In this document: one piece after another, positions 1 through 64,000 of the stretch
Position numbering within the stretch: position 1 is the first letter of the stretch
How the letters are laid out: every line of letters starts with the position of its first letter
Source of the DNA: Butyricicoccus sp. Marseille-Q5471
GTDB lineage: Bacteria > Bacillota > Clostridia > Oscillospirales > Butyricicoccaceae
DNA length: 64,000 nucleotides
Reading direction: 5' to 3'
Assembly (NCBI RefSeq): GCF_951230135.1
Contig: NZ_CATNVC010000003.1
Location: 248,001-312,000 of the forward strand
Made by a program: the position numbers and the translations under genes
The notes under the pieces: model-generated
Database searches by the model: none
Told to the model about the DNA's origin: nothing
The model's input: the letters and a program-made list of their open reading frames with translations, nothing else

Positions 1-562
1 TGATGTCGAACGCGCCCAGATGGTGCTGCGGACGGCTGCACACATCGCCCCGCAGGGCGACATAGCGGGCGGACACCCCGTTTCGCCGCGCGTTTTCCCG
101 GGAAACAAGCAGCGCCTCATCCGAAATATCCACCGCGGTCACGTGGGCATCCTCCACCTCGTGCGCGAGCGCCACGCCGATGCAGCCCGAGCCGCAGCAC
201 AGGTCGAGCACGCGGGGATTAACCACCTGCCGCGCCCGCTCGATGGCAAGCTCACACAGGCGCTCGGTGTCCGACCGCGGGATGAGCACATCGGGCGTGA
301 CCTTGAAGGTCAACCCATAGAAATCCCATTCGCCAAGCACATAGGCCAGCGGCTCGCCGTCCAGACAACGGTCGCAAAGCAGATTGGCATAGTCGACGGT
401 CGCGTCGTCTAAGTAGCAGTGCCCCCAGTCGGCGGTCTTGCGCTTGTCCGCCTTGCACGCATAAGCGGTCAGCTCCCGCGCCTCAAGCGACGGCTGCGGA
501 GAGCCGCCCTCCTTAAAGCGCTTGAATAGCTGCATGTACACATCATTAATCGTCTTGGTCAA
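1..562 (-). CDS. prmC: Peptide chain release factor N5-glutamine methyltransferase (partial)
   Basis: SAM-dependent methylase that modifies the Gln of the GGQ loop of release factors. Reading the minus strand, I see the family's PRSDTE segment and then motif I VLDLCCGSGCIGVAL, followed by a DAHVTAVDIS strand. The frame runs off the left edge just after GAFDI, immediately before the expected NPPY catalytic motif, so the C-terminal third is missing. I choose a TTG start at 562 because AGGGGGTGAAGG lies just upstream; the next in-frame ATG, nine codons in, has no comparable ribosome site. It follows the DUF1385 gene by 25 bases and is probably cotranscribed. Its substrate gene prfA lies about 55 kb away at 55.5 kb, although the two are often adjacent in Firmicutes. 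Confidence 0.9.
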   Translation of the reverse strand, partial: MTKTINDVYMQLFKRFKEGGSPQPSLEARELTAYACKADKRKTADWGHCYLDDATVDYANLLCDRCLDGEPLAYVLGEWDFYGLTFKVTPDVLIPRSDTERLCELAIERARQVVNPRVLDLCCGSGCIGVALAHEVEDAHVTAVDISDEALLVSRENARRNGVSARYVALRGDVCSRPQHHLGAFDI

Positions 563-587
563 ACCTTCACCCCCTGCGCGTTTTCTG

Positions 588-1520
588 TTACCAGTTATCC
601 GACCCGTCGGTCGGAATGACAGCCTGCATGCCCGTGATTGCGACCTCAATCATCGAATCGTCCGGCTCAAACACGGTCAGTCGCTGAATCATCAGTCCTG
701 GCCAGCGCAGCGCGCGGGTGAATGTGTTGTCCACACGGCCGGCAAAGCGGTTGCACTCATACGACAGGCCGACGACCAGCGGCAGCAGCACCAGATGCGC
801 CAGCATACGCAGAAAAGGATTGGTGATATCGACAATCGAAAACACGATCGACGAGACAATCGTTGCGATGATGATCAGCACGAACATAAAGCTTGTGCCG
901 CAGCGCGGATGGAACCGACCCTGACGACGGACGTTTTCGACCGTCAGCTCGTCGCCCGCTTCGTAGCAAAAGATGGTCTTGTGCTCCGCGCCGTGGTATT
1001 CAAAGGTGCGGCGGATATCCTTCATATGCGACACCGACCACATGAACAGCAAAAACAGCACGATACGCACGATGCCCTCGAGCACATTGCGTCCGAGCAC
1101 GCCCACACCCGCGGGCAGCAGGCCGCCCAGAAAGCTCGGCAGCAGCATGAACAGCGCGACCGGCAGCGCAATGCCGATGACGGTTGACAGACCCATAATG
1201 AACTTGTTGAGTCCCTCCGAGCCAAACTTCTTTTCCAGCCACAGCTCGAATTTGGAGGGCGGACCGTCGGTCTCCTCGTCCTCGAAGAAGGAGGCGGAGT
1301 AGTTAATGGCCTCGATGCCGTCCTTCATCGCGGTGAACAGGCTGTATGCGCCGCGCAGCACGGGCTTTTTCCAAATGGCAGCCGGCTGCTTGGTTTCCTT
1401 TTCGGTGACAACCAGCGTGCCGTCTGCCTTGCGCACGACCGTGCAGGATTTGTTCGGCCCCTTCATCACGATGCCTTCGATGACGGCCTGCCCACCGATC
1501 GTGGTTTTTTTATTTGACAT
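588..1520 (-). CDS. DUF1385 family membrane protein (YqhQ-like)
   Basis: A 310-residue protein of the DUF1385/YqhQ family, whose biochemical role is not established. It begins with the family-typical GGQAVIEGIVMKGP segment and continues with a conserved cytoplasmic part. About four hydrophobic segments follow: around residues 108-138, 145-163, 211-235 and 238-256. The family signature YHGAEHKTIFCYEAG followed by HPRCGTSFMF is intact. The start is ATG with GGAGAAGC upstream. The gene begins 3 bases after the sensor kinase stop and is followed by prmC, a neighbour pair known from many Firmicutes. Family assignment is secure; function is unknown. Confidence 0.9.
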   Translation of the reverse strand: MSNKKTTIGGQAVIEGIVMKGPNKSCTVVRKADGTLVVTEKETKQPAAIWKKPVLRGAYSLFTAMKDGIEAINYSASFFEDEETDGPPSKFELWLEKKFGSEGLNKFIMGLSTVIGIALPVALFMLLPSFLGGLLPAGVGVLGRNVLEGIVRIVLFLLFMWSVSHMKDIRRTFEYHGAEHKTIFCYEAGDELTVENVRRQGRFHPRCGTSFMFVLIIIATIVSSIVFSIVDITNPFLRMLAHLVLLPLVVGLSYECNRFAGRVDNTFTRALRWPGLMIQRLTVFEPDDSMIEVAITGMQAVIPTDGSDNW

Positions 1521-1523
1521 GGG

Positions 1524-3032
1524 TTATGCTTCTCCTTCCGTTTCGGACGGCTTTGCGATGGTCTGCGTATCGGCCACAGGCAGCGCGATGGTCACGGTCG
1601 TGCCCTCGCCTACCTTCGAGTCAATCGTCAGCGAGCCGCCGTGCAGGTTTACGATTTCGTCGGTGACGGCAAGGCCGATGCCGCTGCCGCGCCGCTTGCT
1701 CGAACCCTTATAAAACTTCTCTTTGACGAAGGGCAGCTCGGCTTCGGGAATGCCTGCGCCGTAGTCGCGCACACTGACCAGCACCTTGCCCGCCTCGCGG
1801 CACAGCGTGATGTCGATGCGGTTGCCGTCCGCGCCGTACTTGGCGGCGTTGTCGAGAATGTTGAGGAACACCTGCTTCATACGATGTCGGTCGCCGCTGA
1901 CGAAGTAGCTATCATGCTCGTCCTCGTCATAGGTCAGGCGCATGCCGGTGCGCTGCAGCAGGTTTTCATACATATAAACGGCTTCGTACAGCTCAATCGA
2001 CAGGTCAAACAGCTCAATTTCCAGCTTCATCCGGCCGGATTCGATACGCGCAAAGTCCAAAAGCTCCTCCACCATGCGGGTCAGGCGGTTGGCCTCCTTC
2101 TGGATGATGGTCAGACCCTGCATGACCTCCTCCGGGTCCTCGCCGCCGCCCGCGATGAGCGTTTCGCTCCAGCCGCCGATGGCGGTCAGCGGCGTGCGCA
2201 GCTCATGCGAAACCGAGGAGATAAAGTCGTTTTTCATGCGCTCGGCGCGGGAAATCTCGTCGGACATGTAGTTAATCGTGTCGCACAGCTCGCCAATTTC
2301 GTCGTCATAGGTTTTTTGCAGGCGCACGCCGTAGCGGCCGTCCGCAATTTCCTTGGCGATGGTGTTGATTTTGAGCACGGGGCCGACGATGGATTTGATG
2401 AAATAGTTGTTGCTCGCCACGACCAGAATGAGAAAACCCAGACTGCACAGCGAGGTCAAGCCGATGATGAACCAAATCTGCCGCTCCGCGATATGGAGCG
2501 AGGAAATAATGCGCACACCGCCGATCAAGTCGCCGTTTTCGGAGAAAAGCGGGGTCGAGACGCTCATCACGCGCTCTTCGGAGAGCGGATCGCGGCCGGT
2601 GAAAATTGCGGTTTTCTGGTCGGTCAGCGCCTGCGACGCATCCTCCGTGGAGGGAGCGCCGCCCGAGGTCAGCCCCGAGGTGGACAGCATGATGCGGTTG
2701 TAGCGGTTTAAAAATTGCAGCTCAACCTTTTCCTTGCCCGCATAATCGAGCACGGTGTTTTCGGCGCGGGCGTAGAACTGGTCGTAGTTTTCCGTCCAGT
2801 CCTTTTGGAACTCACTGGACAAGCCGGTGGCGCGGCGCACCAGATTATCGCGGATTGCCGCATAATAATAGCCCGACACGCCCACCGACACCAAAATCAG
2901 CACCGTCGCCAGAATGACCAGCACAAAGCTGAGTGAATTCATCATCCAGCGGCCCTTAATGCCGCCGGGCGAGTGCTGTACCTTAATTTCGGTCTGCGTA
3001 TCAGGCTTTTTTTTGTTGTTGTGCTTGTTCAT
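1524..3032 (-). CDS. Two-component sensor histidine kinase
   Basis: A 502-residue membrane histidine kinase. Transmembrane segments at about 33-56 and 186-208 bracket an extracytoplasmic sensor domain of about 130 residues. A HAMP linker (about 208-262) follows, then HisKA with the phosphoacceptor box SSVSHELRTPLTA (His276). The ATPase domain has N-box NILDNAAKYG, G1 DYGAGIPE and G2 GSGIGLAV. The architecture resembles WalK/PhoR-type kinases. The partner is the OmpR-family regulator encoded just upstream at 3229-3918. Between the two lies the hairpin-rich repeat element at 3091-3223, which could uncouple kinase from regulator expression. The stimulus cannot be told from sequence. Confidence 0.93.
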   Translation of the reverse strand: MNKHNNKKKPDTQTEIKVQHSPGGIKGRWMMNSLSFVLVILATVLILVSVGVSGYYYAAIRDNLVRRATGLSSEFQKDWTENYDQFYARAENTVLDYAGKEKVELQFLNRYNRIMLSTSGLTSGGAPSTEDASQALTDQKTAIFTGRDPLSEERVMSVSTPLFSENGDLIGGVRIISSLHIAERQIWFIIGLTSLCSLGFLILVVASNNYFIKSIVGPVLKINTIAKEIADGRYGVRLQKTYDDEIGELCDTINYMSDEISRAERMKNDFISSVSHELRTPLTAIGGWSETLIAGGGEDPEEVMQGLTIIQKEANRLTRMVEELLDFARIESGRMKLEIELFDLSIELYEAVYMYENLLQRTGMRLTYDEDEHDSYFVSGDRHRMKQVFLNILDNAAKYGADGNRIDITLCREAGKVLVSVRDYGAGIPEAELPFVKEKFYKGSSKRRGSGIGLAVTDEIVNLHGGSLTIDSKVGEGTTVTIALPVADTQTIAKPSETEGEA

Positions 3033-3090
3033 AGGTTCGTGCCTTCCCCGCGCGCCGCGCGCATAAAATAGGAAACCGCCCCGCGGTTTT

Positions 3091-3223
3091 CATAAAAAGT
3101 CAGGACATGCGCCTGACTTTTTATACCCCGACCCAGCCGCCTCGGGCGGCGTCCTGGGGGTATCGCAGGGTGGTTTCTTCGGAACCGCCCTGCGTATCCA
3201 GGGGGAATTGGATTCCCCCTGGA
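3091..3223 (-). repeat. Modular hairpin repeat, copy A (after response regulator)
   Basis: Read on the minus strand, this element starts 5 bases after the response-regulator stop. It holds four successive hairpins: a CCAGGGGG/CCCCCTGG stem, a GCAGGGCGGTT/AACCACCCTGC stem flanked by ATAC and GATAC, a GCCGCC/GGCGGC stem followed by TGGGTCGGGGT, and an AAAAAGTCAGG stem with loop CGCATGT. The same succession occurs after gyrA (44701-44831). Linkers and loops are conserved while stems differ by paired changes, which suggests selection on RNA structure. A further hairpin with a T-rich end follows at 3071-3091 and may act as a terminator or attenuator before the kinase gene. Confidence 0.8.
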
Positions 3224-3228
3224 ACTAT

Positions 3229-3918
3229 TTATCCTTCCCACATATACCCATACCCGCGCACGGTGACGATGTGGCTCGGATCGGCCGGATCGTCCTCAAT
3301 CTTGATGCGCAGACGGCGGATGTTCACGTCAACAATCTTCAGTTCGCCCACATAGTGGTGTCCCCACACCATTTCAAGCAAATCATCGCGGCTGAGCGCC
3401 TTGCCGATGTTCTCCATAAACGCCTTCAACAGGCCGTATTCAATCTGCGTCAGCTCGATTTTAATGCCGTTTTTCAGCACCTCACGTGCGCGCAGGTTGA
3501 GCTTGAACGGGCCGGACTTAATCACGTCCTCCTCCGAGAAGGGCGAACCCGAAACACGGCGGTACAGCGCGTCCACACGGGCGGCCAGCTCAATCACCGA
3601 GAAGGGCTTGGTCACATAATCGTCCGCACCGTTCATCAGCCCGGTCACCTTGTCGGCCTCCTGCGTGCGTGCCGTCAGCATGATAACGCCCGCCGCATAC
3701 CCCGCGGCGCGCATCGCACGGCAGACCTCGTAACCGTCAATGCCGGGCAGCATCACGTCCAGCACGGCGACTGCGATGTCCTGATTTGCATGATATTGCT
3801 CAAGCGCCTGCTCGCCGGTCTCTGCCTCGATGACCTCATAACCCGAACGCTTTAAGTTTAAAACCAAAAAGGAACGGATATTTTCTTCATCTTCGAGTAC
3901 CAGGATCTTGCGTTTCAT
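3229..3918 (-). CDS. OmpR/PhoB-family response regulator
   Basis: A 229-residue response regulator. The receiver domain (about 1-120) has the acidic pair DE at 10-11, phosphoacceptor Asp54 in AVLDVMLPG, the LTAR switch segment and the VTKPF lysine. The C-terminal winged helix (about 130-228) ends in the typical RRLRIKIEDDP...VRGYGY recognition and wing pattern. The ATG has AGGAGG 7 bases upstream. It is encoded 47 bases downstream of the lipoprotein gene and upstream of its kinase, so lipoprotein, regulator and kinase may form one signalling unit. Target genes are unknown. Confidence 0.94.
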   Translation of the reverse strand: MKRKILVLEDEENIRSFLVLNLKRSGYEVIEAETGEQALEQYHANQDIAVAVLDVMLPGIDGYEVCRAMRAAGYAAGVIMLTARTQEADKVTGLMNGADDYVTKPFSVIELAARVDALYRRVSGSPFSEEDVIKSGPFKLNLRAREVLKNGIKIELTQIEYGLLKAFMENIGKALSRDDLLEMVWGHHYVGELKIVDVNIRRLRIKIEDDPADPSHIVTVRGYGYMWEG

Positions 3919-3964
3919 TTTTGTTCCTCCTATTATTTATCAATCCATCCCCGAAAAAACGGGG

Positions 3965-5299
3965 TCATGTGTTCCACGATGTTGCAATCAGTTTGAATCG
4001 TGCGCGAATTCCCGATTCGTCGATTCGGATGCCGGCCTGTCCGCTCACATCATCAATGCGGGCGAAAAAGACAGCCTTATCGGTTTCCGCCAGCTGAATG
4101 ACATTCTCGCGCGAGGCGTAGGTGTCACGCAGCGTGCCGGTCGCACAGTAAATCGAAAAGAGCGGCAGGCTTTGATTTGCATTGACATACTGCGAAAAAT
4201 GCACGGCGGTCAGGCCGCTTTCGCTCGATTTGACGGCGGTAATCTGGTCGTGCCATGCGTTGTCGATGGTAAACTGCCATTCCTCCGACACGTTCTGGTA
4301 CGTGGTCATGACGCGCTGCGGCTGGCTGGCCGGCCCATAGACATACCAATCAAGCATGAAGAGCGCGTCCGCCGCGGCGGCATTTTCATAACCCGCCATC
4401 AGTGTGGCGCGAGGCAGCTCGGTGATGCCGTCGGCGTTGATGTCGCGCGCATAGACCGAAACCGGCCGATACGTACCGAAGGTTGCCGCGGCTTCGCCGT
4501 CGAGCGTGATATTATGCAGCTGTCCGTCGCTGAAGACGAAAATATCGGTCATCAGGCCGACGCCGCTTTCGGTTTTCTCCTCCGCAAAGACGGCGGGGGT
4601 ATGGTTTGCCACGCGGCCGCCGGTCATGCTCATCACGCTGACCGCCTCCGCATTGGTCGGCGCAGTGCCGGCAAGCACCAGCTCGCCCCGCTGATATTGA
4701 TACAGCCGCGCCGCACGCTTGCCGGATTCGTCCGCGCCGAGCAGCAGCAAATCCTGTGCGCCGTCGCCGTCCAAATCGGCCAGCTCCATTGCGGTGTATT
4801 CAGTTTCGAGCAGCACCTTGGGTGCGCCCTCCTCGTTTAGGGTGCACACGCTCAGCGCGCCTGTTCCCTCGGTCGACTGCTTCCATGCGATGACGATGCC
4901 GCGGCGGCCGTCCGGCGCAATGACCGGATACTCGACCGACTGAATCGCCACGCCCGCGCCGACGATTGAGCCGGTGGTCACGTAAGCCTCATCCTGCTTT
5001 TTATGAATGTAGACGCTGAACTGGCTGCCGCCCGCGCCCGGGTTGCTGGCAAAAAAGGAAATCGCCTCGTCCACCCCGTCGCCGTCCAAATCGGCAAGCT
5101 GTACGGTTGAGCGGTTTTGACCGCCGATGGGTGCGGTATAGTTCTGCGTCGCCTGGATTTTTTTCAGTTCTTCTTCAAGCGATTTGTAGTTTGCAGAAGC
5201 CTGCGGTGCGGCGAGCAAATCGTCGCCCGAGGGGAAGGTGCAGCCGGAAAGCACGCTCAGCATCGCAAGCAGCAAACAAAGATATTTAAAGGGTTTCAT
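3965..5299 (-). CDS. FG-GAP/VCBS-type repeat lipoprotein
   Basis: A 444-residue predicted lipoprotein. The N-terminus has a short basic region, a hydrophobic stretch and a lipobox ending LSGC (Cys at about residue 19). The mature part holds calcium-binding-like FG-GAP loops: LADLDGDGVDEA, LADLDGDGAQDLLLLG and ARDINADGITELP. This suggests a beta-propeller fold exposed on the outer face of the membrane. The gene precedes the response regulator by 47 bases in the same orientation, so it may be an accessory sensor for that system. This link is inference. No catalytic motif is visible. Confidence 0.8.
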   Translation of the reverse strand: MKPFKYLCLLLAMLSVLSGCTFPSGDDLLAAPQASANYKSLEEELKKIQATQNYTAPIGGQNRSTVQLADLDGDGVDEAISFFASNPGAGGSQFSVYIHKKQDEAYVTTGSIVGAGVAIQSVEYPVIAPDGRRGIVIAWKQSTEGTGALSVCTLNEEGAPKVLLETEYTAMELADLDGDGAQDLLLLGADESGKRAARLYQYQRGELVLAGTAPTNAEAVSVMSMTGGRVANHTPAVFAEEKTESGVGLMTDIFVFSDGQLHNITLDGEAAATFGTYRPVSVYARDINADGITELPRATLMAGYENAAAADALFMLDWYVYGPASQPQRVMTTYQNVSEEWQFTIDNAWHDQITAVKSSESGLTAVHFSQYVNANQSLPLFSIYCATGTLRDTYASRENVIQLAETDKAVFFARIDDVSGQAGIRIDESGIRARFKLIATSWNT

Positions 5300-5411
5300 T
5301 TGAGCTCCCGTTTCTCGGTTTTGACAAACACTTATACAGATTTAGTATATCACAAAGCCCCATTATTGGATATAACAATTTAAAGAAATTCCCGCTCATT
5401 TTCATCATGCA

Positions 5412-5441
5412 TTGACAAGACCCTTGCCATCAGGGTATACT
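5412..5441 (+). promoter_or_regulatory. Sigma-A promoter of tRNA-Leu
   Basis: TTGACA (5412-5417), an 18-base spacer and TATACT (5436-5441), ending 10 bases before the tRNA. The match to consensus is close, as expected for a stable-RNA promoter. Confidence 0.85.
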
Positions 5442-5451
5442 ATAACTGCAT

Positions 5452-5536
5452 GCGGGTATGGCGGAATTGGCAGACGCGCCAGATTTAGGTTCTGGTGTTG
5501 CAAGACGTGCAGGTTCAAGTCCTGTTACCCGCACCA
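5452..5536 (+). tRNA. tRNA-Leu (anticodon TAG)
   Basis: An 85-base cloverleaf. The acceptor arms GCGGGTA/TACCCGC pair perfectly, followed by discriminator A and an encoded CCA. The anticodon arm is CCAGA-TTTAGGT-TCTGG with anticodon TAG (reads CTA/CTN Leu). A long variable arm typical of class II tRNAs is present, and the T-arm contains GGTTCAAGTCC. It is transcribed from its own promoter on the plus strand, against its minus-strand surroundings, and ends in a strong terminator. An AT-rich islet begins right after it, as often seen at tRNA integration sites. Confidence 0.97.
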
Positions 5537-5537
5537 A

Positions 5538-5572
5538 AAAACCATCAATCAGAAATGATTGATGGTTTTTAT
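5538..5572 (+). terminator. Rho-independent terminator of tRNA-Leu
   Basis: A perfect 14-bp stem (AAAACCATCAATCA and its complement) with a GAAA tetraloop, running into a T tract. Confidence 0.9.
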
Positions 5573-5622
5573 TTTATGTGCTATTATTGCAGTAAAGGTT
5601 GTTTATATAATAGGTGGTAAAA

Positions 5623-6204
5623 ATGGAGTTGTATGTTTCAAGACATGGGGAAACACTCGCAAATATTGAAAAACGATTAGCAGGTAGCAAATCGGATTCA
5701 CCTTTAACAGAAAAAGGGATTATGCAAGCTAAAGAATTGGGACAAAATTTGAATAGTATTTCATTTGATGTGGTATATAGTAGTCCTTTACAACGTGCTG
5801 TTAATACTGTAAACATAGCATTTGACAATAAATATATAATTAATGTTGATGATCGTTTGTCTGAAATTAATTTAGGTGTTATGGATGGAATGACGTACGA
5901 TGAGGCTTCATTAAAGTTTCCACAATCAGGAATGCGATTCTTTACAGACCCTAAAACATATGAACCTGTAGTTAATGGTGAATCACTTCATGATATGATA
6001 GCAAGGATTTCTTACTTTTTAGATGATCTTATTAAAAAAGATTATGATAAAGTATTCGTTATGACACATGGAATGGCTTTACGTGTATTATACTCGTGTA
6101 CAAAGTCAAAGTCGATATTTGAAATAGACAAAGCTCCTATATATTCAAATTGTGAAGTTGTTCGTTATACATATGATAATGGTATGTGGATATTAAATAT
6201 ATAA
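5623..6204 (+). CDS. Histidine phosphatase family protein (phosphoglycerate mutase-like)
   Basis: A protein of about 193 residues in the histidine phosphatase superfamily. The N-terminal catalytic signature is VSRHGETLAN (RHG with the acceptor His). Further conserved points are SSPLQRA, the LSEINLGVMDG segment and a later VMTHGMALR containing the second active-site His. The substrate is unknown; family members act on sugar phosphates, cobalamin precursors or phosphoproteins. I prefer the ATG at 5623 because AGGTGG lies 7 bases upstream; the GTG at 5614 overlaps that site. Codon use is strikingly AT-rich compared with all neighbours, and the gene sits just behind a tRNA, so recent acquisition is likely. 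Confidence 0.88.
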   Translation: MELYVSRHGETLANIEKRLAGSKSDSPLTEKGIMQAKELGQNLNSISFDVVYSSPLQRAVNTVNIAFDNKYIINVDDRLSEINLGVMDGMTYDEASLKFPQSGMRFFTDPKTYEPVVNGESLHDMIARISYFLDDLIKKDYDKVFVMTHGMALRVLYSCTKSKSIFEIDKAPIYSNCEVVRYTYDNGMWILNI

Positions 6205-6303
6205 AACATAACTGCGACAAATTTTCTCTTAATCAGCAACCATCACAACGCAAAATGAGCATAATCTTACCCAAAGCATAAATCTATTTTCCCCCATGGA
6301 TGC

Positions 6304-6345
6304 AAAAAAGGCCTAACTTCCACCAAAAGGAAGTCAGGCCTTTTT
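6304..6345. terminator. Bidirectional terminator after histidine phosphatase
   Basis: A long stem, AAGGCCTaACTTCC against GGAAGTcAGGCCTT, flanked by an A tract on the left and a T tract on the right, so it can act in both directions. It closes the phosphatase transcript. Confidence 0.88.
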
Positions 6346-6408
6346 ATTGTACAGGGCGTGATAGAATGGAATCGGGTTGTTTCTATTTGACGCAGTGAGG
6401 GAAATTTA

Positions 6409-6606
6409 ATAAAAAGAAAATATTCCCAAGAAGAAATTCAGCAACACATGATGGGACGAATATATTACAATAAAGATGATTGGAATCTTTTCGTAAGGAG
6501 AAAAGGTCTTTATTCTTGGACTATGAATTTAGCTCATGTGCGGAGTTGGATCATAACAGGTGCATTCGCACTTTTAATTGTTGCTATAGTATTATTTCTC
6601 TTTTGA
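6409..6606 (+). CDS. Small DUF5808-like membrane protein, apparent ATA start
   Basis: A 65-codon frame reading KRKYSQEEIQQHMMGRIYYN, then DDWNLFVRRKGLYSWTMNLA, ending in a single hydrophobic helix (WIITGAFALLIVAIVLFLF). The YYNKDD...F/VxRRxG...WTMNLAHxxxW pattern resembles DUF5808 membrane proteins; this match is from memory. No ATG, GTG or TTG exists at the expected N-terminus. Instead an ATA codon at 6409 sits 7 bases after a good GAGGG ribosome site. The first in-frame ATG (6448) is 13 codons in, lacks a clear ribosome site and would remove the conserved KYSQEEI segment. It may be a rare ATA start or an ATG inactivated by one mutation. Confidence 0.55.
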   Translation: MKRKYSQEEIQQHMMGRIYYNKDDWNLFVRRKGLYSWTMNLAHVRSWIITGAFALLIVAIVLFLF

Positions 6607-6906
6607 GCATACTCCCCCCACCACCGCAAACAATATTTCCTCCCCATTATCACCCGGCAGAGCGCATTGCGCTGCGGCTATCCTGATGGACTGCGAATGT
6701 GAAACATTTTTCATCACCTCCTGCTGCACTGTATGATGTCATCATATATAATAGAATATTCATTTATTTGATATCGAGGATTTTTCTATAGTTTTTAATT
6801 TGACCTTTTTTTTGCGCGCAAGGTGATAAAATCCCCCTTGTCAGAGTAATCTGTGGGTTGAAATGATATCAAATGAATGAACATTCACCAAAATACACCG
6901 CAAAAC
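6607..6906. other. Non-coding AT-rich stretch
   Basis: I see no gene here. It joins the end of the plus-strand islet to the 3' end of the minus-strand AEC transporter transcript. It is AT-rich from about 6720 to 6870, and no long reading frame has a ribosome site or family features. Confidence 0.6.
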
Positions 6907-6946
6907 AATACCCGGCGGCGTCCCATCACGGACGCCGCCGGGTATT
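6907..6946 (-). terminator. Terminator of the AEC transporter transcript
   Basis: A perfect 17-bp stem (AATACCCGGCGGCGTCC and its complement) with a 6-base loop. On the minus strand it is followed by TTGTTTTG. It lies 92 bases after the transporter stop codon. Confidence 0.88.
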
Positions 6947-7038
6947 ATTCTGCCCGAACCCCCGATACAGGTTCCGAAGTCGACCGCATCCAACGGGTGA
7001 GATACAGCGCCCCGCGCATGAAATCGCCTGCCCGATGC

Positions 7039-7962
7039 TCATGTCAGTCCTACCCTGCCGAGCAAAAGCAGCAGCGCCGGAAAGGTGACGGCCATCAACA
7101 GTGTCGTCTGCACAACGGCGCGAGCGGCAAACCCCGGCGCACAGTCATAGCGCTCGGCGTAAATCGCGCCCAGAGAGCCGCATGGCAGCGCGGTCAGCAG
7201 CACGCAGCAAGCCGACGGCACAGCAGGCAGCCGCAGCGCGAGCACGATGCCCAGCATCAGGAGCGGAAACACAAGCAGCCGCAGCGTGCTGACGAGATAC
7301 GACCATGCGTCCCGCAGCAGCTCGGTCGGGCGCATGCGTGTGAAGGCGCAGCCAATCAGCAGCAGCGAGAGCGGCGTGGTCATGCCGCCAATGGACGAAA
7401 CCGCGTCCTGCAGCACGGCTGGCAGACGCAGCGGTGTGAGCACGAGCAGCACGGTTGCGGCCGACGCGACGGTCACCGGCGTTTTGGCGAGCGTTTTGAG
7501 GTCGCACTGTCCCCCGCCCGCGAGCGCGGACACGCCCCAGGTGAAAAAGGTCAGCTGATAGCCGATGTTGTACACCGCGCAGTACAGCACGCCCTCGCTC
7601 CCGAACAGCGCCTGCGCGATCGGAAAGCCGAGAAATGCCGTGTTGGCGAACGCCCCCATGACGACCAGCACGGTGCGCTGGTCCCGCCCGAGGGGCAGTG
7701 TGCACGAGAGCAGCCGCAGGCCGAAAATGGCAAACAGGTAATACCCTGCGGCGAGCAGTGCGGTCGTTTTTAGTCCCGCGGCGAGCGGCGCGGACAGCGT
7801 CACGTCACCCGAAGCCAGAATGGACAGCGGTAAAATCGCAGAGAGCAGCAGCCGCGTCAACCCCTGCTCGATTTCGTCCGGCAGCAGTCCTACCCGCTTG
7901 ACGACGAACCCGAACCCCATCAGCAGCAGGATTTTGAAAATCAGTGGCAGCATTGTTTGCAA
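7039..7962 (-). CDS. AEC family transporter (auxin efflux carrier/malate permease type)
   Basis: A membrane carrier of about 307 residues in the AEC family, which moves organic acids or related anions. Roughly ten hydrophobic segments are visible, starting with MLPLIFKILLLMGFGFVVKR. The family-typical re-entrant features are FANTAFLGFPIAQALFG in the middle and LPCGSLGAIYAERY near the C-terminus. I prefer TTG at 7962 (GGGGAG 7 bases upstream). The ATG three codons later is too far from that site, and the longer upstream reading crosses a terminator. It has its own transcript, bounded by terminators at 7981-8009 and 6907-6946, but lies next to the amino-acid catabolic locus and may export or import a related acid. 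Confidence 0.88.
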   Translation of the reverse strand: MQTMLPLIFKILLLMGFGFVVKRVGLLPDEIEQGLTRLLLSAILPLSILASGDVTLSAPLAAGLKTTALLAAGYYLFAIFGLRLLSCTLPLGRDQRTVLVVMGAFANTAFLGFPIAQALFGSEGVLYCAVYNIGYQLTFFTWGVSALAGGGQCDLKTLAKTPVTVASAATVLLVLTPLRLPAVLQDAVSSIGGMTTPLSLLLIGCAFTRMRPTELLRDAWSYLVSTLRLLVFPLLMLGIVLALRLPAVPSACCVLLTALPCGSLGAIYAERYDCAPGFAARAVVQTTLLMAVTFPALLLLLGRVGLT

Positions 7963-7980
7963 TGTAACTCTCCCCTTTAT

Positions 7981-8009
7981 AAAAAGAGACGGCGTTTGCC
8001 GTCTCTTTT
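7981..8009 (-). terminator. Terminator of the dehydrogenase/racemase operon
   Basis: A perfect stem, AAAAGAGACGGC/GCCGTCTCTTTT, with a GTTT loop. On the minus strand it ends in a T tract. It separates the racemase-family gene from the AEC transporter. Confidence 0.9.
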
Positions 8010-8054
8010 GTCTTTCCAGAACGTGTTCGCGCCGCCGGAAGGTTTGTTCAAAAA

Positions 8055-8825
8055 TCAAATAAACCCGCTGAACGGTTTGTGCGCGACGGCGCTGTGCAAA
8101 AAATCAATCAGCGTTGTGAAATCGAACACCGGCAGGCCGGTTGCCCGCTGCACATCGACGGCGTAGGGCGGCATGTCGCTGCACTCGAGCAGAATCGCGC
8201 CGAGGTCGGGGCGTTCCCGCTGCGCGTCAAGCGCGGCGGACACCACCTCACGGCGCACCTGCTCGTTGTCAAACGTGCCGCGCCCCTCCAGAATGCAGGA
8301 AAACGCCTCCGCATGCCGCAGGTCACGCAGGACAAGCCCCTCCCGGCTCGTCGTGCCGCAGGCGGCAAGCAGACGGTCGGTCAGCGAGGACAGGTCGGCG
8401 GTCAGCACGCCGATCGGCTGTGCGGGTTTCAACAGCATCCGCATCCACGGCAGCTGCACCAGACTCGACAGCGCGACCGGAACATCAAGCGCCGACGCCA
8501 TTTCCCGCTGATAATTTCCGAAAAAGCCGCACGCGCCCGTGATTGCCCGCACGCCCTTCCTTTGCAGTTTGCTTGCCGCGGTGAGCAGCATGGGCAGCAC
8601 CTCGTCCCCCGCCGCGAAGAGCTGCGCGATGGTCAGCCCCTCAACCGGCTCCATCGCAACCGGATACGAATAAGTGCAGGCGTTGACGACATTGCCGGGC
8701 AGCAGCGGGTAATTGACCTCGTCGATATACAAAATACCGATGGGAAATCCCGCCGCATTCTGCCCCGCCGGCTGGGAAATGACGCCGCCCGCGCCCGGCG
8801 CGAAATAACCGTATTCCCCTGCCAT
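8055..8825 (-). CDS. Aspartate/glutamate racemase family protein
   Basis: About 256 residues, of the Asp/Glu/hydantoin racemase superfamily, which uses two cysteines as acid/base. Visible features are the N-terminal YGYFAPGAGGVISQPAG, a central AITGACGFFGNYQ (first Cys), and a late ILLECSDMPPYAVDVQ (second Cys). The last resembles the LECTxxP motif of uncharacterised members. The start at 8825 lies one base after the upstream oxidoreductase stop; the longer reading invades that gene. It is the last gene before a terminator, so it belongs to the flavin dehydrogenase operon. Substrate is unknown; a racemase next to amino acid oxidation enzymes suggests it supplies one enantiomer to them (inference). 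Confidence 0.85.
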   Translation of the reverse strand: MAGEYGYFAPGAGGVISQPAGQNAAGFPIGILYIDEVNYPLLPGNVVNACTYSYPVAMEPVEGLTIAQLFAAGDEVLPMLLTAASKLQRKGVRAITGACGFFGNYQREMASALDVPVALSSLVQLPWMRMLLKPAQPIGVLTADLSSLTDRLLAACGTTSREGLVLRDLRHAEAFSCILEGRGTFDNEQVRREVVSAALDAQRERPDLGAILLECSDMPPYAVDVQRATGLPVFDFTTLIDFLHSAVAHKPFSGFI

Positions 8826-8826
8826 G

Positions 8827-10008
8827 TCACGCGCTCGCTTTCTGCGCGGCAAAACGTGCGAAATCGAGCCCGGAAATATCAAAATCGGTCTCTTCACCCG
8901 CGACGAGCTGCGCCATCAGCTTGCCCGTGATGGGTGACAGGCAGATGCCGTCCCCCTCGTGTCCGGCGGCGATGAAATAGCCGGGCAGCGTGTCAACCTC
9001 GGACACAATCGGCAGATGATCCTCAATAAACGGCCGCACGCCCGCGTAGGAGCGGATGCAGTTGATGTCCCGCAGCACGGGGTAAAAGCGCAGGCCGCGC
9101 TCGGCGATGGCCTTCATAGCCTCAACCTCCGAACGGATGTCAAACCCGCGGAAGCCGCGGTAGCCGCCGAGCAGCACGTTGTTTGCGTGCGTGTACTCGA
9201 TGTTGAAGGCCACGTTGTACTCCTCCACCAGCGGCGAAACATTGCGCTTAAAGTTGATGCTGTCAAACTTGCTCATCATGTAGCCGAATTCGAGCACCTT
9301 GTGGAAGGAAATCTTCTCGCATTTCTCGGAAATGAGATTCATGCCCTTGCGCGGCTGAATGGGAATGGAAAGACCGGACAGCGCCCCGATGTCGGGCGCC
9401 CACACGCCGCCGCAGTTGACGATTTTGCCTGTCATCAGCTCGCCCTGATCGGTCGAAAGGTGAAACCCGCCCGATACCGGCGTGACGGACGAAATATTGC
9501 AGTAGGTGTACTTGGTAAGGCCGAGCTTTTCGGCCTCGTAGGTAAAGGCAAAGCAGACCTTGTACGGACTCATCGCTGCGTCGCCCGGCGTCCAGATGCC
9601 GCCGACCATGTCTTTCGCAAGGTACGGCTCCATTTCGCACAGGGTTTTGTTGTCCACCATGCCCATCTCGTAGCCGTCGGCGGCCTGCCGGGCGGCGTAG
9701 GCGGACGCTGCTTCGTACTCCGCATCGGTCTCGCACACGTAAAGACAGCCCTTGCGGTCAAACTCAAAATCGTACTCGAACTTTTGTGCAAGCTCCGCAT
9801 AGTGCGCAATGGACGCCGCGCCCATCCGGGTGTCGAGTCCCGGCTGCTTGTCACAGATGAGCGCGACCGCGTCGCAGTGGCTCGACGAGCCGTGCGCAAT
9901 GTCCCCCTTGTCAATCAGCGCGACCTTAAACCCCTTTTCGCACAGGTGATAGGCGACCGACGAGCCGATCGCGCCCGCGCCGATGACCGTTACATCATAC
10001 GTTGTCAT
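8827..10008 (-). CDS. FAD-dependent oxidoreductase, beta-type subunit (DadA/HcnC/sarcosine-oxidase-like)
   Basis: A 393-residue DAO-superfamily flavoprotein. The N-terminal Rossmann motif is VTVIGAGAIGSSVAYHL, with an acidic end of the second strand in LIDKGD. The C-terminal signature GYFIAAGHEGDGICLSPITG is typical of glycine oxidase, D-amino acid dehydrogenase and sarcosine oxidase beta subunits. These enzymes oxidise a C-N bond to an imine. The ATG has GGGAGG 9 bases upstream, and the gene starts one base after the BFD-like gene. With the neighbouring FAD and iron-sulfur proteins it looks like the catalytic subunit of a multi-subunit imino/amino acid dehydrogenase (HcnABC or Lhp/opine-oxidase style). 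Substrate is not deducible. Confidence 0.9.
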   Translation of the reverse strand: MTTYDVTVIGAGAIGSSVAYHLCEKGFKVALIDKGDIAHGSSSHCDAVALICDKQPGLDTRMGAASIAHYAELAQKFEYDFEFDRKGCLYVCETDAEYEAASAYAARQAADGYEMGMVDNKTLCEMEPYLAKDMVGGIWTPGDAAMSPYKVCFAFTYEAEKLGLTKYTYCNISSVTPVSGGFHLSTDQGELMTGKIVNCGGVWAPDIGALSGLSIPIQPRKGMNLISEKCEKISFHKVLEFGYMMSKFDSINFKRNVSPLVEEYNVAFNIEYTHANNVLLGGYRGFRGFDIRSEVEAMKAIAERGLRFYPVLRDINCIRSYAGVRPFIEDHLPIVSEVDTLPGYFIAAGHEGDGICLSPITGKLMAQLVAGEETDFDISGLDFARFAAQKASA

Positions 10009-10009
10009 A

Positions 10010-10291
10010 TCAAACGACCTCCCCGTCAGCCAGCTCGCCGAAGGCAATCGGCCGCACCGGCGGCCTTGGACTGGACGCGCCCACCTGATTTGGCCGCAGT
10101 CCCAGCTCGCTGCACAAAATCTGCTGTACCAGCTTTTCACAGGTGCGCCCCTGACACAGTCCCATACCCGCGCGCACGCGGCGCTTGACGCCGGTCACGT
10201 CCCGCGCGCCCTCGCGGATGGCCTGCCGGATTTCGCCCGCCGTGATTTCCTCGCAGCGGCAGACGATTATCTCGTCGTCATATCGTTCCAT
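10010..10291 (-). CDS. BFD-like [2Fe-2S]-binding protein
   Basis: A 93-residue protein with the four cysteines of BFD-like domains: IIVCRCEEIT (CxC) and GMGLCQGRTC (CxxxxC). In related complexes this domain is either fused to or encoded beside the HcnB-like flavoprotein, where it relays electrons. Its ATG at 10291 shares a base with the TGA of the ferredoxin gene, and its stop lies one base before the DadA-like gene. The longer upstream reading overlaps the ferredoxin and is not used. Expression tightly coupled to both neighbours supports one complex. Confidence 0.9.
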   Translation of the reverse strand: MERYDDEIIVCRCEEITAGEIRQAIREGARDVTGVKRRVRAGMGLCQGRTCEKLVQQILCSELGLRPNQVGASSPRPPVRPIAFGELADGEVV

Positions 10292-10791
10292 CAGCACGTC
10301 CCCCTTTCGATGCCGCGCACCTCGTCGGCAAATGCTTTCGGAATTTCCACCGTCACGACCGGCGTGTGGTCGAAGGCCTTGGGGTTCATCACCCGAACGA
10401 CCGTGCCGCCGCACACCGGCTGTCCCGCGCGGTCGACCGCGGTCACCGCCGCCCCCTCTTCGGGCAGCGGGAAGTATTCATAGGGAAAACCGACCGTCGC
10501 GGTCGTGTCCGAATACGCCTTGTCGACCACAAAAATCGCCATGCCCGGACACTTGGCCACGCACATGCCGCAGCCGGTGCACTGCTCCTCGGCAAGGCAG
10601 GGCAGATTGACAATCGGGTCGCCCACGCAGATGGCACGGGACGGACACGAGGTTTCGCACGGATTGCAGGGAATTTCCTGCACGCACTCGATCACCGCCA
10701 CAGGGCCCTTGGCATACCGCGCGTCCGACGGAACGGCGCGCAGCGCCCGAAGCTCCTCATAGGTGAGGTAGCCGCATTTCAGTAATGGCAT
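10291..10791 (-). CDS. 4Fe-4S dicluster ferredoxin-type subunit
   Basis: About 166 residues with two cysteine clusters: CNPCETSCP and, later, CTGCGMCVAKCP, each with the following isoleucine-rich strand typical of bacterial ferredoxins. A C-terminal beta-rich region follows (VMNPKAFDHTPVVTVEIPK). It probably passes electrons from the flavoproteins to an electron carrier. The ATG at 10791 has AGGGGGG 8 bases upstream, better than the GTG six codons earlier. It lies between the HcnB-like flavoprotein and the BFD-like gene in one operon. Confidence 0.88.
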   Translation of the reverse strand: MPLLKCGYLTYEELRALRAVPSDARYAKGPVAVIECVQEIPCNPCETSCPSRAICVGDPIVNLPCLAEEQCTGCGMCVAKCPGMAIFVVDKAYSDTTATVGFPYEYFPLPEEGAAVTAVDRAGQPVCGGTVVRVMNPKAFDHTPVVTVEIPKAFADEVRGIERGTC

Positions 10792-10805
10792 GTTTTCTTC
10801 CCCCC

Positions 10806-11942
10806 TCACACCGCGGCAAGGCCGCCGCGGCTCTCGTCAAACGCACTGAGAATATCCTGCTTTGCCTGCTCGCGCTTTTCGCCGAACGGCCCCATGCGCA
10901 AAGCGGCCAGCCGCGCCCAGATTTCGTCCTTGCGTGCCTTGGCCTCGTCTTCGGACAGATAGCCGAGCGCTGCCGCCGCCGAAATGCCCGCGATGCGGCC
11001 TTCCTCAAGCGCGGTGTTTGCTTCCTCCACACCGGTCGTGTCGCCCGCGATGTAAACGCCCTCCTGCGAGGTCTCCATGTCCCGATTGTGCAGCGGCACG
11101 CGCCCCCAAACGGGATGGAACGTAAAATCGCACTTCAAAAGCGCGAGCAGCTCGGTCGTCGGCTTGAGTCCCGCGCCGATGGCAACGGTGTCTGCTTCGA
11201 TTTCGCGCTCGGTGCCGGGGATTTCCTGAAATGCATCGTCCAGACCGACAATGACCACGCGGCACACGCGCCCGCTCTCGTCCGGCACGACCCGCTTGAT
11301 GGTGTGGCTCGTATAAATCGGCACGCCCGCGCGGGCGATTTTTGCCGCATGCACCGCGTAACCGCCGATCTTCGGCGCAGCCTCGACCAGCGCCGCGACT
11401 TCACACCCCGCCTGCATCAGCTGGTAGGACACGATGAGTCCCACGTTGCCGCTGCCCAGCATGACAACGCGCCTGCCGGGCTTTACATGGTTTACATTTA
11501 CCATCGTCTGTGCCGCGCCCGCGCCCATCACGCCCGGGGTCGTCCAGCCGTCAAAGCGGACGACGTTCTCGCTCGCGCCCGCGGCGACGATGATTTTCTG
11601 CGCGTGCACGGTGACGAACGCACCTGCCGTGCCGTCCTGTCCGTGGCGCACGCCGACTTTATTTCCCGGGAACAGACCGATGACGGTCGAGCCGAGCCAA
11701 AGCTCCACGCCCTTGTCCTCGGCTTCGTCGAGCATCATGCGGCCGATGTCGATGCCGCGCGTGCCCGAGCGGTGCGCGGACGAGCCGAAAAACTTGTGAA
11801 TCTGCTTAAAAAGCTGTCCGCCCGGCCGCATGTTGAGGTCGATGCACAGCACCCTTGCGCCCGCGCCTGCCGCTTCGATGGCGGCGGACAGACCCGCAGG
11901 CCCCGCCCCGACGACGACTATCTCGCGTTCCAGCATGCTCAC
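10806..11942 (-). CDS. FAD/NAD(P)-dependent oxidoreductase, alpha-type subunit (HcnB-like)
   Basis: A 378-residue pyridine-nucleotide-disulfide-type flavoprotein. The FAD motif is VVVGAGPAGLSAAIEAAGAG, the RPGGQL loop follows, and a second dinucleotide motif VVMLGSGNVGLI lies near residue 170. The ATG motif segment GVYIAGDTTGVEEANTAL closes the FAD domain. It matches the HcnB/sarcosine oxidase alpha/opine oxidase A group. The GTG start at 11942 overlaps the TGA of the 2Fe-2S gene; an ATG two codons later is an alternative. Unlike many relatives it has no C-terminal BFD domain; that domain is encoded separately at 10010-10291. Confidence 0.9.
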   Translation of the reverse strand: MSMLEREIVVVGAGPAGLSAAIEAAGAGARVLCIDLNMRPGGQLFKQIHKFFGSSAHRSGTRGIDIGRMMLDEAEDKGVELWLGSTVIGLFPGNKVGVRHGQDGTAGAFVTVHAQKIIVAAGASENVVRFDGWTTPGVMGAGAAQTMVNVNHVKPGRRVVMLGSGNVGLIVSYQLMQAGCEVAALVEAAPKIGGYAVHAAKIARAGVPIYTSHTIKRVVPDESGRVCRVVIVGLDDAFQEIPGTEREIEADTVAIGAGLKPTTELLALLKCDFTFHPVWGRVPLHNRDMETSQEGVYIAGDTTGVEEANTALEEGRIAGISAAAALGYLSEDEAKARKDEIWARLAALRMGPFGEKREQAKQDILSAFDESRGGLAAV

Positions 11943-12256
11943 GCACCCGCCTTTCCAAGTCCGTTCTGTGTCTCAATGACCATGCCCGCACGCACCGGCG
12001 TGATGCAGGTGCGCACATTGGGCTTGCCGTCGACAATCATGGCGCAGTCGGTACACTGCCCGATGCCGCAGAACAACCCGCGCGGCTCCTGTTTTTTGAC
12101 CGTATAGCGATTGATTATGATTCCCTTCGCCAGCAGCGCCGCCAGAATGGCTTCGCCCTCAAAGGCTTCGACAGGCTGACCGTCCACCGTAATGGTGACC
12201 AGCCGCCCGGATGGCGCCGTATCCAGCACCACATGGTTTTCCACACGCATACACAT
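11939..12256 (-). CDS. (2Fe-2S)-binding protein (HcnA-like)
   Basis: About 105 residues with the ferredoxin-like pattern GLFCGIGQCTDCAMIVDG followed by VRTC, the four-cysteine set of HcnA/sarcosine oxidase N-terminal [2Fe-2S] domains. N-terminal strands (RLVTITVDGQPVEAFEG) form the usual beta-grasp. The ATG at 12256 has GGGGG 9 bases upstream. It is the first gene of the flavin/iron-sulfur cluster, after the hairpin-rich gap behind ridA, and overlaps the next gene by 4 bases. It likely forms the proximal electron relay of the complex. Confidence 0.88.
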   Translation of the reverse strand: MCMRVENHVVLDTAPSGRLVTITVDGQPVEAFEGEAILAALLAKGIIINRYTVKKQEPRGLFCGIGQCTDCAMIVDGKPNVRTCITPVRAGMVIETQNGLGKAGA

Positions 12257-12405
12257 ACCGTGTTGCCCCCAAATCAAAATAAGTTGTCGCGCTGCGCCGC
12301 CCCACGCGCCGCAGCGCCATAGGATACCCGCCTTGCCGCGGCTTCGCCGCAGCAAGGCACCTCTGCCTTGGGACCCGCGTCCAAGGGGGACTGATCCCCC
12401 CTGGA
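12257..12405 (-). repeat. Hairpin-rich intergenic element, copy E (after ridA)
   Basis: On the minus strand the element begins at the ridA TAG with a TCCAGGGGG...CCCCCTTGGA stem like the first hairpin of copies A and B. A CCTTGC...GCAAGG hairpin follows, then a GCGCTGCG...CGCAGCGC stem of the kind also seen after copies B and D. It lacks the CGCATGT-loop hairpin. It separates the transporter/aminotransferase genes from the flavin dehydrogenase genes and could reduce readthrough or shape mRNA ends. Confidence 0.6.
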
Positions 12406-12777
12406 CTAGATGTACGCTTCGACCTGCATCTCCACCAGCGCCCCGCCCTCCATGCCGGCGACCTGCACACAGCAGCGCGACGGGAACGGATCGCTGAAAT
12501 AGGTCTGATACACCGCGTTCATGCCCGGCTTATCCGCGGCGTTTGCGATATAAATCGTGCATTTGAGCACCTTGTCCATCGACGAGCCGGCCTGCTCGAG
12601 CACCAGACGAAGATTCTCCATCGTCTGGCGGGTCTGCGCTTCGATGCCGCCGCCGACAAGTGCACCGTCCCGGTCGATGCCCACCTGCGTTGCGTATACC
12701 ATGCTGCCGAAGGTCAATCCCTGCACATAGGGACCCGCCGCTTCGGCCACGTCTTTACAGAAAATCTCCTGCTTCAT
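12406..12777 (-). CDS. RidA family protein (enamine/imine deaminase)
   Basis: A 123-residue YjgF/YER057c/UK114 protein. Family landmarks are GPYVQGLTFGSMVYATQVG, the QTRQTMENL helix, and the catalytic Arg in DPFPSRCCVQV followed by EMQVEAYI. RidA hydrolyses reactive enamines and imines to keto acids and ammonia. The ATG at 12777 has AGGAGG 7 bases upstream. Its place between oxidative deamination enzymes makes sense: flavin amino acid dehydrogenases release imines, which RidA would hydrolyse (inference). Confidence 0.93.
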   Translation of the reverse strand: MKQEIFCKDVAEAAGPYVQGLTFGSMVYATQVGIDRDGALVGGGIEAQTRQTMENLRLVLEQAGSSMDKVLKCTIYIANAADKPGMNAVYQTYFSDPFPSRCCVQVAGMEGGALVEMQVEAYI

Positions 12778-12789
12778 CAAAAGTCCTCC

Positions 12790-13773
12790 TCAGAACGCGA
12801 TATGTACCTCTTTGTTGACCAGATTGCTTGGAATCTGCCGCAGGCTCAGGCGCTGCACCAGCTGCTCGAGCGCCATTTTGCGGCCGTTGTAGAACGAATC
12901 CTCCGACAAAAACGCCGCGTGCGGGGTGATGACCGTGTTTTCGAGCGCGAAAAGCGCGCTCTGCTCGGTCGCTTCGTCTTCAATCACGTCCACGGCAGCG
13001 GCAAGAATTTCACCCGTTTGCAGGGCGTACACAAGCGCCGCTTCGTCCACAACACCGCCGCGTGCGGTATTGATAAAAAAGGCCGAGGGCTTCATTTTCG
13101 CAAATTGCGCCGCGCCCATCATGCCGCGCGTCGCGTCACTCAGCGGACAGTGCATCGATACCACATCCGACCTTTCGCACAGCTCCTCGAGCGTTTCGGC
13201 TTTTTCTACGCCGAACTCCGCGAGATAATCGCGGGTTTTGGTCGGCGCATAGACCAGCACGTGCATGCCGAGCGCCTTGAGCACCGGCAGCATCGCCTTG
13301 GGGATGGAGCCGAAAAACACCATGCCGAACGTCTTGCCCGACAGGCGGCGCATGGTGTGGCCGAGCAGCGGATTCCACTTGCCCGCGCGCACCGTGCGGT
13401 CGAGAAAGGTAATCTGCCGCGCAAGGTCGAGCAGCATGCCGACCGTGTGGGTCGCCACCTCCTCGGTGCAAAAGCCGGGGATGTTGGTCACACACACGCC
13501 GTGCGCCGTCGCCGCAGGAATGTCGACGTTGTTGTAGCCGATTGACTGCAGCGCCACGATTTTAAGGTGCGGCAGCTTCTTCATCCGCGCCGCCGTCACC
13601 TGATCGTACTCGACGACCACGCCGTCCGCCGCTTGCACGGCTTCGGTGAATTCGGTTTTGCGGTCGGGATCTTTCATTTCAATCAGCTCGATATCGGTCA
13701 CGCCCCACTCGCGCAGCAGGCGGTTTTCATAGTCTAAGTTGTCGTCAATGTTGTAATAAATGACCTTGGCCAT
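12790..13773 (-). CDS. D-2-hydroxyacid dehydrogenase family protein with altered nucleotide loop
   Basis: A 327-residue member of the D-isomer specific 2-hydroxyacid dehydrogenases, which interconvert 2-oxo acids and D-2-hydroxyacids with NAD(P)H. Conserved points are GYNNVDIPAA, the substrate Arg in NTARGGVVDEAAL (Arg238), an acidic DVIEDE stretch (around 263-267) and catalytic His285 in TPHAAFLSEDS. The glycine-rich loop is unusual: where relatives have GxGxxG, this reads GMVFFGSIPKAM (150-161), with Phe153 and Pro158 in place of two glycines. It lies between ridA and the aminotransferase, a good position for reducing the 2-oxo acid they produce. Confidence 0.87.
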   Translation of the reverse strand: MAKVIYYNIDDNLDYENRLLREWGVTDIELIEMKDPDRKTEFTEAVQAADGVVVEYDQVTAARMKKLPHLKIVALQSIGYNNVDIPAATAHGVCVTNIPGFCTEEVATHTVGMLLDLARQITFLDRTVRAGKWNPLLGHTMRRLSGKTFGMVFFGSIPKAMLPVLKALGMHVLVYAPTKTRDYLAEFGVEKAETLEELCERSDVVSMHCPLSDATRGMMGAAQFAKMKPSAFFINTARGGVVDEAALVYALQTGEILAAAVDVIEDEATEQSALFALENTVITPHAAFLSEDSFYNGRKMALEQLVQRLSLRQIPSNLVNKEVHIAF

Positions 13774-13785
13774 GCTGTTTCCTCC

Positions 13786-15084
13786 TTAGTAGCCCGCTTC
13801 CCGGCACACAGCGGCAACCGCGTCCTCAAAGATGGCAAGTCCCGCGTCAAGCTCCGCCTTGGTGACGTTCAGCGGGGTCGCAAAGCGCATGCCGTTGCCG
13901 TTTACACCGCAGGACAGCGTGAGCATATGGTTCTCAAAGCACAAATCCTTGACCTTGCCGAACAGATCGCCCGCAGGCGTGCCATCGGGACGGCAGAACT
14001 CGACTGCCACCATCAGGCCAAGACCGCGCACGTCGTACACAATGGGGTACTTTTCCTTCATTTCGAGCAGGCGGTTCTTGAGATAACCGCCCATTTCATT
14101 GACATTCTTGAGAATATCCTGCTTTTCAAACTCGTCGAGCACGGCGAGGGCGGCTGCCGCGGCGACAGGGTTGCCGCCGAAGGTCGTGCCGTGCATGCCG
14201 GCGTGCCACTCGGCCATGATTTTGGGCGTGGAGATGACCGCGCTCATCGGCAGTCCGCCCGCAATCGCCTTGCCGACCGTCATAATATCGGGCACGACGC
14301 CGAAGTGCTCGGACGCGAACATCTTTCCCGTACGGCCGTAGCCGGACTGCACCTCGTCAAAAATCAGCAGGATGCCGTGCTTGTCACACAGGTCGCGCAC
14401 GCCCTGCACAAACGCCTTGGTCGGAACGACATAGCCGCCCTCGCCCTGCACCGCCTCCATCATAATCGCGGCAACCGTATCGGGCGCGACGATGTATTTG
14501 AACAGGTTTTCAATCTCGTTTAAGCAGTATTCGGTGCGCTGATCCTCGTCAAAACCTGCGGGACAGAGGTCGCGCGTCGGATAGGGGGTGAAGTACACAC
14601 CGCCCATCAGCGGCTCGTAGTGCTTGCGGTACTTGGCATTCGACCCTGTGACCGTGGTTGCACCAATCGTGCGGCCGTGGAACGAACCCTTGAATGCGAT
14701 AATCGCCGGACGCTTGGTGTATGCGCGGGCAAGCTTGAGCGCACCGTCGTTGGCCTCCGCGCCGCCGTTCGAGAAAAAGATGCTCGACAGCTCTCCCGGG
14801 CACTGCTCGGCCAGACGCTTGGCAAGCGCGAGCGTCGTCGGGAAGTTAACCAGATTAAACGAGGCGTTAATCAGCTTGCCCGCCTGCTCGGAAATGGCCT
14901 TTACGATTGCCGGATGGCTGTGGCCAAGCGCGTTGACCGCGATGCCCTGCACAAAATCCAGGTATTTTTCGCCGTCAACGGTTGTTACGTAACAGCCTTC
15001 GCCGCGCTCGACGACCAAATCGGTGCTTTTTGCAAGCGCGGGGCTGAGATAGGGCTGATAATCGGAAAATTTCATCGTAGACAT
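13786..15084 (-). CDS. Class III aminotransferase (GabT/acetylornithine-type)
   Basis: A 432-residue PLP enzyme of fold type I, class III. Visible features are [12 protein letters not shown], the [18 protein letters not shown] phosphate-binding segment, [34 protein letters not shown] with the PLP-pyridine Asp, and [11 protein letters not shown] with the Schiff-base Lys272. It probably removes an omega-amino group (4-aminobutyrate, 5-aminovalerate, ornithine or similar), forming a semialdehyde. The adjacent iron alcohol dehydrogenase could reduce that semialdehyde. ATG with AAAGGAGAG upstream. Exact donor cannot be told. Confidence 0.92.
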
Positions 15085-15168
15085 GAAACAATCTCTCCTT
15101 TATAACTGTTGTGGTTGCGTTCCGCACGCGGCGTGCACGGCGGACGCAGATACAAATATTCGTTCACG

Positions 15169-16335
15169 TTAAATCGCCTTCTCCAGAAAGTCGTAAACGT
15201 CCTGCTCGGTGATTCGGACGGGGTTGACGGCCAGCAGACGGTACCCCATCGTGCCGCGCACGATTTCATCGAACATATCGCGCCGCACGCCGAGGTCGGA
15301 CAGGCGCTTCGGAATGCCGATGTCGGCGGACAGCGTTTTGACCGCTTGAACGGCCTTTTCCGCCGCGTCCCGCTCGGAAAGTCCCTCGGTGCGCTCGCCG
15401 AGCAGTGCGGCGATGCGTGCGAATTTGGCGAGACTGCCCGGCAGGTTGCGCGCCATCACAACCGGCAGCATGACGGCGTTGGTCGCGCCGTGCGAGGTAT
15501 GTGCCGCGCCGCCGATGGACTGCGAAACGCCGTGCACCGCGCCCAGTCCCGCGTTGAGGAAGGCCGCCGCGCCGAGTACGGCCGCAACCGCCATGCCGCC
15601 GCGCGATGCACAATCCGCGCCGTTGCCGACCGCGGTGCGCAGATGCGTGCCGATTAGCTCGATGCACTTTTCCGCATACGCGTCGCTCATCGGACTTGCG
15701 TTAACCGACACATAGGCTTCGACCGCATGGGTCAGCGCGTCCATGCCGGTCGCGGCGGTGACAGCGGGCGGCATGCCGCGCTGCAGCAGCGGATCGACCA
15801 CTGCGAAGCGCGGAATCAGGCTCTCATGCGTGAGCGACAGCTTGACGCCGCGCTCGGTGTCGTCGACCACGCTCGCCGCCGTAACCTCGCTGCCGCTGCC
15901 CGCGGTAGACGGTACGGCAATCAGCGGCAGAGGCGCGTTTTTGACGGTTTTGCAGCCGCCGAACAGATAATCCCGGATGGAACCATCGTTCGTGGCGAGC
16001 GCGGCCATCGCCTTGGCGCAGTCAATCGGACTGCCGCCGCCGACCGCAATCAGCAGCTTCGCCCCGCTCTGCCGCACCATCTGTGCGGCCTTGTCGACCG
16101 AGGAGACGGTCGGCTCGGGTCGGGTGTCGGAAAAGACCGTGACGTGCAGGCCGTCCCGCTCGAGCGCCCCGACGATTTCGGCGAAGTAAGGCTCCTTCGA
16201 CACACGCGGGCCGGTCACGAGCAGCACCCGCGCTTCCCCTTCGGGCAGCAACCTGCGGCACAGCGCGCCGAGCGCGAGCGCCTTGCCCTCGCCAAAGACG
16301 ATGCGCGCGGGCATTTGAAACGAAAAATCCTTCAT
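15169..16335 (-). CDS. Iron-containing alcohol dehydrogenase
   Basis: A 388-residue group III alcohol dehydrogenase. The NAD loop is LLIAVGGGSPIDCAKA. The metal region has ATGMDALTHAVEAYVS and the two histidines in AVHGVSQSIGGAAHTSHGATNAVMLP. PSTAGSGSEVTAASVV is the conserved catalytic segment. Such enzymes reduce aldehydes or semialdehydes. The ATG is preceded by GGAGG. Downstream of the ABC transporter and upstream of the aminotransferase, it is probably the aldehyde reductase of the same pathway. It differs from the second iron ADH at 47511-48668. Confidence 0.92.
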   Translation of the reverse strand: MKDFSFQMPARIVFGEGKALALGALCRRLLPEGEARVLLVTGPRVSKEPYFAEIVGALERDGLHVTVFSDTRPEPTVSSVDKAAQMVRQSGAKLLIAVGGGSPIDCAKAMAALATNDGSIRDYLFGGCKTVKNAPLPLIAVPSTAGSGSEVTAASVVDDTERGVKLSLTHESLIPRFAVVDPLLQRGMPPAVTAATGMDALTHAVEAYVSVNASPMSDAYAEKCIELIGTHLRTAVGNGADCASRGGMAVAAVLGAAAFLNAGLGAVHGVSQSIGGAAHTSHGATNAVMLPVVMARNLPGSLAKFARIAALLGERTEGLSERDAAEKAVQAVKTLSADIGIPKRLSDLGVRRDMFDEIVRGTMGYRLLAVNPVRITEQDVYDFLEKAI

Positions 16336-16339
16336 GTTT

Positions 16340-17083
16340 TTACCTCCCCGCGCCGAGCACGGCTGTCAGCACGCCCGGCTTTTTGACCGCCGCCGTTCTT
16401 TCACGGAATTTACCCAGCCGTCTTTCGAGCACCGCAAACAGCTGGTCAAACACAATGCAGATGCCCCAGTAGATGAGCGCCGCGACGATATAGGTTTCGA
16501 GAAACATCTGAAAGCCGGTCGCGTAGTTTTTGGCCGCGCCCATCATTTCTACCATGTTGACCAGATAGGCAAGCGACGTCGTTTTGAGTAAATTGACAAA
16601 GTGGTTGCCGAAAATCGGCACGGCTACGACCACCATCTGCGGCACGATGATGCGCCGCATGGCCTGAAAGCCGGTGAAGCCCGCCGCCATGCACGCCTCC
16701 TTCTGCCCCTTGGGCACGGTGCGGTAGGCCGAGACGAACATATCCGCCATATAGGGCGCATAGGCCAGGCCGAAGGCCAGCACGGCGAACAGCAGCTGCG
16801 GCGGGTTGCGGCGGTCATAGGACAGTCCTGCGGCAATCAGCCCGTCGGGCAGCGAATTGAAGGCGAGGTACAAAAACACCAGCACCGGCACGCCCTTGAG
16901 AAACGAGCACACGAAGTGCGACAGCGGGCCGAGCACGGGAAACCGCGTTTCAATCGCGGCGGCAAGCAGCACGCCCACAAGCAGCGCCAGCACGGTGGAC
17001 AGCAGCGCCATCTGCATGGTCACGCCGAATTTTTGCAGGATGGGCGCAAAGCACATGCCCGCGTAAGCAAAATCAAAGCTCAT
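16340..17083 (-). CDS. Amino acid ABC transporter permease (second)
   Basis: A 247-residue HisM/GlnP-type permease with about five membrane helices. The EAA loop reads QKEACMAAGFTGFQAMRRIIVPQ and docks with the ATPase. Its ATG at 17083 overlaps the stop of the preceding permease (ATGA), so both are translated together and probably form a heterodimer. It is the last gene of the transporter set, 4 bases before the iron ADH. The longer N-terminal reading overlaps the partner permease and is rejected. Confidence 0.93.
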   Translation of the reverse strand: MSFDFAYAGMCFAPILQKFGVTMQMALLSTVLALLVGVLLAAAIETRFPVLGPLSHFVCSFLKGVPVLVFLYLAFNSLPDGLIAAGLSYDRRNPPQLLFAVLAFGLAYAPYMADMFVSAYRTVPKGQKEACMAAGFTGFQAMRRIIVPQMVVVAVPIFGNHFVNLLKTTSLAYLVNMVEMMGAAKNYATGFQMFLETYIVAALIYWGICIVFDQLFAVLERRLGKFRERTAAVKKPGVLTAVLGAGR

Positions 17084-17799
17084 GCGTGCTCCCCTCCTGT
17101 TCTGCGGCGTACGGTGGCCGTCTGCCGGTCGCACCGGTTGAGATGCGCGGTGACCTTGCCGGAAACCGCCATAAAGACGATGCCAATCAGCCAGTACAGC
17201 ACGGCGGTTTCGAGGAAAATCGGCGTCTGGCCGACGCCCATCGTGTTATAGGAAACCTGCTTGGCCATGCCCATCAAATCGACAACGCCGATTGCAAGGC
17301 CAACGGATGTATTCTTCATCAGTTCGATTATCATATTGGTCGTGTTGGGCAGCGCACTCATCGCTGTCTGCGGCAGGATTACGCGCCAAAAGGTCTGCAC
17401 CCGACTCATCCCGATGCTCTGGGCGGCCTCAATCTGCCCTTTATCGATGGCGAGATAGGCCGAACGGAAGATTTCCGCAAAAAACGCCGCCTCATTCAAG
17501 CTGAAGGCGATGACCGCGCAGAACAGGTTGGTGGAGCCAGTTGGGGTCATGCCGAACCATGTGCGCATCAAAATCGGAATGCCGATAAACGCGATGAGCA
17601 CCTGCGCGACCATCGGCGTGCCGCGCATAAAGGATATGTACACCGTTGCCGCGACGCGCGGGACTGTATGCCGGCTGAGCTTGAGCATGGTCAGCGCGGC
17701 GCCCAGCGCGAGCGCGGCGGCCACCGAAACGAACAGGATATAGAACGTTGTCGGCAATGCGCCCAGCAGTACGGGCAGTTTTTCAATTGCAATCTGCAT
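17080..17799 (-). CDS. Amino acid ABC transporter permease (first)
   Basis: A 239-residue polar amino acid permease. The N-terminus LLGALPTTFYILFVSVAAAL is typical, and the EAA motif is QIEAAQSIGMSRVQTFWRVILPQ. It spans the membrane about five times. The ATG at 17799 follows GGGAGAAGG. A FadR-like palindrome (17848-17871) and an AGACGGT/ACCGTCT inverted repeat lie between it and the binding-protein gene, suggesting separate control or mRNA processing at this junction. Confidence 0.93.
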   Translation of the reverse strand: MQIAIEKLPVLLGALPTTFYILFVSVAAALALGAALTMLKLSRHTVPRVAATVYISFMRGTPMVAQVLIAFIGIPILMRTWFGMTPTGSTNLFCAVIAFSLNEAAFFAEIFRSAYLAIDKGQIEAAQSIGMSRVQTFWRVILPQTAMSALPNTTNMIIELMKNTSVGLAIGVVDLMGMAKQVSYNTMGVGQTPIFLETAVLYWLIGIVFMAVSGKVTAHLNRCDRQTATVRRRTGGEHA

Positions 17800-17847
17800 T
17801 TGCCTTCTCCCCTCTCTCAGACGGTCGAGCACCGTCTTATGATGTAT

Positions 17848-17871
17848 TTGGTCTGACCAGTCAGACCAGTT
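17848..17871 (-). promoter_or_regulatory. FadR/GntR-type operator, site 3
   Basis: Contains the core TGGTCTGACCA (TGGT-N3-ACCA) inside a longer palindrome, TGGTCTGAC-CA-GTCAGACCA. It matches the form of the two sites near the gntR gene and lies between the binding-protein and permease genes. Confidence 0.6.
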
Positions 17872-17924
17872 AGGAAATGGAGAGAGGGAAAGGGCATTGC
17901 ATCCCTTTCCCTCAGATGCGGAAA

Positions 17925-18797
17925 TTATGCGGGCAGGTACTGGCTGTAATCCTCGAGCGCGCCGGTCTGCTCGGCGATAGCGAACACATCGGTGCCCAGC
18001 CACTTATCGGCGAGGATGGAAAGCGTGCCGTCCTCATACAGCTCGGCGATCGCGCCGTTAATCGCGTCGCGCAGGTCGGTCATATCCTTGTTGATGACAA
18101 CCACGCAGGGCGCACAGGTAATCGGGTCAGAGCAGACCAGATTGTCCATCGGCTCCTGCTCGATCACGTCATAGAACATGGTATCACCGCCGAACCAGCA
18201 GTCCCACGTGCCGTTCGACACACCGCGGCAGGAATCCGCGTAGGACACGTAGTTGGAGACTTCCTCCTGCGTGAACTTCACGTCCGGATACTGCTCAGCC
18301 ATCTGGTGGAGCACGACATACAGGCCATCATTTGGCGGATTGGGCACCATCACCGCGCCGTCGAGATCTTCAAATGTCTTAAAATTGTCCTCCGTGCGCG
18401 AAATCAGGTTGACCGGATAGTAGCAGTTCGGAATGGACAGGGTGAAATTCTTCTCCCGTGCGGGCGTTACGAAGTGCGCCGAGCAGGACAGTGCATAGGT
18501 GCCGGCCTGCACCGCGGCGGCCGCCGCGTCCGGCTCGACCGAATTGTAGTGGAACTCGTAATCCGCAAGCTTTTCGTCCACCTTGGTCAGGAATTCGTAG
18601 TCATACCCCTGGAATTCGCCCGCATCGTCAACGTAGGTGTAGGGCGCCATGCCCGTCAGCACGGCGATTTCCAGCGTCTTCGGGCCGCTTGCGCCCGCCG
18701 TGTCCTGTGCGCTCGAGCCGCCGCAGCCCGTAAGTCCGGTCAGCAGCATTGCGCCTGTCAGCCCCATAGCCGCCCATCGTTTGGTGATCTTTTTCAT
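17925..18797 (-). CDS. Amino acid ABC transporter substrate-binding lipoprotein
   Basis: A 290-residue SBP_bac_3-type protein. It has an N-terminal signal peptide and lipobox LTGC, so it is membrane-anchored outside the cell. The first lobe begins with LEIAVLTGMAPYTYVDDAGEFQGYDYEFL, a close variant of the family opening in which the usual Arg/Thr residues differ. Later features are NDGLYVVL and the closing LSILADKWLG. ATG at 18797 with GGGAGGAG upstream. The ligand is probably an amino acid or amino-acid-like compound; specificity cannot be read. The ligand-contact positions look divergent, which fits an unusual substrate. Confidence 0.9.
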   Translation of the reverse strand: MKKITKRWAAMGLTGAMLLTGLTGCGGSSAQDTAGASGPKTLEIAVLTGMAPYTYVDDAGEFQGYDYEFLTKVDEKLADYEFHYNSVEPDAAAAAVQAGTYALSCSAHFVTPAREKNFTLSIPNCYYPVNLISRTEDNFKTFEDLDGAVMVPNPPNDGLYVVLHQMAEQYPDVKFTQEEVSNYVSYADSCRGVSNGTWDCWFGGDTMFYDVIEQEPMDNLVCSDPITCAPCVVVINKDMTDLRDAINGAIAELYEDGTLSILADKWLGTDVFAIAEQTGALEDYSQYLPA

Positions 18798-18914
18798 ACT
18801 GTCTCCTCCCATAATCAGCGGGGTTTCCCCCTGTTTTGATGACAAATAATTCGGTCCGTTGGGAGAAGCCGGACGGTTTCCCCCCTCCGGTAACCGCCCT
18901 TGCTTACCTGTACA

Positions 18915-19673
18915 TTAAGATGCCTGTTCGCCGACCAGACGGCTGAGGAAGTCGCGTGTGCGCTCCTCTCTGGGGTGTTCGATGACCTCGCCCGGCGGGC
19001 CCTGCTCAACGATGCGCCCGTCCGCCATAAAGACGACGCGGTCGGCCACTTCGCGCGCAAACGCTATTTCATGCGTCACGACAATCATGGTGATGCCGGT
19101 CTTGGCAACCGCCTTGATCGTCGCCAGCACCTCGCCCACCAGCTCCGGATCGAGCGCCGAGGTCGGCTCATCGAACAAAATGACCTCCGGATTCATGATG
19201 AGCGCCCGCACAATGCCTGCGCGCTGCTGCTGTCCGCCCGACACCTGCGAGGGGTAATTGTCCAGCCGTTCGCCAAGGCCTACCTTGTCGAGCAGCTTCA
19301 CCGCCTTGTCGGTCGCCTCCTTGCGCGTTGCGCGGCGCACGACGAGCGGCCCTTCAATCACATTTTCCAGCAGCGTTTTGTTGCGGAACAGGTTGTAATT
19401 CTGGAAAACCATCGCGGTTTTGCGCCGCAGCTCCAGAATGTCCCGACTCCCCGCCTTTTTGCACTGCACGGTCTTGTCGTCCACGGTCACACTGCCCTCG
19501 TCCGCCGCCTCCAAAAAGTTGATGCAGCGCAGCAGCGTGGTCTTGCCCGAACCGCTCGGCCCGAGAATGACCACCACCTCGCCGGTGTTGATTGTCAGGT
19601 CGATGCCCTTCAAAATCTCGTTGCCCGAAAACGACTTTTTTATGTTCTCCAGTTTGACCATCGCGCGTTCCAA
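18915..19673 (-). CDS. Amino acid ABC transporter ATP-binding protein
   Basis: A GlnQ/HisP-type ATPase of about 252 residues. Walker A GPSGSGKTT, Q-loop MVFQNYNLF, signature VSGGQQQRAGIVRAL, Walker B VILFDEPTSALDP and the switch histidine in VVTHEIAFAREV are all present. I place the start at TTG 19673, which has AAAGGAG 9 bases upstream; the ATG four codons later (19661) lacks a clear ribosome site. It is the first gene of the transporter operon, behind a promoter, operator and hairpin leader. Confidence 0.93.
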   Translation of the reverse strand: MERAMVKLENIKKSFSGNEILKGIDLTINTGEVVVILGPSGSGKTTLLRCINFLEAADEGSVTVDDKTVQCKKAGSRDILELRRKTAMVFQNYNLFRNKTLLENVIEGPLVVRRATRKEATDKAVKLLDKVGLGERLDNYPSQVSGGQQQRAGIVRALIMNPEVILFDEPTSALDPELVGEVLATIKAVAKTGITMIVVTHEIAFAREVADRVVFMADGRIVEQGPPGEVIEHPREERTRDFLSRLVGEQAS

Positions 19674-19732
19674 TGTGCTCCACTCCTTTCGTCCGACCGA
19701 CCGGAAAACCTCCCTTTGACCAGAAAAACAAA

Positions 19733-19774
19733 AAAGGCGCTGCATGAGAAAAAGTTCTCATTTGCAGCGCCTTT
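19733..19774 (-). terminator. Terminator-like hairpin in transporter leader
   Basis: On the minus strand, AAAGGCGCTGC pairs with GCAGCGCCTTT around an inner ATGAGAA/TTCTCAT stem, and a T-rich run follows. It lies between the mapped promoter (19850-19878) and the ATPase start, so it could be a transcription attenuator rather than an operon end. Confidence 0.75.
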
Positions 19775-19809
19775 GCCGAAAATCTTAAGGATTACCCGGT
19801 TCGGTCTCC

Positions 19810-19826
19810 AACTGGTTCTACCAGTT
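19810..19826 (-). promoter_or_regulatory. FadR/GntR-type operator, site 1
   Basis: AACTGGTTCTACCAGTT, a perfect 7-bp palindrome around three bases. It closely resembles the E. coli FadR operator (AACTGGTCnGACCAGTT). It lies about 15-35 bases downstream of the predicted transcription start of the transporter operon, a repressor position. Confidence 0.8.
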
Positions 19827-19849
19827 GAACCGTTTGAATTGATGCTTTT

Positions 19850-19878
19850 AGTATACGAGGTTTGCCTACTTCCGTCAA
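19850..19878 (-). promoter_or_regulatory. Sigma-A promoter of the ABC transporter operon
   Basis: On the minus strand TTGACG, 17 bases, TATACT. A strong promoter upstream of the operator and leader hairpin. Confidence 0.8.
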
Positions 19879-19944
19879 TGTTTACTTTGTACAAATCTTC
19901 CAAAAACAGATGTGTTTTCTTTGGCAATGTGCTAAGCGTTCCGC

Positions 19945-20619
19945 TTACTGCGCGGCGATTTGCTCGCGCAGGCAGTGGATGTGCGCGGCCAGTGCGCGGC
20001 GGACTCGCTCCGCGTCGTGCTGCGCCAGACCCTCAATCATCTCGAGGTGCTCCTGCTGGGCACTGACCATGCGGGCAGGGTTGAGCGGCGTCATCAGGAA
20101 CAGGCTTGAGGCCGCCATGTTGTACACACTGCCCGCGAGCAGTGCGAGCACGCTGTTTTTCGCGCAGCCGGCCAGTGCGATGTGAAACTCCTTATCGAGC
20201 GCTGCGTATTCGCGGCCGTTGCTGCCCGTGCGCTCCATCTTCTCATACAGCGCACGCAGCACGGCAAGATCGTCCCCGGTTGCGCGTTCGGCGGCGCAGC
20301 TGAGCACGGCCGCCTCGAACACCTCGCGCGCTTCGACGATTTCCTCGAGCGAGGCGCTGCTGCTCTCGACCACGGTGGTCAGGCTGTCCGACAAATCCTT
20401 CTGGCTCGGCTTGCACGCAAAGCCGCCACGCCCTGCACGCACCTGCACAAAGCCCTTTTCGCCCAGCACACGGATGGCCTCCCGGATGACATTGCGGCTC
20501 ACGCCGTAGCTTTCGGCCATGCTGCGCTCACTGGGCAGCTTCGCGCCCACCGCCAGCACGCCGGTGTTGATATCGCGCTCAATTTTGTCGGCGATTGATT
20601 CAAATAAATAAGCTCCCAT
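19945..20619 (-). CDS. GntR/FadR-family transcriptional regulator (FCD domain)
   Basis: A 224-residue regulator. The N-terminal winged helix has LPSERSMAESYGVSRNVIREAIRVL and the wing GFVQVRAGRGGF. The C-terminal helical FCD domain (about 85-215) carries metal/ligand residues in EAREVFEAAV, DKEFHIALAGCAKN and LEMIEGLAQHD. FadR-type regulators bind TGGT-N3-ACCA palindromes, and such sites occur just upstream of this gene, in the transporter leader and inside the transporter operon. Autoregulation and repression of the transporter/catabolic genes, relieved by a small acid or amino acid, is the likely role. The ATG at 20619 has AGGAGG upstream. Confidence 0.92.
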   Translation of the reverse strand: MGAYLFESIADKIERDINTGVLAVGAKLPSERSMAESYGVSRNVIREAIRVLGEKGFVQVRAGRGGFACKPSQKDLSDSLTTVVESSSASLEEIVEAREVFEAAVLSCAAERATGDDLAVLRALYEKMERTGSNGREYAALDKEFHIALAGCAKNSVLALLAGSVYNMAASSLFLMTPLNPARMVSAQQEHLEMIEGLAQHDAERVRRALAAHIHCLREQIAAQ

Positions 20620-20644
20620 CAGAGAACCTCCTGTCAACTGTCAA

Positions 20645-20659
20645 ACCGGTACTACCGGT
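20645..20659 (-). promoter_or_regulatory. FadR/GntR-type operator, site 2, at gntR promoter
   Basis: ACCGGTACTACCGGT, a palindrome with the GGT-N3-ACC core. It lies between a likely promoter (minus strand TTGCTT, 16 bases, TATGAT) and the regulator's start codon, as expected for autoregulation. Confidence 0.75.
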
Positions 20660-20749
20660 ATGATAGTTATCATAACAGGAATTTTGATAAAAGCAAGCGT
20701 CTTTTGAAAAAACCCTCCGCATCCACCGTTTTCGGCAGACACGAAGGGT

Positions 20750-21499
20750 TCAAAACACCACACTTAGGCACAGATACAGCGCAGGCTGATGCGCCAGATA
20801 AATCAGCAGCGAATGGCGGCCAAGCGTACCGAGCGCGCCCCATTTGCCCGTGGAAAACAGACGCAGTCCGTCATGCCGTTCGCACAGCCGGTAAAAAAAA
20901 TAGCCGGAAAAGAACAAAAACACCCACGGAAACAACGAAAAATAGTCCGCAGAGTAAAAATCCGACGGCGGAAAACCGAAAAAAGCGCTCATCCGCCCGC
21001 GGTACAGACCTGCGGGCAGCGCGGCCAGATTCCACTCTCCAAAGCCCAGAAAACCGGCGTTCACATTGCGCGTGAGCGCAAACAGCACGGCACTGCCGGC
21101 AAGTCCCGCCGCAGGCGGCACGCGGCAAAGCAACCGCCGCAATAGGACGTAGAGCAGCATGCAGATTCCCAGAAACGTCAGCACCCCGAAGTGGATGCGC
21201 GACGCCGCCGGACCAAGCAGCGTTGCTGCGGATACCAATGCGCCTGCACCGAGCACGAGCAGGCCGCGGCGCAGCGGTCTGTGACCGAGCGGTGCACAAA
21301 ATCCGGACAGCAGAATAAACGCCCAACAGATGCTCTGCTGCCAGATAAAGCCGCCCAGACTGTCAAACCACGTCCAGCGAACGCCGAACAGGTTGACCAA
21401 ATCCCAGGTCGCGTGATAGGCAATCATACTCATCAGCATCGCCCCGCGCAGGCTGTCCAGCATGCCATAGCGCCGCGGTGCGGCCACTGTTCCTTCCAT
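20750..21499 (-). CDS. HGSNAT/DUF1624-type membrane acyltransferase-like protein
   Basis: A 249-residue polytopic membrane protein with about seven hydrophobic helices. The N-terminal RRYGMLDSLRGAMLMSMIAYHATWD has the DxxRG and histidine pattern of heparan-alpha-glucosaminide N-acetyltransferase catalytic (DUF1624) domains, which acetylate or acylate surface sugars. ATG at 21499 follows AAGGGGAAG. It lies 43 bases downstream of the diguanylate cyclase gene in the same orientation and may share its transcript. Acceptor molecule unknown. Confidence 0.78.
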   Translation of the reverse strand: MEGTVAAPRRYGMLDSLRGAMLMSMIAYHATWDLVNLFGVRWTWFDSLGGFIWQQSICWAFILLSGFCAPLGHRPLRRGLLVLGAGALVSAATLLGPAASRIHFGVLTFLGICMLLYVLLRRLLCRVPPAAGLAGSAVLFALTRNVNAGFLGFGEWNLAALPAGLYRGRMSAFFGFPPSDFYSADYFSLFPWVFLFFSGYFFYRLCERHDGLRLFSTGKWGALGTLGRHSLLIYLAHQPALYLCLSVVF

Positions 21500-21542
21500 T
21501 TCCGCTTCCCCTTTTGCTGCATTCGCTGTCCGGCTGTTGACC

Positions 21543-22853
21543 TCACTGCTCGGCAGTGTAAAACGCATACCGGCGTTTGCCCTCTCTCTTGGCGCGGTAT
21601 AGCGCCAAATCGGCGCGGCGGGACAGGGTGGAATAGTCCCGTCCGTCCTCCGGGTAGCGTGCAATGCCGACACTGACCGAAATCGAGCTCTGCTTTTCAT
21701 CCGTTTCCCGCAGGGCGCACAGGCGCTCGGCATAGCGTGCGATATCTTCATCGCCCGTAATGCCGGGCAGGAAGAGGACAAATTCATCCCCGCCGACACG
21801 GCCGACCAAATCCGTCACGCGCACCGAGCTGCGCAGCATATTGGCGATGCCGCGCAGGGTATCATCGCCCTGCGAATGGCCAAAACGATCGTTGACGAGC
21901 TTAAAATCATCCAAATCCAAAAAGAAGAGCGCGCCGCATTTGATGGTTTCATCACACAGCGTGGCTTCAATCATTTCCTTGATGGCGCGGTGGTTGTACA
22001 CCTGCGTGAGCGGATCTGTCTGCGCCAGATGATGGGCGCGGCGCAGCTGATCACGGCGCATCCGCTCCTCCAGAAAGCCCTGCGTCACATCGGTGCAAAT
22101 GAGCATAATCGTCTTTTCCGTACGGTCAAAGTACAAAAAGTGCATCTGCTTGCGTGTATAGCCGCGTTCTTCATGCATTGCGCCGCAGAAAAATGTGTGC
22201 TCTCCATGCAAATCGAGCATCTCGATGACGCGGTCAAGCTGCATTTCCCGCAGCACCATTTCCTGATCCTCCGGCGCGATAAACCGCTTGACGCTGCTCT
22301 CGACCGCCTGCGCATAGTCTCCGCTGCGCATGGGCGGCAGCCGATTGGGGTCTTTATGTGCGCTGTACAGTGTATAATGCCCCACTTTTGCGTCCAGATA
22401 GAGGAAAAAGTCGCACGTGCGATACACATAACGCTCCACAATAGACTGCAACATTCTCGGTCCGCTGATATCGCGCACGGTCACCAACGCAAGCGGCGCC
22501 GGCTTTTCGACTCGCGCCAAACCGAATTCCACCCAACAGTATTCCTGTGCCTCTCCGCGGCAGCGCAGCTCACACGAGGTATACCGCTGCCCGCTTTCCC
22601 TTAGGCGGTCAAGCGAGAACGCGCCGAGAAACTTATCCTGATCGTCCTGCACGACATGCTCCTTGCAGATAATATTCAGGATTTTTTCCCACGGACGCGT
22701 GGCCATAGCCCGTTCCGGTTGCATATCGGAACCGCCCAGTTCCGTTATTCCGTTTTCTAGATTCACCAAAAAATAATAGGGGAAGGCGCTGGAAAACAGG
22801 CTGCGCAGTGCTTCGTTTTCGTGCTCTATTTTCCGTTCGTGCGCATTTACCAT
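21543..22853 (-). CDS. Diguanylate cyclase (GGDEF) with N-terminal sensory region
   Basis: A 436-residue soluble protein. The last ~170 residues form a GGDEF domain beginning DPLTQVYNHRAI and holding an intact active site GGDEF. The inhibitory I-site RVTD lies five residues before it, so product inhibition by c-di-GMP is expected. Residues 1-260 look like two PAS-like sensory modules. No transmembrane helix is apparent. It has its own promoter (22883-22911) and an ATG with AAAGGAG. No EAL protein is visible in the window. Confidence 0.92.
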   Translation of the reverse strand: MVNAHERKIEHENEALRSLFSSAFPYYFLVNLENGITELGGSDMQPERAMATRPWEKILNIICKEHVVQDDQDKFLGAFSLDRLRESGQRYTSCELRCRGEAQEYCWVEFGLARVEKPAPLALVTVRDISGPRMLQSIVERYVYRTCDFFLYLDAKVGHYTLYSAHKDPNRLPPMRSGDYAQAVESSVKRFIAPEDQEMVLREMQLDRVIEMLDLHGEHTFFCGAMHEERGYTRKQMHFLYFDRTEKTIMLICTDVTQGFLEERMRRDQLRRAHHLAQTDPLTQVYNHRAIKEMIEATLCDETIKCGALFFLDLDDFKLVNDRFGHSQGDDTLRGIANMLRSSVRVTDLVGRVGGDEFVLFLPGITGDEDIARYAERLCALRETDEKQSSISVSVGIARYPEDGRDYSTLSRRADLALYRAKREGKRRYAFYTAEQ

Positions 22854-22882
22854 AATCCAAACTCCTTTTCCATATTTCTTTC

Positions 22883-22911
22883 AGTATATCACTTTTGCCG
22901 AAGAAGTTCAA
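22883..22911 (-). promoter_or_regulatory. Promoter of the diguanylate cyclase gene
   Basis: On the minus strand TTGAAC, 17 bases, TATACT, about 30 bases upstream of the start codon. Confidence 0.75.
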
Positions 22912-23015
22912 GTGAATATACGTTTTTAGTATAAAATCGATTGATTTAGGCAAAATACTTCTTGATTCCCGCTATTTCTCTTTTTTAAAATTTGCTTTTT
23001 CCATATGCAAATAAC

Positions 23016-23054
23016 AAAGGGAAGGACAGTTTGCACTGCCCTTCCCTCTTTTTT
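23016..23054 (-). terminator. Terminator after thioesterase gene
   Basis: An AGGGAAGGaCAGT/ACTGcCCTTCCCT stem with A- and T-rich flanks, usable in both directions. It closes the parA-parB-serS-thioesterase transcript. Confidence 0.85.
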
Positions 23055-23445
23055 AATTCTGTTTTTTGGCCTGCGCCTTGCTTTCAAAACGCTCCTTGTC
23101 CACGATGGCGCGCTGATGTGTGCCCTCGCCAATGAGGCCCGCTTCGTCATACGCCGCGACACGGAAGGTGAGCACCTTACCGTTCGGCGCAATCTCGGTC
23201 AGCTCAGTCTCAAACCGAACCTCCATGCCTTCGGGCGTTGCCGCGACATGGGTGACGTTGACCAGCGTTCCGACCGTGGTCTTGCCCGCGTCAAGCGACG
23301 GGGCGACGCTGTCCGCCGCTGTGCCTTCGATATTTGCAATCATCATCGGGGTGGCGAACACCGCCACCAGACCGCTGCCGACCTGATTGGCCAGCAATTC
23401 CTTGGTTACAACGAGCGTGCGCTCGCCCTTAATTCCGATTTCCAT
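23053..23445 (-). CDS. Hotdog-fold thioesterase (FlK-like)
   Basis: A 130-residue hotdog-fold thioesterase similar to fluoroacetyl-CoA thioesterase FlK and many uncharacterised acyl-CoA hydrolases. Pattern residues are VFATPMMIANIEG (with the catalytic-type Thr and Glu), GTLVNVTHVAATPEGM, FRVAAYDEAGLIGEGTHQRAIV (His). The ATG at 23445 has GAGG 9 bases upstream and lies just after the serS stop; the longer form would overlap serS. Substrate unknown; the FlK resemblance does not imply fluoroacetate. Confidence 0.88.
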   Translation of the reverse strand: MEIGIKGERTLVVTKELLANQVGSGLVAVFATPMMIANIEGTAADSVAPSLDAGKTTVGTLVNVTHVAATPEGMEVRFETELTEIAPNGKVLTFRVAAYDEAGLIGEGTHQRAIVDKERFESKAQAKKQN

Positions 23446-23456
23446 CTTTTCCGCCC

Positions 23457-24740
23457 TCACTTCATGCATTCCTGGCCGCCCATATAGGGACGCAGTGCTT
23501 CCGGAATGCGCACCGTGCCGTCTGCCTGCAGGTTGTTCTCCAGGAAGGCAATCAGCATGCGCGGGGGCGCAACGACGGTATTGTTCAGCGTGTGCGCGAA
23601 GTACAGCTCCTTGCTGTCCTTTCCGCGCACGCGGATGTTCAGGCGGCGTGCCTGTGCATCACCCAAATTGGAGCACGAGCCGACCTCGAAATACTTCTGC
23701 TGACGCGGCGACCAGGCCTCTACGTCGCAGGACTTGACCTTCAAATCGGCCAAATCGCCTGAGCAGCACTCAAGCGTGCGCACCGGAATATCGAGCGTGC
23801 GGAAGAAATCAACCGTGTTTTTCCACAGCTTATCATACCATTCCTTGCTCTCCTCCGGCTTGCAGACGACGACCATCTCCTGCTTTTCAAACTGGTGGAT
23901 GCGGTAAACGCCGCGCTCCTCAATGCCGTGCGCGCCGACTTCCTTACGGAAGCAGGGCGAGTAGCTGGTCAGCGCCTGCGGCATGGTGTCCTCATCGTTG
24001 ATCGAATCAATGAATTTGCCGATCATCGAGTGCTCCGAGGTACCGATCAGGTACAGATCCTCGCCCTCGATCTTGTACATCATGTTCTCCATTTCAGCGA
24101 AGGACATAACGCCGGTCACAACATCCGAACGAATCATGAAGGGCGGAATATAGTAGGTGAAGCCGCGGCCAATCATAAAATCGCGCGCGTAGGACAGGAT
24201 GGACGAATGCAGACGTGCAACGTCACCTGCCAGATAGTAAAAGCCGTTGCCCGAGGTCTTGCGGGCGGCGTCCAAATCGATGCCCGCGAACTTCTCCATG
24301 ATTTCAACATGGTACGGAATCTCGTAATCCGGCACAACCGGGTCGCCGAACCGCTCGATTTCCACGTTCTCCGCATCGTCCTTGCCAATCGGCACCGAGG
24401 GATCGATGATGTTCGGAATGACCATCATGCGCTGACGGATGTCAACCTGTAGGGTCTTTTCCTTCTCTTCGAGCGCGGCCAGCTCGTCAGCCATCGCCTT
24501 GACCTCGGCCTTGACGGCCTCGGCTTCGTCCTTCTGCCCCTTGGCCATCAGACCGCCAATCTGCTTGGACTTGGTGTTGCGCAGGCTGCGCAGCTCGTCG
24601 CAGCGGCTCTTTGCAGCGCGGAACTCACGGTCCATGTCGATGATTTCATCCACCATCGGCAGCTTTGCGTCCTGAAACTTCTTCTTGATGTTTTCCCGAA
24701 TTACGTCCGGATTGGTTCGGAACAGCTTAATATCCAGCAT
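23457..24740 (-). CDS. serS: Seryl-tRNA synthetase
   Basis: A 427-residue class II aminoacyl-tRNA synthetase charging tRNA-Ser and tRNA-Sec. The N-terminal long helical hairpin (about 25-105) is clear. The class II core has motif 2 SPCFRKEVGAHGIEERGVYRIHQFEK and motif 3 NTVVAPPRMLIAFLENN. The serine-specific TSEHSMIGKF segment is present. Only 23 bases separate it from the upstream coiled-coil protein, and there is no room for a T-box leader, so it is probably expressed from an upstream operon promoter. Confidence 0.98.
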   Translation of the reverse strand: MLDIKLFRTNPDVIRENIKKKFQDAKLPMVDEIIDMDREFRAAKSRCDELRSLRNTKSKQIGGLMAKGQKDEAEAVKAEVKAMADELAALEEKEKTLQVDIRQRMMVIPNIIDPSVPIGKDDAENVEIERFGDPVVPDYEIPYHVEIMEKFAGIDLDAARKTSGNGFYYLAGDVARLHSSILSYARDFMIGRGFTYYIPPFMIRSDVVTGVMSFAEMENMMYKIEGEDLYLIGTSEHSMIGKFIDSINDEDTMPQALTSYSPCFRKEVGAHGIEERGVYRIHQFEKQEMVVVCKPEESKEWYDKLWKNTVDFFRTLDIPVRTLECCSGDLADLKVKSCDVEAWSPRQQKYFEVGSCSNLGDAQARRLNIRVRGKDSKELYFAHTLNNTVVAPPRMLIAFLENNLQADGTVRIPEALRPYMGGQECMK

Positions 24741-24763
24741 TTTGATGACTCCTTATATCTATT

Positions 24764-25318
24764 TTATTTCTCTTCTTGTTTTGGCTCGGCCAGCTTTTTG
24801 CCCAGTGCCTCAAACGAGGCTGCAACGTCAGCCGACATATTTTCCTCTGGCTTGTCCGCGCTCTTCGCGAGCATCCTATTTTCGCCATAGGTGGAAATCA
24901 GCGATTCATACAGCGTTTTCGCGCCTTGCTCATCGCTCTCGGACAGCTTCTGCCACGCCTGCGCCAGTACGGTCGCCGCGTTTTTCTCGTCCATCATGTG
25001 GGTGGCCGCGCTTGCAATATTGCTCTGCGCTTCCTCGGTCGCCAGGGACTCGCGCACGGCGTTCAGCGCCACGTCCTGTGCATCAAGCTGCTTCTGCATG
25101 TCTTCCATTTTCTGGGTCGCTCCCTGCGCAACGGTCTGCTGCTCGCTGAGCTTGGTGTTCAGGTTTTCGAGCTGCTTGTCACTGCGCACCTGCGCGACAT
25201 AGCTGATTAAAATGAGCGCGATTGCAACGGAAAACAGGCCGATGATATAAAAGGTAAGCGTTGTACGGCTCAGCTTTTTCTCCTGTTTTTGTGTTTCCGG
25301 CATCTTTTTCTCGTCCAT
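24764..25318 (-). CDS. Membrane-anchored coiled-coil protein of unknown function
   Basis: A 184-residue protein I do not recognise. A charged N-terminus is followed by one transmembrane helix (about 22-41, LTFYIIGLFSVAIALILISY). A long heptad-rich alpha-helical stretch (about 48-100) then predicts a coiled coil, followed by a TPR-like helical region (QAWQKLSESDEQGAKTLYESL) and an acidic, lysine-rich tail. It lies 10 bases downstream of parB and just before serS. It may be a cell-envelope or division-associated factor; this is a guess from topology and position only. Confidence 0.8.
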   Translation of the reverse strand: MDEKKMPETQKQEKKLSRTTLTFYIIGLFSVAIALILISYVAQVRSDKQLENLNTKLSEQQTVAQGATQKMEDMQKQLDAQDVALNAVRESLATEEAQSNIASAATHMMDEKNAATVLAQAWQKLSESDEQGAKTLYESLISTYGENRMLAKSADKPEENMSADVAASFEALGKKLAEPKQEEK

Positions 25319-25328
25319 TGGCTCCTCC

Positions 25329-26207
25329 TTATACGCGCAGACCGCGCAGCGCGTCCATCAGACGCTCCAAATCATCCGCGCCGTAATACTCCAGCGACAA
25401 TGTGCCGCTGTTTTTACCCTGTTCGATGATAACCTTGCGGCCGAGCACGCCTTCCAGCTCCTTTTCCACCTCAGCCACATAATCAACTGAAAATGCGGTC
25501 TCCGGCTCGGGTTTCTGCGGCGGCTTCTTGTTCAGTCGCTTGGCCAATGCTTCGGACTGACGCACCGACAAGCCGACCATTTGCTTGGCGGCATCGACGC
25601 GCTCTTCCTCGTTGCTCACCGCCAACACAGCACGGGCATGTCCGCCGGACAGCTTGCCGTTGCTCACCATCTTGCGCACTTCCTCGGGCAAAGCCAGTAA
25701 ACGCAGCGAATTTGCCACCGCCGACCGGCTTTTGACCACGCGGCGCGAAACTTCGTCCTGTGTCAGACCAAACTCGTGCATCAGCAGGTCATAACCCTCG
25801 GCTTCTTCAATCGGGTTTAAGTCTTGGCGCTGTAAATTCTCAACCAAAGCCAACTCCATGATTTGGCTCTGCTCTACCTCGAGCACCATGGCCGGAATCT
25901 GCTCCAGACCTGCCATGCGTGCCGCACGCCAGCGACGCTCGCCCGCGATAATCTCATAATACCCATCTTTTGCGCCGCGATGCACGGTAATTGGCGTGAT
26001 AATGCCATGCTGACGGATGCTTTCGGCCAATTCCTCCAGCGCCTGCGGGTCAAATACCTTGCGCGGCTGATTGGGATTGGGTTCTACACGGTTCAGCGGC
26101 AGTGAGCTGACGCTTTGCGATGCGCTCTCCGCTGAAAGATCGACTACGGTTTCGCCGCCAAACAGGTTGGACAAACCACCGCCAAGTCCCTTTTTGGGCG
26201 TTGCCAT
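25329..26207 (-). CDS. parB: Chromosome partitioning protein ParB (Spo0J)
   Basis: A 292-residue CTPase/DNA-binding clamp protein for chromosome segregation. Residues about 35-125 form the ParB/Srx domain with NPNQPRKVFD, GERRWRAARMAGL and the box II ENLQRQDLNPIEEAEGY. The helix-turn-helix segment LTQDEVSRRVVKSRSAVANSLRLL binds parS. The C-terminal dimerisation part ends with a short amphipathic helix. ATG at 26207, just downstream of parA. The cognate parS sites are at 27067 and 27105. Confidence 0.97.
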   Translation of the reverse strand: MATPKKGLGGGLSNLFGGETVVDLSAESASQSVSSLPLNRVEPNPNQPRKVFDPQALEELAESIRQHGIITPITVHRGAKDGYYEIIAGERRWRAARMAGLEQIPAMVLEVEQSQIMELALVENLQRQDLNPIEEAEGYDLLMHEFGLTQDEVSRRVVKSRSAVANSLRLLALPEEVRKMVSNGKLSGGHARAVLAVSNEEERVDAAKQMVGLSVRQSEALAKRLNKKPPQKPEPETAFSVDYVAEVEKELEGVLGRKVIIEQGKNSGTLSLEYYGADDLERLMDALRGLRV

Positions 26208-26211
26208 CGCC

Positions 26212-26985
26212 TTACTTCCCCCTTTTCTCACTCTTCTTCAGCATTTCATCTGCAAGCTCTAAATATGCTTCAGAACCGCGACAATAGCGGTCGTAATCGG
26301 TGATTGGCTTGCCGTGACTGGGTGCTTCGCTCAGGCGCACGTTGCGCGGCACAACGGTCTTATACACCTCGTTCGGGAAGTGCTTTTTGACCTCTTCCAC
26401 GACCTGGATGGACAGGTTGGTTCGTCCATCAAACATGGTCAGCAGCACACCCTCAATCTCTAGCTTCGGATTGAGTGCCTTGCGTACCATACGCACGGTC
26501 GTCATCAGCTGGCTGAGGCCCTCGAGTGCGTAGTATTCGCACTGCAGCGGCACGAGAAAACTGTCTGCCGCGCACAAGCAGTTGAGTGTCAGCAGACCAA
26601 GGGACGGCGGACAGTCGATGAAAATATACTCATAATCGTCCTTGACGCGATCTAAAACGTCCTTTAAACGGTACTCGCGGCGCTCCAATGCGATTAAATC
26701 CAACTCTGCACCCGCCAAATTGACGTTTGCACCGATCAAATCCACCCATTTTGTGGAGACGATGGCCGATTTCACGTCCGGCTCATCTGCTACGACGAGA
26801 TCATAAATTGAGGTTTCCAAACCGCGCGGGTCTACGCCAAATCCAGAGGTCGCGTTGCCCTGCGGATCGAAATCACAGAGCAGCACGCGCTTGCCGCGAT
26901 CGAACAATGCGGCCGCCAGATTGATAGCCGTTGTCGTTTTGCCGACGCCGCCCTTCTGGTTTGCAAAAGCGATGATTTTGCCCAT
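26212..26985 (-). CDS. parA: Chromosome partitioning ATPase ParA (Soj)
   Basis: A 257-residue deviant-Walker ATPase. The motif KGGVGKTTTAINLA carries the signature lysine. FDPQGNATSGFG, IFIDCPPSLGLLT (Walker B) and TMFDGRTNLS follow. It forms ATP-dependent DNA-bound dimers that guide ParB-parS complexes and influence DnaA. It overlaps nothing and lies 4 bases before parB. The parS pair sits in its promoter region, so ParB binding may affect its transcription. Confidence 0.97.
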   Translation of the reverse strand: MGKIIAFANQKGGVGKTTTAINLAAALFDRGKRVLLCDFDPQGNATSGFGVDPRGLETSIYDLVVADEPDVKSAIVSTKWVDLIGANVNLAGAELDLIALERREYRLKDVLDRVKDDYEYIFIDCPPSLGLLTLNCLCAADSFLVPLQCEYYALEGLSQLMTTVRMVRKALNPKLEIEGVLLTMFDGRTNLSIQVVEEVKKHFPNEVYKTVVPRNVRLSEAPSHGKPITDYDRYCRGSEAYLELADEMLKKSEKRGK

Positions 26986-27066
26986 GCCTTTCTCCTTTTC
27001 TTTCTGGTATTATCGTACTGTTCCATTATACCACCCTCTTTCTCCGATTGCAAAGCATTCGCACAA

Positions 27067-27082
27067 TGTTTCACGTGAAACA
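27067..27082. promoter_or_regulatory. parS site 1
   Basis: TGTTTCACGTGAAACA, a perfect match to the bacterial parS consensus, 82 bases upstream of parA, between parA and noc. Confidence 0.97.
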
Positions 27083-27104
27083 TCCAAAAAAACGAATTGG
27101 GGAA

Positions 27105-27120
27105 TGTTTCACGTGAAACA
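27105..27120. promoter_or_regulatory. parS site 2
   Basis: A second perfect TGTTTCACGTGAAACA, whose centre is 38 bases from that of the first. It is embedded in a longer palindrome with GGGGAA/TTCCCC arms; a structured mRNA end for noc may overlap it. Confidence 0.97.
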
Positions 27121-27141
27121 TTCCCCGTCTATTCTGCTTGC

Positions 27142-27975
27142 TTATGCCTGATTTTCCCGTACATGCGGAATATGAATGGTCAGAATCATCTCGCCTTCCT
27201 GCTCCTTTTTGTCGAGCGTTGCGCCGATGCCCGCGTCTACCATGACGCCGACTGCTCGATCCACTGTGTTGAGGAAAAACCGAACATCCTTAATCAGGCG
27301 CACAACCTTGCGCTCCTGCTGCGGCGCAGCCTGTGCTTCCTTCTCCTGCAGCAGCTTGTCAATATATTGCTCCGTGCGGCTGACATTTAATTCATGCTCA
27401 ATAATATAATGTGTTGCGTTGATGCGTTCTTCCTCGTTCTCGAGCCGCAGCAAGCTGCGGGCGTGGCGCTCAGTCAAATTGGCACTGCGAATCAGCTCCA
27501 CGTTCTGCTGGCTCAGGCGGAGCAGCCGCAGCTTATTTGCCACCGCGCTCTGCGTTTTTCCTACCTTGCGCGCAGCTTCCTCCTGTGTCAGTCCGTAGCG
27601 ATCAATCAGCTGCTTAAATCCATACGCTTCTTCAAAAAAGTCCAAATCACGGCGCTGTAGATTTTCAACCAGCGCAATTGCCGAAGAGCTCTGTTCATCC
27701 GCCGAAATGACCAGACACGGTACTTCGTTCAGTCCTGCAACCCGCGCCGCGCGCAGCCGACGCTCCCCTGCTACCAATTCGTATGCGCCGTTTGACAGCC
27801 GACGCACGGTCAGCGGATTAAGTACACCATACTGACGGATGCTTTCCGCTAGCTGTGCAATTGCTTCCGGATCAAAATACTTACGCGGCTGATTGGGATT
27901 GCGCGCGATCTCTCCTACCCGCACACGCCGCAGCGTGCGCTCCTCTTTGCCCGTAACCAACGTTAAAACTGACAT
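27142..27975 (-). CDS. noc: Nucleoid occlusion protein Noc (ParB paralogue)
   Basis: A 277-residue ParB-family protein. It shares NPNQPRKYFDPEAI, GERRLRAARVAGL and ENLQRRDLDFFEEAYGFKQL with ParB. The HTH LTQEEAARKVGKTQSAVANKLRLLRL differs in the recognition helix (Lys/Gln replacing ParB's residues), as in Noc proteins, which bind a shifted palindrome (NBS) instead of parS. The C-terminal domain is unlike ParB. The position between rsmG and parA is the standard one for noc. ATG at 27975 with GGAGGG upstream; a TTG one codon earlier is possible. The N-terminal amphipathic membrane-targeting helix seen in Bacillus Noc is not obvious. Confidence 0.9.
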   Translation of the reverse strand: MSVLTLVTGKEERTLRRVRVGEIARNPNQPRKYFDPEAIAQLAESIRQYGVLNPLTVRRLSNGAYELVAGERRLRAARVAGLNEVPCLVISADEQSSSAIALVENLQRRDLDFFEEAYGFKQLIDRYGLTQEEAARKVGKTQSAVANKLRLLRLSQQNVELIRSANLTERHARSLLRLENEEERINATHYIIEHELNVSRTEQYIDKLLQEKEAQAAPQQERKVVRLIKDVRFFLNTVDRAVGVMVDAGIGATLDKKEQEGEMILTIHIPHVRENQA

Positions 27976-28017
27976 CAATTTGAATCCCTCCGTCATTATG
28001 TCCCAAAGTATGTCCAC

Positions 28018-28033
28018 TGGTAATAGATTACCA
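28018..28033. promoter_or_regulatory. Perfect inverted repeat upstream of noc
   Basis: TGGTAATAGATTACCA, 7-bp arms around two bases, 43 bases upstream of the noc start in an AT-rich promoter region. Possible operator; no regulator is assigned. Confidence 0.4.
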
Positions 28034-28140
28034 TATTATTACATATAGGCAAGTAAAATCGACCGCAATACTTGCTTTCTTCGACTCAAATCTGTCAAAT
28101 TCTTCGGCAAAACACACATTTCCACCTATTTTCGGACAAA

Positions 28141-28177
28141 AAATTACAGGTCGTATTTCCAATACAACCTGTAATTT
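28141..28177 (-). terminator. Terminator after rsmG
   Basis: An AAATTACAGGTcGTATT stem with its near-perfect complement around a 3-base loop, 12 bases after the rsmG stop on the minus strand. Confidence 0.85.
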
Positions 28178-28188
28178 CCCTCTGATTT

Positions 28189-28890
28189 TCAGAGCGGATT
28201 CGATTCTATTTTCTTAAATCGCCGCGGATATTTTTCCGGCGTTTGCTCATACTTTACGATTTTAACAATGCGCCGTGTCAAATCCGTGTGCGGGACGGTG
28301 TAATCAATCACCTCAGCCGGCGCGCCGCCCAATGTGCGAATAGCATTTTCCGCGCGGGAAATTTCCTCATCGCAGTCGACGGCCTTCATCGCGTAGAACA
28401 CGCCGCCCACCTTGAGCATCGGCAGTGCCAATTCACACAGGACGTTCAGCTCAGCCACGGCGCGGGAGGTCGCAACATCAAACCCTGCGCGGTGCTCCTT
28501 CGCAAAATCCTCCGCGCGGGCGTGCACGGCAACCGCGTTCGGCAGCGCAAGCGCTACGATACAGTCATTTAGAAAATCTGTCCGCTTGCGCAGCGCGTCA
28601 AGCAGCGTAAACTCCCCTGCTGTCAAAATCGCAAGCGGCATGCCCGGAAAACCGGCGCCGGTTCCCACGTCAAGCACACGCGCGCTATCTGGAATATAGG
28701 ATGCAAGCGCGGCGCAATCGAGAAAATGGCGGGTGACGATTTCGCACGGGTCGGTAATCGCGGTCAGGTTCATCACCTTGTTTTTCTCAATGAGCAACTC
28801 GGAGAATCCACAGAGTTTATCCACAACCTGTGGACAATAGTTGGGGACAAGGCGCTCCAGACCGCTTTGCAGCAGTTCGCGTTCGGTCAC
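28189..28890 (-). CDS. rsmG: 16S rRNA (guanine527-N7)-methyltransferase
   Basis: A 233-residue SAM-dependent methylase that modifies G527 of 16S rRNA. Family segments are [18 protein letters not shown], the SAM motif [28 protein letters not shown] and [17 protein letters not shown]. The GTG start at 28890 overlaps the mnmG TGA (GTGA), with AGGA just upstream; a GTG seven codons earlier is possible. Two inverted DnaA boxes lie inside the N-terminal coding part (28817-28837). Confidence 0.96.
28817..28837. promoter_or_regulatory. Inverted DnaA-box pair inside rsmG
   Basis: TTATCCACA (perfect), three bases, TGTGGACAA (one mismatch). The arrangement resembles the pair at 58177-58198. It may be a DnaA titration or control site; being inside a gene, it could also be chance. 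Confidence 0.5.
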
Positions 28891-30776
28891 TTTTCCTGCG
28901 CCCCCTTCCACTTGGTTTCCAAATAAATCATCAGCGCGGTGATATCAGCCGGCGAAACGCCCGAAATACGCGCGGCCTGCCCAAAGTTAATCGGCTGCAC
29001 CGCAGCAAGCTTCTGCCGCGCTTCCAGACGCAGCGAATCAATTGCGGCATAATCCAGTCCGGCGGGCAACGAACGGCTTTGCAGACGGCGATACTGCTCC
29101 ACATCACGCAGCTGACGCTCAATATAGCCCGCATACTTAATGCGGATTTCGACCTGCTCGCGAATGATGGCAGGCAGCGCCGGACGATTAGGGTCAAAGG
29201 GCGCGAGATCGGCATAGCTTAGTTCCGGGCGGCGCAGCAGGTCAATCAGCTTACAGCCGGACGAAACAGCCGTGCTGCCCTTGCCGGCAAGCATACCGTT
29301 GAGCACATCGGTCGGCGCGACGCCGACCTTGGCGACGCGGTCTATCTCCTGCTGCACTGCCTCGTATTTGGCCGTCACGCGTGCTCCACGCGCAGGAGGG
29401 TTCAGGCCTATCCTTACTCCAATCGGCACCAAACGCTCGTCTGCGTTGTCTTGACGCAGCAGCAAGCGGTATTCCGAGCGCGAGGTCATCATGCGATACG
29501 GCTCACTTGCGCCGCAGGTAACCAAATCGTCAATCAGTGTGCCGATATAGCCGTCCGCACGGTCGAGCACGAGCGGCTCTTCGCCCTTAATCTGCAGCGC
29601 GGCATTCACGCCCGCAACAAGACCCTGTGCCGCCGCTTCCTCGTAGCCGGATGAGCCGCAGAACTGTCCCGCGCCGTACAGACCGGTTATTTTTTTCGTC
29701 TCGAGCGTCGGCCGCAGCTCAAGCGGATCGATGCAGTCATACTCGATGGCGTAAGCCGGACGCATGACCTCAGCGTGCTCAAGACCCTTGACCGCCCTGA
29801 GCATGCTCAGCTGCACATCAAACGGCATGGAGGACGAAAACCCCTGGACATATATTTCCTCGGTGTTAAGACCCATCGGCTCCAAAAAGAGCTGATGGCG
29901 CGGTTTATCGGCAAAACGCACCACCTTATCCTCAATAGAGGGGCAGTAACGCGGGCCGACGCCGTCAATTTTGCCGCTGTAAAGCGGCGAACGATCCAAA
30001 TTATCGCGGATGATTTGATGGGTTTTTTCGGTCGTATAGGTCAGATGACAGACCGCACGATTTTCCGGCGGACGCTCGGTTTCAAACGAAAACGGGATGA
30101 TTTCATCCTCGCCGCGCTGCTCCTCCAGTCCGTCAAAATTGATGGAGCGGCGGTGAATGCGGGGCGGTGTGCCGGTCTTGAAGCGCTGCATGCGCAGGCC
30201 GAGCATGCTCAGGCAGTCGGTCAAGCCGACCGCGGCAAACATGCCGTCCGGCCCGCCCTCTCGTGTGAAATCGCCGATGATAATGCGGCCGCCGAGGAAG
30301 GTGCCCGATGCAATAATCGCCGCCTTGACCGGATGGCGCGCGCCGACCGCTGTCACCACGGCGCAAACCGCACCGTTTTCCGTTTCAATCGACACGATTT
30401 CATCCTGTTTTAAACTGAGATGCGGCTGCGATTCGAGCGCGTGCTTCATATAAGAGCGGTACGCGGTGCGGTCAGCCTGTGCACGCAGCGAGTGCACGGC
30501 AGGGCCTTTGCCGCGGTTGAGCATACGGTATTGGATGCAGGCCGCGTCCGCCGCGCGCGCCATTTCGCCGCCCAGCGCGTCAATTTCGCGCACCAGATGC
30601 CCCTTGGCCGTGCCGCCGATCGCGGGGTTGCAGGGCATATTGCCGACTGCATCCAGGTTAATGGTAAAACAGACAGTATTCACGCCGAGTCGGGCGCAGG
30701 CCAGTGCAGCTTCAATACCCGCATGACCCGCGCCGATTACGGCAACGTCATAGGTTTCTGCTTGAAAAATCGTCAT
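28887..30776 (-). CDS. mnmG: tRNA U34 carboxymethylaminomethyl synthase subunit MnmG (GidA)
   Basis: A 629-residue FAD protein that with MnmE modifies the wobble uridine of several tRNAs. The N-terminal FAD motif is [16 protein letters not shown]. Further signatures are [53 protein letters not shown] (folate/FAD loop) and [21 protein letters not shown]. The C-terminal MnmE-binding helical domain ends [17 protein letters not shown] at 30776 with GAAAGGA upstream; the longer reading adds a non-conserved tail. Confidence 0.98.
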
Positions 30777-30866
30777 GGACGGCTTTCCTTTCTTTGTGTA
30801 ACGCGGAGGATTGGCATGATTTCCTCTGGTGGAAATCATGTGCACAGGTTGTTGATAACTCTGTGT

Positions 30867-30976
30867 AAACTCTGGATAACTTTTTGATATTTTAAAAATT
30901 TCAAATACAATTAGTTATAATTTAATATTTATATATCAAATAGTAATCAATATTTTAATGATTTCCTGTGGAAAAC
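30867..30976. other. Extremely AT-rich intergenic patch with DnaA-box-like ends
   Basis: Between the mnmE stop and mnmG start is a stretch of about 80 bases (30885-30965) made almost wholly of A and T. On one side is TCTGGATAA (30871-30879) and on the other TGTGGAAAA (30967-30975), each one change from the DnaA box TGTGGATAA. It also serves as the mnmG promoter region. It looks like a DNA-unwinding element; the dnaA-dnaN gap has no such AT-rich tract. Confidence 0.5.
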
Positions 30977-31009
30977 AAAAGGGCCGCTGCGCGAGGCGCA
31001 ACAGCCCTT
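30977..31009 (-). terminator. Terminator after mnmE
   Basis: On the minus strand AAGGGC...GCGC/GCGC...GGCCCTT hairpin followed by TTGTTTTCC. The stem is imperfect in the middle. Confidence 0.7.
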
Positions 31010-31013
31010 CCGG

Positions 31014-32375
31014 TTATTTGCCGACGCAGAAATCACTGAAAATGCGTGTGACGACGGCCTCGGTCACGGTCTCTCCCGTGATCTCGCCGAGGGCGGCAAT
31101 CGCGCCTTCCGCGTCCATCACGACCGCGTCGGGCGTCATGCCGGATTGTGCGGCGTAAAGCGCGGCTTCGCACCGTTCTGCGGCACGCGCCAGCGCGGCG
31201 GCCTGACGTGCGTTGGTAATCAGCGCGCCGTCATACGCGCCGTCCGTCAAGCCGACTAAATTTGGAATCAGGTGTAGCAGCTCATCGAGTCCCTCTCCGG
31301 TTTTCGCGGAAAGATAAACAACGTGCTCGAAATGATGCTTGATGCGGTCAATATCCAGCTGCTGTGCAAGGTCGCTCTTATTGACGATGGCAACGGCACG
31401 CTGACCGGCTGCACGAGCCAATACCAGCATGTCCTCATCACCGAGCGTCTGCGAGCCGTCAAACACGGCAAGGATGAGCGACGAGGCCGAAGCCTGCGCC
31501 AGCGCACGGTCGATGCCGACCTGTTCGACCGGATCGGTCGTATCGCGCAGACCCGCCGTATCCGACACGCGCAGCAAAATCGAACCGACCTTGACATTTT
31601 CCTCAATCAGGTCGCGCGTCGTGCCCGGAATGGGTGTGACAATCGCGCGCTCACGGCCGAGCAGGGTGTTGAGCAGCGTGGATTTACCGGCGTTCGGCCT
31701 GCCGAGAATGACACAGGGCACGCCCTCCCGCAGGATACGCCCGCGCTCGTAGCTTTCCGCCATGCCGTACAGCCGGGTGGTCGTCCGATGGAGCAGCGCA
31801 GCCGCGTCGTCAAACAGAATGGGATCAATGTCCTCATCCGGAAAATCGACGATGGCATGAAAATGCGCCACCATACCGAGCAGCTCCTCACGGATTTCCC
31901 GCACCGGCGAACCGACCGCGCCCATGACCTGCGCCGCCGCATTCTGCGCGGCCTCGGCCGTGCGGGCGGTAATCAGATCATGCACGGCTTCCGCGCCAGC
32001 CAAATCCATTTTGCCGTTCAAAAACGCACGGCGTGTGAATTCGCCTGCCTCAGCCTGCCGCACGCCTTGCGCAAAGAGCGCTTCAAGCGCCTGCGTCAGC
32101 AACGCGGTCGAGCCGTGGCACTGCAGCTCAGCCATGTCCTCACCGGTGTAGGTGTGGGGCGCGCGCATGCAGACCGCAAAACAGCTGTCAATCATGTTGT
32201 TGTTTTTATCGTGCAGCGTGCCGTAAACCAGCTTCTGCGACGGGGCAGCGGACAGAGGTTTGCCGTTTTTCGCACGAAAAACCGCCTCAACCGCTGCAAT
32301 TGCATGCTCACCCGATACCCGGATCAGTCCGATCGGTCCGCCGGAGGATGAAACGGCGGCAATGGTATCGTACAT
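31014..32375 (-). CDS. mnmE: tRNA modification GTPase MnmE (TrmE)
   Basis: A 453-residue GTPase partner of MnmG. The N-terminal tetrahydrofolate-binding domain starts DTIAAVSSSGGPIGLIRVSG. The helical domain holds the inserted G domain: G1 GRPNAGKSTLLN, G2 around TTRDLIEE, G3 DTAGLRDT, G4 NKSD. The chain ends in the essential FCVGK tail (Cys-Val-Gly-Lys). It lies 18 bases downstream of jag in the rpmH-rnpA-yidD-yidC-jag-mnmE order typical of the Firmicutes origin. Confidence 0.98.
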   Translation of the reverse strand: MYDTIAAVSSSGGPIGLIRVSGEHAIAAVEAVFRAKNGKPLSAAPSQKLVYGTLHDKNNNMIDSCFAVCMRAPHTYTGEDMAELQCHGSTALLTQALEALFAQGVRQAEAGEFTRRAFLNGKMDLAGAEAVHDLITARTAEAAQNAAAQVMGAVGSPVREIREELLGMVAHFHAIVDFPDEDIDPILFDDAAALLHRTTTRLYGMAESYERGRILREGVPCVILGRPNAGKSTLLNTLLGRERAIVTPIPGTTRDLIEENVKVGSILLRVSDTAGLRDTTDPVEQVGIDRALAQASASSLILAVFDGSQTLGDEDMLVLARAAGQRAVAIVNKSDLAQQLDIDRIKHHFEHVVYLSAKTGEGLDELLHLIPNLVGLTDGAYDGALITNARQAAALARAAERCEAALYAAQSGMTPDAVVMDAEGAIAALGEITGETVTEAVVTRIFSDFCVGK

Positions 32376-32393
32376 ATCGTTCCCCCCGGTCGA

Positions 32394-33368
32394 TCAGCGG
32401 TGGGAGCGGCTGTTGTCAGGCGCGATGACGACACGGCGGCCGGGCTCTGTGCCGGTCGAGTAGGTCGTCACGCCGTTGAATTCCTGCAGGGCGGCGTGAA
32501 TGATGCGTCGCTCATAGGGGTTCATCGGCTCGAGCGTCATCGAACGGTGGGATTTCGCCACCTTCATCGCCATCTTGCGAGCCAGACGTTCCAGACTGTC
32601 GGCACGCTTTTCGCGGTAATTTTCGGTGTCGACCGACAGACGGATGTGCTCATCGAGCGTATTGTTGAGTACCAGCGAACCAAGATACTGAATCGCGTCG
32701 AGCGTATCGCCGCGGCGGCCGATGACCGGACCCATATCCGGGCCTGCGATCTCAACGCGCAGCTGATCTACCTCAACCTGCGGCAGAATCTTCACTTCGC
32801 CTTCGATGCACATTTTCTGGAGCAGACCGTTAATAAACTCGGTCGCCATGCCCTCGGCCTTCTTCATGCATTCCTCGGAGACGGGAATCAGCTCACGCTC
32901 CTTGGGAACAGACGGCACAATCGGGCGCTCCTCGCGCGGGCGGCGCGGACGGTCGCCGTCACGGCGGGGACGGTCACCCTCGCGGCGGGGACGGTCGCCT
33001 TCGCGACGCGGACGGTCTTCGCGCTGCGGACGGTCTTCGCGCTGCGGCTTGTCCACATTCAGCTTTTCCGGCACAAAATCCTTGGGCGCGGGCTTGACCA
33101 GACGGGGCGTAGTATCCTCCGTCGTGATGGACAGCTTCTGCGGCTTGCTTTCCGGCTTGACTTCCGGCTTTTTTTCTGCCTTGGGTTCGTCGGGTGCTTC
33201 GTAGCTTACGCGCACCTTGGCCGGCGTTGCGCCAATTCCCAAAAATCCCTTTTTACCGTTATCCAGTACCTCGACGGAAACGTCGTCACGATCTAATCCC
33301 AGCGATTTGAGGGCGGCATCGATCGCCGCATCACGGGTCTCGCCGGTCATTTCAATGCTCTTAAGCAT
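32394..33368 (-). CDS. jag: RNA-binding protein Jag (KhpB/EloR)
   Basis: A 324-residue protein. The N-terminal Jag_N domain is about 1-55 (GKKGFLGIGATPAKV). A disordered linker (about 60-160) contains tandem REDRPQ, RREGDRP and RRDGDRP repeats. A KH domain with GRRG at 217-220 and an R3H domain (about 254-316) follow. Jag/KhpB binds RNA with KhpA and influences cell elongation; it is usually cotranscribed with yidC, as here (2 bases apart). The Arg/Asp-rich linker repeats are encoded by tandem DNA repeats of 12-18 bases (about 32940-33045) and may vary in length between strains. Confidence 0.95.
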   Translation of the reverse strand: MLKSIEMTGETRDAAIDAALKSLGLDRDDVSVEVLDNGKKGFLGIGATPAKVRVSYEAPDEPKAEKKPEVKPESKPQKLSITTEDTTPRLVKPAPKDFVPEKLNVDKPQREDRPQREDRPRREGDRPRREGDRPRRDGDRPRRPREERPIVPSVPKERELIPVSEECMKKAEGMATEFINGLLQKMCIEGEVKILPQVEVDQLRVEIAGPDMGPVIGRRGDTLDAIQYLGSLVLNNTLDEHIRLSVDTENYREKRADSLERLARKMAMKVAKSHRSMTLEPMNPYERRIIHAALQEFNGVTTYSTGTEPGRRVVIAPDNSRSHR

Positions 33369-33370
33369 CT

Positions 33371-34381
33371 TTATTTATCCCCCTTCTTTTTCTTTTCGTT
33401 CAGCTCTTTCTGCGCGGCCTGCTGTGCGGCGCGCTTGGCAGCCTTTTCGTCAGCCATCATCTGTGCGGCTTCGGATTCCTGCTTTTCCTTTTTCGCGCGG
33501 AAGTATCTGCCCAGCACGATTTCCTGCAGGCAGGTGAATACGTTGTTGAAAATCCAGTAAATGCCGATTGCACCCGGCAGAATGAAGCCGAAATAGGCGC
33601 TCATCAGCGGCATCATGATGTTCATAATTTTCATCTGGTTCGCTGCAGCGCCCTGCTGCTGCGTGCCCTGCATTCTCTGCATGACCCAGCTGGAGAGGAA
33701 CGCGGTCAGACCCGACAGAATCGGAATCAGCCACATAATGCTCGGATCCTTGAGCGACGGCGTCATCGCAAGGTTGAGGCCGAAGAAGTTAAAGTCGAGC
33801 GGAATGAGCTGTGCGCCCGTATCGGTAATCAGGCTGGTGACCTCGGGACTAAACACGCCGGTCGCCGGATCGAGAAAGGCGTTGAGCTTTTCGGCAATGG
33901 TAATCTGCACGGTGTAACCCGCGCCCGCAAGATTGTCAAGGCCGATAAAGTTTGCCAGCGCAAGCACAGAATCCTTGCTCAGGCCCATCATGTACTGCAG
34001 CGGCTGCTGCACAGCATAATACAGACCCATCATAATGGGCAGCTGAATAAAGGTCGGCAGGCAGCCGGACATCGGGCTTACGCCGTGCTTCGAGTACAGC
34101 TTCTGCATTTCATCGTTGAGCTTTTCACGGTTGTTCGCGTATTTTTTCTGCAGCGCCTGCATTTCCGCGTTCATTGCCGACATGGCCATCATGCTCTTCT
34201 TGCTCTTGATGGCAAGCGGAATCAGAATAATCTTGACGAGCAGTGCAAACAGAATAACAGTCAGGCCGTAGTTCATGACGATGTCATAAATCCACATCAG
34301 CAGCAGGCCGAAGGGACGAACAATGGCGTAACCAAAGATGTTCGGGTCCTTCACTAGGTTGAGAAGTTGTTCTTCTGGCAT
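33371..34381 (-). CDS. yidC: Membrane protein insertase YidC/OxaA
   Basis: A 336-residue insertase of the Gram-positive type, without the large periplasmic domain. Membrane segments are about 17-35, 40-58, 108-125, 205-225 and 255-280. The cytosolic hairpin has the helical MQALQKKYANNREKLNDEMQ. The signature GCLPTFIQLPIMMGLYYAV is intact. No lipobox cysteine is visible at the N-terminus, unlike many YidC1 proteins. The C-terminal tail is rich in Lys and Ala and may bind ribosomes. Confidence 0.96.
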   Translation of the reverse strand: MPEEQLLNLVKDPNIFGYAIVRPFGLLLMWIYDIVMNYGLTVILFALLVKIILIPLAIKSKKSMMAMSAMNAEMQALQKKYANNREKLNDEMQKLYSKHGVSPMSGCLPTFIQLPIMMGLYYAVQQPLQYMMGLSKDSVLALANFIGLDNLAGAGYTVQITIAEKLNAFLDPATGVFSPEVTSLITDTGAQLIPLDFNFFGLNLAMTPSLKDPSIMWLIPILSGLTAFLSSWVMQRMQGTQQQGAAANQMKIMNIMMPLMSAYFGFILPGAIGIYWIFNNVFTCLQEIVLGRYFRAKKEKQESEAAQMMADEKAAKRAAQQAAQKELNEKKKKGDK

Positions 34382-34444
34382 GTTAAACCTCCAAAAACGG
34401 ATCTTTCATTTGATTTCCCCGCGCGGGGGGAAGAATTATCATGT

Positions 34445-34657
34445 CTAAGGGACAGGGTCATACGGTCCCCGTTTGGAAAACGGATGACAGCGCATGATTC
34501 GTTTGAATGCGAGCCAGCCGCCTTTGAGCGCGCCGTATTTTTCGATCGCTTCAACCGCATACTGAGAGCAGGTCGGAATGTAACGGCAGCGCGGGGCGAT
34601 GGAAGGCGAGATGTAACGGCGGTAAAACCGAATGACCGCCAGCATGACCCGCTTCAT
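34445..34657 (-). CDS. yidD: Membrane protein insertion efficiency factor YidD
   Basis: A 70-residue protein with the family pattern [33 protein letters not shown] and [13 protein letters not shown]. It aids YidC-dependent insertion at the inner face of the membrane. Its ATG overlaps the rnpA stop (ATGA), the usual arrangement. Confidence 0.96.
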
Positions 34658-34998
34658 TTCTCTGCCGCAGCGCCCGGCGTTTCGGCCAGCGCGCGCAGCA
34701 GTGATTTTTCGATTTCCTTGTACGTTGCGCCAACCGCACGGCTGCGTGCGACCAGCACAAAATCAGCGCCCGTTGCAAATTCGGTTTCATGCAGCCGGTA
34801 GGCTTCGCGCAGCAGGCGCTTGACCCGATTTCGCTGCACGGCATTGCCGAGCTTGGCGCTGACGGTGAGTCCCAGGCGGGTTTGACCCAGCCGGTTTTTG
34901 CGGCAGTACAGCACCAAATATCGGTTGGCTGTATATTTGCCCCGGTGATAAGTCCGCCGAAACTCATGGTTTTGCTTGATGGATACTGTGTATTTCAT
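34654..34998 (-). CDS. rnpA: Ribonuclease P protein component
   Basis: A 114-residue basic protein that binds RNase P RNA and helps pre-tRNA 5' processing. The RNR motif region reads [18 protein letters not shown], preceded by [11 protein letters not shown]. The ATG at 34998 has GGGGAGC upstream; the longer reading crosses the region after the rpmH terminator. It follows rpmH with an intervening terminator-like hairpin, so part of its expression may depend on readthrough. Confidence 0.97.
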
Positions 34999-35134
34999 AA
35001 TTGCTCCCCGTTTTTTCGATGCCCTGAAAAAACGCATTCTTTGCATCTGATTTTCTGCAAAGCTGACCGAAATTTCTTCTTTTCCCACGGCAATTCGGCC
35101 CAAATCCTGTTTTCCGTGTGCCTTATAAACTGGC

Positions 35135-35170
35135 AAAAAACGGGCCGCGACAATTCGACGGCCCGTTTTT
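35135..35170 (-). terminator. Terminator/attenuator between rpmH and rnpA
   Basis: AAAAACGGGCCG and its complement CGGCCCGTTTTT flank a loop that can pair further (CGA/TCG). T tract on the minus strand. It would limit rnpA expression relative to rpmH. Confidence 0.88.
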
Positions 35171-35184
35171 GGGTATAACGATAA

Positions 35185-35319
35185 TTAGTGGGTCAGGCGT
35201 GCGCGACCCTTGGCGCGGCGGCGAGCCACAACCTTGCGGCCGTTGGTCGTGCGCATGCGCTTGCGGAAGCCATGCTCCTTGGAGCGCTGACGCTTCTTCG
35301 GCTGATACGTTCTCTTCAT
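35185..35319 (-). CDS. rpmH: 50S ribosomal protein L34
   Basis: A 44-residue basic ribosomal protein: [20 protein letters not shown] at the N-terminus and a run ending GRARLTH. This gene was too short for a simple length cut-off but matches L34 throughout. The ATG at 35319 has GGGAGGTGCACGAA upstream. A near-perfect promoter (35423-35451) drives it away from dnaA. Confidence 0.98.
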
Positions 35320-35422
35320 TTCGTGCACCTCCCTATAATTGGATTACGGATGGGCACCGGCATAAGTCCGGTAAGACGCGGGCACATGCCGCTGCCTGTC
35401 CGCAGAATATGAGACAATAAGT

Positions 35423-35451
35423 ATTATCCTATAAACAGACCAAAATGTCAA
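35423..35451 (-). promoter_or_regulatory. Promoter of rpmH-rnpA-yidC operon
   Basis: On the minus strand TTGACA, 17 bases, GATAAT. The untranslated leader to rpmH is about 100 bases. Confidence 0.85.
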
Positions 35452-35562
35452 GCTTTTTTTGTGTTTTCAACATCTATGGGCAGGAGTTGGTTGCACCCAC
35501 CAGAAGTTGGGGCGTGGAGCATTTTCCAACTACATCGCCGCGGATTTGTACACAATTGTTCA

Positions 35563-35591
35563 TTGAACTTGTGGATAACTTGTGCTATTAT
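35563..35591 (+). promoter_or_regulatory. dnaA promoter containing a DnaA box
   Basis: TTGAAC (35563-35568), 17 bases, TATTAT (35586-35591). The spacer holds a perfect DnaA box TGTGGATAA (35570-35578), so DnaA should repress its own synthesis. Confidence 0.85.
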
Positions 35592-35624
35592 TTATAATGT
35601 ATAAAAATAGACAGGAGGCTCTTC

Positions 35625-36908
35625 ATGGCCAATAACATATTGGATATGGCGCTCGAGCTGCTCCAGCGTGATTTTCCGCCTTCCAGCCTTTCGGCTTGGT
35701 TTGACGACGTGACGGTTGTTTCCTTTTCGGACAACCGTTTGATTTTGCACTCTCCGGTGCAGTTCAAAAAAGAATTCATTGACCAAAAGTTCATCGAACC
35801 GCTGCAGCAGGCGATGAACGAGCTGACCGGCGATCCGGTCACCGTTGTGGTCGTCACAGGCGAATATTCCGCGCCGACCTCGGCATCCTCTTCTCCGTAT
35901 GACGATTACACGTTTGAGCGTTTTATCGTCGGCTCTTCCAACAAATTTGCGCACGCGGCTGCGCTCGCCGTTGCCAAAACCCCGGCCGAAATTTACAACC
36001 CCTTGTTCATTTACGGTCAATCCGGTCTGGGAAAAACCCACCTTATGTACGCAATTGCGAACGCCATTCGCAAAACGCATTCGGAATACCGCATCATTTA
36101 TGTCAAGGGCGAGGATTTTACCAACGAGCTGGTCACCGCCATTCAGGAAGGCAATGTGCAGAATTTCCGTATCAAATACCGCATGGCCGACCTGCTGCTG
36201 ATTGACGATATTCAGTTTATCGCGGGCAAAGAGCGTACGCAGGAGGAGTTTTTCCATACCTTCAACGCGCTTTACGAGTCCCACCGTCAGATTGTGCTGA
36301 CCTCTGACCGGCCGCCGAAGGAAATCAACACCCTTGAGGACCGCATGAAAACCCGTTTTGAATGGGGTCTGCTTGCCGATATTCAGCCGCCGGACTTTGA
36401 AACCCGCGTCGCTATCATCCGCGCCAAGGCTGAAAAGATGGGTGTTGAACTGCCGAGCGACGTTTCCACCTATATCGCGCAGTATATTCAGGCAAACATC
36501 CGTCAGCTTGAGGGCGCGGTCAAGAAAATCAAGGCCATGCACGAGCTGGTCGATGAATCCGTCGACGTGGATTTGGCGCAGCGCGCGATTGACGCGGTCA
36601 AAACCGAAAACCCGGGTCTGAACCCAACACCCGAGCGCATCATGGAGGCCGTTGCCAACTACTTCTATATTCCGGTCGAGCAGATGATTTCGCAAAACCG
36701 CTCGAAGGACGTTGCATACCCCCGGCAAATGGCTATGTATATGATTCGGCAGGAGCTTGAATACTCCTTCCCCGACATCGCGAAGATTTTCAAGCGTGAC
36801 CATACCACCGTCATGCACGCCTGCAACAAGATCGAAGAAGAGCGCAAGCACTCGGGCGAGACCGAAGAAGTCATCAAAAAGCTGCATAATAACATCCGCG
36901 GCGAATAA
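35625..36908 (+). CDS. dnaA: Chromosomal replication initiator DnaA
   Basis: A 427-residue initiator, slightly short for the family because linker domain II is only about a dozen residues (81-93). Domain I is 1-80. AAA+ domain III has Walker A GQSGLGKTHL (131-140), Walker B LLLIDDIQF and sensor/arginine segments DRMKTRFEWGL. Domain IV carries the DNA-binding signature DHTTVMHACNKIEE. ATG with ACAGGAGG upstream. It binds the boxes in its own promoter and in the dnaA-dnaN gap. Confidence 0.98.
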   Translation: MANNILDMALELLQRDFPPSSLSAWFDDVTVVSFSDNRLILHSPVQFKKEFIDQKFIEPLQQAMNELTGDPVTVVVVTGEYSAPTSASSSPYDDYTFERFIVGSSNKFAHAAALAVAKTPAEIYNPLFIYGQSGLGKTHLMYAIANAIRKTHSEYRIIYVKGEDFTNELVTAIQEGNVQNFRIKYRMADLLLIDDIQFIAGKERTQEEFFHTFNALYESHRQIVLTSDRPPKEINTLEDRMKTRFEWGLLADIQPPDFETRVAIIRAKAEKMGVELPSDVSTYIAQYIQANIRQLEGAVKKIKAMHELVDESVDVDLAQRAIDAVKTENPGLNPTPERIMEAVANYFYIPVEQMISQNRSKDVAYPRQMAMYMIRQELEYSFPDIAKIFKRDHTTVMHACNKIEEERKHSGETEEVIKKLHNNIRGE

Positions 36909-37241
36909 CTGGAAATTCTACTGGAAATGCATTTTGCAAAAATGAAAGTTCTATCCTGCAATCCTTCATTTTGAGGAAAACAGAGCCTTAAATTCTATCC
37001 CCATCCCCCTGTGAATTTCTCCCCAGTTCCTTGTGGATTGCACAGGTCTTTCCCTGTGGATAAATTTTTCACCCAATTTCGCTGTGTATCGACAAAAAAC
37101 TTTCCACATCCCGCTGTGAATGACATTTCCCGCGCCATACCTGACTGTCCGCAGGTTTTCCCCAGTTTGCACAGCCTCTACTACTACGATAAAAACCATT
37201 CTATATTATCCTTACCAATTCCGAGAAGAGAGGAACTTCCG
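36909..37241. other. oriC: Replication origin candidate (dnaA-dnaN intergenic)
   Basis: A 333-base gap with a perfect DnaA box TGTGGATAA at 37055-37063. Near matches are TGTGAATTT (37010), TGTGGATTG (37032), TGTGTATCG (37083), TTTCCACA (37101, opposite strand) and TGTGAATGA (37115). Gene strands diverge around this point. I see no long AT-only tract, so the unwinding element may lie elsewhere (see 30867-30976) or be the modest AT region before dnaN. Confidence 0.75.
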
Positions 37242-38351
37242 ATGAAATTCTCCTGTGAAAAAGAAACGCTGTTATCTTTGATCGGTACCGCTTCCCGTGC
37301 CGTCACCGGCAAAAGCGCTATGCCGCTGCTCGAAGGTCTGCTTGTAGAAGCGGAAAACAAGCTGACCCTTACAGGCTATGACCTGTCTATGGGTATCCGC
37401 ACCACAGGTGCTGCCGAAGTGGTGCAGCAAGGACGCGTTGTACTGAACGCCCGCCTGTTTTACGATATCGTCCGCAAGCTGCCGAGCGATGTTGTCTATA
37501 TTGAAACCGATGACAAGCTGCTGACCACCATTAAGTGCGGCCGCGCTGTTTTCAATCTGATTGCCACCGAAGCCGACGAATTTCCCGCTTTGGCTGAGGT
37601 TGACTGCGAAACCGAAATCAATCTGCCGCAGGCAATGCTCAAAAGCATGATTGCGCAGACCATTTTCTCGGTTTCCGACAATGAATCCAAGCCGATTCAC
37701 ACCGGCTGTCTGTTTGAGCTGGAAAACAAGTGCCTGAGCGTCGTCGCGGTAGACGGTTATCGTCTTTCGGTGCGCCGTGAAACGGTGGAAGGCATTTCCG
37801 GGGACATGAAATTCGTCGTGCCCGGCTCCTCGCTGCGCGAAATTGAGCGTATTTTAAGCGATGACGCCGACGCAATCGTCGAAATCTATCCCGATAAAAA
37901 GAACATTCTGTTCCGCATCGGCAATACAACGCTCATTACCCGCCTGATTGACGGCGAATTTCTCAACTACCGTGCCGCCATTCCCGCAGAATTTGAGCAT
38001 GAAATCAAGGTCAGCCGCTCAGAGCTGGTTACCTGCATCGAGCGTGTGTCGCTGATTGTGTCCGAGAAGCTGAAAAATCCGGTTCGTTTCCACTTTGACG
38101 GCTCTTATGCACAGCTTTCGTGCATCACCGCTGTCGGCAAGAGCTACGACGAATGTCCCTTCGAGGGCGAAGTGGAGGAGCTTGAAATCGGTTTCAACAA
38201 CCGTTATCTGCTTGACGCCCTGCGTGCTTCGGGTGAGGAAACCGTGCGGCTGTCGCTTAAGGGCGCGCTCAATCCTGTTGTCATCACACCCATTGAAGGC
38301 GATAAATACACCTATTTGGTGCTGCCGGTGAGGTTAAAGGCAAATGACTGA
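37242..38351 (+). CDS. dnaN: DNA polymerase III beta sliding clamp
   Basis: A 369-residue clamp protein. It starts MKFSCEKETLLSLIGTASRA and carries the three-domain pattern, with the conserved YLLDALRASGEE region and the C-terminal YLVLPVRL that forms the client-binding pocket. ATG at 37242 with GAGAGGAA upstream; the longer reading would start inside the DnaA-box region. It tethers the polymerase to DNA. The stop overlaps the start of the S4-domain gene. Confidence 0.98.
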   Translation: MKFSCEKETLLSLIGTASRAVTGKSAMPLLEGLLVEAENKLTLTGYDLSMGIRTTGAAEVVQQGRVVLNARLFYDIVRKLPSDVVYIETDDKLLTTIKCGRAVFNLIATEADEFPALAEVDCETEINLPQAMLKSMIAQTIFSVSDNESKPIHTGCLFELENKCLSVVAVDGYRLSVRRETVEGISGDMKFVVPGSSLREIERILSDDADAIVEIYPDKKNILFRIGNTTLITRLIDGEFLNYRAAIPAEFEHEIKVSRSELVTCIERVSLIVSEKLKNPVRFHFDGSYAQLSCITAVGKSYDECPFEGEVEELEIGFNNRYLLDALRASGEETVRLSLKGALNPVVITPIEGDKYTYLVLPVRLKAND

Positions 38352-38562
38352 TATTTCTGTAAAAGGCGAGTTTATTAAGCTTGACGCGTTCTTAAAGTTC
38401 GCAAATATCGTGTGTTCGGGCGGCGAGGCTAAAATCCTCATCGCCGACGGTCAGGTGTTCGTCAACGGCGAGCCGTGCACCATGCGCGGCAAAAAGCTGC
38501 ATGACGGCGATCAGGTCGTGACCGCCGGCGGCGAAACCTTTGTTGTCCGCACCGGAAATTAA
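38344..38562 (+). CDS. yaaA: S4-domain RNA-binding protein (YaaA-type)
   Basis: A 72-residue protein consisting of one S4 domain: IKLDAFLKFANIVCSGGEAK, IADGQVFVNGE and RGKKLHDGDQV. It overlaps the dnaN stop by 8 bases and precedes recF, exactly as B. subtilis yaaA (rlbA) does. Role probably in ribosome/RNA binding; not well defined. Confidence 0.94.
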   Translation: MTDISVKGEFIKLDAFLKFANIVCSGGEAKILIADGQVFVNGEPCTMRGKKLHDGDQVVTAGGETFVVRTGN

Positions 38563-38583
38563 ACGCGGTTTATTGGAGAAAAA

Positions 38584-39684
38584 ATGCACATCAATACGCT
38601 CGAACTGCATAATTTTCGCAATTATGAGCAGGAATCCTTCGTTTTTGACCCGTCGGTGAACCTCATCTGCGGCGAAAACGGACAAGGTAAAACCAACCTG
38701 CTTGAAGCGGTTGCAGCCTGTTCAACCATGCAGCTGTTTCGCACGGCGCAAAAAAAAGAGGGTTTGCGGTTTGGAACCGATTCCTCCCGTATTTTAGCGG
38801 AATTTAACGCGCAAAACCGTGATTTTCAACTGGAGCTGCGGTTGTTTCGTACGAAATCCATGGAAATTTTTAAAAACGGCGTGCGCCAGAAGCGGCAGAG
38901 CGACGCGGCGGGTGTGCTAAAAACTGTGCTGTTCTGTCCGGACGATTTGCTGCTCATCCGGCAGGGCGCAAGCGCGAGACGACGGTTTTTGGACACCGCT
39001 TTGTGCCAGCTGCGGCCGAATTACGCCCGATTTTTGGAGGAATACAGCCGCACGCACGAGCATAAGACCCGTATTCTGCGCGATGCGGAGCAAAAACCTG
39101 CCTTATTGGATCTTTGGGAGGATTTTTCGCTGCGCATGGCAAAGCTCGGCGCGCAGATCATCCGCTACCGCGCGTATTACATCAAAAAGCTGCTGGCTGC
39201 CGCAGCACTCGTGCAAAGCGACATCGCGCCGCACGAAGCACTGACCGGCGCGTACAAAACCGTGTCCACGGTGACCGATCCGTTTGCTCCCGCCGCTCAG
39301 ATTGAGCAGGAGCTTATTTCCCATGTTTTTTCGCACAAAACTGCTGAAATTGCGGGAAAATCCTGTCTTTCAGGGCCGCATAAGGACGATTTGCTGCTCG
39401 ACCTGAACGGCCGCAGTGCCGCCGCCTTCGGCTCGCAGGGACAGGTACGCACGTGCACGCTGTCCTTAAAGCTTGCCGAGCGCGAGCTGTTTTTCGACGA
39501 GGACGGCGAATATCCCGTGTTGCTGCTGGATGATGTGCTGTCCGAGCTTGACCGCCGCCGGCAGGACTTCGTTTTGAACCGCATCGGGGACGGACAGGTG
39601 CTCATTACCTGCTGTGAGGACGAAGCCGCAGAAAAATTGCACGCGGGTGGTATATTTCCCATACAAAACGGAAAAAAATATTAA
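38584..39684 (+). CDS. recF: DNA replication/repair protein RecF
   Basis: A 366-residue SMC-like ATPase loading RecA at gaps. Walker A GENGQGKTNLLEA, the ABC signature region SQGQVRTCTLSLKLAE, Walker B VLLLDDVLSELD and RRRQDFVLN are present. RBS TTGGAGAAAAA before the ATG. Downstream of the S4 gene by 21 bases, so the dnaA/dnaN-yaaA-recF cluster is compact. Confidence 0.97.
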   Translation: MHINTLELHNFRNYEQESFVFDPSVNLICGENGQGKTNLLEAVAACSTMQLFRTAQKKEGLRFGTDSSRILAEFNAQNRDFQLELRLFRTKSMEIFKNGVRQKRQSDAAGVLKTVLFCPDDLLLIRQGASARRRFLDTALCQLRPNYARFLEEYSRTHEHKTRILRDAEQKPALLDLWEDFSLRMAKLGAQIIRYRAYYIKKLLAAAALVQSDIAPHEALTGAYKTVSTVTDPFAPAAQIEQELISHVFSHKTAEIAGKSCLSGPHKDDLLLDLNGRSAAAFGSQGQVRTCTLSLKLAERELFFDEDGEYPVLLLDDVLSELDRRRQDFVLNRIGDGQVLITCCEDEAAEKLHAGGIFPIQNGKKY

Positions 39685-39686
39685 TT

Positions 39687-39779
39687 TTATCCACAGATAC
39701 ATACACAAACTGTGGAAAAAGTGGTATAATATATTTTAGCGATGCTGAAGCGCAAAGGGGGTACCCGATAGTACCCCTT
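39687..39779. promoter_or_regulatory. DnaA-box pair, promoter and hairpin between recF and remB
   Basis: TTATCCACA (39687-39695, perfect) and TGTGGAAAA (39711-39719, one mismatch) face each other. A TATAAT -10 element follows at about 39724. A GGGGTAC/GTACCCC hairpin with a T-rich end (about 39757-39781) then precedes remB. The promoter probably drives remB-gyrB-gyrA. Confidence 0.6.
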
Positions 39780-39842
39780 CTCTATTGTGTCCACCTCGTG
39801 CGCACAGCAACATCGGGCATAAGCAGGATGGGAGGAACCGAT

Positions 39843-40103
39843 TTGTATCTCCATCTGGGACAGGACTATATTGTGCCCATGCGGCAGGTCGTGTGCGTGT
39901 TTGATATGGACACCGCAACCGCATCCCGCCGCACGCGCCGGCTCATCGAGCGGATGCAGGAAGAGGGCCGCATCATTGAGCTGTACGACGATTTGCCCCG
40001 CGCCGCAGTGCTCTGCGTCAGCGAACTGGGTGAATATCTTTATTTGACCCAGCTGTCGAGCAAGGTGCTCCAACGGCGCGCGGAAAAAGCGCTGGGTATG
40101 TAA
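39843..40103 (+). CDS. remB: Extracellular matrix regulator RemB-type protein (DUF370)
   Basis: An 86-residue DUF370 protein beginning LYLHLGQDYIVPMRQVVCVF and containing the family CVFD, LSSKVLQRR points. TTG at 39843 is the likely start, with GGGAGGAACC upstream; the longer ATG reading adds a non-family tail. In B. subtilis the homologue YaaB/RemB sits at the same place between recF and gyrB; it resembles DNA-binding RemA. Confidence 0.9.
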   Translation: MYLHLGQDYIVPMRQVVCVFDMDTATASRRTRRLIERMQEEGRIIELYDDLPRAAVLCVSELGEYLYLTQLSSKVLQRRAEKALGM

Positions 40104-40116
40104 TGGCATTCCATGA

Positions 40117-42066
<1,950 letters not shown>

Positions 42067-42113
42067 GCCAATTCCGGCTTTGAAACGCGCCAACAATCCT
42101 TTGGAGGCATAGA

Positions 42114-44666
42114 ATGAGTCAAGAATACGAACAGCAAAAAATTGTCCCGGTCGACCTTGACCGGGAAATGAGAAAGAGCTACATCGATTACGCGATGAGC
42201 GTTATCGTCGGCCGCGCGCTGCCCGATGTGCGCGACGGCCTCAAGCCCGTGCACCGCCGCATCCTCTACGCCATGTATGAGGACGGCCTGACCTCGGACA
42301 AACCCTACCGCAAATCCGCGACCACGGTCGGTAACGTGCTCGGCCGTTACCATCCGCACGGCGACGCATCGGTTTACGACGCGCTCGTCCGTATGGCGCA
42401 GCGCTTTTCGCTGCGCTATCCGCTGATTGATGGTCACGGCAACTTCGGTTCGATCGACGGCGACCCCCCGGCAGCTTATCGTTACACCGAGGCCCGTATG
42501 TCCAAGATTTCGAACTCCCTGCTTGCCGATATCAAGAAGGACACGGTTGATTTCGTGCCCAACTTTGACGACGACCGCAAGGAGCCGTCCGTCCTGCCCT
42601 CCCGCTTTCCGACGCTGCTGGTCAACGGCTCGTCGGGTATCGCGGTCGGCATGGCGACCAATATTCCGCCTCACAACCTGACCGAGGTCATCGACGGCGT
42701 TTGCTATGTCATCGACCATCCGGAGGCCGAGCTGGACGAAATCTGCCAGTTCATCAAGGGGCCTGACTTCCCGACCGGCGGCATTGTGATGGGTCGTTCG
42801 GGAATCCGCGCCGCTTATGCAACCGGCCGCGGCAAGATCAAGGTGCGCGCCCGCTGCGAAATCGAGGAATTGGCCAACGGCCGCAGCCAGATTATCATTA
42901 CCGAAATTCCGTATATGGTCAACAAAGCGCGTCTTGTCGAGTCAATGGCGAACCTCGTCAAGGACAAACGCGTTGAGGGCATCACGAATATTCAGGATCA
43001 TTCCTCGCGTGAAGGCATGCGCATCGTGATTGACGTGCGCCGTGACGCAAACGCGCAGGTCATTTTGAACCAGCTTTATAAATTCAGCCAGCTGGAAGAC
43101 ACCTGCTCGATGATTCATCTGGCACTCGTGCCGATTTCGGCCGCCGCGCCGGAAAAGGTGCAGCCGCGTTTTCTCTCGCTGCGCCAGATTATTGACCAGT
43201 ATATCGCCTTCCAGAAGGATGTTATCGCCCGCCGCACGCGGTTTGACCTGAAAAAGGCACAGGATCGCGCGCACATTCTGCAGGGTCTTAAGGTTGCGAC
43301 CGATAACATCGACCGCATCATTGCTATCATCCGCGCCTCTAAAAACGAGGCGGAAGCCAAGGAAAACCTGATGGCTGAGCCGTTCTGGGTTGACCAGGTT
43401 GCGCTTTTGGGCATTGTGGACGGTTCGGATCACTTCGAATTCCACATGGATGAGCCGCAGGCGCAGGCAATTGTCGACATGCGTCTGGGTCGTCTGTCCG
43501 GCCTCGAGCAGCAGAAGATTGACGATGAATATCAGGAGCTTGAAGGCAGAATTAACGAGTTTATGCGTATTTTGTCGTCGGACGAGAACATTCTTGAGGT
43601 TGTTAAGGCGGAAATGCAGGAAATCAAGGCCAAATACGGCGATGAGCGCCGCACCGAGATTGCCAGCGTTGCCGATGAAATTGATATTGAGGATCTCATC
43701 GAGGAGCAGGACTGCGCGTACACGCTGACGCATTTCGGCTATATCAAGCGTCAGCCGACCTCGGTTTACCGCTCGCAGCGCCGTGGCGGCCGCGGTGTGT
43801 CCGCAATGTCCACTCGCGAGGAGGATTTTGCAAAGGACATCTTCACCGGCTCGACGCACGATACGATTCTGTTCTTCTCCGACCGCGGCAAGGTCTACAA
43901 GCTCAAGGGCTACCAGATTCCCGAGACGGGACGCACCGCCAAGGGCATGAACATCGTAAACCTGCTTGAGCTTGATCCCGATGAAAAAATCACCGCAATG
44001 TTCCCGATTAAGGAATTTGCGGGCGATAAATACCTGTTCTTTGTCACGAAGAAGGGCATCGCCAAGCGTATTGTGCTCAGCGATCTGCAAAATATCCGCA
44101 GAGCCGGCCTGCGTGCGCTCAACCTCAATGAGGATGACGCACTCGTCGACGTGCGCCTGACCGACGGCAGCCAGAATATTCTCATTGCGACCCATAACGG
44201 CCGCGCGATTTGCTTCGACGAAAACGAAGTCCGCGCGATGGGACGCGTCGCCACCGGCGTGCGCGGCATCCGTCTGGCCGAGGGTGACTATGTCATCGGC
44301 GCGGGGCGGGCACGTCCGGGCGCACAGGTGCTGACCGTGACCGAAAACGGCTATGGCAAGCGCACCGGTGTGGAGGAATACACCGTGCATCACCGCGGCG
44401 GCGGCGGCATTATGCTGCACAATCTGACCGAAAAGACAGGGCCTGTGGCCGGTCTGTCGATTGTGGACACCGACAACGATGTGATGATCATTACGGACGA
44501 CGGCGTTATTATTCGTACGCCGGTTGAGGAAATCCGTACCTGCGGCCGCGGCTCGCAGGGTGTTATCGTGATGCGTACGGGAGAGGACGTTAAGGTCATT
44601 TCCATCGCGCGCACCGATAGAGAAGAAGAAGATACCACCGACTTATCGGAAGAAGAGAGTGAATGA
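42114..44666 (+). CDS. gyrA: DNA gyrase subunit A
   Basis: An 850-residue cleavage subunit. Catalytic Tyr124 lies in [11 protein letters not shown]. The CTD beta-pinwheel carries the GyrA box QRRGGRG. The quinolone region reads [17 protein letters not shown]: at the position of E. coli Ser83 there is Ala85, and Ser86 follows. ATG with TTTGGAGG upstream, 47 bases after gyrB. It ends with a strong terminator and a modular hairpin repeat. Confidence 0.98.
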
Positions 44667-44668
44667 GG

Positions 44669-44697
44669 AAAAGCGGGCGTTTAGACGCCCGCTTTTT
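44669..44697 (+). terminator. Terminator after gyrA
   Basis: AAAAGCGGGCG/CGCCCGCTTTTT stem with a short loop and T tract, beginning 3 bases after the gyrA stop. Confidence 0.93.
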
Positions 44698-44700
44698 CTC

Positions 44701-44831
44701 TTCCAGGGGACTTCATAAGTCCCCTAGATACGAAAATCGGTTCCCGAGGAAACCGACTTTCGATACCCGAATGACGCCGCCCAAGGCGGCTGGGTCGGGG
44801 TCAAAAAGGCAGGCGCATGTCCTGCCTTTTT
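44701..44831 (+). repeat. Modular hairpin repeat, copy B (after gyrA)
   Basis: Same order of parts as copy A: TTCCAGGGGACTT hairpin, TAGATACG, an AAAATCGGTT/AACCGACTTT hairpin, CGATACCC, GACGCCGCC/GGCGGC followed by TGGGTCGGGGT, and AAAAAGGCAGG with loop CGCATGT. Compared with copy A, stem bases change in pairs (for example GTCAGG/CCTGAC to GGCAGG/CCTGCC). A GACTGGCGG-type hairpin and a GCGCTGCGGCGC stem follow up to about 44886. Confidence 0.85.
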
Positions 44832-44962
44832 GGGACTGACGGCGATGCCGCCAGTCCTTTTGAATGCGCGCTGCGGCGCGGGGGATTCTAAGAAGTTTAT
44901 TTGCGGTTTTATTTTTGGAAATCTTGTGATACAATAGGGGAAACGCTTTTTTGGGAGATACT

Positions 44963-45400
<438 letters not shown>

Positions 45401-45413
45401 GAGGAGGCCGTTC

Positions 45414-46046
45414 ATGCGTCGTATCACGCTGATCGCCTATTATGTGTTGACCGTGGCGGCAATCGTGTACCGCCTTTCGTTTGACTGCACCGCTTATAAT
45501 ATGCTGCTCGCGGTGGCCGGACTTGCGCTGCCGGCTGTCCCGTTTGTGCTGTATAAGGTCGCGCATTTGAAGCCTGTGCCGCTGCTGGAGCTGGTATTCA
45601 ACGGCTTTGTGTTTGCGGCGGTTTCGTTCGCAAGTTTGTTCGGTGCATATGATTTTATTCCGCTTTGGGACAAAATCCTGCACTTTTTATCCGGTTTTCT
45701 CTTTGCCGCACTGGGCACAATCGTCTATTTCTATCACAAGCCAGATCGCCGTCTCGATCGGCGGGACGCGTTCAATGCCGCAGCGTATACGTGGATGTTT
45801 TCCATGACCAGCGCGGTGCTGTGGGAGATTTGGGAGTATGGCGTGTCCCTGTTTGGCGCAGATCCGCAGCAGGTTGCGCTGACCGGCGTGAGCGACACCA
45901 TGCAGGACATGATTGTCTGCACCGTCGGCGGGCTGATTACGGCGATTTCCTGCTGGAAATACCTGAAACACCTTGGCAAAAACCGGCGCAAGGGCCTGAT
46001 GATGAGCCTGTTTGAGAAGTTTTACGAAGCAAATATCAAGAAATAA
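45414..46046 (+). CDS. DUF2238/YjdF-type membrane protein
   Basis: A 210-residue protein with about five membrane helices. Residue patterns DKILHFLSGFLFAALG and WEIWEYGVSLFG...GVSDTMQDMIVCTVGGLITA resemble the DUF2238/YjdF family of inner membrane proteins, whose role is unknown. ATG at 45414 with GAGGAGG upstream. Read as one transcript with rnhA, ending at the terminator at 46048-46081. Confidence 0.78.
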   Translation: MRRITLIAYYVLTVAAIVYRLSFDCTAYNMLLAVAGLALPAVPFVLYKVAHLKPVPLLELVFNGFVFAAVSFASLFGAYDFIPLWDKILHFLSGFLFAALGTIVYFYHKPDRRLDRRDAFNAAAYTWMFSMTSAVLWEIWEYGVSLFGADPQQVALTGVSDTMQDMIVCTVGGLITAISCWKYLKHLGKNRRKGLMMSLFEKFYEANIKK

Positions 46047-46047
46047 T

Positions 46048-46081
46048 AAAAAACCCCGAAACAAACCGTTCGGGGTTTTTT
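46048..46081. terminator. Bidirectional terminator
   Basis: AAAAAACCCCGAA/TTCGGGGTTTTTT stem between convergent genes (DUF2238 protein and ferredoxin). Confidence 0.93.
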
Positions 46082-46097
46082 ATTTTTGCGAAGTGTG

Positions 46098-46286
46098 TTA
46101 ACCTTCTGCGTGGATGACCGATACCGGACAAGCGTCTGCGGCTTCCTTGGCTTCTGCCTGATTGGCAGCGGTAGGCTGCTCATACACCTCGGCAAGACCG
46201 TCCTCCGCAATGCGGAAAACGCTCGGGCAGGTGCCTTCACACAGGCCGCACGAAATACAGCCGCCGCGATCAATGGTAATCTGCAT
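46098..46286 (-). CDS. Small 4Fe-4S ferredoxin
   Basis: A 62-residue ferredoxin with CISCGLCEGTCPSVF and a late DACPVSVI cysteine, consistent with a single [4Fe-4S] cluster. An acidic middle (EDGLAEVYEQP) fits an electron carrier. ATG at 46286 with GGAGTG upstream. Follows the asparaginase gene by 62 bases in the same orientation; no specific partner is evident. Confidence 0.92.
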   Translation of the reverse strand: MQITIDRGGCISCGLCEGTCPSVFRIAEDGLAEVYEQPTAANQAEAKEAADACPVSVIHAEG

Positions 46287-46348
46287 ATTAAAACACTCCT
46301 TTCCAAGCAAAGTATGCACGGAAAGGAGCGAGTTTATAACAGAAAATT

Positions 46349-47257
46349 TTACAGTTCTCCGCACATGATTGCCGCAAGCGCATCCTCCGTTGTGCGGTGG
46401 CCGAGCGAAATCGCACCCATGGCCTCGGCACGGCGGCCGACCTCATATTTGTGCAGATTGGTTTCGCCCTCGATGCACTGGGAGGTCAAATACACCTTGG
46501 TGCCGCTCATAATCAGCTTTTGCACGACCTTTTCCAGCCTCGTCGGGATACCGCCCGAGCCAAAGCCTTCGATAATGACCTTGGGATAGCGGCTTAAAAA
46601 ATCGAAAATGGAGGGGTCAAGATCGGGCACCAGCTTCATCAGCACGATTTTGGGATCGACCTGATCGACAAACCGCGGTTCGCCGCCGAGCAGCGGCACG
46701 ATATTCAGCCGTACATTGCCCTCGTCATCCACCGTGCCGGCAAGCGGCGCGCCGATGGATTGGAACGCGTCCATATCGGTGGTGTGCACCTTGACCACGT
46801 GGTTGCCGCGGATGACCTTGCCGTGCAGCACAGCGGCGACGCCCACATAACCCGCGGACGCGACGCGGAACGCATCGAGCAAATTGCGCTCGGCATCCGA
46901 ATCTTCAACGCCCATCGGCAGCTGAGAGCCGGTTAAAATGACGGGTTTGTTGAGGTTTTTGAGCACGTGATACAGAAATGCGGCTGTGTAGGATAGCGTA
47001 TCCGTGCCGTGCGCGACGACAAAACCGTCATACCGGTCGTAATTCTGCCAAACGGTGGTCGCAATTTTCATCCGATCTTCAGCGGTCATATCGGTTGAGT
47101 CGATCGACAGCGGATTTTCCACCACGACCCGGCAAATGTTGCGGATTTCGGGCAAAAATTCGAGCAGCTCCTCGCCGGTCAGCGAGGGTGCAAGGCCGCG
47201 TCCCTGCTGACGGCAGGCAATTGTGCCGCCGGTGGCGATCATCAAAATGTGTTTCAT
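46349..47257 (-). CDS. ansA: L-asparaginase
   Basis: A 302-residue type I-like asparaginase. First catalytic Thr in MIATGGTIACR, second in VAHGTDTLSYTAAF with the HGTDT motif, and Lys/Tyr support in GSQLPMGVEDSDAERNLLDA. There is no signal peptide, so it is cytoplasmic. It hydrolyses asparagine to aspartate and ammonia. Spaced from the small membrane protein gene upstream by about 40 bases. Confidence 0.94.
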   Translation of the reverse strand: MKHILMIATGGTIACRQQGRGLAPSLTGEELLEFLPEIRNICRVVVENPLSIDSTDMTAEDRMKIATTVWQNYDRYDGFVVAHGTDTLSYTAAFLYHVLKNLNKPVILTGSQLPMGVEDSDAERNLLDAFRVASAGYVGVAAVLHGKVIRGNHVVKVHTTDMDAFQSIGAPLAGTVDDEGNVRLNIVPLLGGEPRFVDQVDPKIVLMKLVPDLDPSIFDFLSRYPKVIIEGFGSGGIPTRLEKVVQKLIMSGTKVYLTSQCIEGETNLHKYEVGRRAEAMGAISLGHRTTEDALAAIMCGEL

Positions 47258-47299
47258 GCGAAAAATAACCTTCTTTTGTTTGATAACAGATTACTGTTT

Positions 47300-47485
47300 C
47301 TATTTTTTCTGGAATGGCGCCATCATAAAGAAAATAATCAGGAGAATATACACCATATAAAGCACATAGGTGGTTTCCTGACTCCAGGGAAAGCCTGCCT
47401 GCGGGTTCATCAACGCAAACCCTATAAATAAAATTGCAATGACAATCATGATCCACGATATAATTTTAGAAATATGTTGATTCAC
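47300..47485 (-). CDS. Small two-helix membrane protein, unknown
   Basis: A 61-residue protein with hydrophobic helices at about 9-26 (IISWIMIVIAILFIGFAL) and 38-57 (TTYVLYMVYILLIIFFMM), ending FQKK. I do not recognise it. GTG at 47485 has AGGTG 7 bases upstream, supporting translation. It sits between the iron ADH and asparaginase genes in the same orientation. Confidence 0.65.
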   Translation of the reverse strand: MNQHISKIISWIMIVIAILFIGFALMNPQAGFPWSQETTYVLYMVYILLIIFFMMAPFQKK

Positions 47486-47510
47486 TCATTGTCACCTCAG
47501 AATAAGTGCA

Positions 47511-48668
47511 TTATTTATAGCTTTCCTGTAAAATTTCAATCACATCATCGCGGGTCAGCTCGCGCGGATCGACGCGGAACAGACCGCCCATCGTGTCGCG
47601 CGCATTGTCGGCATATTTGCCCAGATCGTTGCCGTCTACGCCGTAATCGGACATTTTAAGGCTCGCTACATCGCAGCGCTTTTGCAGGGTGTGCAGCGCT
47701 TCGACGAAGTGCTCAGGTGCAGATGCGTCGGCAAAGCCGAGTGCACGCGCCATTGCGACCATGCGGTCGCCCGAGGAGGCGTAAAAACGCTTCCAGTAGG
47801 CCTGTGAAATCATGATAAGCCCCGCGCCGTGGGGCAGATTCGGGTGGAATGCGGACAGCGCGTGCTCGATGGCGTGTTCGCTCGTGCACGAAGAGAGCGT
47901 CTCAACGAAGCCGGCGAGCGTGTTGGCCAGTGCAACGCTTGCACGTGCATCCTTGTCGCCGCCATCCTGCACAGCGGTCGGCAGAGCCTGTCCAATCAGC
48001 TCAATGGCGCGCAGGCTGAACATTTCGCTCATCGGACTGGAAATGTTGGCCAGCATGCCTTCACAAGCATGAAACAGTGCGTCAAAGCCCTGATATGCAG
48101 TCAAATGAGGCGGAACGGTCATCATAAAGTCGGGATCGACAATAGAAATCGCGGGAAACGTCTTGTCGCCGCCGCCGCCGATTTTCTCCTCGCCGTTGGA
48201 AATAACGGTCCAGGGATCGGCCTCGGTGCCCGTGCCCGCAGTTGTGGTGACGGCAACAAGCGGCAGACCGTCATTCTTGATGCGCTGTCCCTTGCCCGAG
48301 CCGCCGTGGATGTAATCCCACCAGTCGCCGTCGTTGGTCGCCATGATGGAGACCGCCTTGGCGGTATCAATCGACGAGCCGCCGCCCAGACCGACCACGA
48401 AGGAGCATCCCTCGCTCCGGCAGAGCGCGGCGCATTCACGAACGCTTTCAATGGTCGGATTCGGTTGCACCTTATTGTAAACGATGGTTTTGTGCCCACC
48501 CTCAGCGAGCGCATCAGACACCTTGCCGACATAGCCCAGACGGGTGGTCGAGGTGCCGCCGGTGATAATCAGACCCTTGCCTGCGGGCAGCTTTGCGCGC
48601 GCCAGCTTTTTGACCGCGCCCTGGCCGAAAAAGATGCGGGTAGGCATATAAAAACTAAAAATATCCAT
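47511..48668 (-). CDS. Iron-containing alcohol dehydrogenase
   Basis: A 385-residue group III alcohol dehydrogenase related to butanol dehydrogenases. NAD loop FVVGLGGGSSIDTAKAV; AVTTTAGTGTEADPWTVI; metal region QGFDALFHACEGM and SEHAIEHALSAFHPNLPHGAGLIM with the expected histidines. It would interconvert aldehydes and alcohols. ATG with AAGGAGG and its own promoter (TTGCAT, 16, TATAAT). Its promoter region faces the promoter of the large non-coding RNA. Confidence 0.93.
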   Translation of the reverse strand: MDIFSFYMPTRIFFGQGAVKKLARAKLPAGKGLIITGGTSTTRLGYVGKVSDALAEGGHKTIVYNKVQPNPTIESVRECAALCRSEGCSFVVGLGGGSSIDTAKAVSIMATNDGDWWDYIHGGSGKGQRIKNDGLPLVAVTTTAGTGTEADPWTVISNGEEKIGGGGDKTFPAISIVDPDFMMTVPPHLTAYQGFDALFHACEGMLANISSPMSEMFSLRAIELIGQALPTAVQDGGDKDARASVALANTLAGFVETLSSCTSEHAIEHALSAFHPNLPHGAGLIMISQAYWKRFYASSGDRMVAMARALGFADASAPEHFVEALHTLQKRCDVASLKMSDYGVDGNDLGKYADNARDTMGGLFRVDPRELTRDDVIEILQESYK

Positions 48669-48717
48669 AATAAAACCTCCTTAAAAAAAAGAGGGGCATA
48701 CAAACCCCAACGTATTT

Positions 48718-48745
48718 ATTATATCAAATTCAAAGCGTCATGCAA
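48718..48745 (-). promoter_or_regulatory. Promoter of the iron ADH gene
   Basis: On the minus strand TTGCAT, 16 bases, TATAAT preceded by TGA (extended -10). Confidence 0.75.
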
Positions 48746-48814
48746 AGAGGTAAAACGCTGAAAAGAGGTGGAAATACTCGTTTATTTTCACCATAAAAAG
48801 ACATCGAAATACAC

Positions 48815-48843
48815 TTGACGTTGTGCAATATCAATGATATTAT
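48815..48843 (+). promoter_or_regulatory. Strong promoter of the candidate large RNA
   Basis: TTGACG (48815-48820), exactly 17 bases, TATTAT (48838-48843). The start site is predicted near 48850. No ribosome site plus start codon of any credible gene follows. Confidence 0.85.
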
Positions 48844-48849
48844 AAGGGC

Positions 48850-49630
48850 ACAGAAAGAAGAAGGGCAAACACCAAATGCCAAAGCAGGGGCTTTGGAGCG
48901 GGGCGACACCCCAATCATTCTGTAAGACGAAATGAGCTGGCAAAGCAGAAAGGAAGTGAGTCCAATGGTATTAGAAGAAGCGTCCTACCAGTTCGCGGGA
49001 CTCGCTGCGACGCTGTAACCGAAAGAAACGATTCAGGTGATAGCTATTAAAAAACGCGAGTTCCAAGTAACAACCTCGAACCGCCTGCAAAGCATGATCG
49101 GCCTCCGGTAAGTGGGGACGAAACCTCTGGGGAAGCTATCCTCGATTAGACCAATCCTCGTCCAGAGCACAAGACAGAGAATCGCGGATCAAAGCGGCAG
49201 GAAAGCAAGGTTCACGCATGAAAGAACCCGAAGCGCGTCTGCGGAATATGAAATCAAAACACCTGCACCAGACCAAAAATAGTGTTCACCCAGTGGCCGA
49301 TGGGCATACTGATGAGTATGGTGAAGCAAAAGCGAATCAGAGACGGGCAATGAGATGGTATCAAAGGCTCCTGAAAATGATTCGGGTTGATGTACGGTAA
49401 TGACTCGCAAGAAAGAGACGCTGCTCAGCAAAATTTCACATAGAGTTCCCGAATGTAAGAAGGTAATCGAAATCAAGAACAACGAACCGCAGTCGGGCGA
49501 CTCCCGTGAACGATAGGATGCATACAAATCGGAAAAAATTGAATACAAAGAATCAATGTTTCCCAAGGAAAGGAAAACTGCATGGTTCAAAATTAAAGGG
49601 TCCTGTCTGGTGACGGGGCCCTTGTTTTGT
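48850..49630 (+). ncRNA. Candidate large structured non-coding RNA (~780 nt)
   Basis: A transcript is bounded by a strong promoter (48815-48843) and a strong terminator (49596-49630). The sense strand is purine-rich, and its longest sense frame is a 60-codon stretch without family features. Perfect local helices include CCAAAGC-AGGG-GCTTTGG (48879-48896), GGGG/CCCC (48900-48912) and CATACT-GATG-AGTATG inside TTCACC/GGTGAA (49285-49325). Longer-range ones are GTGAGTCC/GGACTCGC (48956 with 48998), TGGTA/TACCA, GATAGCT/AGCTATC (49038 with 49135) and CGAATCA/TGATTCG (49333 with 49378). Size and style recall large ornate RNAs such as ROOL, GOLLD or OLE, but I cannot match its sequence to any of them. 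It lacks RNase P, tmRNA and group I/II intron landmarks. Confidence 0.72.
49596..49630 (+). terminator. Terminator of the large RNA
   Basis: AAGGGTCCTGTC pairs with GACGGGGCCCTT (12 bp with two G-T pairs) around a TGGT loop, followed by TTGTTTTGT. Confidence 0.92.
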
Positions 49631-49633
49631 GCT

Positions 49634-49817
49634 TCGATTGAAAGCATGCTTTCAATCGAGTATTCCGACTCCGAACCGCGCCTTTCAGGCACAATTCTAC
49701 GTCGGTTTGTATAAAAACCGAGGCAGAGCCCCGGTTTTTATGAAATTGCGGGTTCGCAATCTATTTTATGATATGCTGTGACGCAGGCAAAAAGTCAGGC
49801 GCAAGTCCTGACTTTTT
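49634..49817. repeat. Modular hairpin repeat, copy C (after the large RNA)
   Basis: Starts with a TCGATTGAAAGC/GCTTTCAATCGA hairpin, then a block beginning GAGTATTCCGACTCCGAACC that ends in GTCGGTTTGT. Next is an ATAAAAACCG/CGGTTTTTAT hairpin (49711-49741) and a unique stretch. It ends with AAAAAGTCAGG-CGCAAGT-CCTGACTTTTT. Copy D shares the first hairpin plus block nearly letter for letter, with paired changes in the stem. Confidence 0.82.
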
Positions 49818-49848
49818 GATATTTACGTCGCGTTAGGACTATTGTAGG

Positions 49849-50550
49849 TTACTTTTGCGGTTCGGGCGGCTCTTTTGGTTTTTCCCCCATCATTTGATAC
49901 AGTGCGTCGAGGGCGTCGCTCAGCGTGCCGACCTCGTCAATCAGGCCGGTTTCTACCGCGGTTTCCCCGGAAATAACCGTGCCCACGTCGGCCGTCAGCT
50001 GTCCGGTTTCGCGCATCAGCTCGAGCAGACGGTCAGACTTGATTTTTGAGTGCGAGGTGATGAAGTCAACAATCCGCTCCTGAATTTTTGCGAGATACTC
50101 AAACGCCTGCGGCACGGCGATAATCGTGCCGTTCATGCGCACCGGATGGATGGTCATCGCCGCCGAGGCCGCTATAAAGCTCTTTTTCGCCGCCACTGCG
50201 AGCGGCACACCGATGGAATGGCCGCCGCCTAGTACAAGCGAAACGGTCGGCTTGCGCATGCCCGCGATAAGCTCCGCGATTGCAAGACCCGCTTCCACAT
50301 CACCGCCCACAGTGTTGAGCAAAATCAGCAGGCCGTCAATTTCGTCCGACTGCTCTACCGCCGTAATCTGCGGAATCAAATGCTCGTACTTGGTGGTTTT
50401 ATTCTGTGAGGGCAGTTCCATATGCCCTTCAATCTGCCCGATGATTGTGATACAGTGAACCGTTCCGTGCTTGGTTCTTGCCGTTATCGAACCGGTCTGC
50501 GCAATGCTGTTTTCTTCCGGTGCTTCAATTTTTTCTGTTTCGTCTGCCAT
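49849..50550 (-). CDS. ClpP-class serine protease (TepA/YmfB-like)
   Basis: A 233-residue protein of the ClpP/crotonase fold, similar to translocation-enhancing protein TepA. Core: LLILLNTVGGDVEAGLAIAELI, catalytic Ser in GGGHSIGVPLAVAA, His in AMTIHPVRM, and a later GTVISGETAVETGLIDEVG. An N-terminal acidic extension of about 30 residues is non-conserved. ATG at 50550 with AAGGGAG upstream. It probably degrades peptides at the membrane; partner ATPase not evident. Confidence 0.88.
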   Translation of the reverse strand: MADETEKIEAPEENSIAQTGSITARTKHGTVHCITIIGQIEGHMELPSQNKTTKYEHLIPQITAVEQSDEIDGLLILLNTVGGDVEAGLAIAELIAGMRKPTVSLVLGGGHSIGVPLAVAAKKSFIAASAAMTIHPVRMNGTIIAVPQAFEYLAKIQERIVDFITSHSKIKSDRLLELMRETGQLTADVGTVISGETAVETGLIDEVGTLSDALDALYQMMGEKPKEPPEPQK

Positions 50551-50706
50551 TGCTGCTGCTCCCTTCCTGCAGGATACCCTGCAAACAAAGTGTGCCGCCT
50601 GTGGAAAGGGTTTATACAAAAGCTGACAGAAAATTACTGGGAATATTACAAATCGTAAACAGAGAATTCCCTCATTTCATCGTCTTCGGCAGGGGAATAC
50701 AAGGAG

Positions 50707-50762
50707 TTATCCACTTTGTCCACATAGTTATCCCCAGTTATCCACCGACCGGCTGTGAATAA
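50707..50762. promoter_or_regulatory. Cluster of five DnaA-box-like sequences
   Basis: TTATCCACT (50707), TTGTCCACA (50716), TTATCCCCA (50728), TTATCCACC (50738) and TGTGAATAA (50754, opposite strand), all within 56 bases. Each is one change from TTATCCACA. The cluster lies in the promoter region between the protease and cyclophilin genes, about 14 kb from oriC. It may titrate DnaA or regulate the flanking genes. Confidence 0.7.
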
Positions 50763-50817
50763 CTGGGTGAAAAATGTGAAAGAACCAAGGGAGATGTTTG
50801 CATTATGGAAACATGAC

Positions 50818-50846
50818 TTGCTCAATTCAATTATATTTGCTACAAT
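50818..50846 (+). promoter_or_regulatory. Promoter of the cyclophilin gene
   Basis: TTGCTC, 17 bases, TACAAT preceded by TGC (extended -10), 44 bases before the start codon. Confidence 0.75.
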
Positions 50847-50889
50847 AATCATAAGTATACGCAAAATTTGAATTTGGAGTGATAATGTA

Positions 50890-51408
50890 ATGAGCAATCC
50901 TATCGTTACGATTGAAATGGAACAGGGCGGTATTATCCGCGCCGAATTATATCCCGAAATTGCCCCGAACACCGTGCGCAATTTTATTTCGCTGATCAAC
51001 AAGGGTTTTTATGACAATACGATTTTCCACCGTGTTATCCCGGGCTTCATGATTCAGGGCGGCGACCCCGAAGGCACCGGACGCGGCGGCCCGGATTACA
51101 CCATCCGCGGTGAATTCACCCAGAACGGCTTCCAGAACGATCTGATTCACAGCCGCGGCGTGCTGTCCATGGCGCGCACTGCCGATCCCAACTCTGCCGG
51201 CAGCCAGTTTTTCCTCATGACCACCGATTCCCCGCATCTGGACGGCCAGTATGCTTCCTTCGGCATGGTGATTGAAGGCATGGACGTGGCCGATGGCATC
51301 GTCAACACGCCCCGCGACTGGCACGACCGTCCCCGCCAGGAGCAGCGCATGAAGCGCGTTACCGTTGACACCCAGGGTGTGACCTACGAGGAGCCTGAGA
51401 CCCTGTAA
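50890..51408 (+). CDS. Peptidyl-prolyl cis-trans isomerase (cyclophilin type)
   Basis: A 172-residue cyclophilin that accelerates proline isomerisation. Active-site segments FHRVIPGFMIQGGDPEGTGRGG and GVLSMARTADPNSAGSQFFLM (Arg, Phe and Gln contacts) are intact. No signal peptide, so it is cytoplasmic. It is followed 20 bases later by the GDPD-like gene and probably shares its transcript. Confidence 0.96.
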   Translation: MSNPIVTIEMEQGGIIRAELYPEIAPNTVRNFISLINKGFYDNTIFHRVIPGFMIQGGDPEGTGRGGPDYTIRGEFTQNGFQNDLIHSRGVLSMARTADPNSAGSQFFLMTTDSPHLDGQYASFGMVIEGMDVADGIVNTPRDWHDRPRQEQRMKRVTVDTQGVTYEEPETL

Positions 51409-51428
51409 GACAGAAAGAGGGTAGGTAT

Positions 51429-52166
51429 ATGTATTATACCAACAAGGATACGTTTGTACTTTCGGCGTCCGGCTGTATGGGGACAGACCGGGATAGTCTG
51501 GAATCCATCCTTGCCGGTAACGAAGAGGGCGCGAAGGGCTGTTGTCTGTCCGTTGATATGACGGCGGACGGCATTGCCGTGCTTTCGGCCGATGGCTACA
51601 GCAATGCGGCTGACGGCACGCGCATGAACATCAGCGATTACAGCTATGCGGAACTGCATCAGGCCTGTCCCCAGCTGGTGCCGGCCGGACAAGCCATTGA
51701 GCTTGCAAAGACCTGCCGCGCCAAAATTGCGATTACCGTGCGCAATCAGACACTGCTGCCGCAGCTTCGGATGACGCTGCGCCATGCCGAATGCCTGGAT
51801 GAGACGATTTTTGTCGGGTTGGGACTGGTCGAGGCCGCGCGTCTTGCCGTTGCAAACCCGGAGCTGCATATCATGGGCGAGCTGCCCGCCGTGCCGGACA
51901 ACATCGAAGCGCTCGTACGTGCCGCGCAGACGACCGGTCTGTTCGGCCTGCGCGCCGTCGTGACGGATTGGACGCCGGCCTTGCTGCGTGCCTGCCGCCG
52001 CGCCGGTCTGTTTACGATGAGCTTGCAGACCGAGCATATGGATGCGCTGACTTATCTGATTCGCGGCGGGGTAAACTTTATCGAGACTGCCCGTCCCGAT
52101 TTGACGGCGATGCTGCTGCCTGAGGGCGCGGCTGAGCCGCAGCAGATTCCGCTGATGCCGTACTAA
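51429..52166 (+). CDS. Degenerate glycerophosphodiester phosphodiesterase-like protein
   Basis: A 245-residue protein with the strand/helix layout of the GDPD TIM barrel: GAKGCCLSVDMTADGIAVLSAD corresponds to the family's E-D-x-T-D-G-x-x-V-x-x-H-D segment. Catalytic residues are missing. The N-terminal HRG is replaced by SGC, the following ENT by RDS, the first metal Glu by Leu-Ser, and the HD after the VxxHD strand by AD. It is probably an inactive homologue with a binding role. ATG with AGAGGGTAGGT upstream, cotranscribed with the cyclophilin. Confidence 0.65.
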   Translation: MYYTNKDTFVLSASGCMGTDRDSLESILAGNEEGAKGCCLSVDMTADGIAVLSADGYSNAADGTRMNISDYSYAELHQACPQLVPAGQAIELAKTCRAKIAITVRNQTLLPQLRMTLRHAECLDETIFVGLGLVEAARLAVANPELHIMGELPAVPDNIEALVRAAQTTGLFGLRAVVTDWTPALLRACRRAGLFTMSLQTEHMDALTYLIRGGVNFIETARPDLTAMLLPEGAAEPQQIPLMPY

Positions 52167-52170
52167 AAAT

Positions 52171-52280
52171 TCGATTGCAACCACGCTTGCAATCGAGTAT
52201 TCCGACTCCGAACCGCGCCTTACAGGCACAATTCTCCGTCGGTTTGTGTCAAAAACCACGCGCATGTCGTGCTTTTTGAC
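52171..52280. repeat. Modular hairpin repeat, copy D (after GDPD-like gene)
   Basis: Begins 5 bases after the GDPD-like stop with TCGATTGCAACC-type hairpin, then the block beginning GAGTATTCCGACTCCGAACC that ends GTCGGTTTGT, as in copy C. It ends with a TCAAAAACCACG hairpin having the loop CGCATGT, shared with copies A and B. A separate GGAAATAGCAG/CTGCTATTTCC hairpin follows directly (52280-52305). Confidence 0.83.
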
Positions 52281-52339
52281 GGAAATAGCAGATTTCTGCT
52301 ATTTCCTGTTTTATGCCGCTGCGCTTCTGCGCCGCGGCG

Positions 52340-52371
52340 CAGGGGGGAGCATGCGGCTCTCCCCTGTTTTT
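52340..52371 (+). terminator. Terminator-like hairpin in ABC-F leader
   Basis: CAGGGGGGAG/CTCTCCCCTG stem followed by TTTTT, 28 bases before the ABC-F start. It could end the upstream transcript or act as an attenuator; ABC-F genes are often controlled by leader attenuation. Confidence 0.7.
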
Positions 52372-52399
52372 AAGTAATTCCGAAAGGAGCCAAGTTGTT

Positions 52400-54324
<1,925 letters not shown>

Positions 54325-54328
<4 letters not shown>

Positions 54329-55074
54329 AAAAGTATTGTTTTTGGTCTGTTTTAGCTGTTATTTGCGCAATTATCGGTGTCGTGCAGCTTCCGTGGGACC
54401 CCAGCCGATTCGGCGGCGTATTTTTTCTGGCACTGGCTGTCGGCTGTGCCGGCGAGTGGCTGATGCTACGAAATCAGCAAAAGCATAAGGCGTTTCACGC
54501 ACTTTCTATCCTTGGAAAGGTGCTATTTTCGTTGTTTTTGGTTTCTTTTATTGCAATTCAGGGCATTATCATCGGTGGGATGCAGTCGGATAGCCAAGCG
54601 AGCGACGCGGATTTCGTGCTGGTGCTCGGCGCGCGGGTTTATGGAAATGGCCGCCCATCCGCGGCGCTCTCGGCGCGGCTCGACACCGCGCTCGATTATT
54701 TGGCCGCACACCCAAACGCTAAAGCCATTTTGTGCGGCGGTCAGGGCAGCAACGAGCCTGTTCCGGAAGCTGAGGCAATGTTTGACTATATGGTAGAAAA
54801 CGGTGCGGATCGTGACCGTTTACTAAAGGAATCGGCCTCAAACAACACAATTCAGAACATTACAAACGCTCGTGAATTTGTTGGCACGGGCGACCGCACC
54901 GCTGTCATTACGAGCGATTTTCACCTTGCCCGTGCGCGCGTGCTCATGCGCCGCGGCGGACTTGACCCTTATGGCATTCCCGCCCCCACGCCCTATCCCG
55001 CGCAGCGGATTTCCGTGCATTGCCGCGAGTATTGCTCGATTTTGGGGCTGATGCTGACGGGGCGTTGGTGGTAA
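54325..55074 (+). CDS. YdcF/DUF218 family membrane protein
   Basis: A 249-residue protein with three N-terminal membrane helices and a DUF218 domain: ADFVLVLGARVYGNGRPSAAL, ILCGGQGSNEPVPEAEAM, SASNNTIQNITNAREF and ITSDFHLARARVLMRR. Relatives (SanA, ElyC, YdcF) act in envelope or peptidoglycan precursor handling. GTG at 54325 overlaps the ABC-F TGA, so the two are translationally coupled. Confidence 0.9.
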
Positions 55075-55091
55075 AAAAGGAGGAAACAGCA

Positions 55092-55490
55092 ATGCAGACC
55101 ATGCCGGCTGAGGCCGAAGCAAGGGTGCTTGCCCTGCTGAGCATGCTCAGCGAAAACAAGCTGACCGACGAGCAGGCCGCGCGGCTGTACAACGACCTGT
55201 CCGCGCGTTTGGTGCGCATTCCGGCGCAGTATCAGGTCGCGTTTGCGATGCAGATCATCGAGGAAAGCGGCCATGCGCTGTCGATTGAGGCCGCGGAGCG
55301 CATCGCCGTGCTTGTGATTTACTGCGTCTGCTATCCGGCAGAGGACGGAAAAGCAGGCTATGAAACGGTCACGTTGGCCGCAATTGAGCAGTATCGGGCG
55401 GTTTTTCGTCCTTTTTTTGACCATCGGGATGCAGCTCTCGAGGAGCTGCTCACCGCACTTTCTGCGGCGGGACAGCCGCCAAAGCTATAA
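55092..55490 (+). CDS. Hypothetical protein
   Basis: A 132-residue, mostly helical, soluble protein I do not recognise. It contains LTDEQAARLYNDLSARLVRI and a Cys-rich VIYCVCYPAEDG stretch. ATG at 55092 with AAGGAGG upstream makes expression likely. It lies 17 bases after the DUF218 gene and 24 before prfA, so it is part of that operon; no function can be offered. Confidence 0.8.
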   Translation: MQTMPAEAEARVLALLSMLSENKLTDEQAARLYNDLSARLVRIPAQYQVAFAMQIIEESGHALSIEAAERIAVLVIYCVCYPAEDGKAGYETVTLAAIEQYRAVFRPFFDHRDAALEELLTALSAAGQPPKL

Positions 55491-55514
55491 TTCCGCCAAA
55501 ATCGAGGTGAAATC

Positions 55515-56579
55515 ATGTTTGAAAAAGTAAAATCGCTCTCCGCGCGGCTGGATGAGCTGGAAATGCGTCTTTCCGAGCCGAATTTGTACGATGATCCGAC
55601 CCGCGCGGCCAAGCTTTTGAAGGAGCGCAATGATTTAGAGCCAATCGTCACGACCTACCGCGCGTGGGCGCAGGCAGGCCGCACGATTGAGGATGCGACC
55701 GAAATGCTGTCCGACCCCGACCTGCGCGAGCTTGCGCAGGACGAGCTGCAGCAGGCCAAAAACGACCTTGCGCGGCTGGAAGATGAGCTGAAAATTCTGT
55801 TATTACCCAAAGACCCGAACGACGACAAAAACATTTTTGTCGAAATTCGCGGCGGTGCGGGCGGCGAGGAATCGGCGCTGTTTGCAAACTCGCTGTACCG
55901 TATGTACTCAATGTACGCCGCACGGCGCGGCTGGGAAACCGAGGTTATGAGCGCAAATGAGACCGAGCTCGGCGGCTTTAAGGAAATTGTGTTCCGCGTT
56001 GCGGGCGAAAAAGTTTACTCTCGGCTCAAATTTGAGTCGGGCGTGCACCGCGTGCAGCGTGTGCCGGAAACCGAATCGCAGGGGCGTGTGCACACTTCTA
56101 CCGTAACCGTTGCTGTACTTCCAGAAGCGGAAGAGGTGGATTTTTACCTAAATCCCGCAGATTTACGCATTGATACCTTCCGTTCAAGCGGCGCGGGCGG
56201 ACAACATATCAACAAGACCTCATCCGCAATCCGCATCACACACATCCCGACGAACACGGTCGTTGAGTGTCAGGACGAGCGCAGTCAGCACAAGAACAAG
56301 GACAAGGCAATGCGCGTGCTTCGTTCGCGCCTGTACGAGGCCGAGGTTGAAAAGCAGAACGCCGCCATCGCGGCCGATCGCCGCAGCCAGGTTGGCACAG
56401 GCGATCGCTCCGAGCGCATTCGCACCTATAATTTCCCGGAAAATCGTGTTAGTGAACACCGCATTAAGCTGACGTTGTACAAGCTTGATCAGTTCATGAA
56501 CGGCGACCTCGACGAGGTGCTCGACGCGCTGATTACAGCCGATACGGCGGAAAAGCTCAAGGCGCAGGGCGAGCAGTAA
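55515..56579 (+). CDS. prfA: Peptide chain release factor 1
   Basis: A 354-residue class I release factor recognising UAA and UAG. The catalytic GGQ loop is in [21 protein letters not shown]. The stop-codon recognition PxT-type tripeptide region is [24 protein letters not shown]-terminal coiled-coil domain 1 is present. ATG with GAGGTG upstream. Its modifying enzyme gene prmC is far away at the left edge of the window. Confidence 0.97.
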
Positions 56580-57032
56580 TCACCGCAGCGCGGGTGAAAA
56601 ATCGGCTTCGTCCCAGCTGCCCCGCGCGGCAAGCTGCCGGTTCAGCTCGGCGTCCAAATGCGCGAGATCACGGTCGGTTTCAACGCGGCAAATGACCTTG
56701 GTGAACGTGGTAAACAGCACGCGGATGTAAAACCGGTCGGGAACCTGCGCGTAAACGCGTCCGGCGCTCAGCGTGCCGCCGGCCTTGGTCTGCGGAGCGT
56801 TTGCAAGGTAGCCAACCGTGCCCAAAACGGGCAGAAAAGCGCGAATTGCGTCGCTGTCATAGGGATTGCCCGGCTCTTTGCGGCAGCGAATCAGCTGGCC
56901 GATTTGAAACGGGTCGAGACCGTAATAATGCTTAAAACCGGTCACGGTGACAAAGGTTTGCGCGTCAAATCCCGATTCATAACGAACGGTTTTGGTGATT
57001 TCCTTTGTGATGGTGATGTAATGCTCCGACAT
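56580..57032 (-). CDS. HIRAN-like domain protein
   Basis: A 150-residue protein with a pattern like the HIRAN domain: VTVTGFKHYYGLDPFQIGQLIRCRKEPGNPYDSDAIRAF followed by VGYLAN is split here into shorter recognisable parts, chiefly EPGNPYDSDAI and GTVGYLAN. HIRAN domains bind DNA ends or stalled forks in helicases; stand-alone bacterial forms are common. ATG at 57032. It is convergent with prfA and the two stop codons abut with no gap. Confidence 0.7.
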   Translation of the reverse strand: MSEHYITITKEITKTVRYESGFDAQTFVTVTGFKHYYGLDPFQIGQLIRCRKEPGNPYDSDAIRAFLPVLGTVGYLANAPQTKAGGTLSAGRVYAQVPDRFYIRVLFTTFTKVICRVETDRDLAHLDAELNRQLAARGSWDEADFSPALR

Positions 57033-57141
57033 ATCGTGCACGCCCCTTCTGATAGGATGCATTCATTTTATCAGAGCGGGTGTCCGTTAAATTACCCTTT
57101 TAAAAATCGGATTTAAATTTCCACTTTGGAAGTGTTTCTTT

Positions 57142-58167
57142 ATGAAAACAGAAAAACTATCCCCACAACTTGATAAAAATGCCATAAAAACCGCAGCAGA
57201 CCTGATTCTTGCCGGTGAAGTGGTGGGAATTCCCACAGAAACGGTGTACGGACTGGCTGCAAACGCGCTGAATGGGGCTGCTGTGGCGAAAATATTCGCC
57301 GCAAAGGGCAGACCGCAGGATAATCCGCTGATTGTCCACATTGCGGACTTTGAGCAGATTTTTGACCTCTGCCCGGCGGTTCCCGCCTCGGCAAAGCTGC
57401 TTGCGGATGCATTTTGGCCCGGTCCGCTGACCATGATTGTGCCCAAGGGCAGCATCATCCCGATTGAGGTCTCGGCGGGACTGAACACAGTCGGCGTGCG
57501 CCTGCCCGCGCATCCGATCGCGCGGGATTTGATCCGCACCGCGGGCGTGCCGCTTGCCGCGCCCTCCGCGAACACCTCGGGACGGCCGTCCACCACGACC
57601 GCGGAGCACGTGCTGCGCGACATGGATGGCAAAATTGCCGCGATTTTGGACGGCGGCGCGTGCGGTGTTGGCGTGGAGTCGACCGTGATTTCGCTCGTCG
57701 GCGAAAAGCCGCGGCTGCTCCGACCGGGCGGCGTGACGCTTGAGCAGCTCGAAACGGTGCTGGGCGAGGTTGAGGTCGACCGCGCGCTGTATGAAAAAAT
57801 CGGGGACGATATTCGTGTGTCCGCACCCGGCATGAAATACCGGCATTACGCGCCCAAAGCGCCTGTCACCGTCGTGCGCGGCACGCCGGAAGCAAGCGCG
57901 GCCTACATCGCGGCGCATGCGCAGGCCGGTGACGGCGTACTCTGTTTTGATGAGTGCGTTTCGACGTTTCCGACCTGCGTCACCGAGCCGTTCGGCCGTT
58001 CGGACGATTTGCCCGCGCAGGCACGCGAGGTGTTCGACCGTCTGCGGGCGTTTGACGACACTGCCGTAAACGCGATTTGGGCGCAGTGCCCGTCTGACGA
58101 CGGACTGGGTCTGGCAGTGGCCAACCGCATCAAAAAAGCGGCGGGGTTTCACGTGATTGAGCTGTAA
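57142..58167 (+). CDS. ywlC: L-threonylcarbamoyladenylate synthase (Sua5/YwlC)
   Basis: A 341-residue enzyme making the TC-AMP intermediate for tRNA t6A37. The YrdC domain (about 15-200) has GIPTETVYGLAANA, KGRPQDNPLIVHI, FWPGPLTMIVP, GVRLPAHPIAR and PSANTSGRPS. The C-terminal Sua5 domain begins at MKYRHYAPKAPV. ATG at 57142. Near prfA as in many Firmicutes (ywlC in B. subtilis). Confidence 0.96.
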   Translation: MKTEKLSPQLDKNAIKTAADLILAGEVVGIPTETVYGLAANALNGAAVAKIFAAKGRPQDNPLIVHIADFEQIFDLCPAVPASAKLLADAFWPGPLTMIVPKGSIIPIEVSAGLNTVGVRLPAHPIARDLIRTAGVPLAAPSANTSGRPSTTTAEHVLRDMDGKIAAILDGGACGVGVESTVISLVGEKPRLLRPGGVTLEQLETVLGEVEVDRALYEKIGDDIRVSAPGMKYRHYAPKAPVTVVRGTPEASAAYIAAHAQAGDGVLCFDECVSTFPTCVTEPFGRSDDLPAQAREVFDRLRAFDDTAVNAIWAQCPSDDGLGLAVANRIKKAAGFHVIEL

Positions 58168-58176
58168 TCCACGATT

Positions 58177-58198
58177 TTATCCACAAACCTGTGGATAA
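58177..58198. promoter_or_regulatory. Perfect inverted DnaA-box pair upstream of coaE
   Basis: TTATCCACA (58177-58185), AACC, TGTGGATAA (58190-58198): two consensus boxes face to face, extended to 11-bp arms. Lies in the 55-base gap before coaE. As RNA it could fold into a weak terminator, but both halves match the DnaA consensus exactly. Confidence 0.75.
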
Positions 58199-58222
58199 AA
58201 TTTCGCATAAGGATGTGGTATA

Positions 58223-58804
58223 ATGAAAATCATAGGATTAACCGGCGGCAGCGGCACGGGCAAGGGCACAGTCGCGGCGCTGATGCAGGCGCACGGCGCA
58301 GGTTGGGTCGACGCGGACGCGGTGTATCATACGCTGTGCACGCAAAATCAAAAAATGCTCGGTGAGCTTGCGCAGGCGTTCGGCGACGTTTTGACCGAAA
58401 CCGGAACGCTTGACCGTAAAAAACTGGCGGGCATTGTATTTTCCGATCGGGAGAAGCTAAGTCTGCTCAACCAAATTACGACGCCCTACATCCGCCGCGC
58501 TTCGGTGGAGGCAATTTTGGAGCAGGCCGACCGTCCCATCGTGCTGTATGACGCGCCGACGCTGTTTGAGAGCGGCGCGGATACGCTGTGTCAGTCGGTC
58601 ATCGGCGTGCTGGCCGACCGCGAAACCCGCATCCGGCGCGTGATAGAGCGTGATGGACTGAGCGAGCAGGCGGCGCGTGCCCGCGTGTTGGCGCAGCCCG
58701 AGGATGATTTTTACCGCGCACGCTGTGCCTATCTCATCGAAAACAACGGCAGTTTGACGCTTTTGGCGCAGGCTGTCGATGCTCTATATCAAAAACTCGT
58801 ATAA
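58223..58804 (+). CDS. coaE: Dephospho-CoA kinase
   Basis: A 193-residue P-loop kinase for the last step of coenzyme A synthesis. GLTGGSGTGKGTVAALM is Walker A; WVDADAVYH, DAPTLFESG and RDGLSEQAARARVLAQ (LID) follow. ATG 58223 with AAGGATG upstream. Twelve bases separate it from the aminopeptidase gene, so they are probably cotranscribed. Confidence 0.96.
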   Translation: MKIIGLTGGSGTGKGTVAALMQAHGAGWVDADAVYHTLCTQNQKMLGELAQAFGDVLTETGTLDRKKLAGIVFSDREKLSLLNQITTPYIRRASVEAILEQADRPIVLYDAPTLFESGADTLCQSVIGVLADRETRIRRVIERDGLSEQAARARVLAQPEDDFYRARCAYLIENNGSLTLLAQAVDALYQKLV

Positions 58805-58816
58805 AGGAGAGAAATT

Positions 58817-60211
58817 ATGACATCCGAACAGCTTTTTTACGACAAAAAACCCGGTTTCGACCGTCTGACGGGGTCGGATAAGAAGGGCATGCAGACCTAT
58901 GCCGAGGGTTACAAGAAGTTTCTCGACGAGGGCAAAACCGAGCGTGACGCAGTTGCCGAACTGGTACGGCAGGCCGAAGAACGCGGATTTCGTGCGTATA
59001 AGCGCGGCGACGCGCTCAAAACGGGCGATAAAATCTATCAAATCAACCGCTTGAAGGGCGTAACACTTGCCGTAATCGGCAAAAAGCCGCTGTCCGAGGG
59101 TGTGCGGCTGACCGCTGCGCATCTGGACGCGCCCCGCATCGACATTCGCACCGTGCCTCTTTATGAGGAAGGCGGCATGGCGTACTTCAAGACGCACTAT
59201 TACGGCGGCATCAAGAAGTACCAGTGGGCAGCAATTCCGCTGGAGCTGCGCGGCGTGGTCTGCGTATGCCACAACGGCAAGGTGCGCACGGTCAACATCC
59301 GCGTGGGTGACAAGGAAAACGATCCGAAATTCGTGATTACCGACCTGCTGCCCCATCTTGCGACGCAGCAGATGACCAAAAAGGCGACCGAGGTGCTCAC
59401 CGGCGAGGGCTTGAACGTGCTGATCGGCTCAATTCCGTCCGAAACCAAGGATGAAAAGTGCACCGAGCGCGTAAAACTCGCCATTATGGAGTATTTGAAC
59501 AAGGAATACGGCATGGTAGAGGCCGATTTCCTCTCGGCCGAGCTGACCTGCGTGCCCGCTTTCAAGGCGAGCGATATCGGATTTGACCGTTCGTTCGTCG
59601 GCGCTTATGGGCATGACGACCGCGTGTGCTCCTACACCGCCGCGACCGCGCTGTTCGACCTCAAGGGCGCGCCGACGCACACCTGCGTCTGCCTGCTGGT
59701 GGACAAGGAAGAGATCGGTTCGGACGGCGTGACCGGCATGCAGTCCCGCGCATTTGATACCTTTATGGATGACATTTGCCGTGACGCCGATGTATTGCCC
59801 GGGGAATGCTACGAAAACTCCATTTGCCTGTCGGCGGACGTGTGCAACGCGTTTGACCCCAACTTCCCCGATGTTTCGGAAAAGCGCAACGACGCCAAGG
59901 TCAACTGCGGCTTTGCACTGGTTAAGTATACCGGTTCGCGCGGAAAATCGGGCACATCGGATGCAACAGCCGAGCTGATGGCACGTATTCGCTGTATTTT
60001 TGACAAGGCAGATATCATTTGGCAGACCGGCCAGCTGGGCAAGGTCGATCAGGGCGGCGGCGGCACGGTTGCCATGTACCTGGCCAACCGTAACATTGAC
60101 ACTGTCGATGCCGGCGTGCCTGTGCTTTCCATGCATGCACCGTTTGAGTGCATCGCAAAGCTCGATTTGTATATGGCATACAAGGGCTTCGGCGCGTTTT
60201 ACAAGGATTAA
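58817..60211 (+). CDS. M18 family aminopeptidase
   Basis: A 464-residue zinc aminopeptidase. Metal-ligand motifs: TAAHLDAPRIDIR (His, Asp), LLVDKEEIGSDGVTGMQS (Glu-Glu) and the later VPVLSMHAPFE (His). Length fits M18 (aspartyl aminopeptidase-like) enzymes. ATG with AAGGAGAG upstream. It would release N-terminal residues from peptides in the cytoplasm. Ends in a terminator at 60217-60249. Confidence 0.95.
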   Translation: MTSEQLFYDKKPGFDRLTGSDKKGMQTYAEGYKKFLDEGKTERDAVAELVRQAEERGFRAYKRGDALKTGDKIYQINRLKGVTLAVIGKKPLSEGVRLTAAHLDAPRIDIRTVPLYEEGGMAYFKTHYYGGIKKYQWAAIPLELRGVVCVCHNGKVRTVNIRVGDKENDPKFVITDLLPHLATQQMTKKATEVLTGEGLNVLIGSIPSETKDEKCTERVKLAIMEYLNKEYGMVEADFLSAELTCVPAFKASDIGFDRSFVGAYGHDDRVCSYTAATALFDLKGAPTHTCVCLLVDKEEIGSDGVTGMQSRAFDTFMDDICRDADVLPGECYENSICLSADVCNAFDPNFPDVSEKRNDAKVNCGFALVKYTGSRGKSGTSDATAELMARIRCIFDKADIIWQTGQLGKVDQGGGGTVAMYLANRNIDTVDAGVPVLSMHAPFECIAKLDLYMAYKGFGAFYKD

Positions 60212-60216
60212 GAGGA

Positions 60217-60249
60217 AATCCCCTGCGTTTCGGCACAGGGGATTCTTTT
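60217..60249 (+). terminator. Terminator after aminopeptidase
   Basis: AATCCCCTG/CAGGGGATT stem with a T-rich tail. Confidence 0.88.
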
Positions 60250-60421
60250 ATGTTTTAAAAAATAATTCCAGCAAATTTACCGTTAAATATCATATAAAAA
60301 CATATATTACCGGAATATGACTTGAAAGTGTTACATAACTGACACCTTTCTCCTGTGGATGCTGTGTTATAATGAAAACGAAGCCGGGGGACTTCACAGC
60401 CTGATAAAAGGAGATGTGACG

Positions 60422-61051
60422 ATGAAAAAACGATGGATAAGCCTTCTCATGGCAATGGTTCTGGTCTTGTCAGCGGCTGCACCGGCGCATGCGGCATGGT
60501 ATGACGCGGCGGCGGCTTATGTAACCCAAAACGGATTGATGGATCAGGTCGGAGGCGCCTTCGCCCCGGATCAGAAGATGACACGCGAACAGGTGGCCGA
60601 GGTAATCTACCGCGACGCGAGACAGCGCGGCAATCTGACCACACAGGGCGGCTCTTCGCTCAGCGAAGCACCCGATTATGCAACGATTTCGCCCGATCGG
60701 TTGACGGCGGTCTCCTTCTGTTTTTACGCAGGCATCATGACCGGCAACTCCGACCGGACGATGAAGCCACTTGCCACGATTACGCGCGAGGAATTCGCCT
60801 GCGTGCTCGAGCGGTACTGCCAGTGGATTAAGCTGAAGACGGCGGTCGACCCGACCACGGTTTCGCTCGATACCTTTACGGATGCAAAGGATATCGGTAC
60901 ATGGGCGCAGGAGAGCCTGAAATTCTGCGTCGCGGGCGAGCTGCTGCAAGGCAATTCGGACGGCACCTTTGCGCCCCGCGCACAGGTTTCCCGCGCCGAA
61001 ATGGCACAGATTGTATATAACCTCAGCCTGCGGCAGCCTGTCGCAGCGTAA
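60422..61051 (+). CDS. S-layer homology (SLH) domain protein
   Basis: A 209-residue secreted protein. Signal peptide MKKRWISLLMAMVLVLSAAA with AHA-A cleavage. The rest is three SLH repeats: WYDAAAAYVTQNGLM...MTREQVAEVIYR, YATISPDRLTAVSFCFYAG...ITREEFACVLER and TWAQESLKFCVAGELLQGNSDG...VSRAEMAQIVY. The mature protein has nothing else, so it may be a cell-wall-bound adaptor. ATG 60422 with AAAGGAGA upstream and a TATAAT element about 60 bases before the start codon. Confidence 0.92.
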   Translation: MKKRWISLLMAMVLVLSAAAPAHAAWYDAAAAYVTQNGLMDQVGGAFAPDQKMTREQVAEVIYRDARQRGNLTTQGGSSLSEAPDYATISPDRLTAVSFCFYAGIMTGNSDRTMKPLATITREEFACVLERYCQWIKLKTAVDPTTVSLDTFTDAKDIGTWAQESLKFCVAGELLQGNSDGTFAPRAQVSRAEMAQIVYNLSLRQPVAA

Positions 61052-61087
61052 AAAAAAGCCTTCACACGCTTGTGTGAAGGCTTTTTT
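61051..61087. terminator. Bidirectional terminator
   Basis: AAAAAAGCCTTCACAC/GTGTGAAGGCTTTTTT stem between the convergent SLH and kinase-like genes. Confidence 0.93.
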
Positions 61088-61100
61088 ATGCGGTTTTTGG

Positions 61101-62168
61101 TTAAAATACAGATAGTTCGATTTCATCGGTGGTGAAGGCTTGCTCAACAGACATTGGTGCGTGAAAATTGTTGTCGGCCATCCATTCGGGCAGGTGCGAC
61201 AGCACCAGATGAAACTGGCTGCCGCCGTTTTGCCGCGGGGAAAACAGCAGCATACCGCCATGCAGCAGCGCAATGCGCTGTACGAGCGGCAGACCAAGGC
61301 CAAGCGATGCGCCCTTGGAGGTGATGCTGCGGTAATCCTCCAGCGTAATGGTGCACTGCCAGCCCTCGAGCAGCTGCTGAAACAGATGCGCGTCCAGTCC
61401 CGGGCCGCGGTCAGAAATTGTGATGGTGGGCGCGTAGTTGTCGGGGTTTAGGCTCAGTTCGATTTCCGCGTCTCTCGGCGAGGCCTGCACCGCGTTGGTC
61501 AGCAGGTTGAGCACGGCGGCGCGCAGCAGATCCGGCTCGCACAGCAATAGAAAGGAATCAGGCGTATGCACGGTGATGGAACGGCCGATCTGCGCGGAAA
61601 CCCGCGCTGCACAGTCGCGGCAAAGAGCAGCTACATCACTGAAAAGCAGATGAAGCTGTTCGGTCACCGGCGGGTCGTGTAAAAAATCACAATGGCTCAG
61701 CATACGCTGCATGCGCAGACACTGCTTGCGAATGCGCGCGGCAAGCGCGGGGTTTTCCACTTGCTCGGCCTCACTCAGCAGTGCGCTGAGCACCGCCGCA
61801 GACTGCTGCTGCACGATGCGCAGCGTACCGTCGTACTGGGTGCGTTCATCCCGAATAAAGGCAAGCAGCGCGCCCTCTGATCGGGGCAGCAGCTCAAGCC
61901 GATAAACAATTGCGTCCAACTCTTCCTCAATCGTGCGCGGCAAATGGTCGGCAATGCAGTCCTTCAGCGCAACGGTGGCGCGCGGACTTAGAATTTGGTC
62001 GATTCGCTCAAGCGGATGCAGCCCGGTCAGCTGCGCACCGCGTTCGTTCAGACGCTCAATATGCAGCGATGATCCCACAATTATCAGCGCTGCATTGTGC
62101 AATGTGGTATGGTTCAATAATGCTCGGATGGTGTCGTCCTCGATTTGGGTGAAAAATGTTTCCGCCAT
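61101..62168 (-). CDS. Histidine-kinase-like ATPase protein without a recognisable phosphoacceptor
   Basis: A 355-residue soluble protein. Residues about 20-115 resemble a PAS sensor. Residues about 125-195 are helical like a dimerisation domain, but the place for the H-box reads VQQQSAAVLSALLSEAEQ with no histidine. The ATPase domain is well kept: N-box LLRAAVLNLLTNAVQASP, G1 ISDRGPGLD, G2 SLGLGLPLVQRI and GGMLLFSP. No response regulator is nearby. ATG 62168 with GGAGG upstream. It may phosphorylate nothing, or act like an anti-sigma-type or sporulation-type kinase; undetermined. Confidence 0.8.
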   Translation of the reverse strand: MAETFFTQIEDDTIRALLNHTTLHNAALIIVGSSLHIERLNERGAQLTGLHPLERIDQILSPRATVALKDCIADHLPRTIEEELDAIVYRLELLPRSEGALLAFIRDERTQYDGTLRIVQQQSAAVLSALLSEAEQVENPALAARIRKQCLRMQRMLSHCDFLHDPPVTEQLHLLFSDVAALCRDCAARVSAQIGRSITVHTPDSFLLLCEPDLLRAAVLNLLTNAVQASPRDAEIELSLNPDNYAPTITISDRGPGLDAHLFQQLLEGWQCTITLEDYRSITSKGASLGLGLPLVQRIALLHGGMLLFSPRQNGGSQFHLVLSHLPEWMADNNFHAPMSVEQAFTTDEIELSVF

Positions 62169-62260
62169 CTCTATCCTCCATATCACGCAGCCCGCCCGTA
62201 TTTTTTTACGTGAATAGATACGGGCAGGGAGTGCAATACTATATTTAGTGCTTCTAACTT

Positions 62261-62290
62261 ATTATAACACCGCTCTTACAATTATTGCAA
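62261..62290 (-). promoter_or_regulatory. Promoter of the kinase-like gene
   Basis: On the minus strand TTGCAA, 18 bases, TATAAT. The leader contains a GCCCGTAT/ATACGGGC inverted repeat (about 62192-62226). Confidence 0.7.
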
Positions 62291-62346
62291 AGAAAAATAT
62301 ACAAAAAGCCTATCGCTAATGACAAAAATTTCACAAATATTACACC

Positions 62347-62376
62347 TTGCGTCATTTAGTAAAAATAGTGTATAAT
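62347..62376 (+). promoter_or_regulatory. Promoter of gap
   Basis: TTGCGT, 18 bases, TATAAT, with a 48-base distance to the start codon. Confidence 0.78.
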
Positions 62377-62391
62377 ATGACCATCGACTGA

Positions 62392-63435
<1,044 letters not shown>

Positions 63436-63463
63436 TCCATTCCTCGCATCGAAATAGCATAAG

Positions 63464-63493
63464 AAAACGCTCCCTCTCGAGGGAGCGTTTTTT
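63464..63493. terminator. Bidirectional terminator after gap
   Basis: AAAACGCTCCCTC/GAGGGAGCGTTTT with a two-base loop, between convergent genes. Confidence 0.93.
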
Positions 63494-63501
63494 GTTTGCC
63501 G

Positions 63502-64000
63502 TTACAGCCCGCAGTCGGACAGCAGCGACAGCGTCAGCATATCGATGATCGAAAGGACGGCGCCGTTGTCAATACTCTGCTCGAGCAGTGCGTTTCGCGC
63601 GTCCCCGTGCTGCTTTGCCTCGGCAAGATAGGCCACACCCTGCTGCACAATTTTCTGATACCGGCCGCGGATGTCGTCGAGCGCTGCTTGGTTCGCTTCA
63701 TCGGTGCCTGCGTCAATCAGCTCGGCGTACATATCAATGACTTCATCGCGCGCGGAGTCCGGAAAATACTCGTGCGGGGCGGTACTGTCAAAAATACACA
63801 GATTCAGCGGCTGTATCAGCACCATGTCAAGGCTCTTGGGGTCAAAGCCGCAATGATATACCTCGACCTCATAGCCGAGCGCAGCGGCCTTCTGCGCGAT
63901 TTTCTTGAGCATGGTGGACTTACCCGAGCCGGGGCGCCCCTTGATGAAATAGCGCTTGCTGAGCGGCGCGGTAATCTGCGGCACATAGTCGAGCGAGCCC
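63502..64000 (-). CDS. P-loop ATPase of the PRK06851 type (partial)
   Basis: The C-terminal ~165 residues of a P-loop protein; the frame continues past the right edge (SLDYVPQIT upstream of the GTG codon). It contains Walker A FIKGRPGSGKSTMLKKIA, YHCGFDPKSLDMVLI and IFDSTAPHEYFPD, a combination I recall from the PRK06851 group of two-P-loop proteins of unknown function in Clostridia. This would be the second P-loop half. It is convergent with gap. Function unknown. Confidence 0.75.
   Translation of the reverse strand, partial: GSLDYVPQITAPLSKRYFIKGRPGSGKSTMLKKIAQKAAALGYEVEVYHCGFDPKSLDMVLIQPLNLCIFDSTAPHEYFPDSARDEVIDMYAELIDAGTDEANQAALDDIRGRYQKIVQQGVAYLAEAKQHGDARNALLEQSIDNGAVLSIIDMLTLSLLSDCGL

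Follow-up and report, generated by a model that had tools for sequence, protein, structure and literature searches.

A large structured RNA without an Rfam match, and a tiny ORF whose initiation site may join an RNA switch, in Butyricicoccaceae

Introduction

Type I toxin messages show long-distance 5′-3′ pairing, and in the leaders of ermC-type translational attenuators a short leader ORF is accompanied by competing hairpins at the Shine-Dalgarno (SD) sequence and at the stop codon. Among larger RNAs, RNAIII of Staphylococcus aureus has 514 nt and 14 stem-loops and encodes delta-hemolysin, and deletion of its 3′ end abolishes the delay in hemolysin translation, according to the available portion of the source (PMC8383071). 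The available part of another source presents OLE, an ornate ~600-nt RNA of the Bacillota that forms a dimer, together with ROOL and GOLLD, which form cages, are encoded by phages or prophages and often lie near tRNA islands; there, GOLLD, ROOL and OLE are described as poorly understood (PMC12286853). RNA-only homo-oligomers in cryo-EM are a mark of these three RNAs. Few classes of large structured RNA are known in bacteria, and several of them have no known function.

In a 64,000-nucleotide stretch of DNA from Butyricicoccus sp. Marseille-Q5471 (the window), an original prediction had placed a stand-alone, ornate RNA of ~780 nt without a credible ORF, which might belong with ROOL, GOLLD or OLE or might form a new class. 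The observation was confirmed, and its interpretation was partly supported. A promoter, a terminator, a covarying fold and homologues bear out a stand-alone structured RNA of this size, and it can be stated with high confidence that this is a real, conserved large structured RNA without a match in Rfam. The RNA is chromosomal and occurs in cultured species, and a concrete mechanism that would link translation to RNA folding is proposed here.

Results

The RNA gene and its surroundings

The RNA has a length of ~780 nt, and the RNA gene including its promoter covers positions 48815-49627 (Table 1). The TTGACG-17-TATTAT promoter and the 12-bp terminator named in the original prediction are both present. 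Hardly any variation is seen across the genus in the two hexamers, in their 17-nt spacing or in the first bases of the predicted transcript (CACAGAAA), and the A-rich block upstream of the -35 hexamer is presumably UP-element-like. When 1.3 kb were scanned, 6 promoter-like sites were observed vs 2.0 in shuffled sequences, and 7 terminator-like sites vs 1.5. The RNA gene is present as a single copy in its own genome. A 92-nt repeat was seen just past the terminator (49633-49724) and again 2.5 kb further on (52170-52261), the two copies being 88% identical. The genome holds four copies of this repeat (77-100% identity over at least 87 nt) plus shorter partial matches; all four are located on the contig of the window, two of them inside the window.

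Table 1. Coordinates of the features at the RNA locus, numbered from the first position of the window
Feature	Position	Strand	Remarks
Iron-containing alcohol dehydrogenase, divergent neighbour	47511..48668	-	PF00465, PF25137; syntenic
A-rich conserved block upstream of -35	48790..48814	+	CCAT-AAAAA in 24-sequence genus alignment
Sigma70-type promoter TTGACG-17-TATTAT	48815..48843	+	Site with at least 9/12 matches upstream in 41/41 homologues tested
Structured-RNA transcript (predicted)	48850..49627	+	Start ~7 nt past -10, end at terminator; conservation starts at CACAGAAA
Anti-SD strand GGGC-AAA-CACC	48863..48873	+	Can pair with SD strand 48955-48963, genus level
Covarying 7-bp hairpin (helix 3)	48879..48896	+	Double changes in 5/7 pairs
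Extended Shine-Dalgarno of ORF1, AAAGGAAGTGAGTCCA	48949..48964	+	Motif also precedes longer ORFs elsewhere
SD strand of candidate switch hairpin	48955..48963	+	Pairs with 48998-49006
ORF1, 17 codons, MVLEEASYQFAGLAATL*	48965..49018	+	16-20 codons in 53/54 homologues; open in 23/23 genus sequences
Closing helix, 5′ strand (ORF1 codons ~10-16)	48991..49011	+	Helix 6, pairs with 49492-49511
Candidate switch strand within ORF1	48998..49006	+	Partner is SD strand or distal strand
Box 2 hairpin domain with invariant GGCCGATGGGCATACTGATGAGTAT	49285..49325	+	Helices 16-18
Covarying stem region, helices 19-21	49333..49384	+	Helices 19 and 20: 4 double-change pairs each
Closing helix, distal 3′ strand	49492..49511	+	Pairs with 48991-49011
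Intrinsic terminator	49596..49627	+	12-pair stem at 49596-49623
Clp-protease-like gene, convergent neighbour	49849..50619	-	PF00574; syntenic in most genus loci

With Rfam 15, nothing in the window reached the gathering score apart from its sole tRNA, which lies 43 kb from the RNA gene, and a scan of positions 48700-49800 at E≤10 returned three sub-threshold hits alone. When homologues were scanned (g5, g9, g10, g12, three members of the genus and the second family described below), no hit above gathering fell on the RNA. The suggested kinship with ROOL, GOLLD or OLE was not sustained, since neither the window nor the scanned homologues gave a gathering-score match and none was found in phage records; the RNA also lies outside the phage or prophage setting near tRNA islands that is described for ROOL and GOLLD. 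The models of RNAIII, raiA and the other Rfam 15 families likewise stayed below their gathering scores, and the idea of a new class was borne out as far as Rfam 15 shows. The RNA was named in no title or abstract start among the literature matches listed (e.g., the best 15 of 1,275). In the accessible part of one human-microbiome study the candidates span 27-219 bp, and the accessible main text contains no Agathobaculum, Butyricicoccus or desmolans (PMC8040213); a fragment of the RNA could be among the candidates of this study.

Distribution within the genus and the family

A BLAST search of 99 genomes detected the RNA in 24 of the 25 genomes of the same genus, its own included (G013 was counted, though the RNA is present there only as fragments at a contig edge), whereas the rest of the family gave 5 matching genomes out of 36 and other families 0 out of 38. 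The sole genus genome devoid of the RNA (G024) is also devoid of a close copy of the dehydrogenase (best identity 49%). A pattern scan of named genomes returned 20 contigs, 18 of them from Agathobaculum, which NCBI taxonomy places in the Butyricicoccaceae, and 2 from Eubacteriales; the matches include the cultured A. desmolans ATCC 43058 and A. massiliense. At the genus loci a dehydrogenase match was observed 5′ of the RNA wherever the flank was readable; in L014 this match is partial. On the 3′ side of the RNA, the Clp-like gene was found except in L020, L022 and L015 (contig end). No match to the RNA was obtained in 50,697 phage records or in plasmid records. Because the neighbours are the same and phage and plasmid records gave no match, the inheritance of the RNA looks vertical. 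One genome (G011) carries two differing copies (L006 and L030) on separate contigs, for which a duplication or a mixed bin is possible.

When a covariance model was built from the 5′ part, it recovered 24 of the 87 genomes of the family, i.e., 23 of the genus and one weak match in g10. Since this model reached almost the genus alone, distant members were sought by pattern and synteny. The family-wide pattern search gave 34 of 87 genomes (reversed control, 0), and the exact box was absent from ten other genera of the family in this search; a dehydrogenase search detected no close copy in the 17 genomes from these genera that it covered. Four further genera (g5, g9, g10 and g12), found by family and order-wide patterns and by a look upstream of the dehydrogenase, share with the home genus the design of promoter, CACA-like start, box 1 and ORF1, for g9 and g10 in those genomes that could be resolved. 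Apparent RNA lengths range from 328 to 352 nt among five sequences of g5 and from 501 to 764 nt among five of g9. Its neighbours vary between genera, and in g10 it adjoins, by ORF reading, a D-Ala-D-Ala-ligase-like gene (L131, L134) or an asparaginase-like gene (L184).

Fold and covariation

RNAalifold yielded 121 pairs in 21 helices from 23 genus sequences, with 97.4% of the cells paired, and this value fell to 35.5-40.4% when the partners were slid by 1-3 columns. Changes on both sides were observed in 31 pairs, located in 11 of the 21 helices, whereas 500 shuffles averaged 11.0 such pairs (sd 2.3) and never reached 31; these shuffles ignore relatedness, so that the independence of the covariation is overstated. 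The extensive, covariation-backed structure that marks a large ornate structured RNA was thereby found.

The helices that had been predicted by eye differ in what the alignment says of them. Those at 48879-48896 and at 49333 with 49378 (helix 19) covary (Table 1), and the pairing of 48956 with 48998 is real and constitutes the key hairpin, which contains the SD. At 49285-49325 the outer stem (helix 16) covaries, and the inner stems (helices 17 and 18) are invariant in the genus. The strands of the helix at 49038 with 49135 are nearly invariant in the alignment, and hence covariation does not speak either way. A 4-bp core is all that is conserved of the GGACGA/TCGTCC pairing (paired in 21, 22, 23 and 21 of 23 sequences), and the CTCTGG/CCAGAG pairing is not conserved, so that the pseudoknot that had been proposed from both is left without support.

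Helix 6, with 19 pairs (97.2% of the cells paired), 3 of which have double changes, closes a domain of ~500 nt. The anti-SD helices 1 and 2 are paired in 97.8% and 98.9% of the cells with zero covariation, and the window has a C-A mismatch at one pair. The box 2 pattern was seen in 3 of 169 genera sampled of the order, and it was not found in viral contigs. Box 2 was also considered as an ORF (MGILMSM...), but in L100 both arms are altered from CAUAC/GUAUG to CACAC/GUGUG, a change that swaps two amino acids and keeps the helix, and this ORF was therefore rejected.

ORF1 and its ribosome-binding site

The statement that no credible ORF is present had to be given up, because a 17-codon ORF with a near-ideal ribosome-binding site (ORF1) lies within the RNA. 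The most conserved box (box 1), approximately GAAAG(N)GGUGAGUCC(N)AUGG, can be understood as an extended SD together with a start codon. Across 54 sequences from seven genera and two families, ORF1 has 17 codons in 33, 16-20 codons in 53 and 24 codons in one. With 16 representatives, not all of them independent, shuffled downstream sequence gave 16-20 codons about 9-12% of the time in every case. In the genus, ORF1 is open in 23/23 sequences; its length is 17 codons except in one sequence, where it is 20, and the codon variants among the 22 ORF1s of 17 codons were 10 synonymous vs 19 non-synonymous. A codon test of 271 windows in all frames gave no strong signal, the ORF1 windows being among the best (p about 0.07-0.15), and the codon-type substitution pattern of a protein-coding gene was not found for the RNA as a whole. 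Relative to one reference, the 23 genus sequences carry 133 distinct indel events, of which 29 are a multiple of three and none starts within ORF1. From the codon test and the indel pattern, the RNA outside ORF1 looks non-coding, and what appears to be preserved in ORF1 is an open frame of the right size, and less clearly a peptide. Between genera the peptide sequence is poorly conserved and, by reading, not hydrophobic-looking. A conserved small ORF in a structured RNA, which together with translation of the ORF and target regulation by base pairing characterises a dual-function RNA, was thus found for frame and length, not for peptide sequence. Another candidate, ORF2 (SEFQ...NRLKSAIGF), was rejected, its ATG being missing in several genus members; several short ORFs occur in series within the RNA locus.

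Box 1 has the look of a functional start site, because longer ORFs in L076, L080, L081 and several viral contigs begin with this motif too, and the micro-ORF is probably translated, a conclusion held with fair confidence. On its own, the box-1 motif was detected in 17 viral contigs, mostly ahead of phage ORFs and often ahead of longer ones. In L076, L080 and L081, which belong to Agathobaculum-genus genomes, the box is GAAAGGGGTGAGTCCCATGG, and the longer ORF that it starts contains HHG...YDHS and is HD-like by reading. All five g10 loci examined have 3-5 copies of box 1 in a row, each opening a mini-ORF (MGR* and MG* being the shortest); these arrays (L130, L131, L132, L133 and L134) consist of near-identical ribosome-binding sites within one apparent RNA gene. 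Two g9 RNAs (L153 and L154) have a GGACACCTCCTTTTT stretch, which we take to resemble the 3′ end of 16S rRNA, and which could pair with their own ribosome-binding site.

A second family with the same design

Among 394 genomes of the order, the pattern GTGAGTCC-N-ATG-N(20-40)-GRCTCRC matched 27 and its reversed control none; 26 of the 27 belong to the home family and one (G368) to another family, and a slightly altered pattern matched 2 of 391 genomes of a class-wide sample, both in the home family. A looser pattern applied to the family of G368 gave 3 of 300 genomes, with matches in G368 (L165), in G607 (L186) and at L185; the L185 match sits inside a long ORF and was discarded as chance. Both L165 and L186 are intergenic; each has TTGACA-17-TATAAT or -TATACT, its box 1 is followed by a 17- or 18-codon ORF, and its end resembles a terminator. 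BLAST with the L165 RNA detected 15 of 29 genomes of its genus, and the box was readable in 12 loci. A homology of the RNAs of the two families is suggested by the common design and motif, not by full-length similarity, and the families may share one ancestral RNA or just this design. L165 adjoins a DUF1292 gene (PF06949), with 6S RNA beyond, and L186 has a similar ORF. A 6S RNA (RF00013) is located on the strand opposite the RNA gene in 13/13 second-family loci scanned (L165, L186 and 11 others), two of which overlap in one genome.

A candidate switch at the initiation site of ORF1

In 53 of the 54 sequences, no fewer than 7 of 8 pairs can form between the SD strand (8 nt before the start) and the ORF1 strand, and 8/8 in 42, where the partner strand is the best in its window, 41 home-family sequences were picked by a strand-containing pattern (no tried locus failing) and some homologue sets were picked by patterns that hold the motif or the partner strand. 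The two sides of this hairpin vary together, pair 7 being U-G, U-A or C-G and the outer pair G-C or A-U by lineage; the outer pair is unpaired in 21/54. When the end of ORF1 was tested for pairing energy with the downstream sequence, at most 1 of 100 dinucleotide shuffles was as good in 24 of 41 sequences. By genus, the test was passed in 19/22 sequences of the home genus (the closing helix is not significant in the other 3), in 4/6 of g9 (not in 2), in 1/2 of g12 (not in 1), in 0/6 of g5 and in 0/5 of g10; with the sequence of the window, 0/100 shuffles were as good as the closing helix. For 11 of the 13 second-family sequences, all but L190 and L191, the folding energy predicts that the ORF1 end forms a local hairpin at the stop codon (-10.8 to -19.4 kcal/mol), and in the distal test at most 2 of 100 shuffles were as good in just 2/13. 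The switch strand thus has a distal partner in most Agathobaculum sequences and some relatives, and a local hairpin in most second-family sequences. When SD accessibility was modelled for RNAs ending 120 nt before the 3′ end (110 nt in a few) and for complete RNAs, it rises with completion in 5/5 genus sequences, falls in 3/3 of g9 and in one of g12, and is mixed in two of g5.

A translational switch has just this arrangement, in which a single strand has two mutually exclusive predicted partners and the ribosome-binding site is covered in one of the two pairings. We hold a translation-linked switch to be plausible, with moderate confidence.

Discussion

The reading that we favour, to which we give a slightly better than even chance, is that the gene stands alone and encodes a new class of large structured RNA, which also carries a tiny ORF with an initiation site that takes part in an RNA switch. 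The RNA would be transcribed on its own and ORF1 would be translated, its initiation being limited by the SD hairpin, and the partner that the switch strand takes would decide whether the SD is free. A ribosome crossing ORF1 would open the closing helix of the large domain, so that ribosome traffic on ORF1 would be coupled to the fold of this domain, which, as a guess that follows the RNAIII-like logic of dual-function regulatory RNAs, might then act in trans on partners. With a conserved mini-ORF behind an apparent RNA switch, the RNA may serve as a large regulator that is itself under the control of ribosomes. The sequence of the ORF1 peptide is probably secondary, because the amino acids vary while the ORF length and the initiation site are kept. 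A more specific proposal, which we put forward only tentatively, is a fast-diverging class of ribosome-gated RNAs of gut Clostridia, in which ORF1 would sense ribosome availability or translation speed and the passage of ribosomes would set the domain closed or open. With such gating the amino-acid sequence of the short ORF would hardly matter, and the array of 3-5 start sites in one genus would point to ribosome engagement itself as the function.

The size of the RNA and the density of its covarying helices would also suit a purely non-coding ornate RNA that, like OLE, ROOL or GOLLD, serves as a scaffold or forms an RNA-only complex, and in which the ORF1 region is kept for structure and is not usefully translated, and the same holds for the lack of any window with codon-type selection and for the 29/133 indels in threes. 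However, ORF1 retains its start, stop and length across seven genera, no indel of the 23 genus sequences starts in it, and its motif precedes real-looking ORFs elsewhere, and we consider this explanation rather doubtful. If instead the RNA were the mRNA of a functional peptide of ~17 aa (a signal, toxin or regulator), with a fold that merely controls translation, it would be comparable to type I toxin messages with their long-distance 5′-3′ pairing, and the sequestration of the SD, the long-distance pairing of ORF1 and its strongly kept length would be accounted for. A peptide that is poorly conserved between genera and not hydrophobic-looking does not agree with this, a covarying body of ~500 nt seems excessive for a 17-aa product, and the g10 mini-ORFs shrink down to MG*; hence a peptide message is, in our estimation, unlikely.

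A leader-peptide-like ORF with competing hairpins would also be expected if the RNA were a riboswitch or attenuator that acts in cis, as the leader of a gene further downstream. This is a disfavoured explanation, and a very improbable one, since the RNA ends at its own terminator, a convergent Clp-like gene lies downstream in most genus loci in place of a regulated same-strand gene, and the neighbours differ from genus to genus. As for a decayed protein gene or the remnant of a mobile element, the several short ORFs in series might recall one, but the covarying structure speaks strongly against it, the indels are not mainly in threes, and the single copy in its own genome, the synteny and the lack of a phage or plasmid match make it scarcely credible.

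When the RNA is set beside the known systems, ermC-type leaders are alike in their short ORF and in the competing hairpins around the SD and the stop codon; unlike them, no regulated downstream gene was seen here, and ORF1 precedes a large structured RNA. OLE is similar as an ornate ~600-nt RNA of the Bacillota, and ROOL and GOLLD are similar as large ornate stand-alone RNAs of unknown function, as far as described in the available part of the source (PMC12286853). The RNA analysed here differs from OLE in giving no match to its Rfam model, and from ROOL and GOLLD in its conserved chromosomal place, in the lack of a match in phage records and in the distance of 43 kb to a tRNA. RNAIII would be the closest working analogue: the RNA of the window lacks a match to it in Rfam, and its ORF1 has 16-20 codons of unrelated sequence, but both are large, many-stemmed, stand-alone RNAs with a tiny ORF, the translation of which, in what is available on RNAIII (PMC8383071), is not simply coupled to transcription.
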